Positions 1 to 64,000 of a DNA stretch of 64,000 bases are shown one piece after another (the first letter of the stretch is position 1; each line of letters begins with the position of its first letter). Both the position numbers and the translations under genes were made by a program. The stretch comes from an uncultured Chlorobiaceae bacterium (GTDB lineage: Bacteria > Bacteroidota > Chlorobiia > Chlorobiales > Chlorobiaceae). The DNA is taken from assembly GCA_903824045.1 (NCBI GenBank), contig CAIJVD010000035.1:1-64000 (forward strand), read 5' to 3'. The notes below the pieces were generated by a model. It worked only from the letters and a program-made list of their open reading frames with translations, did not search any database and was not told the DNA's origin.

Positions 1-39
1 ATATCACCGGAAGATTCAGTTAACCATTTTACCAAGCAG

Positions 40-735
40 ATGCCAATGTCAGAACGCCCGGTTCATGAGCTTATAAAGGAACTTGAGAGAGTGCTGGTGC
101 AGCTCTCCGACAAGGTTCTGGAGAACTTCTTCAACGCCCTGCTCGCCGTAAAGCAACAGGATGAGCATGGTGCGCGCCGAATCAGGCGTATAGATGACGA
201 GATCGATCTCGAAGAGGTTGATCTCGAAGAGCGCTGTCTTGCATTTCTGGCATTGCAGCAGCCGGTGGCCCGAGATCTGCGCACGATTGTGACCATCATG
301 AAGATCAACGACGACCTTGAGCGCATTGGCGACCTGGCGGTGCACATCATCGACCGTATGCCGGAGATCAGCCCCGAGATGTTTGCATCGTTCGAGTTCG
401 AGAAGATGGGCCTGCATGCCGGCCAGATGGTCAGAATGTCATTGGACGCCTTCATCGAAAAAAACCGGGCACTGGCCGACAGGGTCTGTGCGCTCGATGA
501 AGAGGTCGACATGATGCACCGCACCGTGTTCAAAAAGGTTACGCAGCTGATGAAGAGCCCGGATTCAGAGATTGTCGACCAGCTGATTGCTACGCTCAGC
601 ATCTCGCGCTACATCGAACGCATGGGCGACCATGCCACACGCATTGCGCGCGAGGTCATCTACCTGGTGACAGGAAAGATTGTTCGCCACAAGGGGGATT
701 TCTACGAAAACCTTCTCGAGTCGCTCAAAGAGTGA
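40..735 (+). CDS. phoU: Phosphate signalling/transport regulator PhoU
   Basis: PhoU is a cytoplasmic all-helical protein that restrains phosphate uptake by the Pst transporter and the PhoR kinase. The 231 residues match the usual length and hold the two expected PhoU repeats, each with the acidic metal-cluster motif: DDLERIGD at residues 91-98 and an equivalent YIERMGD near 191-197. ATG at 40 and ATG at 46 are both possible; neither has a strong ribosome binding site. The window starts just upstream, so any pst genes before it cannot be seen. It is followed after about 70 bases by a repeat protein, a CHAD protein and a ParA ATPase on the same strand. CHAD proteins are tied to polyphosphate, so the neighbourhood looks phosphate-related. 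Family assignment is secure. Confidence 0.95.
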   Translation: MPMSERPVHELIKELERVLVQLSDKVLENFFNALLAVKQQDEHGARRIRRIDDEIDLEEVDLEERCLAFLALQQPVARDLRTIVTIMKINDDLERIGDLAVHIIDRMPEISPEMFASFEFEKMGLHAGQMVRMSLDAFIEKNRALADRVCALDEEVDMMHRTVFKKVTQLMKSPDSEIVDQLIATLSISRYIERMGDHATRIAREVIYLVTGKIVRHKGDFYENLLESLKE

Positions 736-806
736 GCAGGCTTCAGGGAGATAATCAACAGCTAATCATGCACCTCACAACCATCATTCAACAGTAGCGC
801 CAAATA

Positions 807-1910
807 ATGCCTGAAAAAACAAAACCCTTGTCGTTCAAAGAGGTTATGGGAGATCTCGATGGCAAAGGGGATATAGATTGTTCCAATAAAAACCTGACTT
901 CACTTGAGGGCTGCCCTGAAATCATCGAAGGCCATTTCAATTGCTCCGGCAACAGATTGAAATCGCTTGAAGGCGGACCTGGAGAGGTTCATGGAGACTA
1001 CGATTGCTCAAACAATCAGCTGAAAGCTCTCGACGCTTCACCGGACCGGATACATGGCGATTTCGACTGCTCGGCAAACCTCCTGAATTCACTCAAAGGT
1101 GGACCAAAAAGAGTGAAAGGCAGCTTTGACTGTTCGTTCAATCACCTGACAACCCTTTCCGGCGCCCCTCACAAAGTAAGCAGCGATTTCATCTGTTCAG
1201 ACAACCGCCTTATCTCTCTCGAAGGATCTCCGCATGAAGTTGTCGATTATGACTGTTCGAATAATCAGCTGACAACACTTGACGGCGGGCCGGAGGAGGT
1301 ACGGGGAGATTTCGAATGCGCGAACAATCATCTGACGACGCTCAGAGGCTCTCCGGCTTTTGTTATCGGAGATTTCTCATGCAGAGGCAATCAATTGACA
1401 TCACTCAAAGGCGGACCGGTAGAGGTATATGGACACTTCGACTGTTCAAACGACAAACTGATTTCATTGAAAGGCGCGCCAAAGGTAGTCGGCGGAGACT
1501 TCTCATGCAGAGGCAACCAGCTGATATCGCTCAAAGGGGCTCCACCAGAGGTTGTGGATTTTGATTGTTCCGGCAATCTGCTTGCAACACTCGAAGGCTG
1601 CCCGGAAAAAGTAGGCGGAGATCTGTCATGCAGGGGCAACAGACTTACATCGATCAAGGGTGCTCCGCAAAAAGTCAAGGGCAGCTTTGACTGCTCGGGA
1701 AACCTCCTGACCTCCCTTAAGGGCTCCCCAAAAAAGGTTAAAGGTCACTTTAACTGCTCAGGAAACCCCCTGACATCGATCGATGGCCCTTTAAAAAAGG
1801 TCGGCGGAAATTTAACTTGTGGAACTGCTTCCGGACTCATCACAGAGAGTAGCGTTCGTGACGCCTGCACCATAAAAGGCGGCTATATTGACGCAAGTGC
1901 ACTGCCTTGA
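807..1910 (+). CDS. Degenerate leucine-rich-like 21-residue repeat protein
   Basis: After a 20-residue N-terminal segment, residues 21 to about 333 are about 15 tandem repeats of 21 residues (two are one residue short). The repeat consensus is roughly G-D-F-D-C-S-x-N-x-L-T-S-L-x-G-x-P-x-x-V-x, with an almost invariant Cys at position 5 and Asn at position 8. The remaining 34 residues are unlike the repeats. This looks like a short leucine-rich-repeat-like solenoid of a type found in phage and environmental bacterial proteins. There is no signal peptide and no membrane segment, so it should be cytoplasmic, probably a binding scaffold. Its partner and job are unknown. It sits between phoU and a CHAD protein with gaps of 71 and 36 bases, which suggests co-transcription. 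Repeat structure is certain, function is not. Confidence 0.85.
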   Translation: MPEKTKPLSFKEVMGDLDGKGDIDCSNKNLTSLEGCPEIIEGHFNCSGNRLKSLEGGPGEVHGDYDCSNNQLKALDASPDRIHGDFDCSANLLNSLKGGPKRVKGSFDCSFNHLTTLSGAPHKVSSDFICSDNRLISLEGSPHEVVDYDCSNNQLTTLDGGPEEVRGDFECANNHLTTLRGSPAFVIGDFSCRGNQLTSLKGGPVEVYGHFDCSNDKLISLKGAPKVVGGDFSCRGNQLISLKGAPPEVVDFDCSGNLLATLEGCPEKVGGDLSCRGNRLTSIKGAPQKVKGSFDCSGNLLTSLKGSPKKVKGHFNCSGNPLTSIDGPLKKVGGNLTCGTASGLITESSVRDACTIKGGYIDASALP

Positions 1911-1946
1911 AGCGCCTGTAAACCTTGCATTTCAAGTCATCTACCT

Positions 1947-3509
1947 ATGGATAGCCGCGAAAAAAACATTTTTTTTCACTCGATCGATCAGAGTGAGTCC
2001 TGGCAGGCATTCGAAAACTCCCTGCCTGCCGGCTGGAAGCTCTCACCCCTCTGCTCACACCGCGAAGAGCGCCTTTTCTACGATACCTTTGAATGGCAGG
2101 CGTTCTCTCAAGGCATGGCAGTTATGCAAAAAAAGGGGCGGCTGCATATTTTCGACCTCAGTACAGGCAATGATCTGTCAGCGATGAGCTATCAGAGAAC
2201 CCCTTCCGCTCTCTTTGCATCAAATTTAGCAGAGTGCAAGACGAAAGCCCTGCTCTCATCCTGCAGTGATATCAGGGCATTCATCCGGCTCTCGGCCTTT
2301 GATGTTGTTGTTCAGACCCACAGGCTCCTCAACGACAACGACAAAACCGTCGGCATTCTCTCCTCCCAAAAATGGCGCATTGCCGGCAAAGGCCACAACC
2401 GAAGTGCTCTTCAGGTGATTGCGCTGAAGCCACTTCGGGGGTATGAACGCGAGATCGAAGGGTTCGAAAAGTCACTCTCAGGCCACGATGCACTCAAAAA
2501 GGCAATGGAGTTCAGGGAACTCTTTCTCCTGCTGATGGGCTCATCCGGACTGAACGTCGAGGGCTATTCCTCTAAAATCAGGCTTCAGCTTGACCGGGAT
2601 GCATCCATTCACGAGAGCGCCCGGAAACTGCTCCGCGTCACCCTTGCCGTCATGCGCCAAAACGAAAACGGCATCATCAAGAATATCGATACGGAGTTTC
2701 TGCACGATTACCGTGTCGCCATCCGCAGGACACGCTCCATTCTCAAACAGCTCAAGGGTGTGTTCGATCCGGCGGAAACCGCGCACTTTCTCAATGAGTT
2801 CAGCTCGCTTGCCAAACGCACCAACGCACTGAGGGATACGGATGTCTATCTCCTCAATCGGACACTCTACCCCGCCTGGCTCCCCCCGCTCCTGCAGCCC
2901 GACCTGAAACCACTCTTCAGCGACATCGAGGCCACACGAAAAAAACTGCACAAACAGTGCTGCCGCCACCTCAATTCCGCCGACCACCGCGCATTTTTCG
3001 ACAAATGGGAGCGGTGGATCACGCACACAGGAGTTCCTGACAAAGTGGACGCCCCAAACGCCGCCACCCCTACCGTTACATTTGCGGCCTCAGCTATCAA
3101 AAGGTCGTGGAAAAAAGTCGTCCGCAACGGCCGACAGATCAGCAGGGAAGCGACGGACAGCGAGCTGCACAGCCTTCGTATAGACTGCAAGAAACTTCGC
3201 TATCTGCTCGAATTCTTCTCGTCGATTTTTCCCCGAAAAACAATAGGGCCAGCGATCGGGCATCTGAAAGAGCTGCAAGAGAATCTCGGGAGTTTCGTAG
3301 ATTACGCTGTACAGCTTGAGTTTCTCGAGCGGCGGCTCGTTTCAATGCCAGCAACAGCCGGTGTTGTCGCCGGGGCTGCAGCTACAGGGGGACTGATAGC
3401 AATCCTTCATGGAAAAAAGGAGAAGGCCCGCCGGAAATTCCATGAGACCTTCAGAGTGTTCGACAACGACGAAAGCGCCGCACTCTTTCATGAACTCTCA
3501 ACCCCTTGA
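1947..3509 (+). CDS. CHAD domain protein with a degenerate CYTH-like N-terminus
   Basis: CHAD domains are conserved helical domains rich in His, Arg and Lys that bind polyphosphate and, in several bacteria, sit on polyphosphate granules. Here the CHAD part starts near residue 221 and has the typical first block LHDYRVAIRRTR (252-263) and second block LHSLRIDCKKLRYL (about 409). Residues 1-200 contain FYDT (44-47) followed by a pattern resembling the CYTH tunnel fold that usually precedes CHAD, but the CYTH hallmark E-x-E-x-K is missing, so this half is probably degenerate or divergent. A small hydrophobic Gly/Ala-rich stretch near residue 470 could be a loop or weak membrane contact. The ParA gene starts 6 bases after its stop, strong evidence for translational linkage. 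Function beyond polyphosphate association is inference. Confidence 0.85.
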   Translation: MDSREKNIFFHSIDQSESWQAFENSLPAGWKLSPLCSHREERLFYDTFEWQAFSQGMAVMQKKGRLHIFDLSTGNDLSAMSYQRTPSALFASNLAECKTKALLSSCSDIRAFIRLSAFDVVVQTHRLLNDNDKTVGILSSQKWRIAGKGHNRSALQVIALKPLRGYEREIEGFEKSLSGHDALKKAMEFRELFLLLMGSSGLNVEGYSSKIRLQLDRDASIHESARKLLRVTLAVMRQNENGIIKNIDTEFLHDYRVAIRRTRSILKQLKGVFDPAETAHFLNEFSSLAKRTNALRDTDVYLLNRTLYPAWLPPLLQPDLKPLFSDIEATRKKLHKQCCRHLNSADHRAFFDKWERWITHTGVPDKVDAPNAATPTVTFAASAIKRSWKKVVRNGRQISREATDSELHSLRIDCKKLRYLLEFFSSIFPRKTIGPAIGHLKELQENLGSFVDYAVQLEFLERRLVSMPATAGVVAGAAATGGLIAILHGKKEKARRKFHETFRVFDNDESAALFHELSTP

Positions 3510-3515
3510 AGCAGG

Positions 3516-4262
3516 ATGAAAACAATTGCGCTCTACAGTATCAAGGGCGGAGTCGGCAAAACGGCTGCGGCGGTAAACCTCTCCTATCTCTCATCCCTCA
3601 GCTCCTCTCCGACACTGATCTGTGACCTTGACCCGCAGGGTGCCAGTTCATTCTATTTCAGAATCACCGCCTCAAGAAAGTATAACAGTGACAAGTTTCT
3701 CAAAGGAAGCAAAAAAATCTACAGCAATATCAAGGCCACCGATTTCGAGGGTCTTGACCTGCTGCCATCCGACTTCTCCTACAGAAACCTCGACATTGAG
3801 CTCGCTGAGGCAAAAAAGCCACAGAAGCGTCTGAAAAAGAACATCGAGGAGCTCAGCGACGAATACCGCACACTCTTTTTCGACTGCCCGCCGAATCTGA
3901 CACTGCTCTCAGAAAGCGTCTTTGCTGCCTCGGATATGATTCTGGTGCCCATGATCCCGACCACGCTCAGCATTCGCACCTACACCCAGCTGACCGAGTT
4001 CTTCGATGCCAACGGCCTCGACAGCTCCAAAATCCGGGCATTTTTCACTATGGTTGAAAAAAGAAAGAAGATGCATCGCGATATCATTGACGAGTACCGC
4101 GACTCGCCCGCATTTCTCTCCCAGACGATTCCCTACAACTCCGAGGTTGAGAAGATGGGTATCTACCGCGCCCCGCTTAATGCCGTCCTTCCTGCCGCCC
4201 CCGCATCAAAAGCATACCGCGCCTTGTGGGAGGAACTCCAGTCAATCCTCAATGAAGCCTGA
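3516..4262 (+). CDS. ParA/Soj-family ATPase
   Basis: A 248-residue ParA-type ATPase. It has the deviant Walker A motif KGGVGKT at residues 10-16 with the signature lysine K10, the switch/A-prime motif DLDPQGASS near residue 36, and a Walker B-like FFDCPP near residue 115. These ATPases bind DNA or membranes cooperatively and move or space a cargo (plasmid, chromosome origin, carboxysome, chemoreceptors). No ParB-like gene is next to it; instead the gene directly upstream, 6 bases away, encodes a CHAD protein. It is therefore probably not the chromosomal ParA and may be a cargo-positioning orphan ParA. The cargo is inferred only from neighbourhood. Downstream, 248 bases separate it from ilvN. 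Confidence 0.88.
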
Positions 4263-4510
4263 AGGCAGTTCCGGAGATTGAGTACGCCACTTCCAAGGCG
4301 GAAATATCGGTGTGTTCAGGAAAAACCGTATATTGGCGCTCAAATTCCAGAATGAACTGGCAGGTTTTTTTTACCTTGACAAGAGAGGGCTGCATGAGTC
4401 CTCAACGCACGTCTCCCCCGCCTGAGCCGGAAAGAGAAGCCGGTCGCGGGCCCATGCGTGTGCCACAGCATTGACAAATGCCCTGCGGGGCATCATAAAC
4501 ACTCGACAAT
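4263..4510 (+). promoter_or_regulatory. Leader region before ilvN with a short GC hairpin
   Basis: This 248-base gap must hold the promoter of the branched-chain amino acid operon if ilvN is its first gene. The clearest element is a perfect 6-base-pair hairpin, ATGCCC at 4478-4483 and GGGCAT at 4488-4493 with a TGCG loop, ending 17 bases before the ilvN start. A 26-codon open frame (4393-4473) precedes it but has no run of Leu, Val or Ile codons, so it does not look like a classic attenuation leader peptide. I see no clear -35/-10 pair and no strong ribosome binding site for ilvN. A regulatory role is a guess. Confidence 0.3.
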
Positions 4511-4987
4511 ATGAAGCATCTCATCTCCGTACTGGTCGAAAACAAGTTCGGCACCCTCAACCGGGTTGCTGCAATGTTCAGCGCCAGAGGGTTCAACCTC
4601 CAGAGCATCTCCATCGGCGAAACCGAGGACAGCGAAGTTTCGCGCATGACCATCGTCACACGGGGGGACGACCAGATCATCAGCCAGGTGCTCAAGCAGC
4701 TCAACCGGCTGGTCGATACCATCAAGGTAACCGACCTCACCAAGCAGCCTCATGTGGAGCGCGAACTGCTTTTGATGACCCTGAAACTCAGCAAGAGCAC
4801 GCAGCACGAGATTTTCGAGCTGATCAATGTTTTTAAAGGAAAAGTCGTGGATATAAAACAAAAATCCATTACTATTGAGGTCATCGGATCTCCAGACAAG
4901 ATCAACACAACTATTGATATCTTCAGGGCCTACGGCATCATGGAACTTGCACGTTCCGGCGCCGTTGCAATTCACCGGGGTGAGTGA
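4511..4987 (+). CDS. ilvN: Acetolactate synthase small (regulatory) subunit
   Basis: IlvN (also called IlvH) is the regulatory subunit of acetohydroxyacid synthase; it binds valine and activates the catalytic subunit in the first common step of valine, leucine and isoleucine synthesis. The 158-residue protein has an N-terminal ACT domain (residues about 4-75, with the typical ENKFGTLNRVAAMF stretch and RGFNLQSI) and the C-terminal dimerisation domain. It is the first gene of an uninterrupted run ilvN-ilvC-leuB-leuA-leuC-leuD-cimA. The catalytic gene ilvB, usually directly upstream, is absent; a ParA gene lies there instead. Identification is firm. Confidence 0.96.
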   Translation: MKHLISVLVENKFGTLNRVAAMFSARGFNLQSISIGETEDSEVSRMTIVTRGDDQIISQVLKQLNRLVDTIKVTDLTKQPHVERELLLMTLKLSKSTQHEIFELINVFKGKVVDIKQKSITIEVIGSPDKINTTIDIFRAYGIMELARSGAVAIHRGE

Positions 4988-5026
4988 CACCATTTTACTG
5001 TATCATCAATCAAAACCATTTCACAG

Positions 5027-6019
5027 ATGAACGTTTATTATGAGCAGGATGCCGATCTTGGTTATCTGCAGGGAAAAAATATCGCCGTGCTCGGCTACGG
5101 CAGCCAGGGTCATGCTCATGCGCTCAACCTCAAGGACAGCGGCCTTAACGTCTGCGTAGGACTGCGCCCCGACAGCTCTTCATGTGCAAAGGCACGCGAA
5201 GCAGGCCTGCCGGTCAACACCATTGCCGATGCGGTACGCTGGGCAGACATCGTGATGGTGCTTCTTCCCGACCAGTACCAGAAAGCGATCTACGAGTCCG
5301 AAATTGCACCGAACCTCCGCCCTGGCAACACGCTTGCCTTTGCGCACGGCTTCAATATTCATTACAAGCAGATCATCCCGGCTGAAACGATCAATGTTAT
5401 CATGATCGCCCCGAAAAGCCCGGGCCACCTCGTTCGCCGCACCTTCACCCAGGGCAACGGCGTCCCCTGCCTGATCGCCGTTCACCAGGACTATACCGGT
5501 GAGGCAAAACAGCAGGCGCTGGCATGGGCCAAGGGTCTTGGCGGCACAAAGGCCGGCGTTATCGAAACGACCATCAAGAACGAGACCGAAACCGACCTCT
5601 TTGGCGAACAGGCTGTCCTCTGCGGCGGTTCTGCCGAGCTGATCAAGGCCGGGTTCGAGACCCTCGTTGAGGCCGGATACCCTGAAGAGCTTGCCTACTT
5701 CGAGTGCATGCACGAGCTGAAGCTCATCGTCGATCTCTATTATGAAGGCGGCCTCTCAAGAATGAACTACTCCGTCAGCGATACGGCCGAGTACGGCGGC
5801 ATGACGCGCGGACCACGCCTCATCACCCCTGCGGTGAAGGCTGAGATGAAAAAGATCCTTGAAGAGGTTCAGGACGGACGTTTCGCCAAAGAGTTCATCG
5901 ACGAGTGCAGCAGCGGCTACAAAAACCTCAGCAGGCTCCGCACTGAGAACAGCAGCCACTCCATCGAGAAGGTTGGTGCCAAACTCCGCGACATGATGAG
6001 CTGGCTGATCAAAAAATAA
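5027..6019 (+). CDS. ilvC: Ketol-acid reductoisomerase (class I)
   Basis: IlvC converts acetolactate or acetohydroxybutyrate to the dihydroxy acid using Mg2+ and NADPH, the second step of valine and isoleucine synthesis. At 330 residues it is the short class I form. The N-terminal Rossmann domain carries [12 protein letters not shown] (about residues 22-33); the C-terminal knotted helical domain has the acidic Mg-binding residues in the region [16 protein letters not shown] and a [13 protein letters not shown] segment. It follows ilvN by 39 bases and precedes leuB by 16, consistent with one operon. No anomalies seen. Confidence 0.97.
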
Positions 6020-6035
6020 TCCACCTCCGAAAAGC

Positions 6036-7094
6036 ATGTACAAGATTGTATCAATACCGGGTGACGGCATAGGCCCGGAAGTAGTTGCAGGGGCTGTCGC
6101 TGTGCTGCGGCAGCTCTCCGCCAAACACGGCTTTGAGATCGTTATTGAGGAGCACCCGTTCGGCGGAGCCTCATACGACCTGCACGGCGAGATGCTCACC
6201 ACGGCTACGCTCGAAGCGTGCCGGAAGTGCGACGCGGTACTGCTTGGAGCGGTCGGCGGCCCGAAATGGGAGAGCCTGCCTCACGAGCACAAGCCGGAAG
6301 CCGCACTGCTCAAAATCCGCAAGGAGCTCGGTCTCTTTGCCAACCTCAGGCCCGCAAAGGTTTACGATGCACTGCTCGACGCATCCTCGCTCAAGCCGGA
6401 TGTGGTTCAGGGCACCGACTTCCTCGTCTTCAGAGAACTGACCGGCGGCATCTATTTCGGCCAGCCGCGAGGGTTCGATGAGAACAAGGGGTGGAACACC
6501 ATGGTCTATGAACGCCATGAAGTTGAGCGCATTGCCCGACTGGCCTTCGAAGCTGCACGCAAGCGCAAGGGTGAGGTCATCTCCATCGACAAGGCCAACG
6601 TCCTTGAGGTTTCACAGTTCTGGAGAAATGTGGTCCACACCGTTCACGCCGACTACCCTGACGTGAAGTTGAGCGATATGTATGTAGACAATGCCGCGAT
6701 GCAGATCGTGCGCAACCCGAAACAGTTTGACGTCATTGTGACGGGCAACCTTTTCGGAGATATTCTGAGCGACATCGCCGGTATGATCACCGGAAGTCTC
6801 GGCATGCTCCCCTCGGCAAGCATCGGCACAAAGCATGCGCTCTACGAACCGATACACGGCAGTGCGCCGGACATCGCCGGTCAGAACAAGGCCAATCCGA
6901 TCGCCACGATCGCCTCGGCTGCCATGATGTTCGAGCACAGCTTCAAAAAACCGGAAATTGCCTCCGAAATCTACCGTGCCATCGAGGCTGCGCTTGCAGC
7001 CGGACTGCGCACAGCAGATATCGCTGCTCCCGGAGACCCCGTGGTGTCAACAACAGAGATGACGGATGCAATTGTCCGCCATCTTGGCGCCTGA
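6036..7094 (+). CDS. leuB: 3-isopropylmalate dehydrogenase
   Basis: LeuB oxidises and decarboxylates 3-isopropylmalate to 4-methyl-2-oxopentanoate with NAD+, the third leucine-specific step. The same enzyme type can act on beta-methylmalate in the citramalate route to isoleucine. The 352 residues carry GDGIGPEV near the N-terminus, DKANVLE in the middle and the C-terminal nucleotide-binding signature EPIHGSAPDIAG, which is the LeuB rather than isocitrate dehydrogenase version. It lies 16 bases after ilvC and 24 before leuA. Assignment is secure. Confidence 0.97.
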   Translation: MYKIVSIPGDGIGPEVVAGAVAVLRQLSAKHGFEIVIEEHPFGGASYDLHGEMLTTATLEACRKCDAVLLGAVGGPKWESLPHEHKPEAALLKIRKELGLFANLRPAKVYDALLDASSLKPDVVQGTDFLVFRELTGGIYFGQPRGFDENKGWNTMVYERHEVERIARLAFEAARKRKGEVISIDKANVLEVSQFWRNVVHTVHADYPDVKLSDMYVDNAAMQIVRNPKQFDVIVTGNLFGDILSDIAGMITGSLGMLPSASIGTKHALYEPIHGSAPDIAGQNKANPIATIASAAMMFEHSFKKPEIASEIYRAIEAALAAGLRTADIAAPGDPVVSTTEMTDAIVRHLGA

Positions 7095-7118
7095 ACAGCC
7101 TAAAGGTGGAGCGAGCCG

Positions 7119-8687
7119 GTGAAAGAGAGAGTCCTGGTATTTGATACAACATTACGCGACGGGGAGCAGTCCCCGGGCGCGTCTCTCAATGTTCAGGAGA
7201 AGGTTGAGATCGCCCGCCAGCTCGAAAAACTCGGCGTTGACATCATCGAAGCAGGCTTCCCCGCCTCTTCACCCCTCCAGCTCGAAGCCGTTCAGCGCAT
7301 AAGCCGAGAGTCGAGCAAGGTTGTTGCCGCACTTGCACGGGCGGTTGAAAAAGACATCACCGCCGCATGGAAGGCGCTGCAGGAGGCTGCAAAGCCCAGG
7401 ATACACACCTTCATCGGCACCTCAGACATCCACATTTCAGGCAAGTTCTCCAGCGACCGCTACGGCCGCACCCTTCAGGAAAAACGCAGCACCGTTCTGC
7501 GTATGGCGGTTGACGCCGTCGCCTTTGCCAAAACTTTTACCGGCGATATAGAGTTTTCAGCTGAAGATGCCGGAAGAACCGATCCGGGTTACCTCAGGGA
7601 GATCATCGAAGCCGTTATTGCCGCAGGTGCGACAACAGTCAACATCCCCGATACTACCGGCTACACCTGGCCTGCAGAGTTCGGAAGGAAGATTGCCGAT
7701 CTGAAAAGCCATGTGCCCAATATCTCGGATGCCGTCATCAGCGTACACTGCCATAACGACCTCGGTCTGGCCGTGGCAAACTCGCTCAGCGCACTTGACT
7801 TTGGGGCCCGGCAGGTAGAGTGTTCCATGAACGGCATAGGAGAGCGGGCCGGAAACGCCTCACTTGAGGAGATCGTCATGGCACTCAAGGTTCGCAGCGA
7901 CCTCCACAATTTTGAAACCGGGATCGTCACCGAGGAGATTTACAATACCAGCCGTATGGTTTCGACCTTTACCGGCATCATCATCCAGCCCAACAAGGCG
8001 ATCGTCGGCGACAACGCATTTTCGCACGAGTCGGGCATACACCAGGACGGCATGCTGAAAAGCCGCGAAACCTACGAGGTCATGACCCCTCAGTCGGTCG
8101 GAGTTCCGCAGACGAGCATTGTGCTCGGGCGCCACTCCGGAAAGCACGGCTTGCAGTCACGCCTCCTTGCTCTCGGCTACTCTCTTGAGGAGAGTGAACT
8201 GGAGGCGCTCTACCGCCGCTTCGTCGAAATTGCCGACAAGAAAAAAGAGGTCTATGATGACGATTTGAGAGGGCTGATGGGCGATGAACTCAAGCGACCC
8301 GGCAGCACCTTTGAACTTGACTATCTGCATATCAACAGTGGCACCGCTTCGATTCCAACGGCGACCATAAGGATTAAGCACCGCGACCAGCTCTATGAGG
8401 AGTCAGCCACTGGCGACGGGCCGGTAGACGCCTGCTTCAGGGCTATCGAACGGGCGCTGGAGATAGAGTCGATGGTCACCTCATACTCGGTTCGCTCGAC
8501 AACCGCCGGACGGCAGGCTCTCGGTGAGGCGCTGGTGAGGATCAGGGACCGCGGAGTCTCCTTCAACGGAAGAGGGGTCTCAACCGATATTATCGAGGCA
8601 AGTGCCAAAGCCTATCTGCAGGCGCTCGGACTTCGCCTCAACCATTTTGAAAGCAACACTACTGAAACCATTGATAACGGGGTGTAA
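7119..8687 (+). CDS. leuA: 2-isopropylmalate synthase
   Basis: LeuA condenses acetyl-CoA with 2-oxoisovalerate, the committed and normally leucine-inhibited step. The 522-residue protein starts FDTTLRDGEQSPG (metal and substrate-binding HMGL-like TIM barrel), has the SVHCHNDLGLAVAN metal-binding His pair near residue 208, GIGERAGN, and a complete C-terminal regulatory domain from about residue 390, so it should be feedback-controlled. The start is GTG at 7119, supported by GGTGGAG eight bases upstream; no ATG start is nearby. A second paralogue, cimA, closes the operon. Assignment is secure and distinguished from cimA by its GEQSPGAS motif. Confidence 0.96.
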   Translation: MKERVLVFDTTLRDGEQSPGASLNVQEKVEIARQLEKLGVDIIEAGFPASSPLQLEAVQRISRESSKVVAALARAVEKDITAAWKALQEAAKPRIHTFIGTSDIHISGKFSSDRYGRTLQEKRSTVLRMAVDAVAFAKTFTGDIEFSAEDAGRTDPGYLREIIEAVIAAGATTVNIPDTTGYTWPAEFGRKIADLKSHVPNISDAVISVHCHNDLGLAVANSLSALDFGARQVECSMNGIGERAGNASLEEIVMALKVRSDLHNFETGIVTEEIYNTSRMVSTFTGIIIQPNKAIVGDNAFSHESGIHQDGMLKSRETYEVMTPQSVGVPQTSIVLGRHSGKHGLQSRLLALGYSLEESELEALYRRFVEIADKKKEVYDDDLRGLMGDELKRPGSTFELDYLHINSGTASIPTATIRIKHRDQLYEESATGDGPVDACFRAIERALEIESMVTSYSVRSTTAGRQALGEALVRIRDRGVSFNGRGVSTDIIEASAKAYLQALGLRLNHFESNTTETIDNGV

Positions 8688-8693
8688 GAAACC

Positions 8694-9989
8694 ATGCAAC
8701 AGACCATAACCCAGAAAATCCTCTCGAGGGCAGCCAACCGGAGATTTGTTGAAGCAGGCGAAAGCGTCTGGCTCAATGTTGACGTCCTCCTCACCCATGA
8801 CGTCTGCGGACCGCCGACCTTCGATATTTTCAAGCAGGAGTTTGGCCCCGGCGCAAAAGTATGGGACCCGAAAAAGATCGTCGTCCTGCCTGACCACTAT
8901 ATCTTTACGGCAAACGAGCATGCCCACCGCAACATCGACCTTCTGCGTCAGTTTGCCAAAGAGCAGGGTCTCGAGCACTACTACGACGTCGGCACCGACC
9001 GCTACCGCGGGGTCTGCCATGTCGCGCTCGCTGAAGAGGGGTTCAACCTTCCGGGCACCGTTCTCTTCGGCACCGATTCGCACACCTGCACGTCAGGCGC
9101 ATTCGGCATGTTCGGTTCGGGCATCGGCAACACCGACGCCGCATTCATCCTCGGCACCGGCAAGCTCTGGGAGAAGGTCCCCGAGTCGATGAAGTTCACC
9201 TTCGACGGCCAGATGCCAGAGTATCTGACCGCCAAGGACCTGATCCTGCAGATTCTGGGTGATATCACCACCGACGGGGCAACCTATCGCGCCATGGAGT
9301 TTGACGGCGAAGCGGTCTATTCGCTCCCGATCGAAGAGAGAATGACGCTCACCAACATGGCCATCGAAGCCGGCGGCATGAGCGGCATCATTGCGGCCGA
9401 CGCCATCACGGAGGCCTATGTCAAGGCTCGCACCTCTGCGCCATACGAAGTATTCCAGAGCGACCCGGACGCGCGCTACCACAGCAAGTACTACTACGAC
9501 GTGAGCAAGCTTGAGCCTGTTGTCGCACAGCCGCACAGCCCCGACAACCGCGCTACAGTCAGAAGCGTCCAGGGCACAAAGATCACCAAGTCCTACATTG
9601 GCTCCTGCACCGGCGGAAAGCTGACCGATTTCGTCATGGCGGCCAGAATTCTGAAAGGAAAGCAGGTTGCCGTAACGACGAACATCGTGCCTGCAACCGT
9701 CAAGGTCGCCCGTGATCTTGAGAGCACGCAGTTCGAAGGCCAGAGCCTGCGCCAGATTTTCCTCGATGCAGGGTGCAGCATTGCGCTCCCTTCATGCGCG
9801 GCATGTCTTGGCGGTCCTGCTGACACTGTCGGCCGCTCGGTAGACAACGACGTTGTCGTTTCGACCACAAACCGCAACTTCCCCGGACGAATGGGCAGCA
9901 AGCATGCAGGGGTCTATCTGGCCTCGCCGCTTACGGCAGCCGCTTCGGCAATTACCGGCAAACTCACCGATCCGAGGGATTTCCTCTGA
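8694..9989 (+). CDS. leuC: 3-isopropylmalate dehydratase large subunit
   Basis: LeuC is the [4Fe-4S] catalytic subunit that, with LeuD, isomerises 2- to 3-isopropylmalate; the pair can also isomerise citramalate in threonine-independent isoleucine synthesis. The 431-residue length and sequence fit the shorter archaeal/bacterial LeuC branch rather than the roughly 470-residue enterobacterial one. Cluster ligands are visible as SYIGSCTGGK (Cys near 303) and the CAACLGG pair near residue 367. It follows leuA by 6 bases and precedes leuD by 42. The branch of the aconitase superfamily and the neighbours make LeuC much likelier than homoaconitase. Confidence 0.95.
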   Translation: MQQTITQKILSRAANRRFVEAGESVWLNVDVLLTHDVCGPPTFDIFKQEFGPGAKVWDPKKIVVLPDHYIFTANEHAHRNIDLLRQFAKEQGLEHYYDVGTDRYRGVCHVALAEEGFNLPGTVLFGTDSHTCTSGAFGMFGSGIGNTDAAFILGTGKLWEKVPESMKFTFDGQMPEYLTAKDLILQILGDITTDGATYRAMEFDGEAVYSLPIEERMTLTNMAIEAGGMSGIIAADAITEAYVKARTSAPYEVFQSDPDARYHSKYYYDVSKLEPVVAQPHSPDNRATVRSVQGTKITKSYIGSCTGGKLTDFVMAARILKGKQVAVTTNIVPATVKVARDLESTQFEGQSLRQIFLDAGCSIALPSCAACLGGPADTVGRSVDNDVVVSTTNRNFPGRMGSKHAGVYLASPLTAAASAITGKLTDPRDFL

Positions 9990-10031
9990 ACGGAAACAGC
10001 AACCGAATGAACCTGTAAGGAAAACACAACA

Positions 10032-10598
10032 ATGGACACCATCATTCAGGGAAAAGCCTACGTTTTAGGCAAGAATATCGATACCGACCAGATCATCCCG
10101 GCCGAGCATCTCGTCTACAGCCTCTCCGATCCCGAAGAGGTCAAGCTCTACGGCAAGTACGCCCTTTCCGGCGTCCCTCCCGCCGAGGGAGGTCTTCCGA
10201 AAGGCAACATACCGTTCATCCAGGATGGCAGCTTCAGCTCGGAGTTCACCATCATCATCGCAGGCCCCAACTTCGGTTGCGGATCGTCGAGGGAGCATGC
10301 CCCCTTCGCCCTGCAGGTGGCCGGAGCCAAAGCAATTGTCGCCGAATCCTACGCGAGGATCTTCTTCCGCAACTGCGTTGACGGCGGATTTGTCATCCCC
10401 TACGAGACGCACGAGCACCTCAATCAGCTCATCGAAACCGGTGACGAGCTGAAGATCGATGTCGAAAAGAACACCATCGAGAACCTGACCCGCAAGGTCA
10501 CCTACAACCTCAATCCCCTCGGCGATGTACTGAGCATCGTAGAGGCCGGCGGCATTTTTTCCTATGCCCGCCAGAACAACTTAATGGCCAAGAGCTGA
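10032..10598 (+). CDS. leuD: 3-isopropylmalate dehydratase small subunit
   Basis: LeuD supplies the swivel domain that completes the active site of LeuC. The 188-residue protein has the diagnostic GPNFGCGSSREHAP segment near residue 77 that binds the substrate carboxylate, and YARIFFRNCVDGG after it. The N-terminal KNIDTDQIIPAEHL is the typical small-subunit opening. The gene is preceded by AAGGAAAACACAAC, a good ribosome binding site for the ATG at 10032, and ends 3 bases before cimA. Confidence 0.96.
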   Translation: MDTIIQGKAYVLGKNIDTDQIIPAEHLVYSLSDPEEVKLYGKYALSGVPPAEGGLPKGNIPFIQDGSFSSEFTIIIAGPNFGCGSSREHAPFALQVAGAKAIVAESYARIFFRNCVDGGFVIPYETHEHLNQLIETGDELKIDVEKNTIENLTRKVTYNLNPLGDVLSIVEAGGIFSYARQNNLMAKS

Positions 10599-10601
10599 TC
10601 A

Positions 10602-12212
10602 ATGAGTGCTCAACATAAAGCGATAGAACTCTACGACACTACCCTGCGTGACGGCACACAGGGTGAGCATATCAACCTCTCCGTGCAGGACAAGCTGATC
10701 ATCGCCGAGAGGCTTGACGAGTTCGGCATGGACTTTATTGAGGGTGGCTGGCCGAGTAGCAATCCGAAAGACGAGGAGTTTTTCCTGAAGGCACGCCTGA
10801 TGAACTTCAAGCATGCAAAACTCTGCTCGTTCGGCTCGACGGCAAGGACCCTCAGCAAGATCGACTCCGACCCGAACCTCCTTGGCCTGCTTGAGTCCGA
10901 AACACCGGTCATCACCATCTTCGGCAAAACATGGCAGGCTCACTCCGAAAAAAGCCTCGGCATAACAGCGGATGAAAATGCCGAACTGATCTTTCGCTCT
11001 GTCGAGTTTCTCAAAAAAGAGGGGCGTCAGGTCTTCTTTGATGCCGAGCACTTCTTTGACGGCTACAGGCATAACCCGGATTTTGCCCTTAAAATGGTCA
11101 TGTCGGCGGTAGCGGGTGGTGCAGAGAGAGTCATCCTCTGCGACACCAACGGCGGATCGATGCCTTTCGAAGTCAAGGATGCCGTTGCAATAGTTCTTGC
11201 CCGCACCGGCACACCTGTCGGCATCCACAGCCACAACGACGGTGACCTCGCCGTCGCCAACTCCATCGCCGCAATCGGAGGCGGAGCCACCCATATCCAG
11301 GGAACCATAAACGGTATCGGGGAGCGTTGCGGCAACGCCAATCTCATCAGCATCATTCCCAATGTCATGCTGAAGCTCCATAAATCATTCCAGCATGTCG
11401 AGCACCTCTCGCAGCTCGCATCGCTCTCGAAATTTGTCTATGAGATCCTGAACATGCCCTCAAACACCAGGGCTCCGTTCGTCGGAAAATCGGCATTCGC
11501 CCACAAGGGAGGGATCCATGTCAGCGCCGTGATGAAAGACAGTACCCTCTACGAGCATATCGACCCTTCGCTTGTGGGTAACCGGCAGCGCGTGCTGGTC
11601 TCGGAACTTGCAGGCCAGAGCAATATCCGCTACAAGGCCCAGGAGCTTGGCATCGCTATCCCGGAAAAGAGCGACGTCATCAAGAATATTGTCAACCATG
11701 TCAAGGAACTTGAGCACCAGGGCTACCAGTTCGACGGTGCCGAAGCCTCTTTTGAGCTGATTTTGCAGAAGGAGCTTGGCAACTTCACCCCCTTTTTCGA
11801 GGTTCTCGAAACCAAGGTGCACATCGAGTCCGCCAAGGGAGCAAAAAATGTAGACCAGGCCGTCCTCAAAGTCGAGGTCGGCGGAGAGGTCGAGCACATC
11901 GCTGCCGATGGCGACGGACCGGTCAACGCGCTCGACAAGGCGCTACGCAAGGCACTGATCCATTTTTATCCCGAAATCAAGAGCATCAAGCTGGTAGACT
12001 ACAAAGTGCGCGTCCTCGAAGAGAAACGGGGCACCAGCGCCAAGGTCCGGGTACTGATTGAGACCAGCAACGGCAAGAAAAGCTGGGGCACGGTCGGCGT
12101 TTCGACAAACATCATCGAAGCCAGCCTCCATGCACTTCAGGACAGCATGAACTACCACCTCTTCACCGTCAAAGCCACCGTCCCCCCCGCCGAAAGCATC
12201 GCCGAAGCCTGA
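10602..12212 (+). CDS. cimA: (R)-citramalate synthase
   Basis: CimA condenses acetyl-CoA with pyruvate to citramalate, opening a route to 2-oxobutyrate and isoleucine that does not need threonine deaminase. The 536-residue protein has LYDTTLRDGTQGEHINLS (residues about 9-26) and EGGWPSSNPKDEEFF, which mark the CimA branch and separate it from LeuA. GIHSHNDGDLAVAN carries the metal-binding His pair, and the C-terminal regulatory domain (from about residue 400) is present. It is the last gene of the leu operon, 3 bases after leuD, so LeuCD and LeuB, encoded alongside, can process its product. Downstream lies a large inverted-repeat array. Confidence 0.94.
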   Translation: MSAQHKAIELYDTTLRDGTQGEHINLSVQDKLIIAERLDEFGMDFIEGGWPSSNPKDEEFFLKARLMNFKHAKLCSFGSTARTLSKIDSDPNLLGLLESETPVITIFGKTWQAHSEKSLGITADENAELIFRSVEFLKKEGRQVFFDAEHFFDGYRHNPDFALKMVMSAVAGGAERVILCDTNGGSMPFEVKDAVAIVLARTGTPVGIHSHNDGDLAVANSIAAIGGGATHIQGTINGIGERCGNANLISIIPNVMLKLHKSFQHVEHLSQLASLSKFVYEILNMPSNTRAPFVGKSAFAHKGGIHVSAVMKDSTLYEHIDPSLVGNRQRVLVSELAGQSNIRYKAQELGIAIPEKSDVIKNIVNHVKELEHQGYQFDGAEASFELILQKELGNFTPFFEVLETKVHIESAKGAKNVDQAVLKVEVGGEVEHIAADGDGPVNALDKALRKALIHFYPEIKSIKLVDYKVRVLEEKRGTSAKVRVLIETSNGKKSWGTVGVSTNIIEASLHALQDSMNYHLFTVKATVPPAESIAEA

Positions 12213-12221
12213 CACCCTGCG

Positions 12222-12492
12222 CGAGAAGAGCGCGGGGAGGAAGAGCGCAGTGGACGCAGGTGGACGGGAAAGAATTGTGGACAAAAGCGTGGACGCAAGT
12301 GGACTGCGCGAAGAGAAAGAGAGAAGTGCCCACGCCTGCGGCCAAGCCTCCACGCCAACCACTGCACCCTCACGCAGGCTGCTCTTCAGCGCGTCCACTT
12401 CGTCCACAATGTCCACGCTTCTGTCCACCCTCTTTCTTGTCCACTGGCGCTCTTCTCTTCCCCCTGTCCACTGCGCTCTTCCCCCCGACAAA
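12222..12492. repeat. Inverted array of GTGGAC/GTCCAC hexamers
   Basis: Between cimA and radC lies a roughly 270-base imperfect palindrome. The left half carries five GTGGAC hexamers (starting at 12250, 12260, 12277, 12289, 12299), the right half six GTCCAC hexamers (12393, 12402, 12411, 12423, 12439, 12466), with no exceptions to the orientation rule. The 18-base stretch 12277-12294 is complementary to 12411-12428 with one mismatch, and the flanks GGAAGAGCGCAGTGGAC and GTCCACTGCGCTCTTCC mirror each other at 12239-12255 and 12466-12482. About 88 bases form the centre, with GAAGAG/CTCTTC-type complementarity at its edges. As RNA it could fold into one long hairpin and might end the leu operon transcript, but it lacks a clear T tract. 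It encodes no convincing protein. Confidence 0.75.
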
Positions 12493-12590
12493 GAATCCGC
12501 TTCCGCATATCCCTCATATTCGCTAAATTACCCTAATACGCATTTATTTCGCACAGCGTAACTCCCGGCAACGACAACGTGCCACAAGCC

Positions 12591-13262
12591 ATGCGCATCA
12601 ATGACCTTGACCCCGAAAGCAGGCCCAGAGAACGCTTTATGAGCTGCGGGCCCGGTGCGCTCAGCCCTGCTGAACTGCTGGCGCTCATCCTTCGAACAGG
12701 AACCCGGCAGGAGAACATCATCGACATCTGCAATGAGCTCATTAGCCGCTTCACTTTGGAAGGGCTGACAGAGGCAACAGTCGGGGAACTTCAGAAAACA
12801 AAGGGAATAGGAAAGGCCAAGGCAATGCAGATTGCCGCGCTCTTCGAACTCAACAAGCGGCTCAGTTACTCACGGAACCAGAACAAGAGAGTCCAGGCAG
12901 CGCGCGACGTCTTCGACTATATGGCGGGACGGATTCCGGACGAAAAGAAGGAGCACCTCTTCGTGCTGCACCTGAACACAAAAAACCAGATCATCCGCCA
13001 CGAGCAGGTATCGGTAGGAACCCTCAACGCTTCGCTCATACACCCTCGAGAGGTGTTCAAGTCGGCCATTCGGGAGAGCGCCCACGCCATCATACTGGTA
13101 CACAACCACCCCTCGGGGGATGTTGAACCAAGCAACGCCGACCGCCAGGTCACCTCACTCCTGAAAGAGGCGAGCGGCCTGCTCCAGATCGACCTTCTGG
13201 ATCACATCATAATAGGCACAACGGAGTGGTTCAGCTTCAGGGAACACTCCCTGCTGAGCTGA
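12591..13262 (+). CDS. radC: RadC/JAB-domain DNA repair-associated protein
   Basis: RadC proteins have an N-terminal helix-hairpin-helix-like part and a C-terminal JAB1/MPN metalloprotease fold; despite the name, a role in recombinational repair is unproven. The JAMM-type motif is visible as [16 protein letters not shown] (near residue 170), and [10 protein letters not shown] near residue 68 is the helix-hairpin-helix. I place the start at ATG 12591 because family members begin MRINDL; an in-frame GTG at 12579 is also open. Neither has a strong ribosome binding site. The gene converges on the cold-shock gene with a 27-base gap. Confidence 0.93.
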
Positions 13263-13289
13263 GACGATAAAGCGCCGTCGAAAAGAGAT

Positions 13290-13556
13290 CTAACCGAATG
13301 ACTCTGCTGACTCGGCCTCTATCGATGAAGACTCATCGGTGCTTGCGACAGGAATTTCGCGGACACTCTTTGCCTGAAGGCCCTTCTGTGTTTTGTCGAG
13401 CTCAAACTCAACATCGGCGTCCTGAGTCAGCACCTTGAAGCTCTGCTCGGAAACAATGGCCGAAAAATGAACAAAAATGTCCTCCCCACCCTCGGGATTC
13501 ACAATAAAGCCGTAGCCTTTTTTCCCGTCAAACCATTTTACTTTACTGATTGCCAT
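13290..13556 (-). CDS. Cold-shock domain protein
   Basis: A CspA-type single-stranded nucleic acid chaperone of 88 residues. The cold-shock domain fills residues 3-68 with RNP1 as KGYGFIV and RNP2 as DIFVHFS; the Lys-Trp-Phe opening KVKWFDGKKGYGFI is intact. The C-terminal 20 residues are an acidic, Ser/Glu-rich tail that ordinary CspA proteins of about 67 residues lack; acidic tails of this sort may tune RNA affinity. About 200 bases separate its start from the divergent sepiapterin reductase gene, enough for a long AT-rich 5-prime leader typical of cold-shock mRNAs, though no specific fold can be confirmed by eye. Confidence 0.93.
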   Translation of the reverse strand: MAISKVKWFDGKKGYGFIVNPEGGEDIFVHFSAIVSEQSFKVLTQDADVEFELDKTQKGLQAKSVREIPVASTDESSSIEAESAESFG

Positions 13557-13760
13557 AATAAATTACTGATGTATCATTTTTTATGGAAATGCAATGCCGT
13601 ATGGGGAGAAGCAGTTGCGGTTAATTCATGTGTAAAAATATATATTTTTTCCGGCAAATTTCACCGTTACGAACAAAATTAGGATTATCACACAATTATA
13701 GCGTATAACCGACCGGGCGCGGATTCAACACAGCGCATCAACATATATCTCATCTATACC

Positions 13761-14492
13761 ATGAAAAAGATCATCATGATAACCGGGGCCGGCAAAGGGA
13801 TCGGCAGGGCCATCGCCCTCGATTTCGCAAAAGCCGCAGGCCACGGCAACAACGTTGAAGCGCACCTTGTCCTTGCCTCAAGAACCCAGTCCGACCTGGA
13901 GTCAATCGCTTCGGAGTGCAAGAGTTACGGCGCATCGACCGATATCTTTCCTATGGATATCTCCGACAGCGCCTCCATCTCCCGTCTTGTTGCTGAAACC
14001 CTCCGGCTCCACGGCACGATCGACTGCCTGGTCAACAATGCCGGTGTCGGGCGCTTCAAGCCGCTCAGCGAGCTGACTGAGGAGGACCTCGACTATACGA
14101 TGGCGACGAACGTCAAGGGAACCTTTCTCTTGACGCAAAAAGTTTTTGCGGTCATGGAGGCGAACCGCTCGGGGCATATCTTCTTCATAACCTCTATTGC
14201 CGCCGAAACTGCCTTCCCCAGCTCCGCCATCTACTCCATGTCGAAATTCGCGCAGAAAGGGCTGGTCGAGGCCGTGCGGCTCTATGCGAAGGGGTGCAAC
14301 GTGAGAGTCACCAACGTCATGCCGGGAGCGGTCTATACTCCGATGTGGGGCGAAGTGCCCGAAACGATGAAAGCGGTCATGATGATGGCGGAGGATATTT
14401 CAGGCCCGATTGTCAATGCCTACCTCCTGCCGGAGAGGACATCGGTCGAGGAGCTGGTCTTCAGGCCGGTCTCGGGCGATATCAATGAGTGA
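13761..14492 (+). CDS. Sepiapterin reductase-like short-chain dehydrogenase
   Basis: A 243-residue classical SDR. Visible motifs are TGAGKGIG (8-15, NADP binding), NNAG (92-95) and the catalytic set Ser145, Tyr158, Lys162. From memory the sequence, including DCLVNNAGVGRF, the TNVKGTF-type stretch, HIFFITS and MPGAVYTPMWG, closely follows the structurally characterised sepiapterin reductase of Chlorobaculum tepidum, an enzyme thought to yield L-threo-tetrahydrobiopterin for the glycosylated pterin of green sulfur bacteria. Function as a pterin side-chain reductase is therefore likely; a generic 3-ketoacyl reductase is the alternative. It stands alone, about 120 bases before yqeY. Confidence 0.85.
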   Translation: MKKIIMITGAGKGIGRAIALDFAKAAGHGNNVEAHLVLASRTQSDLESIASECKSYGASTDIFPMDISDSASISRLVAETLRLHGTIDCLVNNAGVGRFKPLSELTEEDLDYTMATNVKGTFLLTQKVFAVMEANRSGHIFFITSIAAETAFPSSAIYSMSKFAQKGLVEAVRLYAKGCNVRVTNVMPGAVYTPMWGEVPETMKAVMMMAEDISGPIVNAYLLPERTSVEELVFRPVSGDINE

Positions 14493-14612
14493 ACAAAGAT
14501 TGACCGGCTGTGGGAAAGGATGATAATTTCCCGTATTTTCATCCACTTGTGTAACGAGACGCCGTTGGCAGTATGAACGGTGGCCGGACAAAACCCTGAA
14601 GCATATACCACC

Positions 14613-15068
14613 ATGAGCCTGAAAGAAAAAATAGACCAGGATCTAAAGGATTCAATGAAGAGCGGGGAAAAGACCCGCCTGAACGCCATTCGCTCGATTC
14701 GCGCCGGACTGCTTGAAAAAGAGGTCTCCATCCGCGTAGGCGGCAAAGCGGTGCTCTCTGATGACCAGGAGCTTGAGGTGCTTGTGAGCCTTGCAAAAAA
14801 ACGCAGGGACGCCATTGAGCAGTTTACCGCTGGCAACCGCCCCGACCTCGCCGAAACCGAACTTTCAGAGCTTAAGGTTATCGAAGAGTACCTCCCTGCC
14901 CCGGTCTCCGATGAGGAGATAGAGGCCGCCGTCCGCGAAATTGTTGCCAAAACCGGCGCCACCTCCATGAAGGAGATGGGAAAAGTTATGTCAGAAGCGA
15001 TGAAGGCCCTCAAGGGCAAGGCCGACGGCACCAGGGTTCAGCAGGTCGTAAAATCCCTGCTCTCTTAA
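14613..15068 (+). CDS. yqeY: GatB/YqeY domain protein
   Basis: A 151-residue helical protein of the YqeY family, related to the tail domain of the amidotransferase subunit GatB. It probably interacts with tRNA or aminoacyl-tRNA enzymes but has no established reaction. Recognisable parts are the N-terminal SLKEKIDQDLKDSMKSG, the central LVSLAKKRRDAIEQF and EEYLPAPVSDEEIE, and the C-terminal GKVMSEAMKALKGKADG. A GTG at 14580 would add 11 residues with no homologous look, so ATG at 14613 is preferred. It sits 24 bases before serS, likely in the same transcript. Confidence 0.92.
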   Translation: MSLKEKIDQDLKDSMKSGEKTRLNAIRSIRAGLLEKEVSIRVGGKAVLSDDQELEVLVSLAKKRRDAIEQFTAGNRPDLAETELSELKVIEEYLPAPVSDEEIEAAVREIVAKTGATSMKEMGKVMSEAMKALKGKADGTRVQQVVKSLLS

Positions 15069-15092
15069 TCACCAATTCTCCCCTCCACAACC

Positions 15093-16388
15093 ATGCTTGA
15101 TATAAACCTTATCCGCCAGCACCCGGAAGCGATTGCCGAAATGCTGCGCAACCGCCAGCTTGCATCGGAAGAGCCAAAACTGCACCAGCTCCTCTCGCTC
15201 GACAAGGAGCGCAAGGAGCTGGTGCAGCGTTCTGACGACAGAAAAGCGCTGCGCAACACGGTATCCAAAGAGGTCGCCGACATCAAGAAAAGCGGCCAGG
15301 GATCGGCTGATGATCTGATTGTGCAGATGAAATCGGTATCGGAAGAGATATCCCTGATGGACGCACGACTCGGCACCCTTGAAGAGGAGATCGAGTCCAT
15401 CCTGCTCGCCCTGCCAAACAAGCTGCACCCTTCGGTTCCGGTCGGCCGTTCCGCCGAGGAGAACCTGGTTTTTGGAGAGCCGGTATCCTTCCCCTACACT
15501 TTCGATTTTCCTGTCCAAAACCACCTCGATCTTGGCCGCTCGCTCGGCATTCTTGATTTTGAGCGCGGCGCGAAGATCAGCGGAGCGGGCTTCCCTGTCT
15601 ACATGGGCAAAGGTGCCCGGCTCGAGAGAGCTCTGATCAACTTCATGATCGACACCCATACCGAAAAGCACGGCTACACCGAGGTCTTTCCGCCTTTTCT
15701 CGTCAACCAGGAGTCGCTCAGGGGAACCGGCCAGTGGCCGAAATTCGCCGACCAGGTCTACCATATGCAGGAAGACGATCTCTACGCCATCCCGACAGCG
15801 GAGGTACCGGTCACCAACCTGCACCGTGGCGAGATGCTCGACGCCGCCCAGCTTCCGATCTCCTACGCTGCCTACTCGGCCTGCTTCCGCCGCGAAGCCG
15901 GAAGCTATGGCAAGGATACCAGAGGGTTTCTGCGCGTCCACCAGTTCAACAAGGTCGAAATGGTGAAGTTCACCCGGCCTGAAGAGTCCTATGAAGCGCT
16001 TGAGGAGATACGCAGAAGTGCGGAAGCTATCCTCATCGCCCTGAAGATTCCCTACCGCGTGCTCCTGCTCTGCAGCGGAGACATCAGCGCAAACGCAACA
16101 AAGTGTTATGATATTGAGGTGTGGTCGCCGGCGGAACAGAAGTATCTTGAGGCGTCGAGCTGCTCGAACTTTGAGGATTATCAGGCCAGAAGGGCCGGCA
16201 TCCGCTTCAAGCCGGACGGGAAGTCAAAGCCGGAGTTCGTGCACACCCTCAACGGCTCGGGCCTTGCAACATCCCGGCTTATGGTCTCCATTATGGAGCA
16301 CTACCAGACAGCAAAAGGCGGCATCACGGTACCGGATGTCCTGCGCCCTTACACCGGCTTCGAGGAAATCGCTCAGGCCGCTGAGTGA
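15093..16388 (+). CDS. serS: Seryl-tRNA synthetase
   Basis: Class II aminoacyl-tRNA synthetase charging tRNA-Ser (and tRNA-Sec where present). The 431 residues have the long antiparallel coiled-coil arm that reads the tRNA-Ser variable loop (residues about 28-100), class II motif 2 near [23 protein letters not shown] (read in parts) and motif 3 near [18 protein letters not shown]. All are normal for the bacterial enzyme. Its last 16 bases overlap the end of the convergent metX gene. Confidence 0.97.
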
Positions 16389-17449
16389 GCCTCCGAAACC
16401 CTTCCGTCCAGAAACTCCCTGACCATACGGCTGACCGTTTTGACATCAATGAGAAACGCGTCGTGGCCGTATGGTTCGTCGAGATAGAGAATTCTTGACT
16501 TCGGCATGAAACGTGCCAGCTCCTCCTGCTCCACCTTTGGATAGAGAACATCGGAGTTGATCGAAAGGATCTCCACCGGCAGCTGCATGGAGGCGAGCAC
16601 CGCTTCGTACTCTCCCCTGCAGCGACCGAGATCGTGCATATCCATCGCCCGGGTGAGGGTGACGTAGGTATTGGCGTCAAAACGCTCAACCAGCTTGCGG
16701 CCCTGATGGTGAAGGTAGCTCTCCGTCTTGAAGGTGTGGCCGTGCTGAAACTCCCGGCCAAAACGGGTCTGGAAATTCTCAAAGCTGCGGTAACTGCACA
16801 TGGCCATCATCCTTGCCGCCGAAAGCCCTCTTGCCGGAGGATGCTCGCTGCTGTACCACCCCTCGCTCCAGTCACGGTCGGCAAAGATCGCCTGCCGCTG
16901 CGCCTCGCTCTGCGCTATGCACCAGGCTGAGTGACGTCCCGAAGCACCCATCGGCATGAGTGACTGAACAACCTCTGGATAGAGAAAACCCCACTCAAGA
17001 ACCTGCATTCCGCCAAGAGAGGCTCCGACAGCGAGCTTGACCCTGTCGATACCGAGGCCGGCAAGCAGAAGGCGCTGAACCCGAACCATATCCCTGATGG
17101 TGATTCTGGGGAAATCCGGCCCGTAGTGACGCCCTGAAAGCGGATTATCGGAGAGCGGACCCGTTGTGCCGTAGCAGCTTCCGAGCACGTTGCTGCAGAT
17201 GATGAAGTCGGTCGAGGCATCGAACGCCCCGCCACGCTCAAACATCCCGTTCCACCAGGCATCCACATCGGCCGATCCGGTGAGGGCGTGGCAGATCAGG
17301 ATCACATTGTCCTTTGCACCGTTAAGCGTACCCCAGGTCCTGTAGGCGACCCGTACCGAGGGCAAGATACCCCCAAGCTCGGGCATAAAGGGTTCCGCCG
17401 AGTCGAAAAACATGGTATCACGGGAAATAAGCTCTTTATATCCTCTCAT
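16373..17449 (-). CDS. metX: Homoserine O-acetyltransferase
   Basis: MetX transfers acetyl from acetyl-CoA to homoserine, the entry to methionine synthesis by direct sulfhydrylation. It is a 358-residue alpha/beta hydrolase with the nucleophile elbow GASLGG (Ser144), and the Asp and His of the triad in SINSDVLYP and PYGHDAF near the C-terminus. The partner sulfhydrylase metY is not adjacent. A SAM-I riboswitch lies 125 bases upstream, so expression should fall when S-adenosylmethionine is plentiful. Some MetX-family proteins are succinyltransferases; that cannot be settled here by eye. Confidence 0.94.
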
Positions 17450-17573
17450 GCGATTAATATCAGTATTACAAATGCTCGTAGAATAAGACTACCAGCCCTG
17501 CGGGTGCATTGCACCGGCGGTGAATGGGGAATACTGTACCATGAGGTATGTGCGCAGAGAAAGGGCATGCATA

Positions 17574-17684
17574 CCATCATCTTTCCCGATCACTATACCG
17601 GGATGGAATTGGCACCGTTCATTGTGGCAATGACGGTTGCCAAGGCATCTAAGGGCCAGTCCCTCCGCCTTTCTGGATGATAGA
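17574..17684 (-). ncRNA. SAM-I (S-box) riboswitch upstream of metX
   Basis: Read on the minus strand this stretch shows the S-box consensus in order: P1 strand ATCATC, then GGCGGAGGGACTGGCCC (kink-turn half and SAM-core bases), GATGCCTTGGCAACC, the segment GGTGCCAATTCC, then GGGAAAGATGAT whose GATGAT closes P1. Spacing and order are those of the class I aptamer, which binds S-adenosylmethionine and shuts off downstream methionine genes. About 125 bases remain before the metX start as expression platform; a GGTGCA/TGCACC hairpin lies there but without a clear U tract, so termination versus translational control is open. Confidence 0.93.
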
Positions 17685-17793
17685 ATTGAAAACTTGAAAA
17701 GAACATTTAGTTCGACTAATCTACAACAGGGATTAGTATTTTACAAATGACCTGCCGCCCCCTGTGGCAACCAAAACCAGTTATTACACCACC

Positions 17794-19137
17794 ATGATCA
17801 CAGCTCGAGAAACAACGCTCAACGTCCTGCAGGCCCTTGAAACCGGAAAACACCGGTGCGACTACCTGCTCCATCGGGCGCTTGAAAGTTCGGCACTCAG
17901 CCGCACCGACCGGGCGCTGGTCACCGGCCTTGTCAACGGGGTGCTCCGCTACCGTCTCCAGCTCGACTTCATCATCAGCCGATTCTACCATCACAAGCTT
18001 GAAAAGGCGGCGCCGGTCATGAAGAACATCCTCCGCATCGGCGCCTACCAGATCGTCTTTCTCGACAAGGTGCCCGACTGGGCGGCGGTAAACGAGTGCG
18101 TCAAGCTGGCGCGCAAATACAAGGGTGAGCGGATGTCGAAACTCGTCAACGGCGTTTTGAGAAAACTCACCCCCGAAAATATCACGCTTGACCTCTGGCT
18201 CCTGGAAAAAGAGCCGACCGAACGACTCGCCATTCAATACTCCCACCCCGAGTGGCTTGTAGCGCGATGGATTACGGCATACGGGATGGGGAAAACCGAA
18301 GCACTGCTCGCCTACAGCAACCGCCCCCCGCTCTTCGGATTCAGGATAAACCGGCTGAAAGGGTCACCCGAAGAGCTCTTCGCCGACCCCGAGCTTGCTG
18401 GCGCACTGCATGAAGGGTGCAGCATCGAAAACTTCTTTCTCTCGCGGGAGTTCAGCAGCTTCGAGCACGCCGTGATCGACGGGTACCTTAGCGTGCAGAA
18501 CCCCACACAGGCACTCGCCTGCCTGCTGCTCAATCCTGCCCCAGGACACAATGTCATCGACCTCTGCGCAGCGCCGGGCGGAAAAGCCACCTTTATGGCC
18601 GAACTGATGCAGAATGAGGGCTCGGTAACCGCCGTTGACCTCTACGAGCAAAAACTCGAAAAAACCTCCTCACATGCAGAAGCCCTCGGCATCACCATCA
18701 TCACCACCGTCTCGGCCGATGCGAGAAACTTCACGCCAGGGAGCACTCCCGATGCCATCCTGCTCGACGCCCCGTGCACCGGCACCGGAGTCCTTGGACG
18801 ACGCTCGGAACTCCGCTGGAAAGTGAGCCCGGCCATGCTTCTGGAACTGGTGACCCTGCAGGCCGAACTGCTCGACCATGCCGCCACCCTCCTCGCTGAA
18901 AATGGCACTCTCATCTACGCAACATGCTCCATCGAGCCGGAAGAGAACACCCTTCAGATTGAAGCCTTTCTCAGCCGGCACCCCGAATTCTCCCCGGACT
19001 CCGACTACGGGAAGGTCCCGGCTGAGTTTCTTTCCGGCACGGCCGAAAGCGGCGCAATACTGACTCTTCCCGGTGAGCATCCCGGCTTCGACGGAGGGTT
19101 CTGTCAGCGGCTTCGCAAAACCAGCCCAATGAAGTGA
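17794..19137 (+). CDS. rsmB: 16S rRNA m5C967 methyltransferase RsmB
   Basis: RsmB methylates a cytosine of 16S rRNA with S-adenosylmethionine. The 447-residue protein combines an N-terminal NusB-like RNA-binding helical domain (residues about 1-130) and a C-terminal Rossmann methyltransferase: SAM site DLCAAPGGKATF, then DAPCTGTGVLGR and the catalytic Cys in ATCSIEPEEN. ATG at 17794 fits the family opening ITARE; the GTG at 17764 would add 10 atypical residues. It shares the upstream region with the divergent metX riboswitch and ends in a TGATG overlap with xerD. Confidence 0.95.
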   Translation: MITARETTLNVLQALETGKHRCDYLLHRALESSALSRTDRALVTGLVNGVLRYRLQLDFIISRFYHHKLEKAAPVMKNILRIGAYQIVFLDKVPDWAAVNECVKLARKYKGERMSKLVNGVLRKLTPENITLDLWLLEKEPTERLAIQYSHPEWLVARWITAYGMGKTEALLAYSNRPPLFGFRINRLKGSPEELFADPELAGALHEGCSIENFFLSREFSSFEHAVIDGYLSVQNPTQALACLLLNPAPGHNVIDLCAAPGGKATFMAELMQNEGSVTAVDLYEQKLEKTSSHAEALGITIITTVSADARNFTPGSTPDAILLDAPCTGTGVLGRRSELRWKVSPAMLLELVTLQAELLDHAATLLAENGTLIYATCSIEPEENTLQIEAFLSRHPEFSPDSDYGKVPAEFLSGTAESGAILTLPGEHPGFDGGFCQRLRKTSPMK

Positions 19138-20051
19138 TGAACCCGCTGCAAAGCCAATACCGTGAATCGCTCGACAGCTTCCTGAACTACATGTTCATCC
19201 AGCGAAACTATTCGGAGAACACCAGGGAGTCCTACCAGAACGATCTTGAACGCTACCTGCTCTTCATGCAGGAGCAGGGAAAGCCGATGAAGGCCATCAC
19301 GCCCGCCGATCTTCGCGACTTCACCACCGAGCTCCACTCCACAGGGCTCGAAGCAAGCTCCATGGCCAGAAACATCTCCGCCATCCGCTCCCTCCACCGC
19401 TTCCTTGTCAGCGAACGAACGCTTGAGAGCAATCCAGCAGAAAGCATCCGCCAGCCAAAACAGGCCCGATACCTCCCCACCGTCCTCACCATCGAAGAGA
19501 TTATGCGCCTGCTCGAAGCTCCGGTTTCGGGAACCCCTCGCGGCAAGTATTTCCAGCGCGACAAGGCGATAGTGGAGCTGCTCTACGCAACAGGGGTAAG
19601 GGTAAGCGAACTGGTCAATATCCAGCAGCAGAACCTCTACCTGGATGCAGGGTTTGTGCGGATATTCGGCAAAGGATCGAAGGAGCGGCTGGTGCCGGTC
19701 GGCAGCTCAGCAATCGAATGGATCGGGCGATATCAAAGCGAGCTGCGCATCTCGCTCGTCAGGCGCAACTCCGAGGACTACCTCTTTCTCAACGCAAGGG
19801 GAACGATACTTTCCAGAATGGCCATCTTCAACATGGTGAAAACCTATGCCCGGCAGGCCGGCATCGAAAAACAAATCAGCCCCCACACCTTCCGCCACAG
19901 CTTCGCAACCCACCTGCTCGAAGGCGGAGCCGACCTCCGCGCCGTCCAGGAGATGCTCGGCCACAGCTCAATAACGACCACCCAAATCTACACCCACATC
20001 GACCGCTCCTTCGTCAAAGAGGTCCACAGAACCTTCCACCCCAGAGGCTAA
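19137..20051 (+). CDS. xerD: Tyrosine recombinase XerD/XerC
   Basis: A 304-residue chromosomal tyrosine recombinase, of the type that resolves chromosome dimers at dif. The N-terminal SAM-like DNA-binding domain covers residues 1-100. The catalytic set is complete: Arg155, Lys182, His250, Arg253, His276 and the nucleophile Tyr285. ATG at 19137 overlaps the rsmB stop by one base; the GTG at 19134 is also open. No integrated element borders it, so a housekeeping Xer role is likelier than a phage integrase. XerC and XerD cannot be separated with certainty; the sequence looks more XerD-like. Confidence 0.92.
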   Translation: MNPLQSQYRESLDSFLNYMFIQRNYSENTRESYQNDLERYLLFMQEQGKPMKAITPADLRDFTTELHSTGLEASSMARNISAIRSLHRFLVSERTLESNPAESIRQPKQARYLPTVLTIEEIMRLLEAPVSGTPRGKYFQRDKAIVELLYATGVRVSELVNIQQQNLYLDAGFVRIFGKGSKERLVPVGSSAIEWIGRYQSELRISLVRRNSEDYLFLNARGTILSRMAIFNMVKTYARQAGIEKQISPHTFRHSFATHLLEGGADLRAVQEMLGHSSITTTQIYTHIDRSFVKEVHRTFHPRG

Positions 20052-20069
20052 CGCCCCCTTGTTTACCAC

Positions 20070-20146
20070 TCCTGTCATCTCGAACAACCCCCTCTGTCAT
20101 CCCCGAACAACACCTCCTGTCATCTCGAACGAAGAGAGAGATCTCA
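20070..20146 (+). repeat. Dispersed repeat cluster GTCATCTCGAACGAAGAGAGAGATCTC (left copies)
   Basis: Directly after xerD lie three staggered copies of a motif: two short ones starting GTCATCTCGAACAA (20073) and GTCATCCCCGAACAA (about 20097), and a full 27-base copy at 20119-20145 with inner GAACGAAGAGAGAGAT. The same motif recurs in reverse orientation at 21355-21412. Motifs of this form are scattered between genes in many bacterial genomes. Function is unknown; it could be a REP-like non-autonomous element. Confidence 0.65.
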
Positions 20147-20166
20147 TCATGCACCACCCGTACCTC

Positions 20167-20682
20167 CTACTGCCGTGTCCGCATCACCCTGAGGGTATCA
20201 AATCCCTTGGCATGGGCCTCGGCGAGCAGCCTCGTAAACACCGCCTTGTCCATCTGAGGAGTCCGTGACAGAATCCACAGGTAATCCCTGTTGCTTCCGG
20301 CAATCATCGCCCATGAGTAGTTCTCGCGATCAAGATCGAAGATGTTGTACCCCCCATAGAATGGCCCGAAGAATGAAACCTTGAGGGCGCCGACCGTCGG
20401 ATCACCAGCAAATTTCCCCTTGCCCTCAACGCTCTTCCACTTCTTCTCTTCAGGGTAGTATCCCTTGTTGGAAACACGCACCTTCCCATCCTCACGCAGG
20501 GTGTAAATGGCCGACACCTGCTCCGAACCGCGCTCAAACCGGTTATCAATCCGCGCCACCTCATACCATGTGCCGAGATAGCGATCAAGCTTGAAATTAT
20601 CCACCGCAACAATCCCCTCCGGCACCCCCGCGCAGCCAGCAAAAACCAAAAGCGGCAAGGCAAGCAATAACAGTTTTTTCAT
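20167..20682 (-). CDS. Lipocalin family lipoprotein (Blc type)
   Basis: A 171-residue bacterial lipocalin. It begins with a lipoprotein signal peptide ending in the lipobox FAGC (Cys17), so it should be anchored in the membrane facing the periplasm, probably the outer membrane. The mature part has the lipocalin signature YLGTWYEVARIDNRFERG near residue 35 and a C-terminal WILSRTP strand, as in E. coli Blc, which binds lysophospholipids. The gene is isolated within a small patch bounded by inverted repeats and next to a transposase remnant, suggesting recent movement. Lipocalin assignment is firm, ligand unknown. Confidence 0.93.
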   Translation of the reverse strand: MKKLLLLALPLLVFAGCAGVPEGIVAVDNFKLDRYLGTWYEVARIDNRFERGSEQVSAIYTLREDGKVRVSNKGYYPEEKKWKSVEGKGKFAGDPTVGALKVSFFGPFYGGYNIFDLDRENYSWAMIAGSNRDYLWILSRTPQMDKAVFTRLLAEAHAKGFDTLRVMRTRQ

Positions 20683-21038
20683 GAGCCAAGTTTATTAGGG
20701 TTTACTGAAGAATTCAAGCCATCTCTAAGCGGCAACCAGGCGCCACTCTGTAGAAGGCCGATGAAGTACTGGAGGTATGGATTTTCTTTCACTTGAGCGA
20801 CTGTCTCCATGTCAGAAAGACCCAGCTTTTCCTTGATGATCAAAGAGCCCGGCGCCATGCGTACCGTGAGAACAGGGGCCCCTCTTTTCGAGGGGAAGTT
20901 CTTGGCATAAAGATTCTCGGCAACATGCCACGCAATAGCATCAGTCAGTTTCACCCAGCGGTTTTCAGGATCGAGTTTGCCGCCAAACGGCAGATGGAAA
21001 TTCTCAAAGGCGAACTGCTGAAACTTCGTCGGGTACAT
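20679..21038 (-). pseudogene. Truncated IS5-type transposase (N-terminal fragment)
   Basis: The 119 residues start like IS5/IS1182-group transposases: FENFHLPFGGKLDPENRW, then SKRGAPVLTVRMAPGSLIIKEKLG and ENPYLQYFIGL. A full transposase of this type has more than 400 residues with a DDE domain; here the reading frame leaves the family pattern right after YFIGL and stops about 30 residues later. No DDE part follows, so the gene is a dead fragment. It overlaps the lipocalin start by 4 bases, which may let it read into the lipocalin gene. The inverted ends of the insertion sequence could not be identified. Confidence 0.75.
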
Positions 21039-21354
21039 GAATCGGCGATTTCGAGGTGCAAGGATTTTGAGGCTTTTTCAGGTCTTCCTTGCACACAATA
21101 TACGAAAAACATCGCTTAATTCATTACATCGAAGTGATTTACCTATTATTCAGCAGCCCCTTATCAATCCAAGTCCCCGTCGTCACAATAGTCAAAAGGG
21201 AGAGTTCCTTTCATGACCATAGGTACTCATCTAACTACGGTTTAAGCGGATGCTCACCTTGGTATTGGGTGTAAATGGGTGTATTGTGCTGGGAGTGCAG
21301 CCTGATGGCGGATTGAAGTTCAGTTTGTGACAGTTCATCCCGAGCTGTCAAGAG
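21039..21354. other. Intergenic stretch, remains of an insertion element
   Basis: About 300 bases lie between the transposase fragment and the right-hand repeat copies. No open frame here looks genuine. The bases just before the fragment (21039-21100) probably belong to the end of the former insertion sequence. I see no RNA gene or clear terminator in the rest. Confidence 0.4.
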
Positions 21355-21412
21355 AGAGATCCCTCCCTTCGTTCGGGATGACGGGTAGATTTCTCTCTTC
21401 GTTCGAAATGAC
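21355..21412 (-). repeat. Dispersed repeat (right copies, inverted)
   Basis: Two adjacent minus-strand copies of the motif found at 20119-20145: 21355-21382 (version GTCATCCCGAACGAAGGGAG) and 21387-21412 (version GTCATTTCGAACGAAGAGAG). With the plus-strand copies after xerD they bracket the lipocalin gene and transposase fragment in inverted orientation. Confidence 0.65.
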
Positions 21413-21482
21413 ATAGAGGGTGCACGACAGGACACGGTGGGTGTTCGACAGGAAAGACAGGTGATTTTTGATTCTGAATCTG

Positions 21483-21962
21483 CTAAAAGCCTTTGGTCTC
21501 GATGATCAGGCGTTTGCGGTCGTGGCTCTCTCGTTCGATTTTTAGTGCGTGCAGGGTGAGGTTGACGTCGAAAACGAAAAAGATAAGCGACGTGCTCAGG
21601 CAGAACATGCTGGTGATGAAAATCGCTGCGAGCAGCAGTGGCAGATCAAGATTAACGAGAAGGCTGAGAAAGAGCGTGATGATCAGGAGCGAAGCACCAA
21701 GGCAGGTCATGCAGGCAAGCAGGATTGCGATGCGGATATAGCGCGCACGCTTCCAGAGAATGGCAACCTCTTGGTTGATTCTGATAATATATGACTCGGG
21801 GAAGGACTCCAGGTCATCGAGCAGCTGGCGTGAGCGGTCGATGATGCGGCCGAGGCGATTGGTCATGGTAAGGAGCAGAAGACCGAGGCCGGAGATGAGA
21901 ATCATCGGGCCGATGGCAGTCTGAAGAATAGGAACGAGCTCCCTGAACGAGGTGGGTGTCAT
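21483..21962 (-). CDS. DUF2721 membrane protein
   Basis: A 159-residue inner-membrane protein of the DUF2721 type. It has three hydrophobic segments (residues about 8-30, 75-100 and 108-130) and the conserved cytoplasmic MTNRLGRIIDRSRQLLDDL between the first and second. Function is unknown. It is a single-gene unit between the repeat patch and the beta-CASP nuclease; 169 bases without features other than a short GCGGC/GCCGC hairpin near 22013-22029 lie upstream of it. Confidence 0.85.
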   Translation of the reverse strand: MTPTSFRELVPILQTAIGPMILISGLGLLLLTMTNRLGRIIDRSRQLLDDLESFPESYIIRINQEVAILWKRARYIRIAILLACMTCLGASLLIITLFLSLLVNLDLPLLLAAIFITSMFCLSTSLIFFVFDVNLTLHALKIERESHDRKRLIIETKGF

Positions 21963-22131
21963 GATTTTACTGTTTATAACGAATAATTGATCTGAACTTA
22001 TAACATGCTGTCGGCGGCGAAAAAGCCGCGGATAACTATCATTTTCTGGACACGGTCAAAATAGCAATTAATGCCAAAGAGCCAACTTTACAGGGTAATG
22101 TTTCACAATTGATTGACAATCGAGAAAAACA

Positions 22132-23526
22132 TCAGGGGTTGAACCTCACAACATCGCCCGGAAGGGGAATGGAGCTCTTGCAATGGAGCTTCGAATCCAC
22201 CACCTCCCTGAATATCTTTTTCACCGGATCGTCTCCGTGCACGATACAGAGCTCAGGGTTGTTTTCGAAACCACTCAACCAGCGAACAAGGTCGTTCTGG
22301 TCACCATGTGCCGACAGGCCGCCGATGGTATGCACCGCAGCCCTGACGGGATAGCTCCGGCCGTGAATGACCACCTCACTTTCGCCCTCGACAATCGAAC
22401 GGCCAAGAGTTCCGGGTGCCTGGTATCCGGTGATGACAACCGAGCATTCCGGGCGCTGGATATTGTGGCGGAGATGGTGCAGAATCCTGCCTCCGTTGCA
22501 CATGCCGCTGCCGGCGATAATGATGGCCCCGTTTTTTCTTGCGTTGATCGCCTGCGACTGCTCCGGCTTTAGGGTAAAATGGAGGTTCTTGAGTTGATTC
22601 ATCCAGCTTGAGCCGTTGCGGAAGGCAACCGCATCCTCATCAAGCAGTCCGGAATTGTCCCAGTAGATGCGGCTGGCCTCGATGGCCATGGGGCTGTCGA
22701 GAAAAACCTCCCAGCGGTCGAGCTCCCACTCCTCATAGTAGCGGGAGAAGAGGTAGAGGAGCTCCTGGCTTCGGCCGATGGCAAAAGCAGGAATAAGAAT
22801 ATTGCCGCTGCCGGAAGCGACGTTGCGGATGATCTCGCCTATTTCGGCAAGGGTGGGTTCAAGCTCACGATGGAGACGGTCTCCGTAGGTGCTCTCAACA
22901 ATCACCGCATCGGCCTCCTTGATCGTTTCGGGATCATTCATGAGCGGACTGCCATACTGGCCGACATCGCCGCTGAAAACCAGTTTCCGCGAAACGCCCC
23001 CCTCCTCAAGCCAGACCTCCACAAGTGCAGAGCCAAGAATATGACCGGCATCCATAAAGCGGATGGAAAGCCCTGGAAGAATTGTGCGTTTTTCATGGTA
23101 GGCCATCCCGACAAGGGAGTCGAGCGCCCGCAAGGCGTCCTCACGGGTATAGAGCGGTTCGGCGTTGCGGTCCGCCTTCGACATCGGATGTTTCCGGCGA
23201 TCGTAGGCATCATGCTCGGCAAGCGAAGCGGAGTCGAGCAGCAGCACGCGGGAGAGTTCGACGGTTCCGGTTTGAGTGTAGACAGGGCCTGTAAATCCCC
23301 CTTTGACAAGAAGGGGGATGCGCCCCGAATGGTCGATATGGCCGTGGGTCAGAATCACTGCATCGACCGAGGCCGCATCGAACGGGAAGGGGGCGCGGTT
23401 GAGCTGCTCGTCATCCCGCGAGCCCTGAATAAGGCCGCAATCAACAAGCACCGTGCGTCCGCCAACCCTGAGAATATGGCAGGAACCCGTCACCCTGCCC
23501 GCAGCACCGTAGAAGTCAAGTTCCAT
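22132..23526 (-). CDS. Metallo-beta-lactamase/beta-CASP nuclease (RNA specificity factor type)
   Basis: A 464-residue zinc-dependent ribonuclease of the CPSF-73/beta-CASP group, expected to process RNA in the cytoplasm. The MBL motif 2 HGHIDHSG lies near residue 56; later come the SGDVG aspartate, the beta-CASP region with AFAIGRSQELLY, and the RMMBL His in TIGGLSAHGDQ near residue 396. I place the start at ATG 23526, which has GGAG eight bases upstream and matches the usual opening ELDFYGAAGRVTGS; the longer frame to 23598 adds 24 unrelated residues. It lies downstream of the DEAD helicase gene, behind that gene's terminator. Confidence 0.9.
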   Translation of the reverse strand: MELDFYGAAGRVTGSCHILRVGGRTVLVDCGLIQGSRDDEQLNRAPFPFDAASVDAVILTHGHIDHSGRIPLLVKGGFTGPVYTQTGTVELSRVLLLDSASLAEHDAYDRRKHPMSKADRNAEPLYTREDALRALDSLVGMAYHEKRTILPGLSIRFMDAGHILGSALVEVWLEEGGVSRKLVFSGDVGQYGSPLMNDPETIKEADAVIVESTYGDRLHRELEPTLAEIGEIIRNVASGSGNILIPAFAIGRSQELLYLFSRYYEEWELDRWEVFLDSPMAIEASRIYWDNSGLLDEDAVAFRNGSSWMNQLKNLHFTLKPEQSQAINARKNGAIIIAGSGMCNGGRILHHLRHNIQRPECSVVITGYQAPGTLGRSIVEGESEVVIHGRSYPVRAAVHTIGGLSAHGDQNDLVRWLSGFENNPELCIVHGDDPVKKIFREVVDSKLHCKSSIPLPGDVVRFNP

Positions 23527-23598
23527 AATCCACGCTCCAATAAACAGGTTAGCCGATACGTTCAATATACGACAAGCCTGTAACAAGTGAGCGGGCAT

Positions 23599-23634
23599 AA
23601 AAAAAGGCAGGGAGAGAACTCCCCGCCTTTTAAA
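23599..23634 (-). terminator. Rho-independent terminator of the DEAD helicase gene
   Basis: On the minus strand GGCGGGGAG, loop TTCT and CTCCCTGCC form a strong hairpin directly followed by seven Ts (23605-23599). It lies 23 bases after the stop of the helicase gene and before the beta-CASP gene. Confidence 0.88.
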
Positions 23635-23656
23635 GACTACAGCTGTTTGTGTAAAA

Positions 23657-25480
23657 TCAGCCCTTGCGCTTTTTCTTGTTGCCGGTAAAGAAGGACTTCT
23701 CCTTTTCGGCAGGCTTGTATGACTTTTTGAAGCTTTTCTTTGCTCCGTAGGGTGACTGGCGCTCCTGATCTTCCGCTTTCGAAAGCCTCAGCTGGCGGCC
23801 GCAAACCCTGACCTTGCGGAGCTCGTGGAAGACGTCATCCGGCATGCCCTGCGGCAGCTCGACGGTGCTGTAGGAGTCGTTGATGGAGATCTGCCCGACC
23901 GATTCAGGATCGAGACCGACCTCATTGAGAATGGCACCGAGAATGTTGCCGGCTTTCACGCCATGGGTGCTGCCAACCTCAATACGGTAGCGCTCCTTGT
24001 TCTCTTCGCCATAGACCTCACTGCGCCCTCTTTTTTTGGCAGAGCTGCGATCACGGTCAAACCCACGGTCACGGTCAAAGCCGCGATCCCTGTCCGAGCC
24101 GCGATCGCGGTCGAAAGATCCACGATCATCATGAGGTTTGCTCCGCTCCGGCTTGTTGGAGAGCAGCAGCGGGGTTTCGCCCTGGACCATCGAGGCAAGC
24201 GCGGCAGCGGCCTCAACAACCGGCACGTCATGCTCGTGGCAGTACTGCTCGATCAGACGGGTAAAGAAGTTAAGATCCTCGGCGGCAATCGTATCGGTGA
24301 TCTTCTGGTTGAACTTCGCAATCCGCTTGTTGTTGATGATCTCCGTTGAAGGGAGCTCCATCAACTCAATGCGGCTGTGCGTTGCCTTTTCGATAGCGTA
24401 GAGCATGTTCTTCTCCCTCGGAGAGACGAACAGGATTGCGTCCCCGGTGCGGCCTGCGCGGCCCGTGCGGCCGATGCGGTGCACGTAGGACTCGGTATCG
24501 GAAGGAATGTCGTAGTTGATAACATGGCTGATGCGCTCGACATCAAGTCCCCTTGCTGCCACGTCGGTAGCAATGACAATGCTCAAGGCACCACTCTTCA
24601 GCTGATCGATGGTGCGTTCACGCTGGTTCTGGGCCATGTCGCCGTTCAGGGCGGCCGCGCCGTATCCCCTGGCCTGAAGCTTTTCGGCAAGCTCAATGGT
24701 CATGGTTTTGGTGCGAACGAAAATCAGAATTCCGTCAAACGGCTCCACTTCAAGAATCCTGGTGAGGATGTCGAGCTTGTGGCTGCCGCCAACGATCCAG
24801 TAGCGCTGGCGAATCGCCTCAACCGTGGATGTTTTGGACTGTATGGTTACCTGTGCGGGATTGTTCAGGTACTTCTGCGCAATGCGGCGGATGGCCGATG
24901 GCATGGTGGCCGAAAAGAGCGCAACCTGACGGTCTTTCGGAGTCTGATCGAGAATCCACTCGACATCGTCGATGAATCCCATGCGAAGCATCTCGTCAGC
25001 CTCGTCAAGCACCAGGCACTGCAACGACTCAAGATTGAGTGAACCGCGGCGCATGTGGTCCATAACGCGGCCCGGAGTACCAACAATAATATGCACACCG
25101 CGTTTGAGCATGCGAAGCTGGATGCCGTAGTCCTGCCCGCCGTAGATTGGCACGACATGAAATCCCTTGAGGTGAACTGCGTAGTGCTGGAAGGCCTCGG
25201 CAACCTGAATGGCCAGCTCCCTTGTAGGAGCGAGCACAAGAGCCTGGGGCTCCGAAAGTGCAAGGCGGATATTGGAGAGTATCGGCAGCGCGAAGGCAGC
25301 TGTTTTTCCGGTACCGGTCTGTGCCTGCCCGAGAACATCGCGTCCTTCGAGAAGCAGTGGAATGGTTTCAGCCTGAATCGGGGTCGGGTTTTCATACCCG
25401 ATCTCTTCAAGCGCTTTCATTAAAGGTTCTGCAAGCTGAAGGCTACGAAAATCCTTCGGCAACTGAGTCTGTTCGCTCAT
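23657..25480 (-). CDS. deaD: DEAD-box ATP-dependent RNA helicase (DeaD/CsdA type)
   Basis: A 607-residue helicase that unwinds RNA in ribosome assembly or mRNA decay. Motifs in order: Q motif near PTPIQAE, Walker A AQTGTGKT, DEAD, SATMP, ARGLD and HRIGRTGRAGR. A central DeaD-type linker follows, then a low-complexity block of DR(G/D) repeats near residues 465-492, then a DbpA-like RNA-binding domain (YRIEVGSTHGVKAGNILGAI) and a Lys-rich tail. ATG 25480 is preferred over the TTG at 25498 because GGAAAGGAA lies just before it. The DbpA-like domain may direct it to 23S rRNA, but the length and linker fit DeaD better. Confidence 0.94.
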   Translation of the reverse strand: MSEQTQLPKDFRSLQLAEPLMKALEEIGYENPTPIQAETIPLLLEGRDVLGQAQTGTGKTAAFALPILSNIRLALSEPQALVLAPTRELAIQVAEAFQHYAVHLKGFHVVPIYGGQDYGIQLRMLKRGVHIIVGTPGRVMDHMRRGSLNLESLQCLVLDEADEMLRMGFIDDVEWILDQTPKDRQVALFSATMPSAIRRIAQKYLNNPAQVTIQSKTSTVEAIRQRYWIVGGSHKLDILTRILEVEPFDGILIFVRTKTMTIELAEKLQARGYGAAALNGDMAQNQRERTIDQLKSGALSIVIATDVAARGLDVERISHVINYDIPSDTESYVHRIGRTGRAGRTGDAILFVSPREKNMLYAIEKATHSRIELMELPSTEIINNKRIAKFNQKITDTIAAEDLNFFTRLIEQYCHEHDVPVVEAAAALASMVQGETPLLLSNKPERSKPHDDRGSFDRDRGSDRDRGFDRDRGFDRDRSSAKKRGRSEVYGEENKERYRIEVGSTHGVKAGNILGAILNEVGLDPESVGQISINDSYSTVELPQGMPDDVFHELRKVRVCGRQLRLSKAEDQERQSPYGAKKSFKKSYKPAEKEKSFFTGNKKKRKG

Positions 25481-25558
25481 TGTATAATTCCTTTCCAAAT
25501 CATTGATAAAATTGCCTCAAATGAGGCAGATGTGGCAGCAATGCAGGAAAGAAACAAA

Positions 25559-25834
25559 ATGAAGAAGAGTTCTCATCAACCGAAAACATCCGGGCAGCTT
25601 AAAAAAATTAAGCGCCGTCGTTTCGTCACAAACACCGGAAAGCCTCGGCCTGGAAGGCCTGCCGAGATCCAGCGTTCTTTCTTAGCATATTCACCACGCA
25701 TTAAAACGTCAGCAATGTATGCTTTTATTCTGCCAAAGAAGAATTTATTTTCCCGCGCCACCAGCCAGGCTGGCACAGCCAACATGCTGCACCTCCGAAG
25801 CTATGGAGAACTTTTTTGTTACCTTTACTCATGA
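25559..25834 (+). CDS. Small basic hypothetical protein
   Basis: A 91-residue frame with ATG at 25559 preceded by AGGAAAG six bases upstream, a good ribosome binding site. The N-terminal 40 residues are strongly basic (about one third Lys/Arg) and contain GKPRPGRPAE, which resembles the AT-hook core; the rest has no recognisable pattern. I know no family for it. It sits in a 366-base gap between the divergent helicase and waaA genes. A frame on the opposite strand (25576-25785) is also open, so chance openness is quite possible. The only other element seen is the palindrome CCAGCCAGGCTGG at 25761-25773. Confidence 0.25.
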   Translation: MKKSSHQPKTSGQLKKIKRRRFVTNTGKPRPGRPAEIQRSFLAYSPRIKTSAMYAFILPKKNLFSRATSQAGTANMLHLRSYGELFCYLYS

Positions 25835-25864
25835 CGGCACTCTTTTTGTAACCCTCTTGGCATC

Positions 25865-27163
25865 ATGAACAGCTTTCTCCTCTCTCTCTATTCAAGCCTC
25901 TCACCTCTCGCTTTTGGTGCCGCAAGGCTTTTGATCCCGCTTCAGCCGAGGCTCCGGACTTTTTTCTCAGTACGCGAGGGCTCCATCGGTGCGCTTGAAC
26001 AGACGGTAGCAACGCTCCCCAGCTCTTCATTCAGGCTCTGGGTTCATGCGGCCTCGGTCGGCGAGTTCGAGCAGGCCCGGCCGGTCATCGCCCGGCTGAA
26101 GGAGAAACACCCGGATATCGCGCTCTTCGTCTCCTTCCTTTCCGACTCGGGCTATAACGCCAGAAAAAACTTCCCGGATGCCGCCGCGGTCTTCTACCTT
26201 CCCGCAGATACCCGCGCCAATGCCCGCAAGCTGCAGAAGCTGATCAAGCCCGATTTGATGCTCCTCATGCGCTACGACTTCTGGCCAAACCATCTGCTCG
26301 AAGCCAGAAAACAGGGGGTGCGCCTCATGCTTGCCGCAGCAGTGCTGCAGGAGAACTCCCACTACTTCAACCCGCTCCTGAAACGGTTCTGGCAGGAGAT
26401 CTTCACCCTCTTCGAGCAGATCTTTACCGCATCGGCAAAGGATACCCAAGCCTTCAGGAAGCAGTTCGGCTGCCTTCAGGCCGAAACCGCGGGTGACCCG
26501 CGCTTCGACCAGGTGGTGCTGCGCAGCCTGAACTGCTCGAAGGTCGATCACCTCAGGCCCTTTTACGAGAACCGCACGGTACTCTGCGCCGGCAGCGTAT
26601 GGGAACAGGATACAGCGCTGCTTCTCGACGCCTGGCAGAAGCTGGAAAAACGACCGGCACTGATCCTCGTCCCCCACGAGGTGAAGCCCGAACACCTGCA
26701 ACGCCTTTACCTCGACCTGCAAAAGCGATCCATCGACTGTGTGCCGGTCTCGGCAATCGACCAAACATTCGACGCCCGACGCCAGGTGCTCGTTATCGAC
26801 CAGGTCGGCTATCTGGCCGAGCTCTACTCGATTGCCTCCTTCGCCTACGTTGGCGGGGGGTTCGGCGTCAACGTGCACAACACCCTTGAGCCGGCAGTCT
26901 ACGGACTCCCGGTGATTTTCGGCCCACGCCATCACAACTCCCCCGAAGCCGAAGGGCTTGCCGCAGCGGGCGGTGCCACCGTGGTTCATGACCGGCAGTC
27001 ACTCACCTCAATTCTCAGAGTCTTAACCTCCGACCCCGCCGAGCGACAGCGAATCGGACGTATTGCCGGAAGATTCGTCACTGAACGAACCGGAGCGACG
27101 GCAAAGATTGCCGGCAGCATCGAACAGCTCTACGCGGATGCAAAAAAATGTATATTTGCATAA
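25865..27163 (+). CDS. waaA: Kdo transferase (3-deoxy-D-manno-octulosonic acid transferase)
   Basis: WaaA (KdtA) adds Kdo from CMP-Kdo to lipid A precursors at the inner face of the inner membrane, so the organism makes lipopolysaccharide. The 432 residues begin with an amphipathic/membrane anchor (about 3-25), then the N-terminal GT-B half with LWVHAASVGEFEQARPVI and the catalytic Glu of that stretch, and the donor half with AGSVWEQD, YVGGGFGVNVHNTLEPA and PVIFGPRHHN. It starts the + strand run waaA-DUF4293-pdxA-ftsE. Confidence 0.94.
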   Translation: MNSFLLSLYSSLSPLAFGAARLLIPLQPRLRTFFSVREGSIGALEQTVATLPSSSFRLWVHAASVGEFEQARPVIARLKEKHPDIALFVSFLSDSGYNARKNFPDAAAVFYLPADTRANARKLQKLIKPDLMLLMRYDFWPNHLLEARKQGVRLMLAAAVLQENSHYFNPLLKRFWQEIFTLFEQIFTASAKDTQAFRKQFGCLQAETAGDPRFDQVVLRSLNCSKVDHLRPFYENRTVLCAGSVWEQDTALLLDAWQKLEKRPALILVPHEVKPEHLQRLYLDLQKRSIDCVPVSAIDQTFDARRQVLVIDQVGYLAELYSIASFAYVGGGFGVNVHNTLEPAVYGLPVIFGPRHHNSPEAEGLAAAGGATVVHDRQSLTSILRVLTSDPAERQRIGRIAGRFVTERTGATAKIAGSIEQLYADAKKCIFA

Positions 27164-27196
27164 AATCGTAACCACTACCCTTAAACACTGATAACC

Positions 27197-27661
27197 ATGT
27201 TGTCAAGAATTCAGAACCTCTACCTCTTCCTTGCAGGAGTACTGGCCATCCTGAGCATGCTTTTCCCCATCTGGAGCTTCAGCACCGGCAAGGTCTATGT
27301 TGTTGCCGACTTCAGACCCTACGCAGACGCCGGCATTATTGAAGTCGCCGCCAGTTACGGCAGCATCGTCTTTTCGGTCCTCACCGCCATCACTTCGTTT
27401 GCCGCAATCTTTCTCTTCAAGAACCGGAAGCTGCAGCAGAAGCTGGTACTGCTCGCCATCGCCTTCTTCGCCGGCGACCTCTTTTCGGGTCTGACCGCGG
27501 CCCACTTCATGAACGAGTATTTCAAATGCACCTGCATCAATGCCACGCACGGGCCTGAAGCCGGCTTTTTCCTGATTCTGCCCGAACCGGTACTCTTCTG
27601 GCTCGCTCTCGGCGGCATCAAGAAGGATGACAAGATCGCCAATGCTTACAAAAGGCTCTGA
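27197..27661 (+). CDS. DUF4293 family membrane protein
   Basis: A 154-residue four-helix membrane protein of a family typical of Bacteroidota and Chlorobi. The N-terminal MLSRIQNLYLFLAGVLAILSM is the family's usual opening, with further hydrophobic segments near residues 52-72, 82-100 and 125-140. A CTC pair of cysteines (about residue 112) sits in the last extracytoplasmic loop. Function is unknown. It ends 2 bases before pdxA. Confidence 0.85.
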   Translation: MLSRIQNLYLFLAGVLAILSMLFPIWSFSTGKVYVVADFRPYADAGIIEVAASYGSIVFSVLTAITSFAAIFLFKNRKLQQKLVLLAIAFFAGDLFSGLTAAHFMNEYFKCTCINATHGPEAGFFLILPEPVLFWLALGGIKKDDKIANAYKRL

Positions 27662-27663
27662 AG

Positions 27664-28689
27664 ATGCGCATTGCCTGCTCAATCGGTGATCCCCACGGCA
27701 TCGGGCCGGAGATCATCCTGAAAAGCTTTCTCGCCTTCAAAGATTCCGGCCACACACTGGTTGTTGCCGGCTCTTTCGCCGCAATGGAGCACTACAGAGA
27801 TCTGCTCGCCCTTCCTGTGAGGCTCGAAAAAATCGACGACAGATCCGCCATTGCCGAACGCACTTCAGCGAACGACCCGCTTCAGGTGCTCAATATTGCA
27901 GACTCCGGCGCCATAGTCTCCGGCGCCATAGTCCCCGGCACCATCTCGGCCGAAGCGGGCAGAGTCGCCATGCAGTCGCTCCAGGCAGCCGCAGAGCTCT
28001 GCCGCGATGGCCTATGCGACGCGCTTGTCACCGCCCCGATCCACAAGGAGGCCATCGCCCTCGCAGGATACCGCGATACCGGCCACACCGGCTTTCTCGG
28101 CCGGATGTTTGGAGTGAGTGCACCCACCATGATGTTCTTTGATGCCGAAACGGAGCTCAAGGTAGCGCTCGCCACGATTCACGTGCCGCTTGAGGCGGTT
28201 CCGGGCCTGATCAGAACCATGGACCTTGACCACTTTCTCCAGTCGCTTGCCAGCTCCCTCAAAACAGATTTCGGCTTGACCGACCCCCGCATTGCGCTGC
28301 TTGGCCTCAATCCCCACGCCTCCGACGGCGGCGTTATGGGCCGGGAGGAGGCCGAGGTGATCGAACCATCTATCAAGCGCCTTTCGGCACACATGAAAAT
28401 CGAGGGCCCCTTTCCATCCGACGGATTTTTCGGTGCAAAACGCTACGGTAATTACGATATTGTTGTGGCGATGTACCACGATCAGGGGTTGCTCCCCTTC
28501 AAGGTGCTTGCATTCGACACCGGCGTGAACGTCACGCTCGGCCTGCCGATCGTCAGAACCTCGCCCGACCACGGCACAAGCTTTGATATTGCAGGAAAAG
28601 GCCGCGCATCCGAACGGAGCTTCATCGAAGCCGTGCGGCTTGCAATCAGAATAGTAGAGAACAGAACAACAACTCAGTCCCAACCATGA
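27664..28689 (+). CDS. pdxA: 4-hydroxythreonine-4-phosphate dehydrogenase
   Basis: PdxA oxidises 4-phosphohydroxy-threonine in the DXP-dependent route to pyridoxal phosphate. The 341 residues show SIGDPHGIGPEIIL at the N-terminus, TAPIHKEAIALAG (metal and phosphate binding), YRDTGHTGFL, and MYHDQGLLPFK plus RTSPDHGTSFDIAGKG near the C-terminus, as expected. It overlaps ftsE by 4 bases (ATGA). Confidence 0.96.
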   Translation: MRIACSIGDPHGIGPEIILKSFLAFKDSGHTLVVAGSFAAMEHYRDLLALPVRLEKIDDRSAIAERTSANDPLQVLNIADSGAIVSGAIVPGTISAEAGRVAMQSLQAAAELCRDGLCDALVTAPIHKEAIALAGYRDTGHTGFLGRMFGVSAPTMMFFDAETELKVALATIHVPLEAVPGLIRTMDLDHFLQSLASSLKTDFGLTDPRIALLGLNPHASDGGVMGREEAEVIEPSIKRLSAHMKIEGPFPSDGFFGAKRYGNYDIVVAMYHDQGLLPFKVLAFDTGVNVTLGLPIVRTSPDHGTSFDIAGKGRASERSFIEAVRLAIRIVENRTTTQSQP

Positions 28690-29381
28690 TCTCATTCATC
28701 GACGTCGATCTCGAGCTTGACAAAAAACCGCTCTTCCAGAACCTGAACCTCACCATCGAAAAAGGCGAACTGGTTTATATTGTCGGCAAAAGCGGCAGCG
28801 GCAAAACCACACTGCTGAAATCGCTCTACATGGATGTGAAGCCGAAAAAAGGCGAGATCCGAATAGCCGGATACAGTTCACGCACCATCAAAAAACGCCA
28901 GATCCCGCTCCTGCGCCGCAAGCTCGGCATCGTCTTCCAGGATTTCCGCCTGCTCGAAGACCGCAACGTGTACGACAACCTCGCCTTTGTGCTTGAGGTA
29001 ACCGGCACAAAAGACAAGCTCATCAAAGACAAGGTGATGCAGGCGCTCGCAAGCGTCGGGCTCGAACATGCCGCAAAACAGATGCCCCTCCACCTTTCGG
29101 GCGGCGAACAGCAGCGAATTGCCATCGCACGGGCGCTGGTACGCGAACCACTCGTCATCCTCGCCGACGAACCCACCGGCAACCTCGACCCCGACACCTC
29201 ACTGGAGATTCTCGACTACCTCAAACGGATAAACCAACAAGGCATCGTCGTCCTCATCGGCACCCACGACTACGAGCTCGTGCGCCACTCCCCCTCAAGA
29301 ACCCTGCAAATCAAGGAGCTCAACCTCCAGGATACCACCATAGAACCCTCCACCACAGGCTTCAGGCCAGCAAGCAGCTGA
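28686..29381 (+). CDS. ftsE: Cell division ABC ATPase FtsE
   Basis: FtsE is the ATPase of the FtsEX complex that controls peptidoglycan hydrolase activators at the septum. The 231 residues hold Walker A GKSGSGKT, the Q loop [15 protein letters not shown], the ABC signature [15 protein letters not shown] and Walker [14 protein letters not shown]. The FQDFRLL and NVYDN wording is the FtsE subfamily pattern rather than LolD. ftsX is not next to it, a separation also seen in other Bacteroidota/Chlorobi. The EnvC-like protein at 52.3-53.8 kb could be its effector. Confidence 0.92.
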
Positions 29382-29496
29382 CCCGTCCGATCCGTCAGAT
29401 TCTAACAATCCCCTTGCAATCAGGGTAGGCGGGGCACCCCAAAAATTGCTTGCCAGCGTTTTTGCCGGTCTGCGCCGTACGCAGGACGGTCGGCTC

Positions 29497-29910
29497 TCAT
29501 TCCGCATTGCCCCGATGCACCAACCGTGCCGTAGCAAGCTGTTCGCTGTAGCCGCCCCCCTCAATGAACCGGGTTTCAAGCGAGGCTATCTGCTGGTCAA
29601 GCAAAAAATCGGTCTGGTTGATTAAACAGATCAAGGCATTGGCCCGCACGGCAGGGTCAGCATGCTCAAGCCAAGCCGCATAAACTCCCCATCTTTGCTG
29701 ATCCGTCAAATCGCTCAGATCTGTCAGATCAGCCTTGAATTTCCGGGGAACCTGCCGGACGGCAAGCGCTTCCGGGCAGTCGGGCGCCCGCTGCCCGAGA
29801 CGGCGGTGACGCAGAAAATCTTCGCAGTCAAGCAGAAGCTCTTCAAGGCTTGCGCGAGCAACGTTGACCAGCCGAAGTTCGGTTTGCGACGAGGTAGGGA
29901 TGCCAGGCGG
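29497..29910 (-). pseudogene. Four-helix-bundle suffix-domain protein, N-terminus lost
   Basis: Read on the minus strand, one frame runs QTELRLVNVARASLEELLLD, EDFLRHRR, then a low-complexity LTDLSDLTDQ stretch and NALICLINQTDFLLDQQIAS, ending GNAE. This matches the C-terminal two thirds of the four helix bundle suffix-domain (S23-like) proteins. The expected N-terminal helices are missing: upstream of position 29885 the frame becomes Pro-rich and unlike the family. No start with a ribosome binding site is present. The only ATG giving a frame (29709) covers just the suffix. It is probably a decayed gene. The 115 bases between it and ftsE hold no further gene. Confidence 0.6.
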
Positions 29911-29961
29911 CGGTAAGAGGAAACTCGCATCGAAAGAGTTGGGGTGCGTGGGGAAACAGAT

Positions 29962-29998
29962 AAGCGTCAGGACGGCTTTTGTGGCCGTCCTGACGCTT
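29962..29998 (-). terminator. Long perfect hairpin downstream of nrdJ
   Basis: AAGCGTCAGGACGGC and its exact complement GCCGTCCTGACGCTT form a 15-base-pair stem around a 7-base loop. It lies 33 bases after the nrdJ stop on the minus strand, so it most likely ends that transcript, although only a short T-poor stretch follows. Confidence 0.65.
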
Positions 29999-30031
29999 TA
30001 TATTCAAAATCCTGCCATCCCGCCAGTGAAA

Positions 30032-33000
30032 TCAGGAGCAGCCGGTGGTCATGCCGCAGTCTTCACAGACTTTGCAAGTGCCGTTTTGCTTGACGCGGAC
30101 TGAGCCGCAGTTTTCGCACTGTTCCCCGGTGTAGCCCTGAATTTTGGCCTGGTAGGCCTGGCTTTTCAGGGTTGCGGTGGGGCCGGAGTCTGGATGGGCG
30201 ACGAGTGAGGGCTCGATGACCTCGGCATGGGCTGAGTGGCCATTCTGTTTGCCTTCCGGGTCGCCCTCACTGACCTCATCGACGGCTTTGACGTGGACGA
30301 AGTCCTTGCGGCCGAGGTAGTCGTAGCCGATTGAGCGGAAGACGTAGTCGAGGATGGAGGTGGAGTTCTTGATGGCGTTGTGGCCCTGAACGGCACCTGC
30401 GGGCTCGAAGCGGGTAAAGGTGAAGCTGTCGACAAGCTCTTCGAGCGGCATGCCGTATTGCAGGGCCTTGGAGGCGAGCACGGCGAAGCAGTTGAGGAGG
30501 CCCTTGAAGGAGGCACCCTCTTTGTACATGTCGATAAAGACCTCGCCGAGTGAACCGTCTTCGTATTCGCCTGTGCGGAGGAAGACCTTGTGGCCGCCGA
30601 CGTATGCTTCACGAATGTATCCCTTGCGGCGTTTGGGCAGGTGACGACGTTCTGAACGGTGGTAAACCCGCTCGACAATGCGCTCCTGAACCTCTCTTGG
30701 TCCCTTGGTTTCGTCCAGGTCCTCTTCGTTGCCGAGCATGATGACCTCGTCGAGATCCCCGTAGCTGGAGATGTTGAGCGGCTGGGAGAGTTTGGAGCCG
30801 TCGCGATAGACAGTGATTGCCTTGATCATATGCTGCCATGCGGACTGGAATACCTCACCGATCTCGGCAGTGGTTGCGGTTCCGGGCATGTTGACGGTTT
30901 TGGAGATCGCGCCGGAGATGAATGGCTGGACGGAGGACATCATGCGCACATGGGCCATGTGCTTGATATAGCGCTCACCCTTCTTGCCGCACCGGCTGGC
31001 GCAGTCGAAGACGGGCAGGTGCTCGAGCTTGAGGTGCGGTGCACCCTCGATGGTCATGGTTCCGCAGACGTAGTCGTTGGCTGATTCTGCATCCTCGGGC
31101 GTGGCGCCGAGGGCTTCGAGCATATTGAAATCGGGGTCGTTGAGCTGCGCGTCGCTAAAGCCGAGAGAGGCGCAGAACTCTTCGCCAAGAATCCACTTGT
31201 TGAAGGCGAAGCGGATATCGAAGACCGTTTCGAGCTGTGCCTCGACCACCTCGATCTTGTCATCGGTAAAGCCGCGGCTCTTGAGCCACTGTCGGTTGAT
31301 GGAGGGCGAGCCGGCAAGCGTGCCGTGGCCCTTGCAGTAGTGTTCGATCTCGTCGATCTGCGCTAAGGTGTAGCCAAGGCGCTCAAGGGCCTTGTGGACC
31401 GACTGGTTGACGATCTTGAAGTAGCCTCCGCCGGCGAGCTTCTTGAACTTGACGATGGCGAACTCGGGCTCGATGCCGGTGGTGTCGCAGTCCATGACGA
31501 GGCCGATGGTGCCGGTTGGCGCAATGACGCTGACCTGGGCGTTGCGGAATCCATGCTTCTCGCCTTTCTGGAGCGCCTCGTCCCATATTTTACCTGCTGC
31601 CTCAAAGAGCTCAGAGGGGCAGTACTCCGAGTCCAGGCCGCGCGGACTGACCGTCAACCCTTCATACTCCTCTTCTGCATTATTGCGGGCGGCCCGGCGG
31701 TGGTTGCGGATGACGCGAAGCATCTCCTCAGCGTTAGCCTTGTAGCCGGCAAACGGGCCGAGGTCGCGGGCCATCTCGGCGGAGGTTGCATAGGCCTGGC
31801 CGGTCATGATTGCCGAAATAGAACCTGCAAGAGCAAGCGCCTTTGGTGAATCGTAAGGGATGCCGAGCACCATCAGCACGGTGCCAAGGTTGGCAAAGCC
31901 GAGGCCGAGCGTACGGAACTCGTAGCTGAGGCGGGCGATCTCCCTCGAAGGGAAATGGGCCATGAGTACGGAGATCTCAAGCACAATCGTCCAGAGGCTG
32001 GAAGCGTGCTGCAGCTCTTTGACCTTGACCTTTCCGGTTGCCTCGTCGATGAAATGAATCAGGTTGAGGCTGGAGAGGTTGCAGGCCGAATCGTCGAGGA
32101 ACATGTACTCGCTGCAATTGTGGATACCGATACCGTTAGCGATAAAGTGGCTGGTCTCCGGCTCTGTAAGATCAAACACCGGTTCCTCGCCCAGAGAGAC
32201 AAGAGAAGCAACCGTATCGACAAGCGAATCACGATAGACGCCTACCATCTCGTTCATACGGGCAAGTTCCGCCGCTTTCCAGCTCTCCGCCATGAACCCG
32301 ATATGCTCTTCAAAAAGAACTCTGGAGCTTCGGCTGATTCGCAGGCTGTGCATCTGCTTGACCGAGTACTCTTTCGTACCGCCGTTGCCGTCGGGAAAAA
32401 GGGATACAAGATCTCCCGCCCTGCGATCCTCATAGATTTTCGATTTGATACCGAAATTGAGCAGAAGAAGTTGAACCTGCCGAAGCAGTTCGAGAGAGGT
32501 GGAGTCGAGCGCAACGTATTGCGATTTCTCTCCGTAGTTGGCAACAGTTCCATCGGCTGTAAAGAGCCCGCGCAACAAAGCCTCCTGCTCAGCACGAACA
32601 AGGCGGTAAACCTCATCGGTAAACCTCTTGTTTTCGCTTCCCTGATCAAGTACGGCATAGGTTTCGAACTGGTGAAGAATCCGTGGACTGCCAACTGCCA
32701 CGCGAGCGGTGGTCGCAGTTTGGGTTACCGACCCCTGTTTGTTGTGTTCACCCAGTTCGGGACGCAACTCATTGATGCGTGCGTTAGCCCATTCGGCGAT
32801 TTCATGCTCAGCCTTGTCGACGGTAAAAAATGCGACACGGCGCTGCTCACCGGCAGCGGTTCTGTTCGCTGTGGTAGCAATACAACCGTCCCCGGCAAGC
32901 AGGCCGACAAGCTGGGCCAGATCTGCAGACCCGGTGCTCTGTTTGCCGAACCCCGCGCCGACAAGGCGAACCACATCGTCCTTGCTCAGCTCGCAAGCCT

Positions 33001-34585
33001 TGACATCTCCGCGATTTTCGGTAAAGACCCGATGATCGCCGGTCAGCTTCAACTGGTAACCGCTTTTCGTACGAAGCTCGTAAACCGGTTTTGTGCCGGT
33101 CGGAAAAATCTTTTCTACCCAATGCAACGCTCCATCGATGCTCTTGATACCTCGCGACTGGCCGACAAGGTCACCGATACGCTCAAGTCCACGGTCGGTT
33201 GCCACAAGGGTATCGGCAGTCACACAGGGGTTACTGGCATTGATACGGCCGCTCTTCGGGCAGGTGTGCCACTCGTTGATGGTGGTGTCGAACTGAAGTC
33301 CGGGATCGGCGCACTTCCATGCGCTCATCAGAATCTTCTCCCAGAGGTCACGGGCATTGACCACCCTGGCGACCTTGCCGGTCGTGCGCTCGCGAAGCTC
33401 CCATATATCGTTGTTTTCGACCGCCTTCATGAAGGCGTTGGTGACGCGGACGGTGTTGTTGGAATTCTGGCCGCCGACCGTCTGGTAGGCTTCCGACTCG
33501 TAGTTGGAGTCGTACTCCTCAAAATCGAGCGTGGTGTAACCCTGTTCGACGAGGGCAAGCACTCTGACGATATAGCTCATCGGAACGGCCCTTTCGAGTG
33601 CGTTCTTGATAAGGCGCTGCAGCTGCGGATTCTCCTTGCGGTCGGCGCCGTTGGTGATAGCCTCGTCAACAATGGCTTTGAGAAAACGGGAGCAGATCCT
33701 TGAACCTGCAACCAGAGAGGCAACCTTGTCCTCTTCTCGTGCCTTCCACTCTACAAATTTTTCAACGTCCGGATGGTCGATATCAACAATCACCATCTTG
33801 GCCGCCCTGCGGGTGGTACCACCTGATTTTATGGCGCCTGCCGCCGAATCAAAAATCTTCAGGAAGCTCATCAGGCCGGAGGAGCTGCCGCCGCCGCTCA
33901 GCTTTTCGCCGCCGGAACGGAGGTTGGAGTAGTTGGTGCCGGAACCGCTGCCGAATTTGAAAACCCTGGCCTCGCGGATGGCGAGATCAAAGATGCCTCC
34001 CTCGTTGACAAGGTCGTCGCTTACCGACTGGATAAAGCAGGCGTGTGCCTGGGGCCTGGTGTAGGCGTCTTCCGACTCCTTGACCTGCTCGGTCTCAGGA
34101 TCGACATGGAAATGACCCTGGGCAGGACCGGAGATGCCATAGGCAAAATTGAGACCAGTATTGAACCACTGCGGCGAGTTTGGCGCACCCATCTGGCGCA
34201 GAATCATGAAGGCGACCTCATCATAGAAGGCCACTGCATCTTCGGGTGTATCGAAGTAACCATTTTTTTCACCCCACTCTCTCCAGCATCCCGCAAGGCG
34301 ATGAACAACTTCCTTGAGGGAGTGTTCGCTTCCGGTCACCGGGTGACCTTTGCTGTCGAGCAGAAGCTCACCCTTTTCATTGCGCTGGGGAACCCCTGTT
34401 TTGCGAAAATACTTCTGCGCCAGAATGTCGGCGGCCACCTGCGACCAGTGTTTTGGCACCTCAACGTCGGTCATTTCGAACACCTTCGAGCCATCAGGAT
34501 TGCGAAGAACCGAAGAGCGCGAGGTGTACTCAAAACGGTCATAGACGTTTTCGCCGGGGCTGGTGAACAGGCGAGATATTTTCAT
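30032..34585 (-). CDS. nrdJ: Adenosylcobalamin-dependent ribonucleotide reductase (class II) with intein
   Basis: The 1517-residue precursor makes a class II reductase that turns ribonucleotides into deoxyribonucleotides using a cobalamin-derived thiyl radical. Outside the intein the host protein is 1147 residues. Expected cysteines are visible: redox Cys183 in AHACFIQ, the radical Cys824 in the N-x-C-x-E motif, and the second redox Cys in SACNLSSLNL shortly after. The C-terminus has a Cys-rich metal-binding-like end (CENCG, CKVCEDCG, final GCS). Residues 454-823 are an intein that splits the radical motif, so activity requires splicing. No cobalamin riboswitch consensus is visible in the 266 bases upstream, and no class I genes occur in the window. 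GTG/ATG choice is clear: ATG at 34585 opens MKISRLFT. Confidence 0.95.
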   Translation of the reverse strand: MKISRLFTSPGENVYDRFEYTSRSSVLRNPDGSKVFEMTDVEVPKHWSQVAADILAQKYFRKTGVPQRNEKGELLLDSKGHPVTGSEHSLKEVVHRLAGCWREWGEKNGYFDTPEDAVAFYDEVAFMILRQMGAPNSPQWFNTGLNFAYGISGPAQGHFHVDPETEQVKESEDAYTRPQAHACFIQSVSDDLVNEGGIFDLAIREARVFKFGSGSGTNYSNLRSGGEKLSGGGSSSGLMSFLKIFDSAAGAIKSGGTTRRAAKMVIVDIDHPDVEKFVEWKAREEDKVASLVAGSRICSRFLKAIVDEAITNGADRKENPQLQRLIKNALERAVPMSYIVRVLALVEQGYTTLDFEEYDSNYESEAYQTVGGQNSNNTVRVTNAFMKAVENNDIWELRERTTGKVARVVNARDLWEKILMSAWKCADPGLQFDTTINEWHTCPKSGRINASNPCVTADTLVATDRGLERIGDLVGQSRGIKSIDGALHWVEKIFPTGTKPVYELRTKSGYQLKLTGDHRVFTENRGDVKACELSKDDVVRLVGAGFGKQSTGSADLAQLVGLLAGDGCIATTANRTAAGEQRRVAFFTVDKAEHEIAEWANARINELRPELGEHNKQGSVTQTATTARVAVGSPRILHQFETYAVLDQGSENKRFTDEVYRLVRAEQEALLRGLFTADGTVANYGEKSQYVALDSTSLELLRQVQLLLLNFGIKSKIYEDRRAGDLVSLFPDGNGGTKEYSVKQMHSLRISRSSRVLFEEHIGFMAESWKAAELARMNEMVGVYRDSLVDTVASLVSLGEEPVFDLTEPETSHFIANGIGIHNCSEYMFLDDSACNLSSLNLIHFIDEATGKVKVKELQHASSLWTIVLEISVLMAHFPSREIARLSYEFRTLGLGFANLGTVLMVLGIPYDSPKALALAGSISAIMTGQAYATSAEMARDLGPFAGYKANAEEMLRVIRNHRRAARNNAEEEYEGLTVSPRGLDSEYCPSELFEAAGKIWDEALQKGEKHGFRNAQVSVIAPTGTIGLVMDCDTTGIEPEFAIVKFKKLAGGGYFKIVNQSVHKALERLGYTLAQIDEIEHYCKGHGTLAGSPSINRQWLKSRGFTDDKIEVVEAQLETVFDIRFAFNKWILGEEFCASLGFSDAQLNDPDFNMLEALGATPEDAESANDYVCGTMTIEGAPHLKLEHLPVFDCASRCGKKGERYIKHMAHVRMMSSVQPFISGAISKTVNMPGTATTAEIGEVFQSAWQHMIKAITVYRDGSKLSQPLNISSYGDLDEVIMLGNEEDLDETKGPREVQERIVERVYHRSERRHLPKRRKGYIREAYVGGHKVFLRTGEYEDGSLGEVFIDMYKEGASFKGLLNCFAVLASKALQYGMPLEELVDSFTFTRFEPAGAVQGHNAIKNSTSILDYVFRSIGYDYLGRKDFVHVKAVDEVSEGDPEGKQNGHSAHAEVIEPSLVAHPDSGPTATLKSQAYQAKIQGYTGEQCENCGSVRVKQNGTCKVCEDCGMTTGCS
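32117..33226 (-). mobile_element. Intein with LAGLIDADG homing endonuclease, inside nrdJ
   Basis: A 370-residue protein intron. Splicing blocks are all readable: block A CVTADTLVAT with nucleophile Cys1, block B LTGDHRVF with TxxH (Thr62, His65), block F near VFDLTEPETSHFIANG and block G GIHN with the terminal His-Asn; the next host residue is Cys, as required. Two dodecapeptide motifs of a LAGLIDADG endonuclease are LVGLLAGDG (106-114) and LLRGLFTADG (217-226), both with their acidic residue, so homing could still be active. The insertion is between Pro and Cys of the NPCSE radical motif. Boundaries are set by the conserved splice residues. Confidence 0.93.
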
Positions 34586-34851
34586 AAGAGCGGCTCCGGA
34601 ATCTGTGTTGGGGAGTAGGATATAAAGTGCTATAAAATATACGCTTAACGCTCAACAGAAGGAAAAGCCCTTTAGCTGGCTGCCGTCGAGCGGACGATGA
34701 AGTCAATATAGGAAAAGTTAAATATCCGTCATGGGGCAGAGGGGAATTTTCACCTTTTTTTCTGGCTCAAAAAAGGCCAAACCAGCGGGATCGCCCGATA
34801 CTCAAGGCGACAGCGGCAAAAATATTTTTTTGTGCCGATCGATCCGTCCGC
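34586..34851. other. Gap between nrdJ and the NAD-dependent epimerase gene
   Basis: This 266-base region must hold the nrdJ promoter on the minus strand. AT-rich patches (for example TATATTTTATAG read on the minus strand near 34630-34645) could serve as -10 elements, but I cannot define a promoter. There is no cobalamin-box consensus. An open + frame crossing it is not convincing. Confidence 0.3.
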
Positions 34852-35856
34852 TCACTTCGTTTTCCACTCGGATGGAGGGACACTCAGAAGCCAGTCGAGG
34901 GTGCGCCCAAACCCCTCTTCAAGAGAAATTCGGGGAGCCCAGCCAAGCTGACGGCGGGCCTTGGAGGTATCGAGTACCACTCTGGAGGAGAGCAGTTCGA
35001 GGGCCTGGAGGGTCAGTACCGGACGGCTCTCAATGCGGGCGAGTTCATGAAAGAGCTCAAGCGAGCGCGCCGCAAAGCGGGCCACGCCTGTCGGCAGGCG
35101 GATAATGGGCGGCCTGCTGCCGATCGCCGCGGCAATACGGGTGCAGAGCCCCTCAAAGGTCAGCTGGTTGCCGTCACTGGCAAGGTAGCCTTCGCCCGAG
35201 GCGGCCGGCGAAAGGGCGGCAAGCATGGTGAGGTCAACAAGGTTGTCGATATAGATCAGGGCGAGCTTGACATTGCGCTCCCAGTAGAACATGATGCCCC
35301 GCCTGATGGCGTCGGCAAGCAGGGGAATGAGCGTCCGGTCGTTCGGGCCGTAGACGAGGGATGGATAGATAATGCAGGCATCCAGCCCCCGCTTCTGATA
35401 CTCCCCTACCGCAGCGGTGCCGCCGAGCTTGGTATCGGGATAGCGCTCTCCCCTTGCGGAGTATGGCATCGATTCGTCAAGACGCTCAAGCCTTGCATGA
35501 TCGAAGACTTCGATGCTGCTCAAATAGACCATCCGACAGGTTCCGCTCTCAAGGCAGGCCTGGCATACCGCCCGGGTCCCCTCAATATTGACCGCCCTGA
35601 ACGACTCCCACTTGCCCCAGTCGGAGGTGATTGCCGCCGCATGAAAGACCAGATCACACCCGGCAACCGCACGACGCACGGCATCATGATCCTCAAGAGA
35701 GCCCTCCACCACCTCAACCCCCCTCTGGCGGAGGGTGGCGGTTGCCGCATTGCCTTTTCGCACAAGCGCCCTTACCCTGAAGCCCTCCTTGAGGCAGCGG
35801 GTGAGAAGATGTGAGCCGATGAAGCCTGTTGCTCCGGTGATCAGTACGGTTTTCAT
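34852..35856 (-). CDS. Extended SDR (NAD-dependent epimerase/3-beta-HSD-like reductase)
   Basis: A 334-residue extended short-chain dehydrogenase. It has TGATGFIGSHL (7-17), DLVFHAAAITSDWG, the catalytic Ser-Ser in VYLSSIEVF and an extended-SDR region with SARGERYPDTKLGG where the usual YxxxK appears as YPDTK (Tyr and Lys spaced correctly). The sequence resembles the 3-beta-hydroxysteroid dehydrogenase/OleD branch that reduces beta-keto or hydroxy acids. It lies 39 bases after a KAS III-like gene on the same strand, so it may reduce that enzyme's condensation product. Substrate unknown. Confidence 0.87.
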   Translation of the reverse strand: MKTVLITGATGFIGSHLLTRCLKEGFRVRALVRKGNAATATLRQRGVEVVEGSLEDHDAVRRAVAGCDLVFHAAAITSDWGKWESFRAVNIEGTRAVCQACLESGTCRMVYLSSIEVFDHARLERLDESMPYSARGERYPDTKLGGTAAVGEYQKRGLDACIIYPSLVYGPNDRTLIPLLADAIRRGIMFYWERNVKLALIYIDNLVDLTMLAALSPAASGEGYLASDGNQLTFEGLCTRIAAAIGSRPPIIRLPTGVARFAARSLELFHELARIESRPVLTLQALELLSSRVVLDTSKARRQLGWAPRISLEEGFGRTLDWLLSVPPSEWKTK

Positions 35857-35895
35857 GGCAGGGTGCTCCTTGGTAAATTGTTTGATAGGTTGAGA

Positions 35896-36891
35896 TTAGT
35901 AGGTCATGATGAGCCCGCCGATTGACAGACCGGCCCCGGTGCCGACGAGCAGAAACCTCTCTCCGCGTTGGAGGCGGCCCTCTCGCACAGCCTCGTAGAG
36001 CGTCGCCGGAATGGAGGCGGCCACACAGTTGCCGAGCCGCTCAAGCGTCCGGACAATCCTCTCTTCGGGCCATCCATAGCGCCGCAGCATCTGCAGCCCG
36101 ACCCTGCTCGGCTGGTGAGGCACCACAAGGTCGATATCGAGCAGGCTTGTAGAGAGGCCAGGAAGAAGCTCTTCGAGAAAGTCGCAGTCAAAGCTCCGTA
36201 CCATGCGAAGCACTGCCGGGCCGTCCATGTGGAAGAGATCGTCAAGCGCATTGTGGCCAGGTTTCGAGGGGTGGCGGGCCGAACCGCCGCCCATGATTGT
36301 GGTCAGATAGGCGCCATCTCCATAGGTGCGAAAGTGGGTGTTCCGAAGAGCCGAGCGCTCCCCTTCGGCGGAGCGGGTGACCACCACCGCCGCGGCGGCG
36401 TCACCGACCAGCGTGGCCGACTCCGGCTCGCTGAGGTTGATGCCGCAGGAGGAGATGTCGGCGCTGGCAATCAGGATGGTTCGGTAGCGGCCAGAAGCGA
36501 TATAGGCCGCCGCCGCATCCATTGCGGCAAGAAAGCTGAGGCAGGTCTGGTTGATGCTCAAGGCGGGAATGCCTGAGCGGCCGAGGCCGAGCTGGCGCTG
36601 AATCAAGGCGCCTGTATCGGGAATTGCCTGCTCTCCCGTTCCCGATGCGTTGATGACCAGGTCAAGCTCATCAGGCCGGAGAGAGGCATCGTCGAGAGCT
36701 TCGCGGGCCGCCTCGGCCGCCATGAACGATGCGCTCTCAAATTCGGCCCATCGGCGCTCACGAACGCCGTTGCGCTGCTCCACCCAGCCCTCGGGAAGGC
36801 CGCAAAGCGCTTCAAGTTCTGAACTTGGCACCACCCGTGAGGGGAGATAACGTCCAGTGCCGATAATTTTTATAGGGAGATCTACTTCCAT
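35896..36891 (-). CDS. 3-oxoacyl-ACP synthase III-like condensing enzyme
   Basis: A 331-residue thiolase-fold enzyme of the KAS III type. The full Cys-His-Asn triad is present: Cys117 in NQTCLSF, His259 in VVPHQPSRVG and Asn288 in GNCVAASIP, so it should condense an acyl thioester with malonyl- or another acyl-thioester. It differs from housekeeping FabH in its opening (KIIGTGRYLPSRVVPSSELEALCG) and lies next to an SDR rather than fab genes. OleA (head-to-head condensation) and PqsD/other secondary-metabolite KAS III enzymes are alternatives. Function is inferred from triad and neighbour only. Confidence 0.87.
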   Translation of the reverse strand: MEVDLPIKIIGTGRYLPSRVVPSSELEALCGLPEGWVEQRNGVRERRWAEFESASFMAAEAAREALDDASLRPDELDLVINASGTGEQAIPDTGALIQRQLGLGRSGIPALSINQTCLSFLAAMDAAAAYIASGRYRTILIASADISSCGINLSEPESATLVGDAAAAVVVTRSAEGERSALRNTHFRTYGDGAYLTTIMGGGSARHPSKPGHNALDDLFHMDGPAVLRMVRSFDCDFLEELLPGLSTSLLDIDLVVPHQPSRVGLQMLRRYGWPEERIVRTLERLGNCVAASIPATLYEAVREGRLQRGERFLLVGTGAGLSIGGLIMTY

Positions 36892-37016
36892 GCAGGGGGA
36901 TGGGGATTACTGAAAAAAAAAGAGGTGCCCGATTACTGAGTGCATCCCTGCAACATCACGCACCGCTTCCCAGTTCCCTCCCTTCCGAAGATGGTGGCCG
37001 GAGTGCACGCGGACGA

Positions 37017-38480
37017 TTATCGCTCCGGAATATGCTCGAGGGTCTCGACCAGGAACTCCCAGAACCTCTGGACCGATGCGATCTCGACTCTTTCGTCCGG
37101 CGAGTGTGGATGACGGATGGTCGGGCCGAAGGAGATCATCTCCAGGCCCGGATAGATGCCGCCGATAATGCCGCACTCCAGACCGGCGTGAACCGCCCGC
37201 GTCTCCGGAACAGGTCCGAACTTCCGCTGATAGGCCTGGCGCATGACCTTCAGAATTGAAGCATCAAGCTCAGGCTTCCATCCGGGATAGCTTCCGTCAA
37301 ACACACTTTCGGCACCAGCCAGGTCAAAGAGGCTCTGCATCATCGACTGCAGATCATCCCTTGCGGAATCGACAGAGCTTCTGAGCAGATTTTCAACAGT
37401 AATGCGGCCATTGTCCGTTCTGACGATGGCAAGGTTATTGGATGTTTCAACCAGCCCCTTCATATCGCTGCTCATGCGCATAACGCCGTTCGGGCAGGCG
37501 TAGATCGCCCGCAGGAAACTGATGAGAACGCCCTCTTCGATCACCCACTCCGCCACGCGGACAGGATGCGCTTCAATATTGAGATCTGGCTCGTCGAGAG
37601 CGAGTTCATGCTTTATTTCGCTGCTCCACACCCGAAGCCGGCCGAGAAACTCCCCAACCGAGTCCGAGGGAATGGCTACATGGGCAACCGATTCGCGCGG
37701 AATTGCATTGCGCAGGCTCCCCCCTTCAATCGAAGCCACAAGAACTCCTGAGCTCCTGTGGCCATGATAGAGAATCCGGTTCATGATCTTGTTTGCATTG
37801 CCGCGGCCCAGCTCAATGTCCATGCCGCTGTGGCCGCCCCTGAGACCAGTTACGGCGATGGCGAACCCTTCGTAGCCATAGGGCAGTAACTGCCTGCTGT
37901 AGCGGAAGATAGTGGTAGCATTGACCGCTCCGGCGCAGCCGATAAAGAGTTCGCCCTCATCTTCCGAATCCATGTTCAGAAGGATCTCGCCCCTCAGCAT
38001 ACCGGGCGTCAGCCCCATGGCTCCGCTCATGCCACGCTCCTCATCAACGGTAAAAAGCGCCTCCAGAGGGCCATGGCGCAACGAGCTCGACCCGAGCACC
38101 GCCATTGCGGCGGCAACGCCCATGCCGTTGTCCGCGCCAAGTGTAGTGCCGTTTGCCCGGACCCACCCGCCTTCAACGAAAGCATCAATGGGGTCCCGTT
38201 CAAAATCGTGGATTGTGCCGCTGTTCTTCTGGGGCACCATATCGAGATGGGCCTGCAGGATCACCCCCTTGCGACGCTCCATGCCCGCCGTAGCCGGCTT
38301 GCTGATGATGAGATTGCCTGCCGGGTCAACGGTTGCCGCCAGCCCGAGAGCGGTGCCGAATCCGGCGATGAGCTCCCTGACTGCCGCCTCCTTGCCGGAG
38401 GGGCGGGGAGTTCGGGTAAGGGCGAAAAAATGTTTCCACACCTCTTCGGGCATAAGCTTGCTGATCGCCTCACTGCTCAC
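37017..38480 (-). CDS. pepD: Cytosol non-specific dipeptidase (PepD, M20 family)
   Basis: A zinc aminoacyl-histidine dipeptidase that recycles dipeptides. With a GTG start at 38480 it has 487 residues, the length of E. coli PepD. Metal ligands: LQAHLDMVPQ (His, with Asp two later), GADNGMG (Asp), the catalytic pair in VDEERGMSGA, and the PepD hallmark NMDSEDEGELFIGCAG. The lid/dimer domain follows in residues about 185-390. GTG 38480 is chosen since GGGAG lies seven bases upstream and it overlaps the preceding gene by 11 bases, suggesting coupling; ATG 38450 is possible, while longer frames to 38657 add unlike sequence. Confidence 0.92.
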   Translation of the reverse strand: MSSEAISKLMPEEVWKHFFALTRTPRPSGKEAAVRELIAGFGTALGLAATVDPAGNLIISKPATAGMERRKGVILQAHLDMVPQKNSGTIHDFERDPIDAFVEGGWVRANGTTLGADNGMGVAAAMAVLGSSSLRHGPLEALFTVDEERGMSGAMGLTPGMLRGEILLNMDSEDEGELFIGCAGAVNATTIFRYSRQLLPYGYEGFAIAVTGLRGGHSGMDIELGRGNANKIMNRILYHGHRSSGVLVASIEGGSLRNAIPRESVAHVAIPSDSVGEFLGRLRVWSSEIKHELALDEPDLNIEAHPVRVAEWVIEEGVLISFLRAIYACPNGVMRMSSDMKGLVETSNNLAIVRTDNGRITVENLLRSSVDSARDDLQSMMQSLFDLAGAESVFDGSYPGWKPELDASILKVMRQAYQRKFGPVPETRAVHAGLECGIIGGIYPGLEMISFGPTIRHPHSPDERVEIASVQRFWEFLVETLEHIPER

Positions 38481-39540
38481 TTCCACGCTCCCGTCTGCGC
38501 AGCAGGTCGACCAGCTCGGTTGTCCTCGCCGCCTGTTTTTCCACCGCTTCGGCAAGGCGTTCCATGGCCGAACGGCGCTCACGCTCCGTAACGGTATCGA
38601 AAAGGATCGGCTTCTGGAACCCTTCCGAGAGCCAGAAAATCCTGCGGCAGCTGCCAATGAGCATCACATAGAAGACCGGCAGCAGCACTTCACCGAGAAC
38701 AAAGGGCAGCTCACGGTAGTACTCGATCACGCTCTGCCAGTCGCCGGCAAAAAGCGAGCCCCACTGAACAAAAAAGTAGAGATAGAGCACCGGATGGAAG
38801 CTGAGGAAGAGACGCATGATTCGCGACTGGCGCTCGAGCGGCGGATCATGCTCGTACTTGGAGAGCAGCCAGGGAAAGTGGCCGACGGTCATGGCCGCGT
38901 TGCGGTCGTTGAGGTAGCGCGCCCCCTGCAGTGCGGAGTCGATAAAGGTGGCAACAAGGCTCAAGAGGCCGGTCGAGAGTATCGTTGCAAGAAAGGCATA
39001 GCTCAGGGCATCGAACTTGAAGGAGCCTGAAAGATAGGGCAGGGTGATGGAGGTCGGCTTGATAACAATAAAGAGCATGGCTATGCCGGCCAGTACAAGC
39101 GAAAAGGTATGGAGCTTGCGGGCATGCTTGAGGCTTTCGATCACAGCTTCGGAGTTGGCGCCCTGCATCGAGTTGCCCGGTGGATCGATCTGCATCAGCG
39201 CTGCGGAGTCGGTGGAGGGAGAGTAGAAACCGTTGACACCGATGGTGCACCCTTTGATGGAGTCGTAACGGGTGGCGGTGTCGATCGTGCTCTTGCTGAG
39301 AACCGCGTGCGTAAGATCGGCTCCCGCGAGATCGGCGCCCCTCAAGTCAGCACCGCTCAGGTCAGCTTCGGCGAGCACCGCCTGGGAGAGACGGGCATGG
39401 CTCAGGTCGGCATGGCGGAGAGAACGACCCTTCAGCAGAGCGCCTTCAAGATCCGGGATAAGCTCCGGACTCTCCTTTCGCCAGCGGTTCCAGAATTTTA
39501 TCCCCTTGTCGAGAGCGGCCAGATGTTCAGCTTGTGCCAT
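38470..39540 (-). CDS. Pentapeptide-repeat membrane protein
   Basis: A 356-residue protein of unknown function. Residues about 38-82 are pentapeptide repeats of the A(D/N)LxxA type (ADLSHARLS, ADLSGADLRGADLAGADL), a right-handed beta-helix. After a linker come hydrophobic segments near residues 148-165, 180-205, 248-268 and 288-305, so the protein is an inner-membrane protein with a cytoplasmic N-terminus. The C-terminal 40 residues form a likely coiled coil. It lies between the P1-nuclease-like gene (30 bases upstream) and pepD, which it overlaps. Similar domain combinations act as ion channels or sensors in other bacteria, but nothing here proves that. Confidence 0.85.
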   Translation of the reverse strand: MAQAEHLAALDKGIKFWNRWRKESPELIPDLEGALLKGRSLRHADLSHARLSQAVLAEADLSGADLRGADLAGADLTHAVLSKSTIDTATRYDSIKGCTIGVNGFYSPSTDSAALMQIDPPGNSMQGANSEAVIESLKHARKLHTFSLVLAGIAMLFIVIKPTSITLPYLSGSFKFDALSYAFLATILSTGLLSLVATFIDSALQGARYLNDRNAAMTVGHFPWLLSKYEHDPPLERQSRIMRLFLSFHPVLYLYFFVQWGSLFAGDWQSVIEYYRELPFVLGEVLLPVFYVMLIGSCRRIFWLSEGFQKPILFDTVTERERRSAMERLAEAVEKQAARTTELVDLLRRRERGSEQ

Positions 39541-39570
39541 AGGAGTGGTGTTGGTTGTGGGTTAGCCCCC

Positions 39571-40290
39571 TCAGTTTCCTGGATTTTTGCCGGCAAAGCG
39601 CAGGATCGCATGAAAAAGCGATGCGCTGTGAACGGCCTGCGTATAGGCTTCCCCGGGTGTCATATCCCGGTTTTCGCGCCGCATTAACTCGCCGAGCAGA
39701 CGGGAGATATTGGCAACCCTGACAATTTCACGCGCAACATCCTCTTCACTGTTGATCGTGACCGGGTAGATTCGCCGCCGGATAGCGTCGACGTTTTCAA
39801 GTGCCTCCTCTTCAATGATACCGTCATTTTTCGTGTGGCGCTCACGATTGAAAGCGTCATACGGGGTGTTATGCAGGGGCATGGAGAGATCGCCGGCATA
39901 GTGCGCAAGGTAGACAAGCGGGTAGTCAGCATATTTCCCTGTCGCCGCCTGCTCCCTGAAATCGCGCAGCGAACCGATGATTGCGCCGTAAAGATGCCCC
40001 TTCTGATCGTCAGGGCGGTTGAACCGTCCGGCCTGCTCGACAACCATCCCGGCAGTTACCTCTTCACCGGCATTATTGTTGAAGTAGTGGTTTTTCTCCT
40101 CTACAGGCCTGAACTGCGCTCTCGATTTCACCACATCGGCCGCGGCCGCGCTCTGCCAACGGCTGAATCCTGCGGCCTGCGCAATGGCAAGATGGGTCCG
40201 GTCATGCCACCCGAAAGCCTCTGAAGCCGCCAACTGCCAGGCAAGCAGCAGGGCTATTACTGCACTCGCTCTGTACATCTTCTTCTGCAT
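39571..40290 (-). CDS. S1/P1 nuclease or zinc phospholipase C-like secreted protein
   Basis: A 239-residue exported protein. From ATG 40290 (with AGGGAGAG three bases before it) it begins with a signal peptide of about 25 residues ending near SEAFG. The mature N-terminus starts WHDRTHLAIAQAAG, and HYAGDLSMPLHNTPYDAFNRERH supplies a His/Asp-rich zinc set typical of the S1/P1 nuclease-phospholipase C superfamily (Trp1, His and Asp ligands of a trinuclear zinc site). A longer frame up to 40335 adds 15 residues before the signal peptide and is rejected. The substrate (nucleic acid or phospholipid) cannot be told. It lies 41 bases after nadA. Confidence 0.8.
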   Translation of the reverse strand: MQKKMYRASAVIALLLAWQLAASEAFGWHDRTHLAIAQAAGFSRWQSAAAADVVKSRAQFRPVEEKNHYFNNNAGEEVTAGMVVEQAGRFNRPDDQKGHLYGAIIGSLRDFREQAATGKYADYPLVYLAHYAGDLSMPLHNTPYDAFNRERHTKNDGIIEEEALENVDAIRRRIYPVTINSEEDVAREIVRVANISRLLGELMRRENRDMTPGEAYTQAVHSASLFHAILRFAGKNPGN

Positions 40291-40331
40291 GGACTCTCCC
40301 TGATAGTGAATGCGTGAGTGAAACCTGGCCC

Positions 40332-41282
40332 TCACACCGACATGTCGAGCATCCGGCGGATCGGCTTCAATGCGGCAATCCGCAGCTCATCGGGCACGGT
40401 GATGTGAGGCGTCCGGTTAAGCATGGCGAGATAGAGCTTTTCGAGCGTATTCTGCTTCATCTGGGTGCAGACGCTGAAGGGGTTTTCGGGATCCTTGGGC
40501 GCCGGAATAAAGGTTTTGCCGGGCGAGCGCTTCTTCATCTCATAGAGAATTCCCGGCTCGGTCGCAACGACAAAGCTTCCGGAAGAGCTTGACTCGGTGT
40601 GCTGCAGCAGCGCCTGTGTCGAACCGATGAAGTGCGCATGGCGAAGCACCTCCTGGCGGCACTCCGGGTGGGCGATAAGCTCGGCCTCGGGATGCTTGCG
40701 GCAGGCCTCGAGCACTGCGCTTTCGCTGAAGGCGTCATGCACGTAGCAGCACCCCTGCCAGAGAAACATCTCACGGCCAAGCTTGCGGGAGATATAGCCG
40801 CCGAGGTTCCGGTCGGGTGCAAAAATAATCGGCTGTTCAGGGGGAATCTGACGGATGATATGCTCGACGTTGGAAGAGGTGCAGGTGATGTCGGAGAGCG
40901 CCTTGATCTCGGCTGTCGAGTTGATGTAGGTGATGACAAGGGCACCGGGATGACTCTCCTTGAACGCGCGGAACTCCTCAGCCGGGCAGCTGTCGGCCAG
41001 CGGGCAGCCCGCGTAGGAGTCGGGCATCAGCACAAGCTTTTCGGGATTGAGGATCTTTGCGGTTTCAGCCATGAAATAGACGCCGGCAAAGACGATGACA
41101 TCGGCACTGTTTTTTTCAGCGGCGCGGGCAAGGGCAAGGCTGTCGCCAACAATATCGGCTACCTGCTGAATTTCGGGAACCGTGTAGTAGTGGGCAAGGA
41201 TCAGGGCGTTCATCTCCTTTTTCAGGGCCCGGATCCGCAGAAAAAGCTCTTCGTGTGAAAGGGTGGCGGCGTCTGTGGTCAT
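40332..41282 (-). CDS. nadA: Quinolinate synthase
   Basis: NadA condenses iminoaspartate with dihydroxyacetone phosphate to quinolinate using an oxygen-sensitive [4Fe-4S] cluster. The 316 residues have [22 protein letters not shown], the Cys in [20 protein letters not shown] and the C-terminal [17 protein letters not shown], which provide the three cluster cysteines. Its partner L-aspartate oxidase, nadB, is 9 kb away, and nadE follows nadB; nadC is not in the window. An anaerobic phototroph suits this enzyme. Assignment is secure. Confidence 0.96.
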
Positions 41283-41351
41283 AGTGTCAGGTGGAATCGT
41301 TTGCTGAGAATGGAGAGTGCCGGAAATGGCGGTATTAAGCGGCCAGGGCCC

Positions 41352-41741
41352 TCACTTCAGGTAGTAGTCGAGATCGTCGTCCTCCCTGATCAGAAGCAGG
41401 ATGGCGGAATTCGGCACAATAATGTAGCGTTCCTCCTCGTAGTCGATTTCATAGGAGCTGTTCTGGATGAAGATCGCCAGATCGCCGACCTTTGCCTGAA
41501 GAGGGATATACTGTGCCGCCGAAACACGCTCTTTCCAGGGCTCGTCAGATTCAGGAGGCGGCCCCACAGGGTAGCCCGGTCCGGTTTTGATGACATAACC
41601 GCTCTGAATTTTCTCTTTTTCCTGGACACCGGGAGGGAGGTAGATCCCCGATTTCGTTCTGTCATCAAGAGATTTCGGCTTGATTAAAACTCTATCGCCA
41701 ACAACAACAAATTTATCTGTTATATTTACGTTCTGAGCCAT
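41352..41741 (-). CDS. Divergent GroES-like co-chaperonin
   Basis: A 129-residue protein with the GroES (Cpn10) fold signature: DRVLIKPKSLDDRTKSGIYLPP (read in two parts, residues about 16-37) and a C-terminal EERYIIVPNSAILLLI. Normal GroES has about 97 residues; here a roughly 25-residue insertion (GYPVGPPPESDEPWKERVSA region, residues about 56-77) sits in the middle and there is an acidic tail EDDDLDYY. No groEL lies nearby. It is probably a second, specialised or diverged GroES, a type I have seen annotated in Bacteroidota/Chlorobi. Whether it caps GroEL is unknown. Confidence 0.82.
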   Translation of the reverse strand: MAQNVNITDKFVVVGDRVLIKPKSLDDRTKSGIYLPPGVQEKEKIQSGYVIKTGPGYPVGPPPESDEPWKERVSAAQYIPLQAKVGDLAIFIQNSSYEIDYEEERYIIVPNSAILLLIREDDDLDYYLK

Positions 41742-41899
41742 ATAAATTTCTCTTGACCTGGTGACCGGAAATCGGTTGTGTGAAGAGGAAAAGGTAATAA
41801 AAAATATGCGTCAGCCAAACCGGAGGGCCCCGGCGCAAAAGCCGGCCGGCGGTATTCGGCCTGGCGACAAGCTGATGATATAAAACCTCAATCTGGAAC

Positions 41900-42742
41900 G
41901 TGCAGAAGTTTTTCGCCTTTTTCGTCAGGCACAATGCCTACCTGCTGCTCGCACTCTACTGCGCCATAGCATCACTCTGCATCAAGCTTCAAAACGATGA
42001 CGTCATGACACAGCTGCGTAAAGGCAGCCTGGAGTTTACGGCCTCTCTCGGCGACAAGCTGATGAGCTACAGCTACCTCCTCCACCTCCGGAAGGAGAAT
42101 GACCGTCTGATGCAGATCAACACCGATCTTCTCGCCCGGACACTCAACCTTGAAACAGCCTCAATAGATGACCGGAACCGCCGGAAGCTGATGGCCGACA
42201 CAACCCTCAACGCATCAAGGTTTATTATGGCAAGGGTCGTAGGCCGCCGGTTCAGCGATCGTGAAAACATGCTGCTTATCGACGCAGGGTGGCGAAAAGG
42301 TATCAAGAAAGATATGACCGTACTCACCCCCCAGGGGCTGGTCGGCAGGGTGACGGCGGTATCGGAGCACTATGCACGGGTGATGCCGGTCATTCACTCT
42401 GATTTCAAGGTCTGTGTGGTATCTGACCAAAGTAACGTCATGGGTGTGCTCGGCTGGAGCGGAGGCAGGGAGTTCACGGCGCAGGTCGAGCATGTCCCGA
42501 TCAGCAGCTCGCTCAAGCTTCACGAAAGGATTCTCACCTCCGACTTCAGCACCTTTTCGGTACGGGGCATACCGATTGGAACTGTTGAGCGGATCGTACC
42601 CGACAAGCTCTTCTATACGGTAGATGTAAGGCTCGCAGTTGATTTTTCGTCACTGACCCAGGTTCTTGTAGCTCCTCTGAAAATAGAACGGGAGAAGGTC
42701 GAGATAACCGGTGACAATGGCGCCGGAGAACCGCTTCAATAA
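41900..42742 (+). CDS. mreC: Rod shape-determining protein MreC
   Basis: MreC links cytoplasmic MreB filaments to periplasmic wall synthesis. The 280-residue protein has one N-terminal membrane segment (about 13-30), a coiled coil with LRKENDRLMQINTDLLAR (about 60-77) and a periplasmic beta-rich domain with the conserved GLVGRVTAVSEHYARV and IPIGTVERI. The start is GTG at 41900. mreD follows 17 bases later and mrdA after that, forming mreCD-mrdA; mreB itself is 19 kb downstream. Confidence 0.95.
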   Translation: MQKFFAFFVRHNAYLLLALYCAIASLCIKLQNDDVMTQLRKGSLEFTASLGDKLMSYSYLLHLRKENDRLMQINTDLLARTLNLETASIDDRNRRKLMADTTLNASRFIMARVVGRRFSDRENMLLIDAGWRKGIKKDMTVLTPQGLVGRVTAVSEHYARVMPVIHSDFKVCVVSDQSNVMGVLGWSGGREFTAQVEHVPISSSLKLHERILTSDFSTFSVRGIPIGTVERIVPDKLFYTVDVRLAVDFSSLTQVLVAPLKIEREKVEITGDNGAGEPLQ

Positions 42743-42759
42743 TTATCAGACTCAGCGTT

Positions 42760-43251
42760 GTGACAAAAAATCTTTTTTTGAACATTGGGCTCCTCTGCAT
42801 CATCTCGCTGCTGCAGATCTTCGGGCTCTCCCGACTTTCGCTCTTCCATGTATCGCCTGATGGGCTCTCCATTTTCCTTGCATTTCTGGCCATCACCGTC
42901 GGCCAGAGAACCGGCATGACCTTCGGGTTTGCAGCCGGAACGATCACCGGGCTTCTCTCCGGCAACCTCGGGCTGCACATGCTGTCGAGAACCATTGAAG
43001 GGTTCATTGCCGGATATTTCAACATCCCGGAAGGGAGCCACGCAACGGCAAACCAGAAGAGCCGACGACTCTATTTTGCGGTCGCTGTCGCCACTCTTGT
43101 GGGCAATGCGGTGTTCACTGCAGGATATAACCCGCTGGGCTTCTCTCCGTTTTTCCGTATTGGCGTTCTCGGCCTTCTCCAGGCGCTCCTCTCCCTGGCG
43201 CTGGCCTTTGTCGTCAACCTGCTATTTCTGAAAAAAAACCTTTCGGACTGA
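42760..43251 (+). CDS. mreD: Rod shape-determining protein MreD
   Basis: A 163-residue membrane protein with five or six hydrophobic segments, consistent with MreD, the small partner of MreC. It lies between mreC and mrdA, with the conserved-looking DGLSIFLAFLAITVGQRTGMTFGFAAG (read in parts) for the second and third helices. Start is GTG at 42760. MreD is poorly conserved in sequence, so position in the cluster carries much of the assignment. Confidence 0.87.
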   Translation: MTKNLFLNIGLLCIISLLQIFGLSRLSLFHVSPDGLSIFLAFLAITVGQRTGMTFGFAAGTITGLLSGNLGLHMLSRTIEGFIAGYFNIPEGSHATANQKSRRLYFAVAVATLVGNAVFTAGYNPLGFSPFFRIGVLGLLQALLSLALAFVVNLLFLKKNLSD

Positions 43252-43254
43252 ACA

Positions 43255-45150
43255 ATGGATAAAATCCAGCGAAGCACTACGCTTGTCTCGTTGTTTGTGA
43301 TTGCTGTGTTTGCCGTAATGTTCGGGCGGCTTTTCTACATGCAGGTTCTCAATTTTCAGCAGCTCGGCTCAATCTCCTCCACAAACAGCATTCGCAGAGT
43401 CTGGGTTCAGGCGCCGAGAGGCCGGATGATCGACAGAAACGGCAGGGTCATGGTCGACAACCAGCCGCTCTACTCGGTCAGGGTCGTCCCCTCCGACTTC
43501 AAACAGGGAAGAACCGGCTACCTGGCGTGGCTCATTAAAATGGACAAAAGCGAGCTGGCCGATAAAATTGCCAAGGGCATTGAGTTTAACCGTTTTTCAC
43601 CGGTCACCGTCAGCCGCAACCTGAATGCCGTCTCCATCGCACGGCTGAGCGAAAACCTCTGGCAGCTCCCGGGGGTGAGTATCGAGGCTGACAACAAGCG
43701 GCAGTATAAGGACTCCCTGCGCGGAACCCATCTCTTCGGCTATCTGCGATCCATACCCAAAGAGCAGCTCGAGGCACTCTCTGAAGAGGGGTACGGACCG
43801 GACGACAAAATCGGCTTCACCGGCATTGAAAAGTATTACGAAGACTTTCTCATGGGCGAAAAAGGAGCCCGCTTCGAGATGGTCACCCCGCTTGGCAAGT
43901 TCGCTGGCAGATACAACGGCGGGAAAAGCGATATTGATGCGGTCAGGGGTGACGACCTCTATCTCTCCATCGACTCCGGACTTCAGAAACTTGCCGAGCA
44001 GCTCCTGAGAAAAACCGGGAAATCCGGGGCTGTGGTGGCCATGGATCCTTCGACCGGAGGAATCCTCGCTCTTGCCAGCGCTCCCGACTATGACCTCGAC
44101 ATCTTCAACGGCTCGACCGACAGCAAAGGGTGGCATGAGGTGATGACCTCCACGCAGAAACCCCAGTTCAACCGTACCGTTCAGGCGGTCTATCCGCCCG
44201 GATCGATCTACAAGATGATTCTTGCGATGGCAGCGCTTGAGGAGAAGAAGTTTGATCCGGAAAAAAAAATATTTGACAGCGGCGTCTTCACCTATGGAGG
44301 GCGAAAGTTTCTGAGCAATGAGGGGCGTGGCCACGGCTCGGTCGATATGCGTGAAGCGATCACCGTCTCTTCGAATGTCTATTTCTACAACCTGATCTTC
44401 TCTGTCGGCCTCGATGACTGGACCAAATACGGCCGGATGTTCGGGTTCGGCCAGAAAACCGGCATTGACATCGCCGGAGAACGATCCGGACTTGTGCCAT
44501 CTACCGAATATTACGACAAGCGATACGGCAAGAACCGCTGGACCAAGGGCTATATGGTAAGCCTCGCTATCGGCCAGGGCGAGCTCGGAACAACTCCGGT
44601 TCAGCTTGCGACCTACGCTGCGGCCATTGCGACCAACGGCACCCTCTATCAGCCCCATATCGTCACCGGATACCGCGATACCGAAACCGGACAGTATGTG
44701 CCATTCTCCTATGAAAAGAAGCGCATACCGGTCTCCGAAGAGACCTTCGACCTCATCAGGGACGGCATGATCGGCGTTGTGCTTCGCGGCACAGGTACGC
44801 TCGCAAAGGTTCCGGGCGTGGATGTTGCCGGAAAAACCGGCACTGCGCAGAATCCGCATGGCCGGGATCATGCCTGGTTCATTGCCTTCGCTCCGGTTGA
44901 CAAGCCAAAAATAGCGCTCTGCGTCCTGGTTGAAAATGCCGGATTCGGAGGCGCGGTCTCTGCGCCTATCGCCCGTGAGCTGATCAGGTACTATGTAAAA
45001 GGAGAGCCTGTACCGGCCGCAACCACCCAGGGGTCGCAATCGCAGAAGGCCGACAGCACTAAAGGCTCTGCGACGACCGTTCAGCCCGGAAAACCGGCCG
45101 CCCTCGAATCCATCGATAACCCCGCCTCACCGCAGCACAATGATCTATAA
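43255..45150 (+). CDS. mrdA: Penicillin-binding protein 2 (elongasome transpeptidase)
   Basis: PBP2 is the class B transpeptidase that crosslinks peptidoglycan during elongation. The 631-residue protein has a short cytoplasmic tail, one membrane anchor (about 12-30), the dimerisation domain with RGRMIDRNGRVM, and the transpeptidase domain carrying SIYK (the SxxK active Ser), SSN (SxN) and KTGTAQ. The C-terminal 40 residues are Ser/Gln/Thr-rich and probably disordered. It follows mreD by 3 bases and overlaps the FAD oxidase gene by 11. rodA, the usual next gene, is missing. Confidence 0.95.
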   Translation: MDKIQRSTTLVSLFVIAVFAVMFGRLFYMQVLNFQQLGSISSTNSIRRVWVQAPRGRMIDRNGRVMVDNQPLYSVRVVPSDFKQGRTGYLAWLIKMDKSELADKIAKGIEFNRFSPVTVSRNLNAVSIARLSENLWQLPGVSIEADNKRQYKDSLRGTHLFGYLRSIPKEQLEALSEEGYGPDDKIGFTGIEKYYEDFLMGEKGARFEMVTPLGKFAGRYNGGKSDIDAVRGDDLYLSIDSGLQKLAEQLLRKTGKSGAVVAMDPSTGGILALASAPDYDLDIFNGSTDSKGWHEVMTSTQKPQFNRTVQAVYPPGSIYKMILAMAALEEKKFDPEKKIFDSGVFTYGGRKFLSNEGRGHGSVDMREAITVSSNVYFYNLIFSVGLDDWTKYGRMFGFGQKTGIDIAGERSGLVPSTEYYDKRYGKNRWTKGYMVSLAIGQGELGTTPVQLATYAAAIATNGTLYQPHIVTGYRDTETGQYVPFSYEKKRIPVSEETFDLIRDGMIGVVLRGTGTLAKVPGVDVAGKTGTAQNPHGRDHAWFIAFAPVDKPKIALCVLVENAGFGGAVSAPIARELIRYYVKGEPVPAATTQGSQSQKADSTKGSATTVQPGKPAALESIDNPASPQHNDL

Positions 45151-46627
45151 GCACGACCCCTCCTCGATTCAGGGGTTTCTCGAGGATACCAGCAACCTGA
45201 AAAACGGCCATACCCCGGGGGTCTTCTTTCCGGAGACGGTCGAAGAGCTTTCGGGGCTGCTCAAAGAGAGCGAAGGGGGAAAGCGGCGCTTCACCATTGC
45301 GGGTAACGGAACCGGAACGACCGGTGGGAGAATCCCCTTCGGAGAGTATGTCATCTCGATGCAGCGGCTCAACAGGATCGGCGAGCTCCAGGTAACCGGC
45401 GAGGGGAAGGCCTGCATGAGTGTCGAAGGGGGAGCGATGCTCGACGATATACAGAAAAAAGCCGAAGCCTCCGGCTGGTTCTACCCGCCTGACCCCACCG
45501 AAAAGCTCTGCTTCATCGGAAGCACGATAGCCAACAACTCCTCGGGGGCGCGCTCGTTCAAATACGGCTCAACAAGAGCGCATATAAGCAGAATAGTCGT
45601 CGTGCTTGCAGGGGGCGACACACTCGGCCTCTCCAGGGGCGAGTGCATGGCTGATGAAAACTCCATCTTCCGCATCACGCTGCTAAACGGCCGGAGAGTC
45701 GAATTCGAGCGGCCGCACTACACTATGCCTGCGACCTCAAAACACAACGCCGGATACTTTTCAAAAGAGGGAATGGATCTCGTCGACCTCTTCATCGGCT
45801 CCGAGGGCACGCTTGGCGTCATTGCCGAAGCTGACCTCATGCTCACTCCCCTGCCGCAAGCCATCATCTCATGCCTGGTCTACTTCGGGGAGATGGATGA
45901 TCTCTTCGGGTTCGTCGAGAGGCTCAAAAACCCTGAAAGCGCAATAGCACCGAGGGCAATCGAGTTTTTTGACAGCAACGCCCTCACCTTTCTCCGCCGG
46001 AACTACCCCGAGGTGCCCGAGCAAACCGCTGGCGCAATCTTCATCGAGCTGGAAACCACCATGGAATCTGAAGAGCGGGACCTTGAGCTGCTCTTTGCAG
46101 AGATGGAGTCCTGCAATGCCATGACCGGGGAGTCCTGGATAGCGCTTGACCGTGAAGAACAGATGCGGATGCGGGAGTTCCGCCACGCGCTGCCGCTCAT
46201 TGTCAACGACTGGCTCAGCCGGCAAGAGGAGAGCAAAATCAGCACCGACATGGCTGTGCCCGAGCCCGCCTTCCGCGAGCTCTTTGATTTTTACCGCAGC
46301 TCTTGCCAACTGCACGGCTTTGTCTATATTATTTTCGGCCATATCGGAGACTGCCATCTCCACCTGAACATCCTTCCGCGGAGCAGGGATGAGTTCCTGC
46401 TGGCAAAACAACTCTACCGGAAACTTGTTGAAAAGGCGCTTTCGCTTGGCGGCACACTTTCGGCAGAGCACGGCATCGGCAAGCTCAAGGCGGAGTACCT
46501 GGCAGGAATGTACCATGAAAGCGGCATCAGGGAGATGGCAAGGGTAAAGAGAGCCCTTGATCCCTCTGTTATGCTCAACCGGGGCAATATCATACCGCCC
46601 GAATATCTGGAAACCGAACACAACTGA
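45140..46627 (+). CDS. FAD-linked oxidase (glycolate/D-lactate dehydrogenase type)
   Basis: A 495-residue flavoprotein of the vanillyl-alcohol oxidase/PCMH superfamily, like the FAD subunit GlcD or D-lactate dehydrogenases. The FAD pyrophosphate motif [17 protein letters not shown] lies near residue 52, the second FAD segment [17 protein letters not shown] near residue 132, and the C-terminal FAD-oxidase domain ends with [14 protein letters not shown]. It overlaps mrdA by 11 bases, so it shares its transcript. No Fe-S partner (GlcF-type) is adjacent. It probably oxidises a 2-hydroxy acid, but the substrate is not shown. Confidence 0.87.
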
Positions 46628-46635
46628 GACATACG

Positions 46636-47112
46636 GTGTCGAAAAAAGAGAACACACAGAATTACGTTCAGGCCATTCAGAACCGAAAGGCTCGATTCGA
46701 ATTTGAAATTCTTGATACCATTGTGACCGGCATCCAGCTTTTCGGCAGCGAAGTCAAATCGGTACGACTGGGAAAGGCCAGCCTGAGTGACAGTTTTGCC
46801 ATTATCCTTCGCGGAGAGATCTGGCTTGAAGGGATGCAAATCACCCCTTACGAGCACAACCATCTTGAGCTGATCGAAGCCAAACGAAGCCGCAAACTCC
46901 TGCTTCACAAGGCGGAAATTGCCAAAATACAGGCAAAGACCAGCGAGAAGGGATTGACACTCGTGCCGCTGAAAGCGTTTTTCAATTCGAAAGGGCTCCT
47001 GAAAATTGAACTTGCCATCGCCAAAGGCAAAAAGCTCTACGACAAGCGCGAAACCATCAAGGCCAGAGAGAACCAGCGGCAGATGGAGCAGATAAAAAAA
47101 CAGTACCAATAA
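46636..47112 (+). CDS. smpB: SsrA-binding protein SmpB
   Basis: SmpB delivers tmRNA to stalled ribosomes. The 158-residue OB-fold protein shows [27 protein letters not shown] (read in parts), the characteristic GIxLxGSEVKSxR, the [10 protein letters not shown] stretch, and a basic C-terminal tail [15 protein letters not shown] that mimics the codon in the ribosome. Start is GTG at 46636. No tmRNA gene is recognisable nearby. Confidence 0.96.
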
Positions 47113-47127
47113 ACAAACCCCCGACCC

Positions 47128-48345
47128 ATGAATTTCCCGACGGCAAAGGAGCAGCTCGATCTTGTTTCCGCCAATACAGTTGAGATCATCAGCCCGAACG
47201 AGCTTGAACAGAAGCTGCTCTGGAGTCTTAAAACAGGACGGCCGCTGAAGGTGAAGCTCGGAGCCGACCCCTCCAGACCCGACCTGCACCTCGGCCACTC
47301 GGTCGTACTGCGCAAGCTCCGGGAGTTTCAGGATCTCGGCCATGAGGCAATCCTGATCATCGGCGACTTTACGGCAATGATCGGCGACCCCTCCGGCAAA
47401 AGCAAGACCCGCCCCCAGCTCTCGGCCGAAGAGGCCAGAGAGAACGGCGAGAGCTACTTCGAACAGGCGTCGAAAATCCTCGATCCGAAAAGGACAACCA
47501 TCTGCTACAACTCCGACTGGCTCGGCTCGATGAGCTTTGCCGATGTCATCAAACTTTCAAGCCACTATACGGTAGCCCGGATGCTCGAACGCGACGACTT
47601 TGAACGCCGCTACCGCTCGCAGGAACCGATCTCACTGCACGAGTTTCTCTACCCTCTGGCGCAGGGGATGGATTCGGTGCATCTGAAAAACGATATCGAG
47701 CTTGGCGGCACCGACCAGAAGTTCAACCTGCTTGTCGGCAGGGATCTTCAGCGGGAGTATGGCATCCCGCCTCAGGTCTGCATAACCATGCCGTTGCTGG
47801 TTGGCACCGACGGAAAGGAGAAGATGTCGAAGTCACTTGGCAATGCCATCTGCTTTAACGACTCGCCTGCCGACATGTACGGCAAGATGCTCTCGATTCC
47901 CGACTCGCTCATCGAGAATTACTGCCGGCTGCTGGCGCCCCAGGAGGAGCCTGCGTTCCAGGATATTCTGGCCGGGCTCCAGAGCGATCCGAGAACCGCC
48001 AAACGATCCCTGGCAAGAGAGATTGTGGCGCTCTACCACTCCCGTGCGGTTGCAGATGGAGCTGAAGCGCATTTCGACCAGGTATTCATCCACAAAAAAG
48101 CGCCCGACAACATCGAACTCTTTGAACTCGAAGACTCTTCGCTGCCGCTGATCGACCTGCTGGTCAATCTTGGAGCGGCTGCATCCAAGGGCGAGGCACG
48201 AAGAATGATCCAGCAGAACGCAGTTCAGATTGATGAGCGCAAAATTACCGAGATTCATGAGGTTGTCGAACTCGGCAGTGAACCGAAAATAATCAAGGCG
48301 GGCAAACGCAGGTTTTTTAAAGTAGCCGCAAAAAAAACGTTTTGA
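47128..48345 (+). CDS. tyrS: Tyrosyl-tRNA synthetase
   Basis: A 405-residue class I synthetase. The HIGH-like motif is HLGH in [18 protein letters not shown], and the KMSKS motif appears unaltered in [13 protein letters not shown]. The C-terminal S4 RNA-binding domain (about 340-405, with [16 protein letters not shown]) binds tRNA-Tyr. The layout belongs to the TyrRS type related to TyrZ. It begins 16 bases after smpB. Confidence 0.95.
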
Positions 48346-48425
48346 ATGCGGGGGCTTTTTCCTATAATTGCTCAATTTCGATAGTGTCGTCTCTTTGAAC
48401 AACAATTTTATCCGGAGGAACCGCA

Positions 48426-48971
48426 TTGTCATTTGTCCCGACAAAAGTATTCTTCACCAAAGGTGTGGGAAGACACAAGGAATACCTCTCATCATTTGAG
48501 CTTGCCCTGAGGGAAGCCAAAATCGAGAAATGCAATCTGGTCACCGTCTCCAGTATTTTTCCTCCGAAATGCGAACGCATCAGCGTCGAAGAGGGCTTGA
48601 AGCTGCTCTCTCCAGGCCAGATAACCTTTGCTGTCATGGCCCGCAACTCGACCAATGAGTTCAACCGCCTCATCGCGGCATCCGTCGGCGTCGCCATCCC
48701 TGCCGATGACACACAGTACGGCTACCTCTCAGAGCACCACCCGTTTGGCGAATCCGCAGAACAGTCGGGAGAGTATGCCGAGGACCTTGCTGCCACCATG
48801 CTTGCCACAACGCTCGGCATCGAATTCGACCCCAACAAGGACTGGGATGAGCGCGAAGGCATCTATAAAATGAGCGGCAAAATCATCAATTCCTACAACA
48901 TCACCCAGTCCGCCGAGGGTGAGAACGCTCTCTGGACGACGGTCATCTCCTGCGCCGTTCTCCTGCCCTGA
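48426..48971 (+). CDS. pdaD: Pyruvoyl-dependent arginine decarboxylase
   Basis: PdaD decarboxylates arginine to agmatine for polyamine synthesis. It is made as a 181-residue proenzyme that cleaves itself between two serines to give a pyruvoyl cofactor; the site is visible as VSSIFPPKC with Ser42-Ser43. The rest fits the family ([21 protein letters not shown]). The start is TTG at 48426, decided by GGAGGA six bases upstream; there is no ATG in reach. The family is typical of archaea and scattered in bacteria. About 80 bases separate it from tyrS. Confidence 0.9.
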
Positions 48972-49266
48972 GAAGATAGCATCACGCTCAAAGCCAGGGA
49001 TGCAAACCCCCTGGCTAACAACATCCCGCTCCTGGGGAGCCAAGAATACCGAACTGTCAGAATACACCTTACGTACACCCCCACTCCACTGACCGCGTTA
49101 GCCCGCCCACCCTCTCCACCCTCCGACGCGTCGCGGGGTGATTTCGATCAAAAAAGAGCCATAAAGAGCGGTTTCAGCGCTTTTTATGGGGAACAGTCCG
49201 CTGAAATTCAGGCCAGCTATGGTATTTTGCACTGAACAACTTCAAACAAAAAGGTGCGGCACGGTT
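48972..49266. other. Gap before nadB, possible weak terminator
   Basis: This 295-base stretch has no gene. A possible weak terminator of pdaD is the imperfect hairpin AAAGAGCG/CGCTTTTT at 49163-49185. The region ends with the probable nadB start at 49267. Confidence 0.3.
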
Positions 49267-50862
49267 ATGACTGAATCGATAAAAACGGATGTCCTCGTCA
49301 TCGGCAGCGGTATAGGCGGCCTCTATTTCGCCATCCACATGGCCGATCATGCCAAGGTCACGATCATTACAAAAAAAGAGAGTTCGACATCCAATACCAA
49401 CTGGGCGCAGGGAGGAATAGCTGCGACAATCGACAACAGCGACAGCGCGGAGCTGCATATAGCCGATACCCTCGGCGCCGGAGCAGGCCTCTGCAACCTG
49501 GAGATGGTCTCGATCATGGTGAAGGAGGGACCCCAGCACATCCGGCGCCTCACCGAGCTTGGTGTGCAGTTCACGACCTCGGATCATGACAAGCTCCATC
49601 TCGGCAAGGAGGGGGGCCACTCGAAAAGCCGCATCGTGCATGCCCAGGACCTTACCGGACGGGAGGTTGAGAGCGCTTTGATCAATCGGGTCAACAGCCA
49701 CCCGAACATTACGGTGCTCGAGCACCACTTCGCCATCGAACTGCTCACCCAGCACCACCTTGGCGTCAAGACGAACGACATCACCTGCTACGGAGCCTAT
49801 GTGCTCGACTCCAGGCAGCGGAAGCCGAAAAAGATTCTGGCGAAAATCACGATGGTGGCATCCGGAGGGCTCGGCCACGTCTACCCCTACACCACCAACC
49901 CCGACATTGCGACCGGCGACGGTGTGGCGATGGGATACCGCGCGGGGGCGGAAATTGCCAACATGGAGTTCATACAGTTTCACCCGACCTCGCTCTACCA
50001 TCCCAAAGCCAACTCCTTCCTTATTTCCGAGGCTGTTCGCGGTTTCGGCGGTCTGCTGAAGCTGAAAAACGGCCAGGAGTTCATGCACAAGTACGACAAG
50101 CGCCAGAACCTCGCGCCGCGCGACATCGTGGCCCGGGCGATCGACTCGGAGATCAAGAAAAGCGGCGAGGAGTGCGTCTTCCTTGACGTTACCCATATTG
50201 ATCCCGAAAAAACCAGGGAGCACTTCCCCAATATCTACGAGACCTGTCTCAGCTTCGGCATAGACATGACCAGGGAGATGATTCCGGTCGTCCCTGCCGC
50301 TCACTACTCATGCGGAGGGATCCGTACAGACGACCGGGGACGCACAACCCTCAACCGCCTCTATGCCTGCGGCGAGACCAGCTGCACCGGCGTGCACGGG
50401 GCTAACCGGCTTGCGAGCAACTCGCTCCTTGAAGCACTGGTCTTTGCCTGGAGGTCGGCACTTGATATCCAAAGCCAGCTCGCTCTGCTTGACAACAACA
50501 TCGAGTTCCCCGACTGGGACGACACGGGAACAGTCAACCCCGAAGAATGGATCCTCGTCTCGCACAACAAGAAAGAGGCTCAGCAGATCATGAACGACTA
50601 TGTCGGCATCGTGCGCAGCGACCTGCGCCTGGAACGGGCCAAAAGGCGGATGGATTTCCTGAAGGACGAGACCGAGGAGTACTACAAAAAGACCAAGATC
50701 ACCACGCAGACCCTTGAGTTGAGAAACATCATCAAGGTCTCGAGCCTGGTCATTGAGAGCGCCATCAAGCGCCGGGAATCAAGAGGACTTCACTACACGA
50801 CAGACTATCCCGAAAAGGACGACAAGCACTTTCTTATTGATACGGTGCTGCGGTCATTTTAA
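49267..50862 (+). CDS. nadB: L-aspartate oxidase
   Basis: NadB oxidises aspartate to iminoaspartate with FAD, the first step of de novo NAD synthesis in bacteria. From ATG 49267 the protein has 531 residues; the frame to 49186 adds 27 residues unlike the family. It shows the FAD dinucleotide motif [33 protein letters not shown] and the C-terminal [23 protein letters not shown] (read in parts), which are typical of NadB and its succinate dehydrogenase relatives. It meets nadE head to tail with a 12-base gap. In an anaerobe fumarate is a likely electron acceptor. Confidence 0.96.
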
Positions 50863-50874
50863 GATGCCGGGGCC

Positions 50875-51708
50875 TTATTTGACCTCCTGCCAGTCGCGGG
50901 CGTAGCGGAAATCGATGCCGGGGGTACGGCCCGAGATCTTGGCGATGACCGGCATCATGCGCTTGTACTGGTTCCTGACAACCATCTTCCTGACACGGTC
51001 ATAAAAGGGTTCGGCAACCCCTTCGGCGATAATTGCCGCCTTGTCCATCCGCCTTTCGAGCATCATGTAGAGCAGAAGATCGACCTCCTCATAGCTGAAG
51101 CCGAGATCCTCCTCATCGCTCTGCCCTTCCCACAGGTCGGCTGAAGGGGCTTTGTCGATAATCGGGGAGGGAATGCCGAGATGACGGGCAAGACCCCTCA
51201 CCTGGGTTTTATAGAGATCACCAAGGGGGTTGACGGCTGAGGCCATATCGCCAAACATGGTGCCGTAGCCGAGAAGAAGCTCCGTCTTGTTGCTGGTACC
51301 GGCCACAAGCCTGCCGTCCCGCGCGGAGATGTCATAGAGAAATACCATCCTCGTGCGAGCCATGATGTTTCCCCGTCTGAGCCGATGATCCTCAGGAACC
51401 GAAGTAAAAAAAGCATCGACAACCGGCGTGATGGAGAGTTTTTCGGCGCGGATGCCGAGGCGCCGGATCATCAGGTCGGCATCCTGCAGGCTCTCGGGGC
51501 TGCTCGACTGGTATGGCATCATCAGCCCGAGCACATTGTCGGGGCCAAGCGCACGAACAGCAATCTCCGCAACTACCGCCGAATCGATCCCCCCCGAAAG
51601 TCCGAGCACAACCGAATTGAATCCGAATTTGCGGATCTCGTTGCGGATAAATGCCGTAAGCATCTCCTCAACAATCCCGTAATTGAGATGGAGCTCCTGA
51701 ATCTTCAT
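50875..51708 (-). CDS. nadE: NH3-dependent NAD+ synthetase
   Basis: NadE amidates nicotinic acid adenine dinucleotide to NAD+ with ATP. The 277-residue form has only the synthetase domain, without the N-terminal glutaminase domain, so it uses ammonia. The PP-loop SGGIDS lies near residue 39 in [33 protein letters not shown] is the central family segment. It converges with nadB and is followed upstream by the Yip1-like gene on the same strand, 10 bases away. Confidence 0.95.
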
Positions 51709-51718
51709 AAAAAAAGTG

Positions 51719-52276
51719 CTATAGGTTGAACAGGCGCATCAGGGAGCGGATCAGGAAAAAAGAGGCGCTGTTGACTGCCATCAGATAGAGTGCCGTATTT
51801 CTGAGTGCGGAGGCCGAAGGTGCCGGAGCAAGGTCGAGTGTAACCTTCATGCCGTTTCGTCCGATCACAAGAGTGTAGGATATCGCAGCGGCGGCAAAGA
51901 GGAAGCTCCAGTTTCCGTTCAAGAAGTAGAGCAGCTCGATCATCCAGACCGGCGTCATTGAGTAGGAGACAACCCTGGAGAGGCTCTCCTGGAAACGCTC
52001 CCGTTTTTTTGCTTCAAAGAGCGAAAGCGTGCCGCCTGTCAAGAGGAAAAGAGCTGCGACATCGATCAGAAAGGTGGCAATGCAAAAATACATTGCGACC
52101 CTGGGCTGACCGATCAGAGGAAACTTTGCGAGCTGAACCAGCGCAATGAGGGGTACGGCATAATCGCGCATTACATTCGACTCCTCGCTTGGAGGGGTCT
52201 CTTTCAGCTCAAGCCAGAACCTGCCGTTACGCAGCAGCACAGCGACAATGGCAGAAAACAACTCCTTCACTCCCAT
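51719..52276 (-). CDS. Yip1-type membrane protein
   Basis: A 185-residue protein with four to five hydrophobic segments (about 40-58, 62-82, 108-130, 130-148 and 160-180). The layout [25 protein letters not shown] near the N-terminus resembles the Yip1/DUF1282 family. Function in bacteria is unknown. It lies 6 bases after the EnvC-like gene and 10 before nadE, all on the minus strand. Confidence 0.7.
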
Positions 52277-52282
52277 ACTGTT

Positions 52283-53827
52283 TCAGCGTCTAATCCATTT
52301 TTCAGGATTCTGCTTGAGGCGGCCCTTCCATATCTCGAAATGCACGACCGAGCCGCCCTCCGCTGCACGGCTCGAAACTCCGACAAGCTGCTGTGATTTT
52401 ATCAGCTCATCCTTGACGACGTTCAACTGTCCGAGATTGGCATAGACTGTAAGATAGGACTTGGGATGGCGGATAATGACAATATTTCCGAAGGTCGGCA
52501 GAAAGGCGATCTGGGCGACCTTGCCTCCCGATACGGCACGCACCTGGGTACCAGCAGGTACAGAGAAATCGATGCCATTGTTGGTGGTAACGATTCTGAG
52601 CTCCTTGTCCTCGACCGAACCGAACCGTCGGGAGATAACCCCGTTGCGTACCGGCCAGGGAAGGGATCCAAGCGCATTGTCGAAATCCGCTGAAACCCTG
52701 TCAATTTCCGGTGAAAGCGACTCAGGGAGTGCAGTGCCACCCTGTTTTTCAGTAGCCTTGACCGATGGCGGTTCGGGCTTTGGAGCCTCTTTACGAGCAA
52801 TGGCAGGAGCTTCCTGCCTGGGCGCCTCTTTGCGGGCGACGGGTGGGGGCTGTGCAAGCGAACCCTTCTTTTCCTTCAGTGCGGCCCGCTCCGCCGCAAG
52901 TCGCTGAGCTTCCTGACGACGAGACTCTGCACGCTGCGCCTCGGTTTTTCGGGCCTCAATGCGTCTGGCTTCAAGACGTTTCGCCTCAAGAGCCTTGCGC
53001 TGCCGTTCATTTTCAGCCTCGATCGCACGCTGCTCGGCAAGGATCAGCGACTCGATTCTCGACTGGAGCTGCGCCCGCTTCTTTCTGGCGGATTCGAGCT
53101 GAGCGGCGTACTCCTGCTTGTTTTTTTTCAGGTGGTCGAGCACGACCTCTTTCTCTTTCTTGGTCTGCGACCAGTTTTTCAGCTGGCTCTCCTGCTCCTT
53201 TACGGCGGCAGCTTTCTGGCGGTAGCTCTGTTCGAGGGCCTGCCTGTTGTGCTCAAGCTTGACGGCCGCATCCTGCAGTTCATCGACATTGCGGTGAACC
53301 GCCCTTGAGAAAAACCCCATGTACTGCGCCCTGACAATAGCGTCATTAACCGAACCAGAGGCAAACAGATGCTCAACCTCCCTGTTTCGGCCATATTTGT
53401 AAACAGAAACGGCCGTTCGGCTGAACGCATCCGAGACCCTGCCGTAGGTCTGACGGTTGCCCTGAAGCTCGTGCTGCAGACGGTCTATATCGCGATTGAG
53501 CTTTTCAAGATAGCGCTGGTTCTCGCCGATCATTCTCTCCAGCACAAGAATCTGCTGGCGGATATTTTCCAGCGCCTTGAGCGACTGCGATTCCGCCTTT
53601 TTTGTAGAGTTGAGCCGTGACTGATACTCTTTGAGCTGCTGCTTCAAACCTTTGAGGTTCTCCTCGATGGATGAACGCTCCTTCATAATCCTTGCTATCT
53701 CACTGTTTGCCGGAGCCGCAGAAACAACAGAGGCCGGAAGGGCGGCAAGAAAAAAAAGCAGCATAAAAAGCCTCGATGCCCTTCGCAACGCATAGAGAAA
53801 AAAAACGGACGGGTCCATAAAACTCAT
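52283..53827 (-). CDS. EnvC-like murein hydrolase activator, degenerate LytM domain
   Basis: A 514-residue exported protein. An N-terminal signal/anchor (about residues 10-40) leads to a long coiled coil (about 50-270), a low-complexity Arg/Glu-rich stretch, a Lys/Pro-rich linker, and a C-terminal M23/LytM domain (about 395-514). The metal-binding His of the usual HxGxD motif is replaced: the sequence reads NNGIDFSV, and the later HxH motif is only VVHFEI. It is therefore most likely a non-catalytic EnvC-type activator of amidases. FtsE, the usual regulator of EnvC, is 23 kb upstream in this window. Start is ATG 53827, behind GAGGAT; TTG 53833 is open. Confidence 0.88.
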   Translation of the reverse strand: MSFMDPSVFFLYALRRASRLFMLLFFLAALPASVVSAAPANSEIARIMKERSSIEENLKGLKQQLKEYQSRLNSTKKAESQSLKALENIRQQILVLERMIGENQRYLEKLNRDIDRLQHELQGNRQTYGRVSDAFSRTAVSVYKYGRNREVEHLFASGSVNDAIVRAQYMGFFSRAVHRNVDELQDAAVKLEHNRQALEQSYRQKAAAVKEQESQLKNWSQTKKEKEVVLDHLKKNKQEYAAQLESARKKRAQLQSRIESLILAEQRAIEAENERQRKALEAKRLEARRIEARKTEAQRAESRRQEAQRLAAERAALKEKKGSLAQPPPVARKEAPRQEAPAIARKEAPKPEPPSVKATEKQGGTALPESLSPEIDRVSADFDNALGSLPWPVRNGVISRRFGSVEDKELRIVTTNNGIDFSVPAGTQVRAVSGGKVAQIAFLPTFGNIVIIRHPKSYLTVYANLGQLNVVKDELIKSQQLVGVSSRAAEGGSVVHFEIWKGRLKQNPEKWIRR

Positions 53828-53956
53828 GAGCAATCCTCAAGGCATTACATTCAACACGCTGCAGACGGATCGCGGCTGCATGCGCAACCTCTCCCAAAAA
53901 AATCCACAGAAACCTACTGCTCAAGGTAAAGGATAAAATCCTTTCTTCGCAAAGGT

Positions 53957-53990
53957 CAGCCAAAAAAAATAATTTGTTTTTTTTGGGCTG
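53957..53990. repeat. A/T-tract hairpin in the envC-murA divergent region
   Basis: CAGCC followed by eight As, a short TAATTTG loop, eight Ts and GGGCTG form a near-perfect 13-base-pair hairpin in the 235-base gap between two divergently transcribed genes. It could be a bidirectional terminator-like or regulatory element. Confidence 0.45.
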
Positions 53991-54062
53991 AAATAAGTAA
54001 ATATCGGACTCTCTTTTCAGAAGAGAAGTCCTTGTTTTTTTCATCAGCGCACCACATACCCC

Positions 54063-55337
54063 ATGGACAAGCTTGTCATCAGAGGCGGACGCCGGCTCAG
54101 CGGCACCGTCACAGCTTCCGGCTCAAAAAACAGCTCACTGCCGATCATCGCCTCAACACTGCTTTCGGGAGCGGGAACATTTACGCTTCACCACATCCCC
54201 GATCTTAAGGATATCAAGACATTCACCCAGCTTCTCAACCACCTCGGAGCGGAAACTTCACTTGCCAATAACACGCTGAGGGTTTCAACCGGAAAGGTGC
54301 AGAGCATGCTGGCACCCTACGAGCTGGTCAAAAAAATGCGGGCATCAATCTACGTTCTCGGGCCCCTGCTTGCACGTTTCGGCCATGCCAGAGTCTCCCT
54401 TCCCGGCGGATGCGCATTCGGGCCTCGCCCGATCGACCTCCATCTGATGGCCATGGAGAAGCTCGGTGCCAAAATCACCATTGAAACCGGCTTTATCGAC
54501 GCAACTGCGCCAGAGGGCAGACTGCGCGGAGCGCATATCACGTTCCCCATCTCCTCGGTGGGAGCAACAGGAAACGCCCTCATGGCTGCCGCGCTCGCTG
54601 AAGGCACCACAACCATCAGCAATGCCGCAGCTGAACCGGAGATCGAGACACTCTGCAACTTCCTTGCGGCTATGGGCGCCACCATCAGGGGGATCGGAAC
54701 CACCGAACTTGAAATCGAAGGATCAGCCTCTCTTTCCCCGGTCGAATTCAATAATGTGTTTGACCGCATTGAGGCCGGAACACTTCTTGCCGCCGCCGCC
54801 ATAACAGGAGGAGAGGTAACGGTGAAGGGCGTTGAACCTGAACAGCTCAAATCCGTCCTGAAAAAATTTCAGCATGCCGGCTGCTCAATCGAAACAACCC
54901 TCGACAGCGTCACACTCAAAAGCGGCAAAAGCCTGATCCCGACCGATATAACCGCCAAACCATACCCTGCCTTTCCGACCGACATGCAGGCACAGTGGAT
55001 TGCGCTGATGACGCAGGCAGAGGGAACCAGCCATATTACCGACAAAATCTACCACGAGCGATTCAACCACATCCCCGAGCTGAACAGGCTGGGTGCCAAT
55101 ATCGAGATCCGCAAAAATCAGGCGGTGGTGCACGGCCCGAAGCTGCTCTCGGGCACAAAAGTCATGTCGACCGATCTGCGGGCATCGGCAAGCCTTGTTC
55201 TTGCAGGACTGGTTGCTGAGGGAACTACTGAAGTGCTAAGAGTTTACCACCTCGACCGCGGATATGAAAAGATTGAAGTCAAACTGAGAACTCTCGGCGC
55301 CGATATCAGCCGTGAACAGTACAAGGAGTTCGGCTGA
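54063..55337 (+). CDS. murA: UDP-N-acetylglucosamine 1-carboxyvinyltransferase
   Basis: MurA adds phosphoenolpyruvate to UDP-GlcNAc, the first committed peptidoglycan step. The 424 residues have Lys22-Asn23 (KNSSLPIIA), the catalytic loop Cys117 in [13 protein letters not shown] (fosfomycin-reactive Cys, so the usual sensitive form) and the inhibitor/substrate Asp region FPTDMQAQW near residue 305. Its normal catalytic Cys rules out the Asp-variant enzymes. It stands at the head of the tRNA cluster and faces the EnvC-like gene. Confidence 0.96.
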
Positions 55338-55421
55338 GAAGGAAAAAACAAAAAAACGGATTTATGTTTTGCATTTTAGCGGGCATGCGTTATATTAACT
55401 GCCTCTAAAGCCAAGCATTGA

Positions 55422-55495
55422 GGGCCCTTAGCTCAGTTGGTCAGAGCAAGCGACTCATAATCGCTGGGTCGTAGGTTCAAGTCCTACAGGGCCCA
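55422..55495 (+). tRNA. tRNA-Ile(CAT), lysidine type
   Basis: Cloverleaf: acceptor GGGCCCT with AGGGCCC, anticodon loop CTCATAA in stem GCGAC/TCGCT, T arm GTAGG-TTCAAGT-CCTAC. The anticodon is CAT. The body (CCCTTAGCTCAGTT, GCGACTCATAATCGCT, GGTTCAAGTCC) matches the minor isoleucine tRNA of E. coli closely, so I call it Ile2, modified to lysidine by TilS to read AUA, rather than elongator Met. CCA is not encoded. Confidence 0.85.
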
Positions 55496-55527
55496 CAGAT
55501 TGTGAATGGAGAAGAACTTACATACCT

Positions 55528-55604
55528 GGCGTGTTCGTCTAGTGGCCCAGGACATCGCCCTCTCAAGGCGAAGATCACGGGTTCGAATCCCGTACACGCT
55601 ACCA
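55528..55604 (+). tRNA. tRNA-Glu(CTC)
   Basis: Acceptor GGCGTGT pairs with ACACGCT (one G-T pair); the T arm is ACGGG-TTCGAAT-CCCGT; the anticodon loop is CTCTCAA, giving CTC. The D arm and anticodon region (TCGTCTAGTGGCCCAGGACA) are characteristic of bacterial tRNA-Glu. CCA is encoded at 55602-55604. Confidence 0.88.
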
Positions 55605-55612
55605 CAAATAAT

Positions 55613-55686
55613 GCACCCGTAGCTCAACTGGATAGAGTATCTGACTACGAATCAGACGGTTAGAGGTTCGACTCCTCTCGGGTGCA
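55613..55686 (+). tRNA. tRNA-Arg(ACG)
   Basis: Acceptor GCACCCG pairs with CGGGTGC; anticodon stem TCTGA/TCAGA with loop CTACGAA, anticodon ACG; T arm AGAGG-TTCGACT-CCTCT. A34 is expected to be changed to inosine by TadA. CCA is not encoded. Confidence 0.9.
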
Positions 55687-55696
55687 CGATATCATG

Positions 55697-55732
55697 AAAG
55701 GATTTACGGGTTTTCCTGTAAATCCTTTTTCT
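55697..55732 (+). terminator. Terminator after the tRNA-Arg gene
   Basis: AAAGGATTTAC and GTAAATCCTTT form an 11-base-pair stem around a GGGTTTTCCT loop, followed by Ts, 10 bases after the tRNA-Arg gene. Confidence 0.75.
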
Positions 55733-56021
55733 GTTTATGGACGGATGGGACGTTCACGTTCAATCGCTGCTCCTGAAGTGCGGCAAAACCCTCTCCCAGC
55801 CTCTTCAGATCGCCAACTATCGGCACCAGGTTGCTCTCGATATCCTCAAGGTTGTGAAATCTCTTTGAAACCCACGGCCTGCCATTATCGTCCTCTCGGC
55901 TTCGGCTCCCGCCGGGCCTAATACCCTGAGCTTCGCCCCTTTCGAAAAAGTCGACCGTAACGATGCCCGCCACGCTGCTAACCGCATCCATGGTCGCCTT
56001 GAAGCAGCCCACTCCCGTCAA
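55704..56021 (-). CDS. Hypothetical protein between tRNA genes
   Basis: A 105-residue frame on the minus strand between tRNA-Arg and tRNA-Gln. An alternative start, ATG at 55991, follows AAGGCG and would give 95 residues. The middle (NLEDIESNLVPIVGDLKRLGEGFAALQ, read in parts) looks like a genuine helical protein and base use resembles coding DNA, but I recognise no family. Its 3-prime end overlaps the tRNA-Arg terminator hairpin. It may be a remnant of an integrated element at the tRNA genes. The following 70 bases up to tRNA-Gln are AT-rich. Confidence 0.35.
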   Translation of the reverse strand: MTGVGCFKATMDAVSSVAGIVTVDFFERGEAQGIRPGGSRSREDDNGRPWVSKRFHNLEDIESNLVPIVGDLKRLGEGFAALQEQRLNVNVPSVHKQKKDLQENP

Positions 56022-56094
56022 GCTAACCGTTCCGTAAGAAATTTCAGAAATGGGAATTGGAATTATTATTTTTTTAATATATTCACAACGCTAC

Positions 56095-56167
56095 TGAGGA
56101 GTGGCCAAATTGGTAAGGCACCTGATTCTGGATCAGGCAATTCCAGGTTCGAGTCCTGGCTCCTCAG
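56095..56167 (+). tRNA. tRNA-Gln(CTG)
   Basis: Acceptor TGAGGAG pairs with CTCCTCA; anticodon stem CCTGA/TCAGG with loop TTCTGGA, anticodon CTG; T arm CCAGG-TTCGAGT-CCTGG; discriminator G. CCA is not encoded. Confidence 0.87.
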
Positions 56168-56174
56168 CAAAAAA

Positions 56175-56209
56175 AAAGACACAGTCAATCAGCTGTGTCT
56201 TTTTTTTTG
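56175..56209 (+). terminator. Terminator after tRNA-Gln
   Basis: AGACACAG and CTGTGTCT form an 8-base-pair stem extended by A-T pairs, followed by nine Ts, directly after tRNA-Gln. Confidence 0.9.
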
Positions 56210-56257
56210 CCCAATCCGCGCACATTGACTCCAAAAGGGATAGCGTTCGGAATGGAT

Positions 56258-56294
56258 AAAAAAAAAGGAGGCAGAACTTTCGTTCTGCCTCCCG
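56258..56294 (-). terminator. Terminator of the Ala/Pro lipoprotein gene
   Basis: On the minus strand GGAGGCAGAAC and GTTCTGCCTCC form a perfect 11-base-pair stem with a CGAAA loop, followed by nine Ts. It lies 24 bases after the lipoprotein stop. Confidence 0.92.
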
Positions 56295-56317
56295 TAAGAG
56301 ACCGGCTTACCGGAAAC

Positions 56318-56524
56318 TTATTTTGCAGGTGCTGCAGGTGCTGCAGGTGCTGCTGGTGCTGCTGGTGCTGCTGCTGCTGGTGCTGCAGGTGCTGCTGCTG
56401 GTGCCTCTGCTGCTGGTGCTGCAGGTGCTGCTGCTGGAGCTTCTACTGGAGCTTCAGCTTTCTTTGCACAGCCTACGAAAGAGACTGAGCTAGCAAGGAA
56501 CAGGAAAATGAAAAATTTTTTCAT
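56318..56524 (-). CDS. Small Ala/Pro-rich lipoprotein
   Basis: A 68-residue lipoprotein with a signal peptide ending in the lipobox-like FVGC (Cys19), then AKKAEAPVEAP and a C-terminal run of nearly pure Ala-Pro (PAAPAA units, about 40 residues, ending PAAPAK). The DNA for this tail is a tandem GCTGCAGGT/GCTGCTGGT array on the + strand (56320-56450), prone to slippage. Such short lipoproteins can act as spacers tethering the outer membrane, but the role is unknown. ATG 56524 is preferred because longer frames lack the signal peptide at the start. It has its own terminator. Confidence 0.82.
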   Translation of the reverse strand: MKKFFIFLFLASSVSFVGCAKKAEAPVEAPAAAPAAPAAEAPAAAPAAPAAAAPAAPAAPAAPAAPAK

Positions 56525-56666
56525 TGCTGGATATTGTTTTTGTTGTTTGATAATTGACAGCTTCTTCAGCTCACGAATAATAAAAAAAAAACAGCGAATT
56601 TTCAAAAGCCCACTGTATGGCGGAATATGCAAAAATTTTTGATATCCCGCCACAACAAATAATTAA

Positions 56667-59237
56667 TTAGTCGACAAGCAGCTCCAGTTCCTCCGGTGCA
56701 AGCTGGTGGAAGTTCAGGTAGCGGTAGATATCGGCCTCCTTGTCGCCGGAAAGATTTTTCCGGACAATCTGAAGATATTCGTCCAGGTTCGGCAGATGGC
56801 CGAGCAACGCGCATACGGCGGCCAGCTCGGCGGAGCCGAGGTAAACCTGCGCGCCGGTGCCCATACGGTTATCGAAGTTCCTGGTACTTGTCGAAAAGAC
56901 AACCGCATTGTCGGCAACCCTTGCCTGGTTACCCATGCAGAGCGAGCATCCGGGAAGCTCGATGCGGGCTCCGGCAGCACCGAATACCGAATAATACCCC
57001 TCCTCGATGAGCATTTTCATATCCATCTTGGTAGGCGGCACCACCCAGAGCTTTGCCGCTGCAACGCCCTTGCCTCTAAGTACTTCACCAAGTGCACGGA
57101 AATGGCCGATATTGGTCATGCAGCTTCCCACAAAGACCTCATTGATGACTTTCGGCCTGTTGTCGGCCACAAGCACCTCGCTGAGGGTCATGACATCGTC
57201 CGGATCGTTAGGGCAGGCAAGAATTGGCTCGGTTATCGTGTTCATGTCAATCTCGATGACCTCTGCGTACTCGGCATCGGCATCCGGTTCGAGCAGCACA
57301 GGATTCTCAAGCCATGCCTTCATTTTGCCGATCCTGCGCGCCAGGGTGTCAGCGTCACCATAGTTCTCCTTGATCATCTGTTCGAGCAGCTTGATGTTCG
57401 AGCTGAGATATTCGATGACCGGTGCCTTGTCGAGGCGGACAGTACATGCCGCGGCGCTGCGCTCGGCGGAAGCATCGCTGAGCTCGAACGCCTGCTCCAC
57501 CTTGAGGTCCGGCAGACCCTCAATTTCAAGGATACGGCCGGCGAAGACATTCTTTTTGCCTTTCTTTTCGACCGTCAGAAGCCCCTTCTTGATGGCCACA
57601 TAGGGAATGGCGTTGACCAGATCCCTCAGGGTAATGCCGTCCTGGAGCTTGCCGGTAAAGCGGACAAGCACCGATTCAGGGACATTGAGCGGCATGGTAC
57701 CGGTAACTCCGGCAAAAGCCACAAGGCCCGAACCGCCGGGGAAGGAGATGCCGATCGGAAAACGGGTGTGGGAGTCAGCGCCGGTGCCAAGCGTGTCAGG
57801 AAGCACCATGCGGTTCAGCCAGGTGTGGATAACGCCGTCACCAGGCTTGAGGGCAACACCGCCCCTGCTCATGATGAAGTAGGGAAGGCTTCTGTGCAGA
57901 TTGACGTCAGAAGGCTTCGGATATGCAGCCGTATGGCAGAAGCTCTGCATGACGAGATCGGCGCTGAAGCTCAGTGCCGCAAACTCCTTGACTTCGTCGC
58001 GCGTCATTGCGCCAGTCGTATCCTGCGAGCCGACCGTCAGGGTCTCGGCTTCGACATACATGCCCGGACGAACGCCCGGAAGGTGACAGGCCTTGCCGAT
58101 CATCTTCTGAGCCAGCGTGTAGCCCTTGCCGCTGTCGGCTGGCTGCTCGGGACGCTGGAAGAGCGACTCCTCGCCCAGATCAAGAACCTTTCTGGCCTTT
58201 CTGGTCAGATTGCGGCCGATAATCAGCGGAATGCGTCCGCCGGCGCGAACCTCATCGGCAAGCGTGTTTGGCGAGAGCTCGAAGCGGGCGATAACCTGGC
58301 CGCCCTTCTCGATTTTGCCCTCGAAGGGATAGATATCAATGACGTCACCGGTCTCCATCGCCGTCACATCGGCCTGAATCGGCAGAGCACCGGAGTCCTC
58401 GGCGGTATTGAAGAAAATAGGGGCGATGATGCCGCCGATAACCACGCCGCCGGTGCGCTTGTTGGGAACAGCAGGGATATCGAGACCCATGTGCCACTGC
58501 ACCGAGTTGATGCCGGACTTCCGGCTTGAACCTGTGCCGACCACATCGCCAACATAGGCCAGAGGATGACCCTTGGTCTTGAGCTGTGCAATCGTGCCGA
58601 TAGGATCATCCATCTTGGAGCCGAGCATGCAGAGCGCGTGCAGCGGAATGTCGCTGCGGGTAAAGGCTTCGCTGGCCGGAGAGAGATCGTCGGTATTGGT
58701 TTCACCCGGAACCTTGTAAACGGTCAGTGTCATTTTTTCAGCAACGGTCGGCCTCGCGGAGAACCACTCTCCGGCAGCCCATGAGTCGAGCACTTCTTTC
58801 GCATAGTGGCTGGTTTTTGAAAGAGCGACAACATCATCAAACGCATCATAGACAAGGAGGGTGTTTTTCAGCATCGCCGCAGCTTCGGCGGCAACCGCCT
58901 GATCTTTATTTGCAAGAGCGTCGATCAGCGGCTTGACGTTGTAGCCGCCAAGCATGGTGCCTAAAATCCTGACCGCCTCAAGGCTGGAGATAACACCACA
59001 GGAGCTCTCACCTTTGAGAATTGTGTCAAGAAAAGCGGCCTTTTCAAGCGCGGCATCATCGACGCCAGGGCTTACATGCTCAAGAAAAAGCTTGAGCAGA
59101 TACTCTTTTTCCTGAACTGGGTTCTGCTGCAAAAGGCCGACAAGCTCGCGGGTCTGTTCAGCGCTGAGCGGCAGTGGTGGAATGCCGAGTTTGGCTCGCT
59201 CTTCTGTATGAGCGCGATATTGTTCTACAAGACTCAT
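56667..59237 (-). CDS. acnB: Aconitate hydratase B
   Basis: AcnB interconverts citrate and isocitrate with a [4Fe-4S] cluster; in a green sulfur bacterium it should serve the reductive TCA cycle used for CO2 fixation. At 856 residues it has the AcnB layout: the N-terminal HEAT-like domain (about 1-150), the swivel domain next (with [12 protein letters not shown] near 235), then the catalytic domains. Cluster cysteines are in VGSCMTN and the CSLCMG pair near residue 755. The long antisense open frame over it is a shadow. No other cycle gene is adjacent. Confidence 0.95.
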
Positions 59238-59477
59238 AAGGTCAATCTCCCGGGGTTATGTGTGGTTGAAACAAATGTCTATTCGACAGAAATGCGAGAT
59301 GAAAATGGTCACTATCCCGCAATAAGCAGAACAGATAAAATACCATACGTGTTTTTTAAAAACAAAATGTGCCGCCGCCGAACCGCTACGAGCGCCGAAG
59401 TTCTTAAGCCGAAACCGGCCCTTCGGCTTTTTTCTTTATGCCAAGAGTGGAAAAGCAACGATTTACAGAAAAAAAAC

Positions 59478-60509
59478 TCAGCGGATCAGCATGCTGTCAC
59501 CGTAGCTGAGAAAAGAATACCCTTCGCGGAGTGCCTCACCGTAAGCGTTACGAATGTTCTCAGCTCCCGCAACAGCAGCGGTAAGCATCAATACGGTTGA
59601 GCGGGGAGCATGGAAATTTGTCAGGAGAAGATCGATAATGCGCAGGGTCCGGCCCGGATAGATGAAGATGTCGGCTTCACCATTCAAGGGAGCCCCTCCC
59701 TCTGCCGTTAAGCTCTCGATCCTCTCTGCGGCATGTTCGAGCGCCCTGGTGACAGTCGTACCCACTGCAACAACTCTCCCGCCGGAAGATTTTGCCCGAC
59801 AGATCTTTTCGGCCGTGGCGGCCGGTATGGAATAAAATTCGCGGTGCATGACGTGCTCCTCCAGCCTTTCGGTCCGGATGGGCAGAAAGGTGCCGAGACC
59901 GACATGCAGGGTGACGTGGGCAATATCGACGCCCATCTCCCGGAGCCTTTTGAGCAGCTCCGGCGTCAGGTTGAGAGAGGCCGTCGGGGCGGCAACCGAA
60001 CCGGGATGTTCGGCAAATACTGTCTGGTAGCGTTCACGGTCGATCTCCTCGGCATCGCGCTTGAGGTAGGGCGGAATGGGGACACTGCCAAAGCTGCTGA
60101 AAAGGTCGCTCAGCTCCCCTCCGCAGGAAAGCTCGATGCGGGCTATGCCGTGGTCGACAATTTCGGTAACCCTCATTTCCCGGTCGTAGGCAATCAGCCG
60201 GTCGCCTGCCTTGAGCCTACCCCGATAGAGCACCAGATCCTGCTCCTCCTCATGCTTTTCCAGAAGCATCAGTTCGATTTTGGCGCCGGTAGGCTTTTGG
60301 GCATGAAGCCTGGCCCGCACCACCCTTGTGTTGTTGAGAACCAGAAGGTCGCCCGGCCGCAGAAACTCGTCGAGAGCCGCATAGCGCGAGTGGGTGAGAG
60401 CGCCCGAAGCGCGATCGAGAACCAGCATGCGTGTGGAACCGCGCTCCTCAGGGGGATATTTCGCTATACGCTCTTCAGGAAGCTCGTAATCAAAATCCTC
60501 TGCCCTCAT
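59478..60509 (-). CDS. queA: tRNA preQ1(34) S-adenosylmethionine ribosyltransferase-isomerase
   Basis: QueA transfers the ribosyl part of S-adenosylmethionine to preQ1 in tRNA, giving epoxyqueuosine. The 343 residues start [19 protein letters not shown], with [38 protein letters not shown] and [18 protein letters not shown] (read in parts) typical of the family. It overlaps hisD by 4 bases (ATGA). A hairpin, AAGCCGAA/TTCGGCTT, at 59406-59429 lies 48 bases after the gene; its U tract faces the + strand, so it does not clearly terminate queA. Confidence 0.96.
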
Positions 60510-61792
60510 AGCGTCCTGAGCCTCGCACGGACAGCCTCGGCATGGGCCTGAAGGCCTTCCCGGTCAGCAAACGCGGCAATTTTCTCACCGCTCCGCAAAA
60601 GCTGCTTCGGCGTATAGGAGATAATTGAGGTGTGCCGCACAAAGTCACGGACAGAGAGCGGCGAAAAAAACCGGGCTGTACCGTTGGTCGGAAGGGTATG
60701 GTTCGGGCCGGCAAAGTAATCGCCGACGGTTTCGCATGAGTATCCGCCCATAAAAATCGCACCGGCATGATGAATGTTTGGAAGAATATCCCAGGGATGC
60801 TCCACATGCAGCTCGAGATGCTCCGGCGCTATCATGTCCGACACCTCACAGGCCTCGTCCAGAGAGCGTACCAGCACCACCGCCCCGTTGTTCTTCAAAG
60901 CAGAGCCGATGATCTCATGGCGGAGCATTGAGGCAAGCCGCTCTTCTGCAAGGGCAATGACCGCGGATGCCAGCGCTTCGGAGGGTGTGATCAGCACCGC
61001 AGAGGCATCGGGATCATGCTCAGCCTGGGCGAACATGTCGAGCACGATGAACTCGGGGTTTGCCGATTCATCAGCAATCACAACCACCTCGGAGGGGCCG
61101 GCTATGCTGTCGATCGAGACGTGACCGAAGACCTGTTTTTTGGCAAGAGCGACATACTTGTTGCCGGGTCCGGTTATGATATCGACCTTGGGAAGAGTTT
61201 CGGTACCATAGGCAAACGCACCAATAGCCTGGGCGCCACCGAGCTTGTAGACAGAACTTATGCCTGCCACTCGGGCGGCGGCAAGAATATGGGGGCTCAC
61301 CTCTCCGGAGGCGTCACAGGGGGTCGTCAAGTATATCTCCCTGACTCCGGCAACTTGGGCTGGGGCGGCATTCATGAGCAGTGAAGAGGGATAGGCGGCC
61401 TTCCCTCCAGGCACATAGAGCAGGGCTTTTTCCATCGGCGAGACTCTCTGGCCGAGCAGGACACCGCCCTCCGCTTCATAGAAAAAGCTTTTTTCCACCT
61501 CGTGCTGATGAAAGCAGACAATATTCCGGTATGCCTCCTCGAGGACGGCAAGAAACTCGGGATCCGCACTGTTGTAAGCATCCTCTATCGCTTCAGGAGC
61601 GACCTTCATTGAGGAGAGGCGAACACCCTGGAACCGTTCGGTATAATCCAGCACCGCACTGTCGCCCTGCTGGCGTATGGCGGTCAGAATCTCCTCGACG
61701 ACTGCATGAACCCCGGCGTCAAAGGAGACGCTCCGGGAGAGCTGCTTTTTCAGGGCTGAACGCTCTTCAGAAAATCGATATAATGGGAGCAC
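60506..61792 (-). CDS. hisD: Histidinol dehydrogenase
   Basis: HisD makes the two final oxidations of histidinol to histidine with NAD+ and zinc. The 428 residues hold the signature with [21 protein letters not shown] (read in parts), QAEHDPDA (zinc His) and the C-terminal [14 protein letters not shown] with its active-site His. Start is GTG at 61792. It is uncoupled from other his genes here and shares a transcript with queA, which it overlaps by 4 bases. Confidence 0.96.
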
Positions 61793-62046
61793 TTTGTCAT
61801 ATTTTGTTGTTGTCGAACGACAAAAGCTTTTGCCTCAGTAATGTACTCAATAGCGGTATTTATCGAAACACTGCCAGGCATGAGGCCGACCTGTAAATAA
61901 TCAAAAAAAAGCACCCCGGAAGGGCTCTTTTCATTTGAAAAAAAAATCCGATTAACTACCTTGAGAGTTCAGTTGAAACCTTGGAATATAGCCTGAATCC
62001 GCTCCTTTCCAAGCCACTATGACACCACATACAGAACCATGTTAAG
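61793..62046. promoter_or_regulatory. Divergent intergenic region hisD/mreB
   Basis: The 254-base gap must hold both promoters. A terminator-like hairpin with A tract and T tract (AGCACCCC GGAA GGGCT followed by CTTTT) sits at 61912-61931 between the promoters, in the + orientation, and could limit read-through or act as an attenuator. No clear -35/-10 could be assigned. Confidence 0.3.
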
Positions 62047-63075
62047 ATGAGCTTTTTCAGCAGCATGTTCAGAGATATCGCCATCGATCTCGGAACAGCT
62101 AACACGTTGATTTTTATACGGGATAAAGGCGTAGTACTCAATGAACCGTCCATCGTCGCCCGCGAACGAAATACAGGCAAGGTCGTTGCCATCGGCCACG
62201 AAGCCCTTCTCATGCACGAGAAAACCCACCCCGGCATCATCACCATCCGCCCTCTTGCCAACGGCGTCATCGCCGACTATGAGGCAACGGAAGAGCTGAT
62301 CAAGGGGCTGATCATAAAAACCAAAAACCAGTTCTCTTTCGGCATCCGCCGCATGGTGATAGGAATCCCGTCGGGCATCACCGAGGTTGAAAAACGTGCC
62401 GTGCGCGACTCGGCCGAACATGTCGGAGCAAAGGAGGTCTACCTGGTAGCTGAACCGATGGCCGCAGCGATCGGTATCGGACTGGACGTCAAGGAGCCGA
62501 TGGGCAACATGATTGTCGACATTGGCGGAGGCACCACCGAAATCGCCGTTATTTCGCTCGGAGGTATCGCTTCCGGAGAGTCGCTTCGGGTTGCCGGAAC
62601 CGATATCACCAACTCGATTGTCCGCCACTTCCGCAAAGCCTACAACCTGGCCATCGGCGAGCGTACGGCCGAGGACGTGAAAATTAAAATCGCATCGGCC
62701 TACAAGCTTGAAAAAGAGCTGACCATGAATGTCAGGGGAAGAAACCTCGTCACGGCGCTGCCTGAAGAGCGGGAGGTCAACTCCTCAACGATCAGGGAGG
62801 CAATCGCCACACCGATCAGCCAGATCATCACCTCAATCAAGAAAAGCCTTGAGGTAACCAAGCCGGAACTCTCAGCCGACATTCTCGACCGGGGACTCTT
62901 CCTCGCCGGAGGTGGCGCGCTCATCAAAGGGCTTGACAAGAAGATCAACGAAGAGACGAAGCTTGCCGTGCATATCAGCGAAGATCCGCTGACTGCCGTG
63001 GCAAGAGGTACCGGAGAGGTTCTCGAAAATCTCGAAAAATACCGCTCGGTTCTGCTCTCAACCAAACGCTACTGA
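62047..63075 (+). CDS. mreB: Rod shape-determining actin homologue MreB
   Basis: MreB filaments beneath the inner membrane organise lateral wall synthesis. The 342-residue actin-fold protein has the phosphate-1 loop DLGTANTLIFI near residue 11, a phosphate-2 IGGGTTE and the adenosine motif GGGALIKGLD (near 293). The N-terminal amphipathic MSFFSSMFRDIAI should bind membrane. mreC, mreD and mrdA lie 19 kb upstream rather than directly after it. It ends 7 bases before the convergent bshA. Confidence 0.96.
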   Translation: MSFFSSMFRDIAIDLGTANTLIFIRDKGVVLNEPSIVARERNTGKVVAIGHEALLMHEKTHPGIITIRPLANGVIADYEATEELIKGLIIKTKNQFSFGIRRMVIGIPSGITEVEKRAVRDSAEHVGAKEVYLVAEPMAAAIGIGLDVKEPMGNMIVDIGGGTTEIAVISLGGIASGESLRVAGTDITNSIVRHFRKAYNLAIGERTAEDVKIKIASAYKLEKELTMNVRGRNLVTALPEEREVNSSTIREAIATPISQIITSIKKSLEVTKPELSADILDRGLFLAGGGALIKGLDKKINEETKLAVHISEDPLTAVARGTGEVLENLEKYRSVLLSTKRY

Positions 63076-63082
63076 GTCCCGC

Positions 63083-64000
63083 TCAGCGGTTCCCCTCAAG
63101 AAGCCTCAGATAAAAAGCCTCATACTGTTCGACAAGCAAAGCGGTCTCGTACCGCTTTGCCTGCCTGACGCACGCCTCTGAGCTGGCGCGCCAGTGAGCC
63201 TGGTCGGAGAGCAGCAGCAAGGCCTTCCTCGTCATCCCCTCGATATCTCCCGGCGGCAGCAGATAGCCGTGTGTGCCGGAAACGATGAATTCAGGAAACC
63301 CGCCTGCCAATGTCGCCACGACCGGCACACCGCATGCCATAGCCTCAAGCGCCGCAAGCCCGAATGACTCGGCATTGCTCGGCATCAGCATAAGATCCGC
63401 GATAGAGAGCAGCGGAACGATATCATCAATCTTACCCATAAACCTGATCCGGTCGGCAATCCCCAGCTCCCGCGCCAGAGTTTCCGCGCCGCTCCGTTCG
63501 GGGCCGTCACCAACAAGCAGCATCGTAGCCTCGATCTTTTGGCTTAACGCATGAAAGATCCGGACAATGTCCGATATGCACTTGACTGGCCTGAAATTCG
63601 ATATATGAATAACAATTTTCTCACCGCCAAGCCCAAGCTGTTCGCGAATATCAGGTGGCGGGGAGCGGAAAAAGAACGAGGTATCAACAAAATTCGAGAT
63701 AACCTCAATCTCCTTGTTCGGACCGAACATTCTTACCGTCTCAGCCTTCAGGTAACTCGAAACAGCAGTCACCCCGTCAGACTTGTTGATGGCGAGCCTG
63801 ACCACATCACGCATCCCCCTGTCGGCACCCACGACCGTAATATCGGTACCGTGAAGAGTGGTCGCAAGCCTGAAGCATTTCGTTGCCGAACACTTGTCCT
63901 CAAGAATCTGGCGCGCAAGCATTGCACTCAGGGCATGAGGAATCGCATAATGGGCATGAATAACATCAAGCTTCTCATAGTAAGCGACCTCGGCGATTTT
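63083..64000 (-). CDS. bshA: N-acetyl-alpha-D-glucosaminyl L-malate synthase, 5-prime partial
   Basis: BshA joins UDP-GlcNAc and L-malate, the first step toward bacillithiol; green sulfur bacteria make N-methylbacillithiol. The visible 305 codons cover the C-terminal part of a GT-B glycosyltransferase. Before the first internal Met the frame continues to the window edge with DVIHAHYAIPHALSA, and then TLHGTDITVVG, both typical of BshA rather than other GT4 enzymes. The donor-site motif with the E-x7-E pair is SNAESFGLAALEAM, followed by CGVPVVAT. The N-terminus lies outside the window. Confidence 0.9.
   Translation of the reverse strand, partial: KIAEVAYYEKLDVIHAHYAIPHALSAMLARQILEDKCSATKCFRLATTLHGTDITVVGADRGMRDVVRLAINKSDGVTAVSSYLKAETVRMFGPNKEIEVISNFVDTSFFFRSPPPDIREQLGLGGEKIVIHISNFRPVKCISDIVRIFHALSQKIEATMLLVGDGPERSGAETLARELGIADRIRFMGKIDDIVPLLSIADLMLMPSNAESFGLAALEAMACGVPVVATLAGGFPEFIVSGTHGYLLPPGDIEGMTRKALLLLSDQAHWRASSEACVRQAKRYETALLVEQYEAFYLRLLEGNR

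Follow-up and report, generated by a model that had tools for sequence, protein, structure and literature searches.

A CHAD-ParA gene pair conserved in Chlorobi and other phyla as a candidate positioning system for polyphosphate granules

Among the described systems close to the locus reported here is McdAB, in which, as in our case, the gene of a ParA-type ATPase lies beside that of a cargo-binding partner and apart from the chromosomal parAB genes. The cargo of McdAB is the carboxysome, whereas that of our locus would be polyphosphate (polyP). Known ParA partners carry a positively charged, disordered N-terminus (PMC10241942), whereas the candidate partner found here is a pair of folded domains without such an extension. 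The orphan ParA/MinD proteins PpfA, ParC and BcsQ are likewise ParA relatives that work without ParB on cargo other than DNA, but their cargoes and partners are unrelated to ours and include no CHAD protein. ParABS systems differ by their ParB gene, which is missing beside the ATPase gene of our locus. Spacing of polyP granules along the nucleoid is known from AlgP of Pseudomonas aeruginosa (PMC9239181), which is a histone H1-like DNA binder and no ATPase. A review from 2025 names only AlgP for the positioning of polyP granules, lists the spacing component as 'AlgP/?' and gives its ATP dependence as unknown (PMC13052382). Green sulfur bacteria contain polyP granules; cells of Chlorobium thiosulfatophilum form up to three of them (PMC11269200).

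CHAD proteins of other bacteria are located on polyP granules, as cited in PMC9239181 and PMC6537752. According to the latter, the structure of the CHAD domain of Chlorobium tepidum (CtCHAD, Q8KE09) was determined in complex with a polyP 9-mer, and CtCHAD oligomerises further on long-chain polyP. Mutation of His253, Arg256 and Arg260, and of the residue equivalent to Arg296 in SsCHAD (Arg69), led to a loss of detectable binding. The published work was confined to the CHAD domain, and the passages covered here refer neither to a ParA encoded nearby nor to any function of the N-terminal domain. We found no published description of a CHAD-ParA (or CHAD-MinD) pair in a search of an open-access library. 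While ParA-driven positioning of cargo is a known kind of system, the cargo, the adaptor and the pairing appear to be new.

The window, i.e. the whole stretch of DNA analysed, comprises 64,000 nucleotides of an uncultured Chlorobiaceae bacterium (G000:C35:1-64000). Its base 1 is the contig edge, and nothing upstream of phoU is readable; because the frame of phoU is open to this edge, the start of the gene is uncertain. An earlier reading made from the sequence alone had described four consecutive plus-strand genes and proposed them as one system for positioning polyP granules. The coordinates and family profiles confirmed the genes (Table 1), which are separated by 71, 36 and 6 bases in the list of open reading frames. 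A cluster for branched-chain amino acids (ilvN-ilvC-leuB etc., named by inspection of the translations) follows 248 bases 3' of the ParA gene. No regulatory RNA was found near the cluster by Rfam, and promoter and terminator scans gave signals at chance level there. The genome of the window contains two PPK1 genes (C19:1359-1910 and C10:43638-44192), neither of them in the cluster.

Table 1. Genes of the CHAD-ParA locus in the analysed window
Feature	Position	Strand	Length and best profile
phoU (phosphate signalling complex protein)	40..735	+	231 aa, TIGR02135 2.6e-58
LRR-like repeat protein	807..1910	+	367 aa, ~15 repeats of 20-21 residues, LRR_4 1e-6
polyP-binding CYTH-fold/CHAD protein	1947..3509	+	520 aa, PF05235 2.3e-54
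ParA-type ATPase paired with the CHAD gene	3516..4262	+	248 aa, AAA_31 PF13614 2.8e-31

The CHAD protein is composed of a degenerate CYTH fold (residues ~1-205) and a CHAD domain (~207-519). Residues 207-519 match the crystallised CHAD domain of C. tepidum (PDB 3e0s, 6qv7; E ~1e-100) and are about 52% identical to it; Foldseek likewise matched 6qva, and the protein is the orthologue of CtCHAD. It carries the same polyP-contacting residues at the same numbers (H253, R256, R260 and R296). These are invariant in 29 aligned relatives and kept in 125-126 of 127 rows (some of them overlapping), the exceptions being gaps or unknown residues. Orthology and invariant contacts thus upheld the earlier assignment of the protein as a polyP binder. 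An AlphaFold2 model (mean pLDDT 89.7, pTM 0.84) showed a beta-barrel domain preceding the CHAD domain; its Foldseek matches were headed by CtCHAD, followed by ygiF of E. coli and triphosphate-tunnel enzymes. The matches to the triphosphate-tunnel fold (5a60, 6yp4, 7nsd and others) had a probability of 1.00. The label 'CYTH-like' given in the sequence-only reading was therefore right by fold, whereas Pfam returned no CYTH match in this protein. ygiF, a CYTH-CHAD polyphosphatase, shares domain order and folds with our protein, but the window protein and its relatives lack the catalytic ExExK signature at the first strand (absent in 29 of 29 rows, with one chance match elsewhere). Because of this lack, we rejected an active CYTH enzyme and regard the domain as a CYTH fold that is probably non-enzymatic. 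A basic N-terminal activator peptide was looked for on the CHAD protein and not found: the N-terminal 30 residues vary in net charge from -4 to +5 and are not conserved, and low pLDDT values at the N-terminus are limited to the first ~20 residues.

The ATPase exhibits the complete set of ParA motifs. The deviant Walker A motif K10GGVGKT16 with its signature lysine, the Walker A' residues D37, D39, Q41 and G42 (DxDPQG) and the Walker B residue D123 are invariant in 25 relatives from several phyla. The model of the protein (pLDDT 89.7) matched ParA/Soj structures best in Foldseek, then McdA and MinD; it superposes on McdA with a TM score of 0.84, although the Walker A motif listed for McdA is SGGQGKT (PMC9178275). 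The C-terminus, where MinD-type proteins would have an amphipathic membrane helix, is acidic and helical. In alignments, the position of the window protein corresponding to R189 of Soj is basic and that corresponding to R218 is acidic, though the protein family shows good conservation of a basic stretch, EKRKKMH.

Using the ParA sequence alone as query, we fetched the loci of the best 80 of 118 relatives. A CHAD gene is located directly upstream on the same strand in 72 of these 80 loci, which is far beyond chance, and the two genes overlap by four bases at 34 of 73 junctions (window included). The remaining eight loci consist of one contig edge (L004) and seven loci of Chlorobiaceae, whose genomes each contain exactly one CHAD gene elsewhere and exactly one copy of the window-type ParA. 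In these split genomes, the CHAD gene always lies behind a gene for an LRR-like protein (7/7) and is mostly followed by ppk1 (6/7). One genome even combines both layouts, containing a pstA-pstC-pstB-phoU-LRR-CHAD-ppk1 cluster and a separate CHAD-ParA pair (L105, L106). Among 66 sampled Chlorobiaceae genomes, 62 contain both genes (56 adjacent by coordinates, 6 split, yet both kept), three contain neither and one contains only a ParA fragment. Since PPK1 is present in all three genomes without the pair, we rejected its absence as the cause of the double loss; both genes were apparently lost (or missed) together, and not with polyP synthesis.

Of the 65 Chlorobi loci, counting the window, 42 encode PhoU, PPK1, PstA, PstC or PhoA within the fetched flanks, and loci of the Chlorobaculum type show the order HAD phosphatase-ppk1-LRR-CHAD-ParA (e.g. 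L109). In support of the sequence-only reading, the loci have a strong phosphate and polyP context (ppk1, pstC/A/B, phoU, phoA), but PhoU is not a fixed member of the locus. The order PhoU-LRR-CHAD-ParA of the window recurs in three further loci (L003, L032, L052), and PhoU and the repeat protein are often encoded elsewhere even within Chlorobi. Outside this group, both are missing from the loci examined except for one remote PhoU. We therefore rejected the four-gene system as a unit; its CHAD-ParA part is conserved, whereas PhoU and the repeat protein were added to it in particular lineages.

The repeat protein is built from some 15 units of 20-21 residues, whose consensus in a repeat listing is CSxNxLTSLxGxPxxVxGDFD. 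Its terminal caps are shared by its relatives (N-cap, F..vMG.LDG.GDIDCSN; C-cap, VR..C.IKGN). Its gene recurs beside phoU and CHAD and was seen in Chlorobi only. Because it is absent from the loci of other phyla, a universal role as ParA partner was rejected; going by gene order, the protein is a candidate scaffold. Examples of its position beside phoU are window 807-1910, L083 1814-2812 and L085 1394-2392. In several genomes, another phoU-LRR pair is located apart from CHAD, and the PhoU-LRR combination is a recurrent association in Chlorobi.

Adjacency of the CHAD and ParA genes had been suggested as a check across Chlorobi and other phyla, and it proved to be conserved well beyond the genome of the window, so that the idea of an orphan ParA with a CHAD partner next door gained support. 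The pair recurs in Desulfobacterota, in another family of Bacteroidota (G045), in a KSB1 genome and in a phylum labelled 'Gemmatimonadetes'. In the last of these (64 genomes, including G010), 15 genomes contain the ParA, and in all 15 a gene for a CHAD protein with the pseudo-CYTH domain lies directly upstream. In Desulfobacterota (345 genomes, including G014), a window-type ParA occurs in 19 genomes; upstream sequence is readable in 18 of these, and in 15 of the 18 the gene immediately preceding ParA is CHAD. Full-length pseudo-CYTH-CHAD proteins likewise occur in 19 of these genomes, and 15 of the 19 contain the window-type ParA, compared to none of the seven genomes whose CHAD protein lacks the N-terminal domain and four of 319 genomes without any CHAD match. 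Fisher's exact test gave values of 2e-19 for the co-occurrence and 5e-4 for the dependence on the N-terminal domain; these values call for caution, as the genomes are related.

In a tree of the ParA subfamily, CHAD-linked members are found throughout. Apart from those of the split Chlorobiaceae, the CHAD-less ones fall into a single clade of Bacteroidota or on long tips scattered over the tree. These exceptions include the ParA relatives of one Bacteroidota family (f9), where three of four genomes lack CHAD, a further genome without CHAD (G270), and two Desulfobacterota of unstated completeness that lack both CHAD and PPK1 (G650, G347). Because several relatives occur without CHAD, the ParA subfamily can evidently have other uses. 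Conversely, four Desulfobacterota contain a pseudo-CYTH-CHAD protein without the window-type ParA. One CHAD-less locus (L131) retains the argJ-like neighbour that lies upstream of CHAD in its relatives, as if CHAD had been lost there.

Judging from the sequences, the pair very likely represents a conserved module acting on polyP. The best reading of its function, to which we assign a probability of about 0.57, is a McdAB-like positioning of polyP granules. The CHAD protein would coat polyP or anchor to it via its basic CHAD surface, while ParA would bind to the nucleoid as an ATP dimer and be released locally by the CHAD-coated granule. Granules would then track the ParA gradient, which would space them apart and share them between the daughter cells, following the diffusion-ratchet logic of McdAB. 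We infer that CHAD and ParA are in contact, that the ATPase is stimulated thereby, that ParA binds DNA and that the granules move; the folds, motifs, pairing, co-retention and polyP contacts described above are observed. The pseudo-CYTH domain is the candidate for the part contacting ParA because the presence of ParA correlates with it, and oligomerisation on long-chain polyP, as in CtCHAD, would provide the multivalent partner surface needed by ParA systems. In particular lineages, the operon also encodes PhoU, PPK1, Pst or the LRR-like protein, which may link its expression to phosphate status. Several points count against positioning, namely the N-terminus of the CHAD protein, which is unlike those of known partners, the acidic residue at the R218-like position, the ParA proteins without CHAD and the pseudo-CYTH-CHAD proteins without ParA.

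Rather more tentative, at slightly less than even odds, is the wider proposal of a system, driven by ATP and the first of its kind, that positions and partitions polyP granules. It would consist of a dedicated ParA and a pseudo-CYTH-CHAD adaptor, be old enough to occur in Chlorobi, Desulfobulbales, some Bacteroidota, KSB1 and another phylum, and have its ATPase stimulated by a folded domain instead of a basic tail. The pair offers a concrete ATPase and adaptor for the spacing and inheritance of polyP granules in bacteria, and the question is testable in C. tepidum, where the polyP complex of the adaptor is already solved. If the proposal is true, the known cargoes of ParA ATPases would extend to a granule made of a non-protein polymer, and a role would be found for part of the numerous CHAD proteins and orphan ParAs that lack a known function.

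Instead of positioning granules, ParA may serve as a switch of polyP metabolism that acts together with CHAD on PPK1, PPX or the Pst-PhoU complex by controlling or recruiting them, as BcsQ serves cellulose synthesis. This would agree with the split genomes, where CHAD is followed by ppk1 instead of ParA, with the pst-phoU-LRR-CHAD-ppk1 order of L105 and with the occurrence of BcsQ among the profile and fold matches of the ATPase; moreover, the polyphosphatase activity of ygiF is enhanced by its CHAD domain (PMC6537752). We still consider such a switch unlikely, since the protein has the full ParA motif set and a fold nearest to ParA/Soj, the match to BcsQ is a distant one (TIGR03371, 62 bits vs. 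a cut-off of 158 bits), and it is CHAD that is fixed beside ParA across the phyla, and no enzyme. The module may also position another cargo, such as a chemotaxis array, the chromosome or a membrane complex, with polyP binding by CHAD only as a signal. ParA relatives without CHAD, some of them in genomes that lack PPK1 as well, indicate that the ATPase can serve another cargo, but in the tree they are either isolated tips or members of one Bacteroidota family, and CHAD was apparently lost in L131, which makes this rather improbable for the pair.

Mere hitchhiking of two functionally unrelated genes on one promoter appears very improbable to us. The Chlorobi loci are indeed mutually related, and four Desulfobacterota do without the ParA, but the same pair occurs in the same order in several phyla, is retained 1:1 even when unlinked, and is specific for the pseudo-CYTH-CHAD architecture (15/19 vs. 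0/7). Finally, the window ParA belongs to the ParA family and might work with a chromosomal ParB encoded elsewhere. The cluster contains no ParB-like gene, as had been noted from the sequence, and the sole ParB_N gene of the genome adjoins the only further ParA (contig C21), which is 31% identical to the window ParA; a remote ParB was therefore rejected as its partner, and the chance that one is involved is close to nil.

Some further arrangements were seen around relatives of the two proteins. Three of the four ParA genes of Bacteroidota family f9 adjoin a gene for a putative esterase (PF00756) or lie one gene away from it (L097 6131-8996, L098 5122-6645, L099 5391-6968), and the esterase is a possible different partner or cargo of these ParAs. 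In L127 (2-2273), a ParA of the same subfamily precedes an intact CYTH-like gene (MEIERKFLV) as well as a NUDIX-like one, with the upstream side cut by the contig end. One of the Desulfobacterota loci without ParA (L143, 688-8445) contains ppk1-like and ppx/gppA-like genes, the pseudo-CYTH-CHAD gene, an intact CYTH gene (EIERKF) and a SixA-like phosphatase gene, all names except that of CHAD being assigned by inspection. Lastly, in a locus of the Bacteroidota phylum (L146, 2323-5766), a CHAD gene without the N-terminal domain and without ParA is located directly behind a gene that, by inspection, resembles those of Na/phosphate cotransporters.
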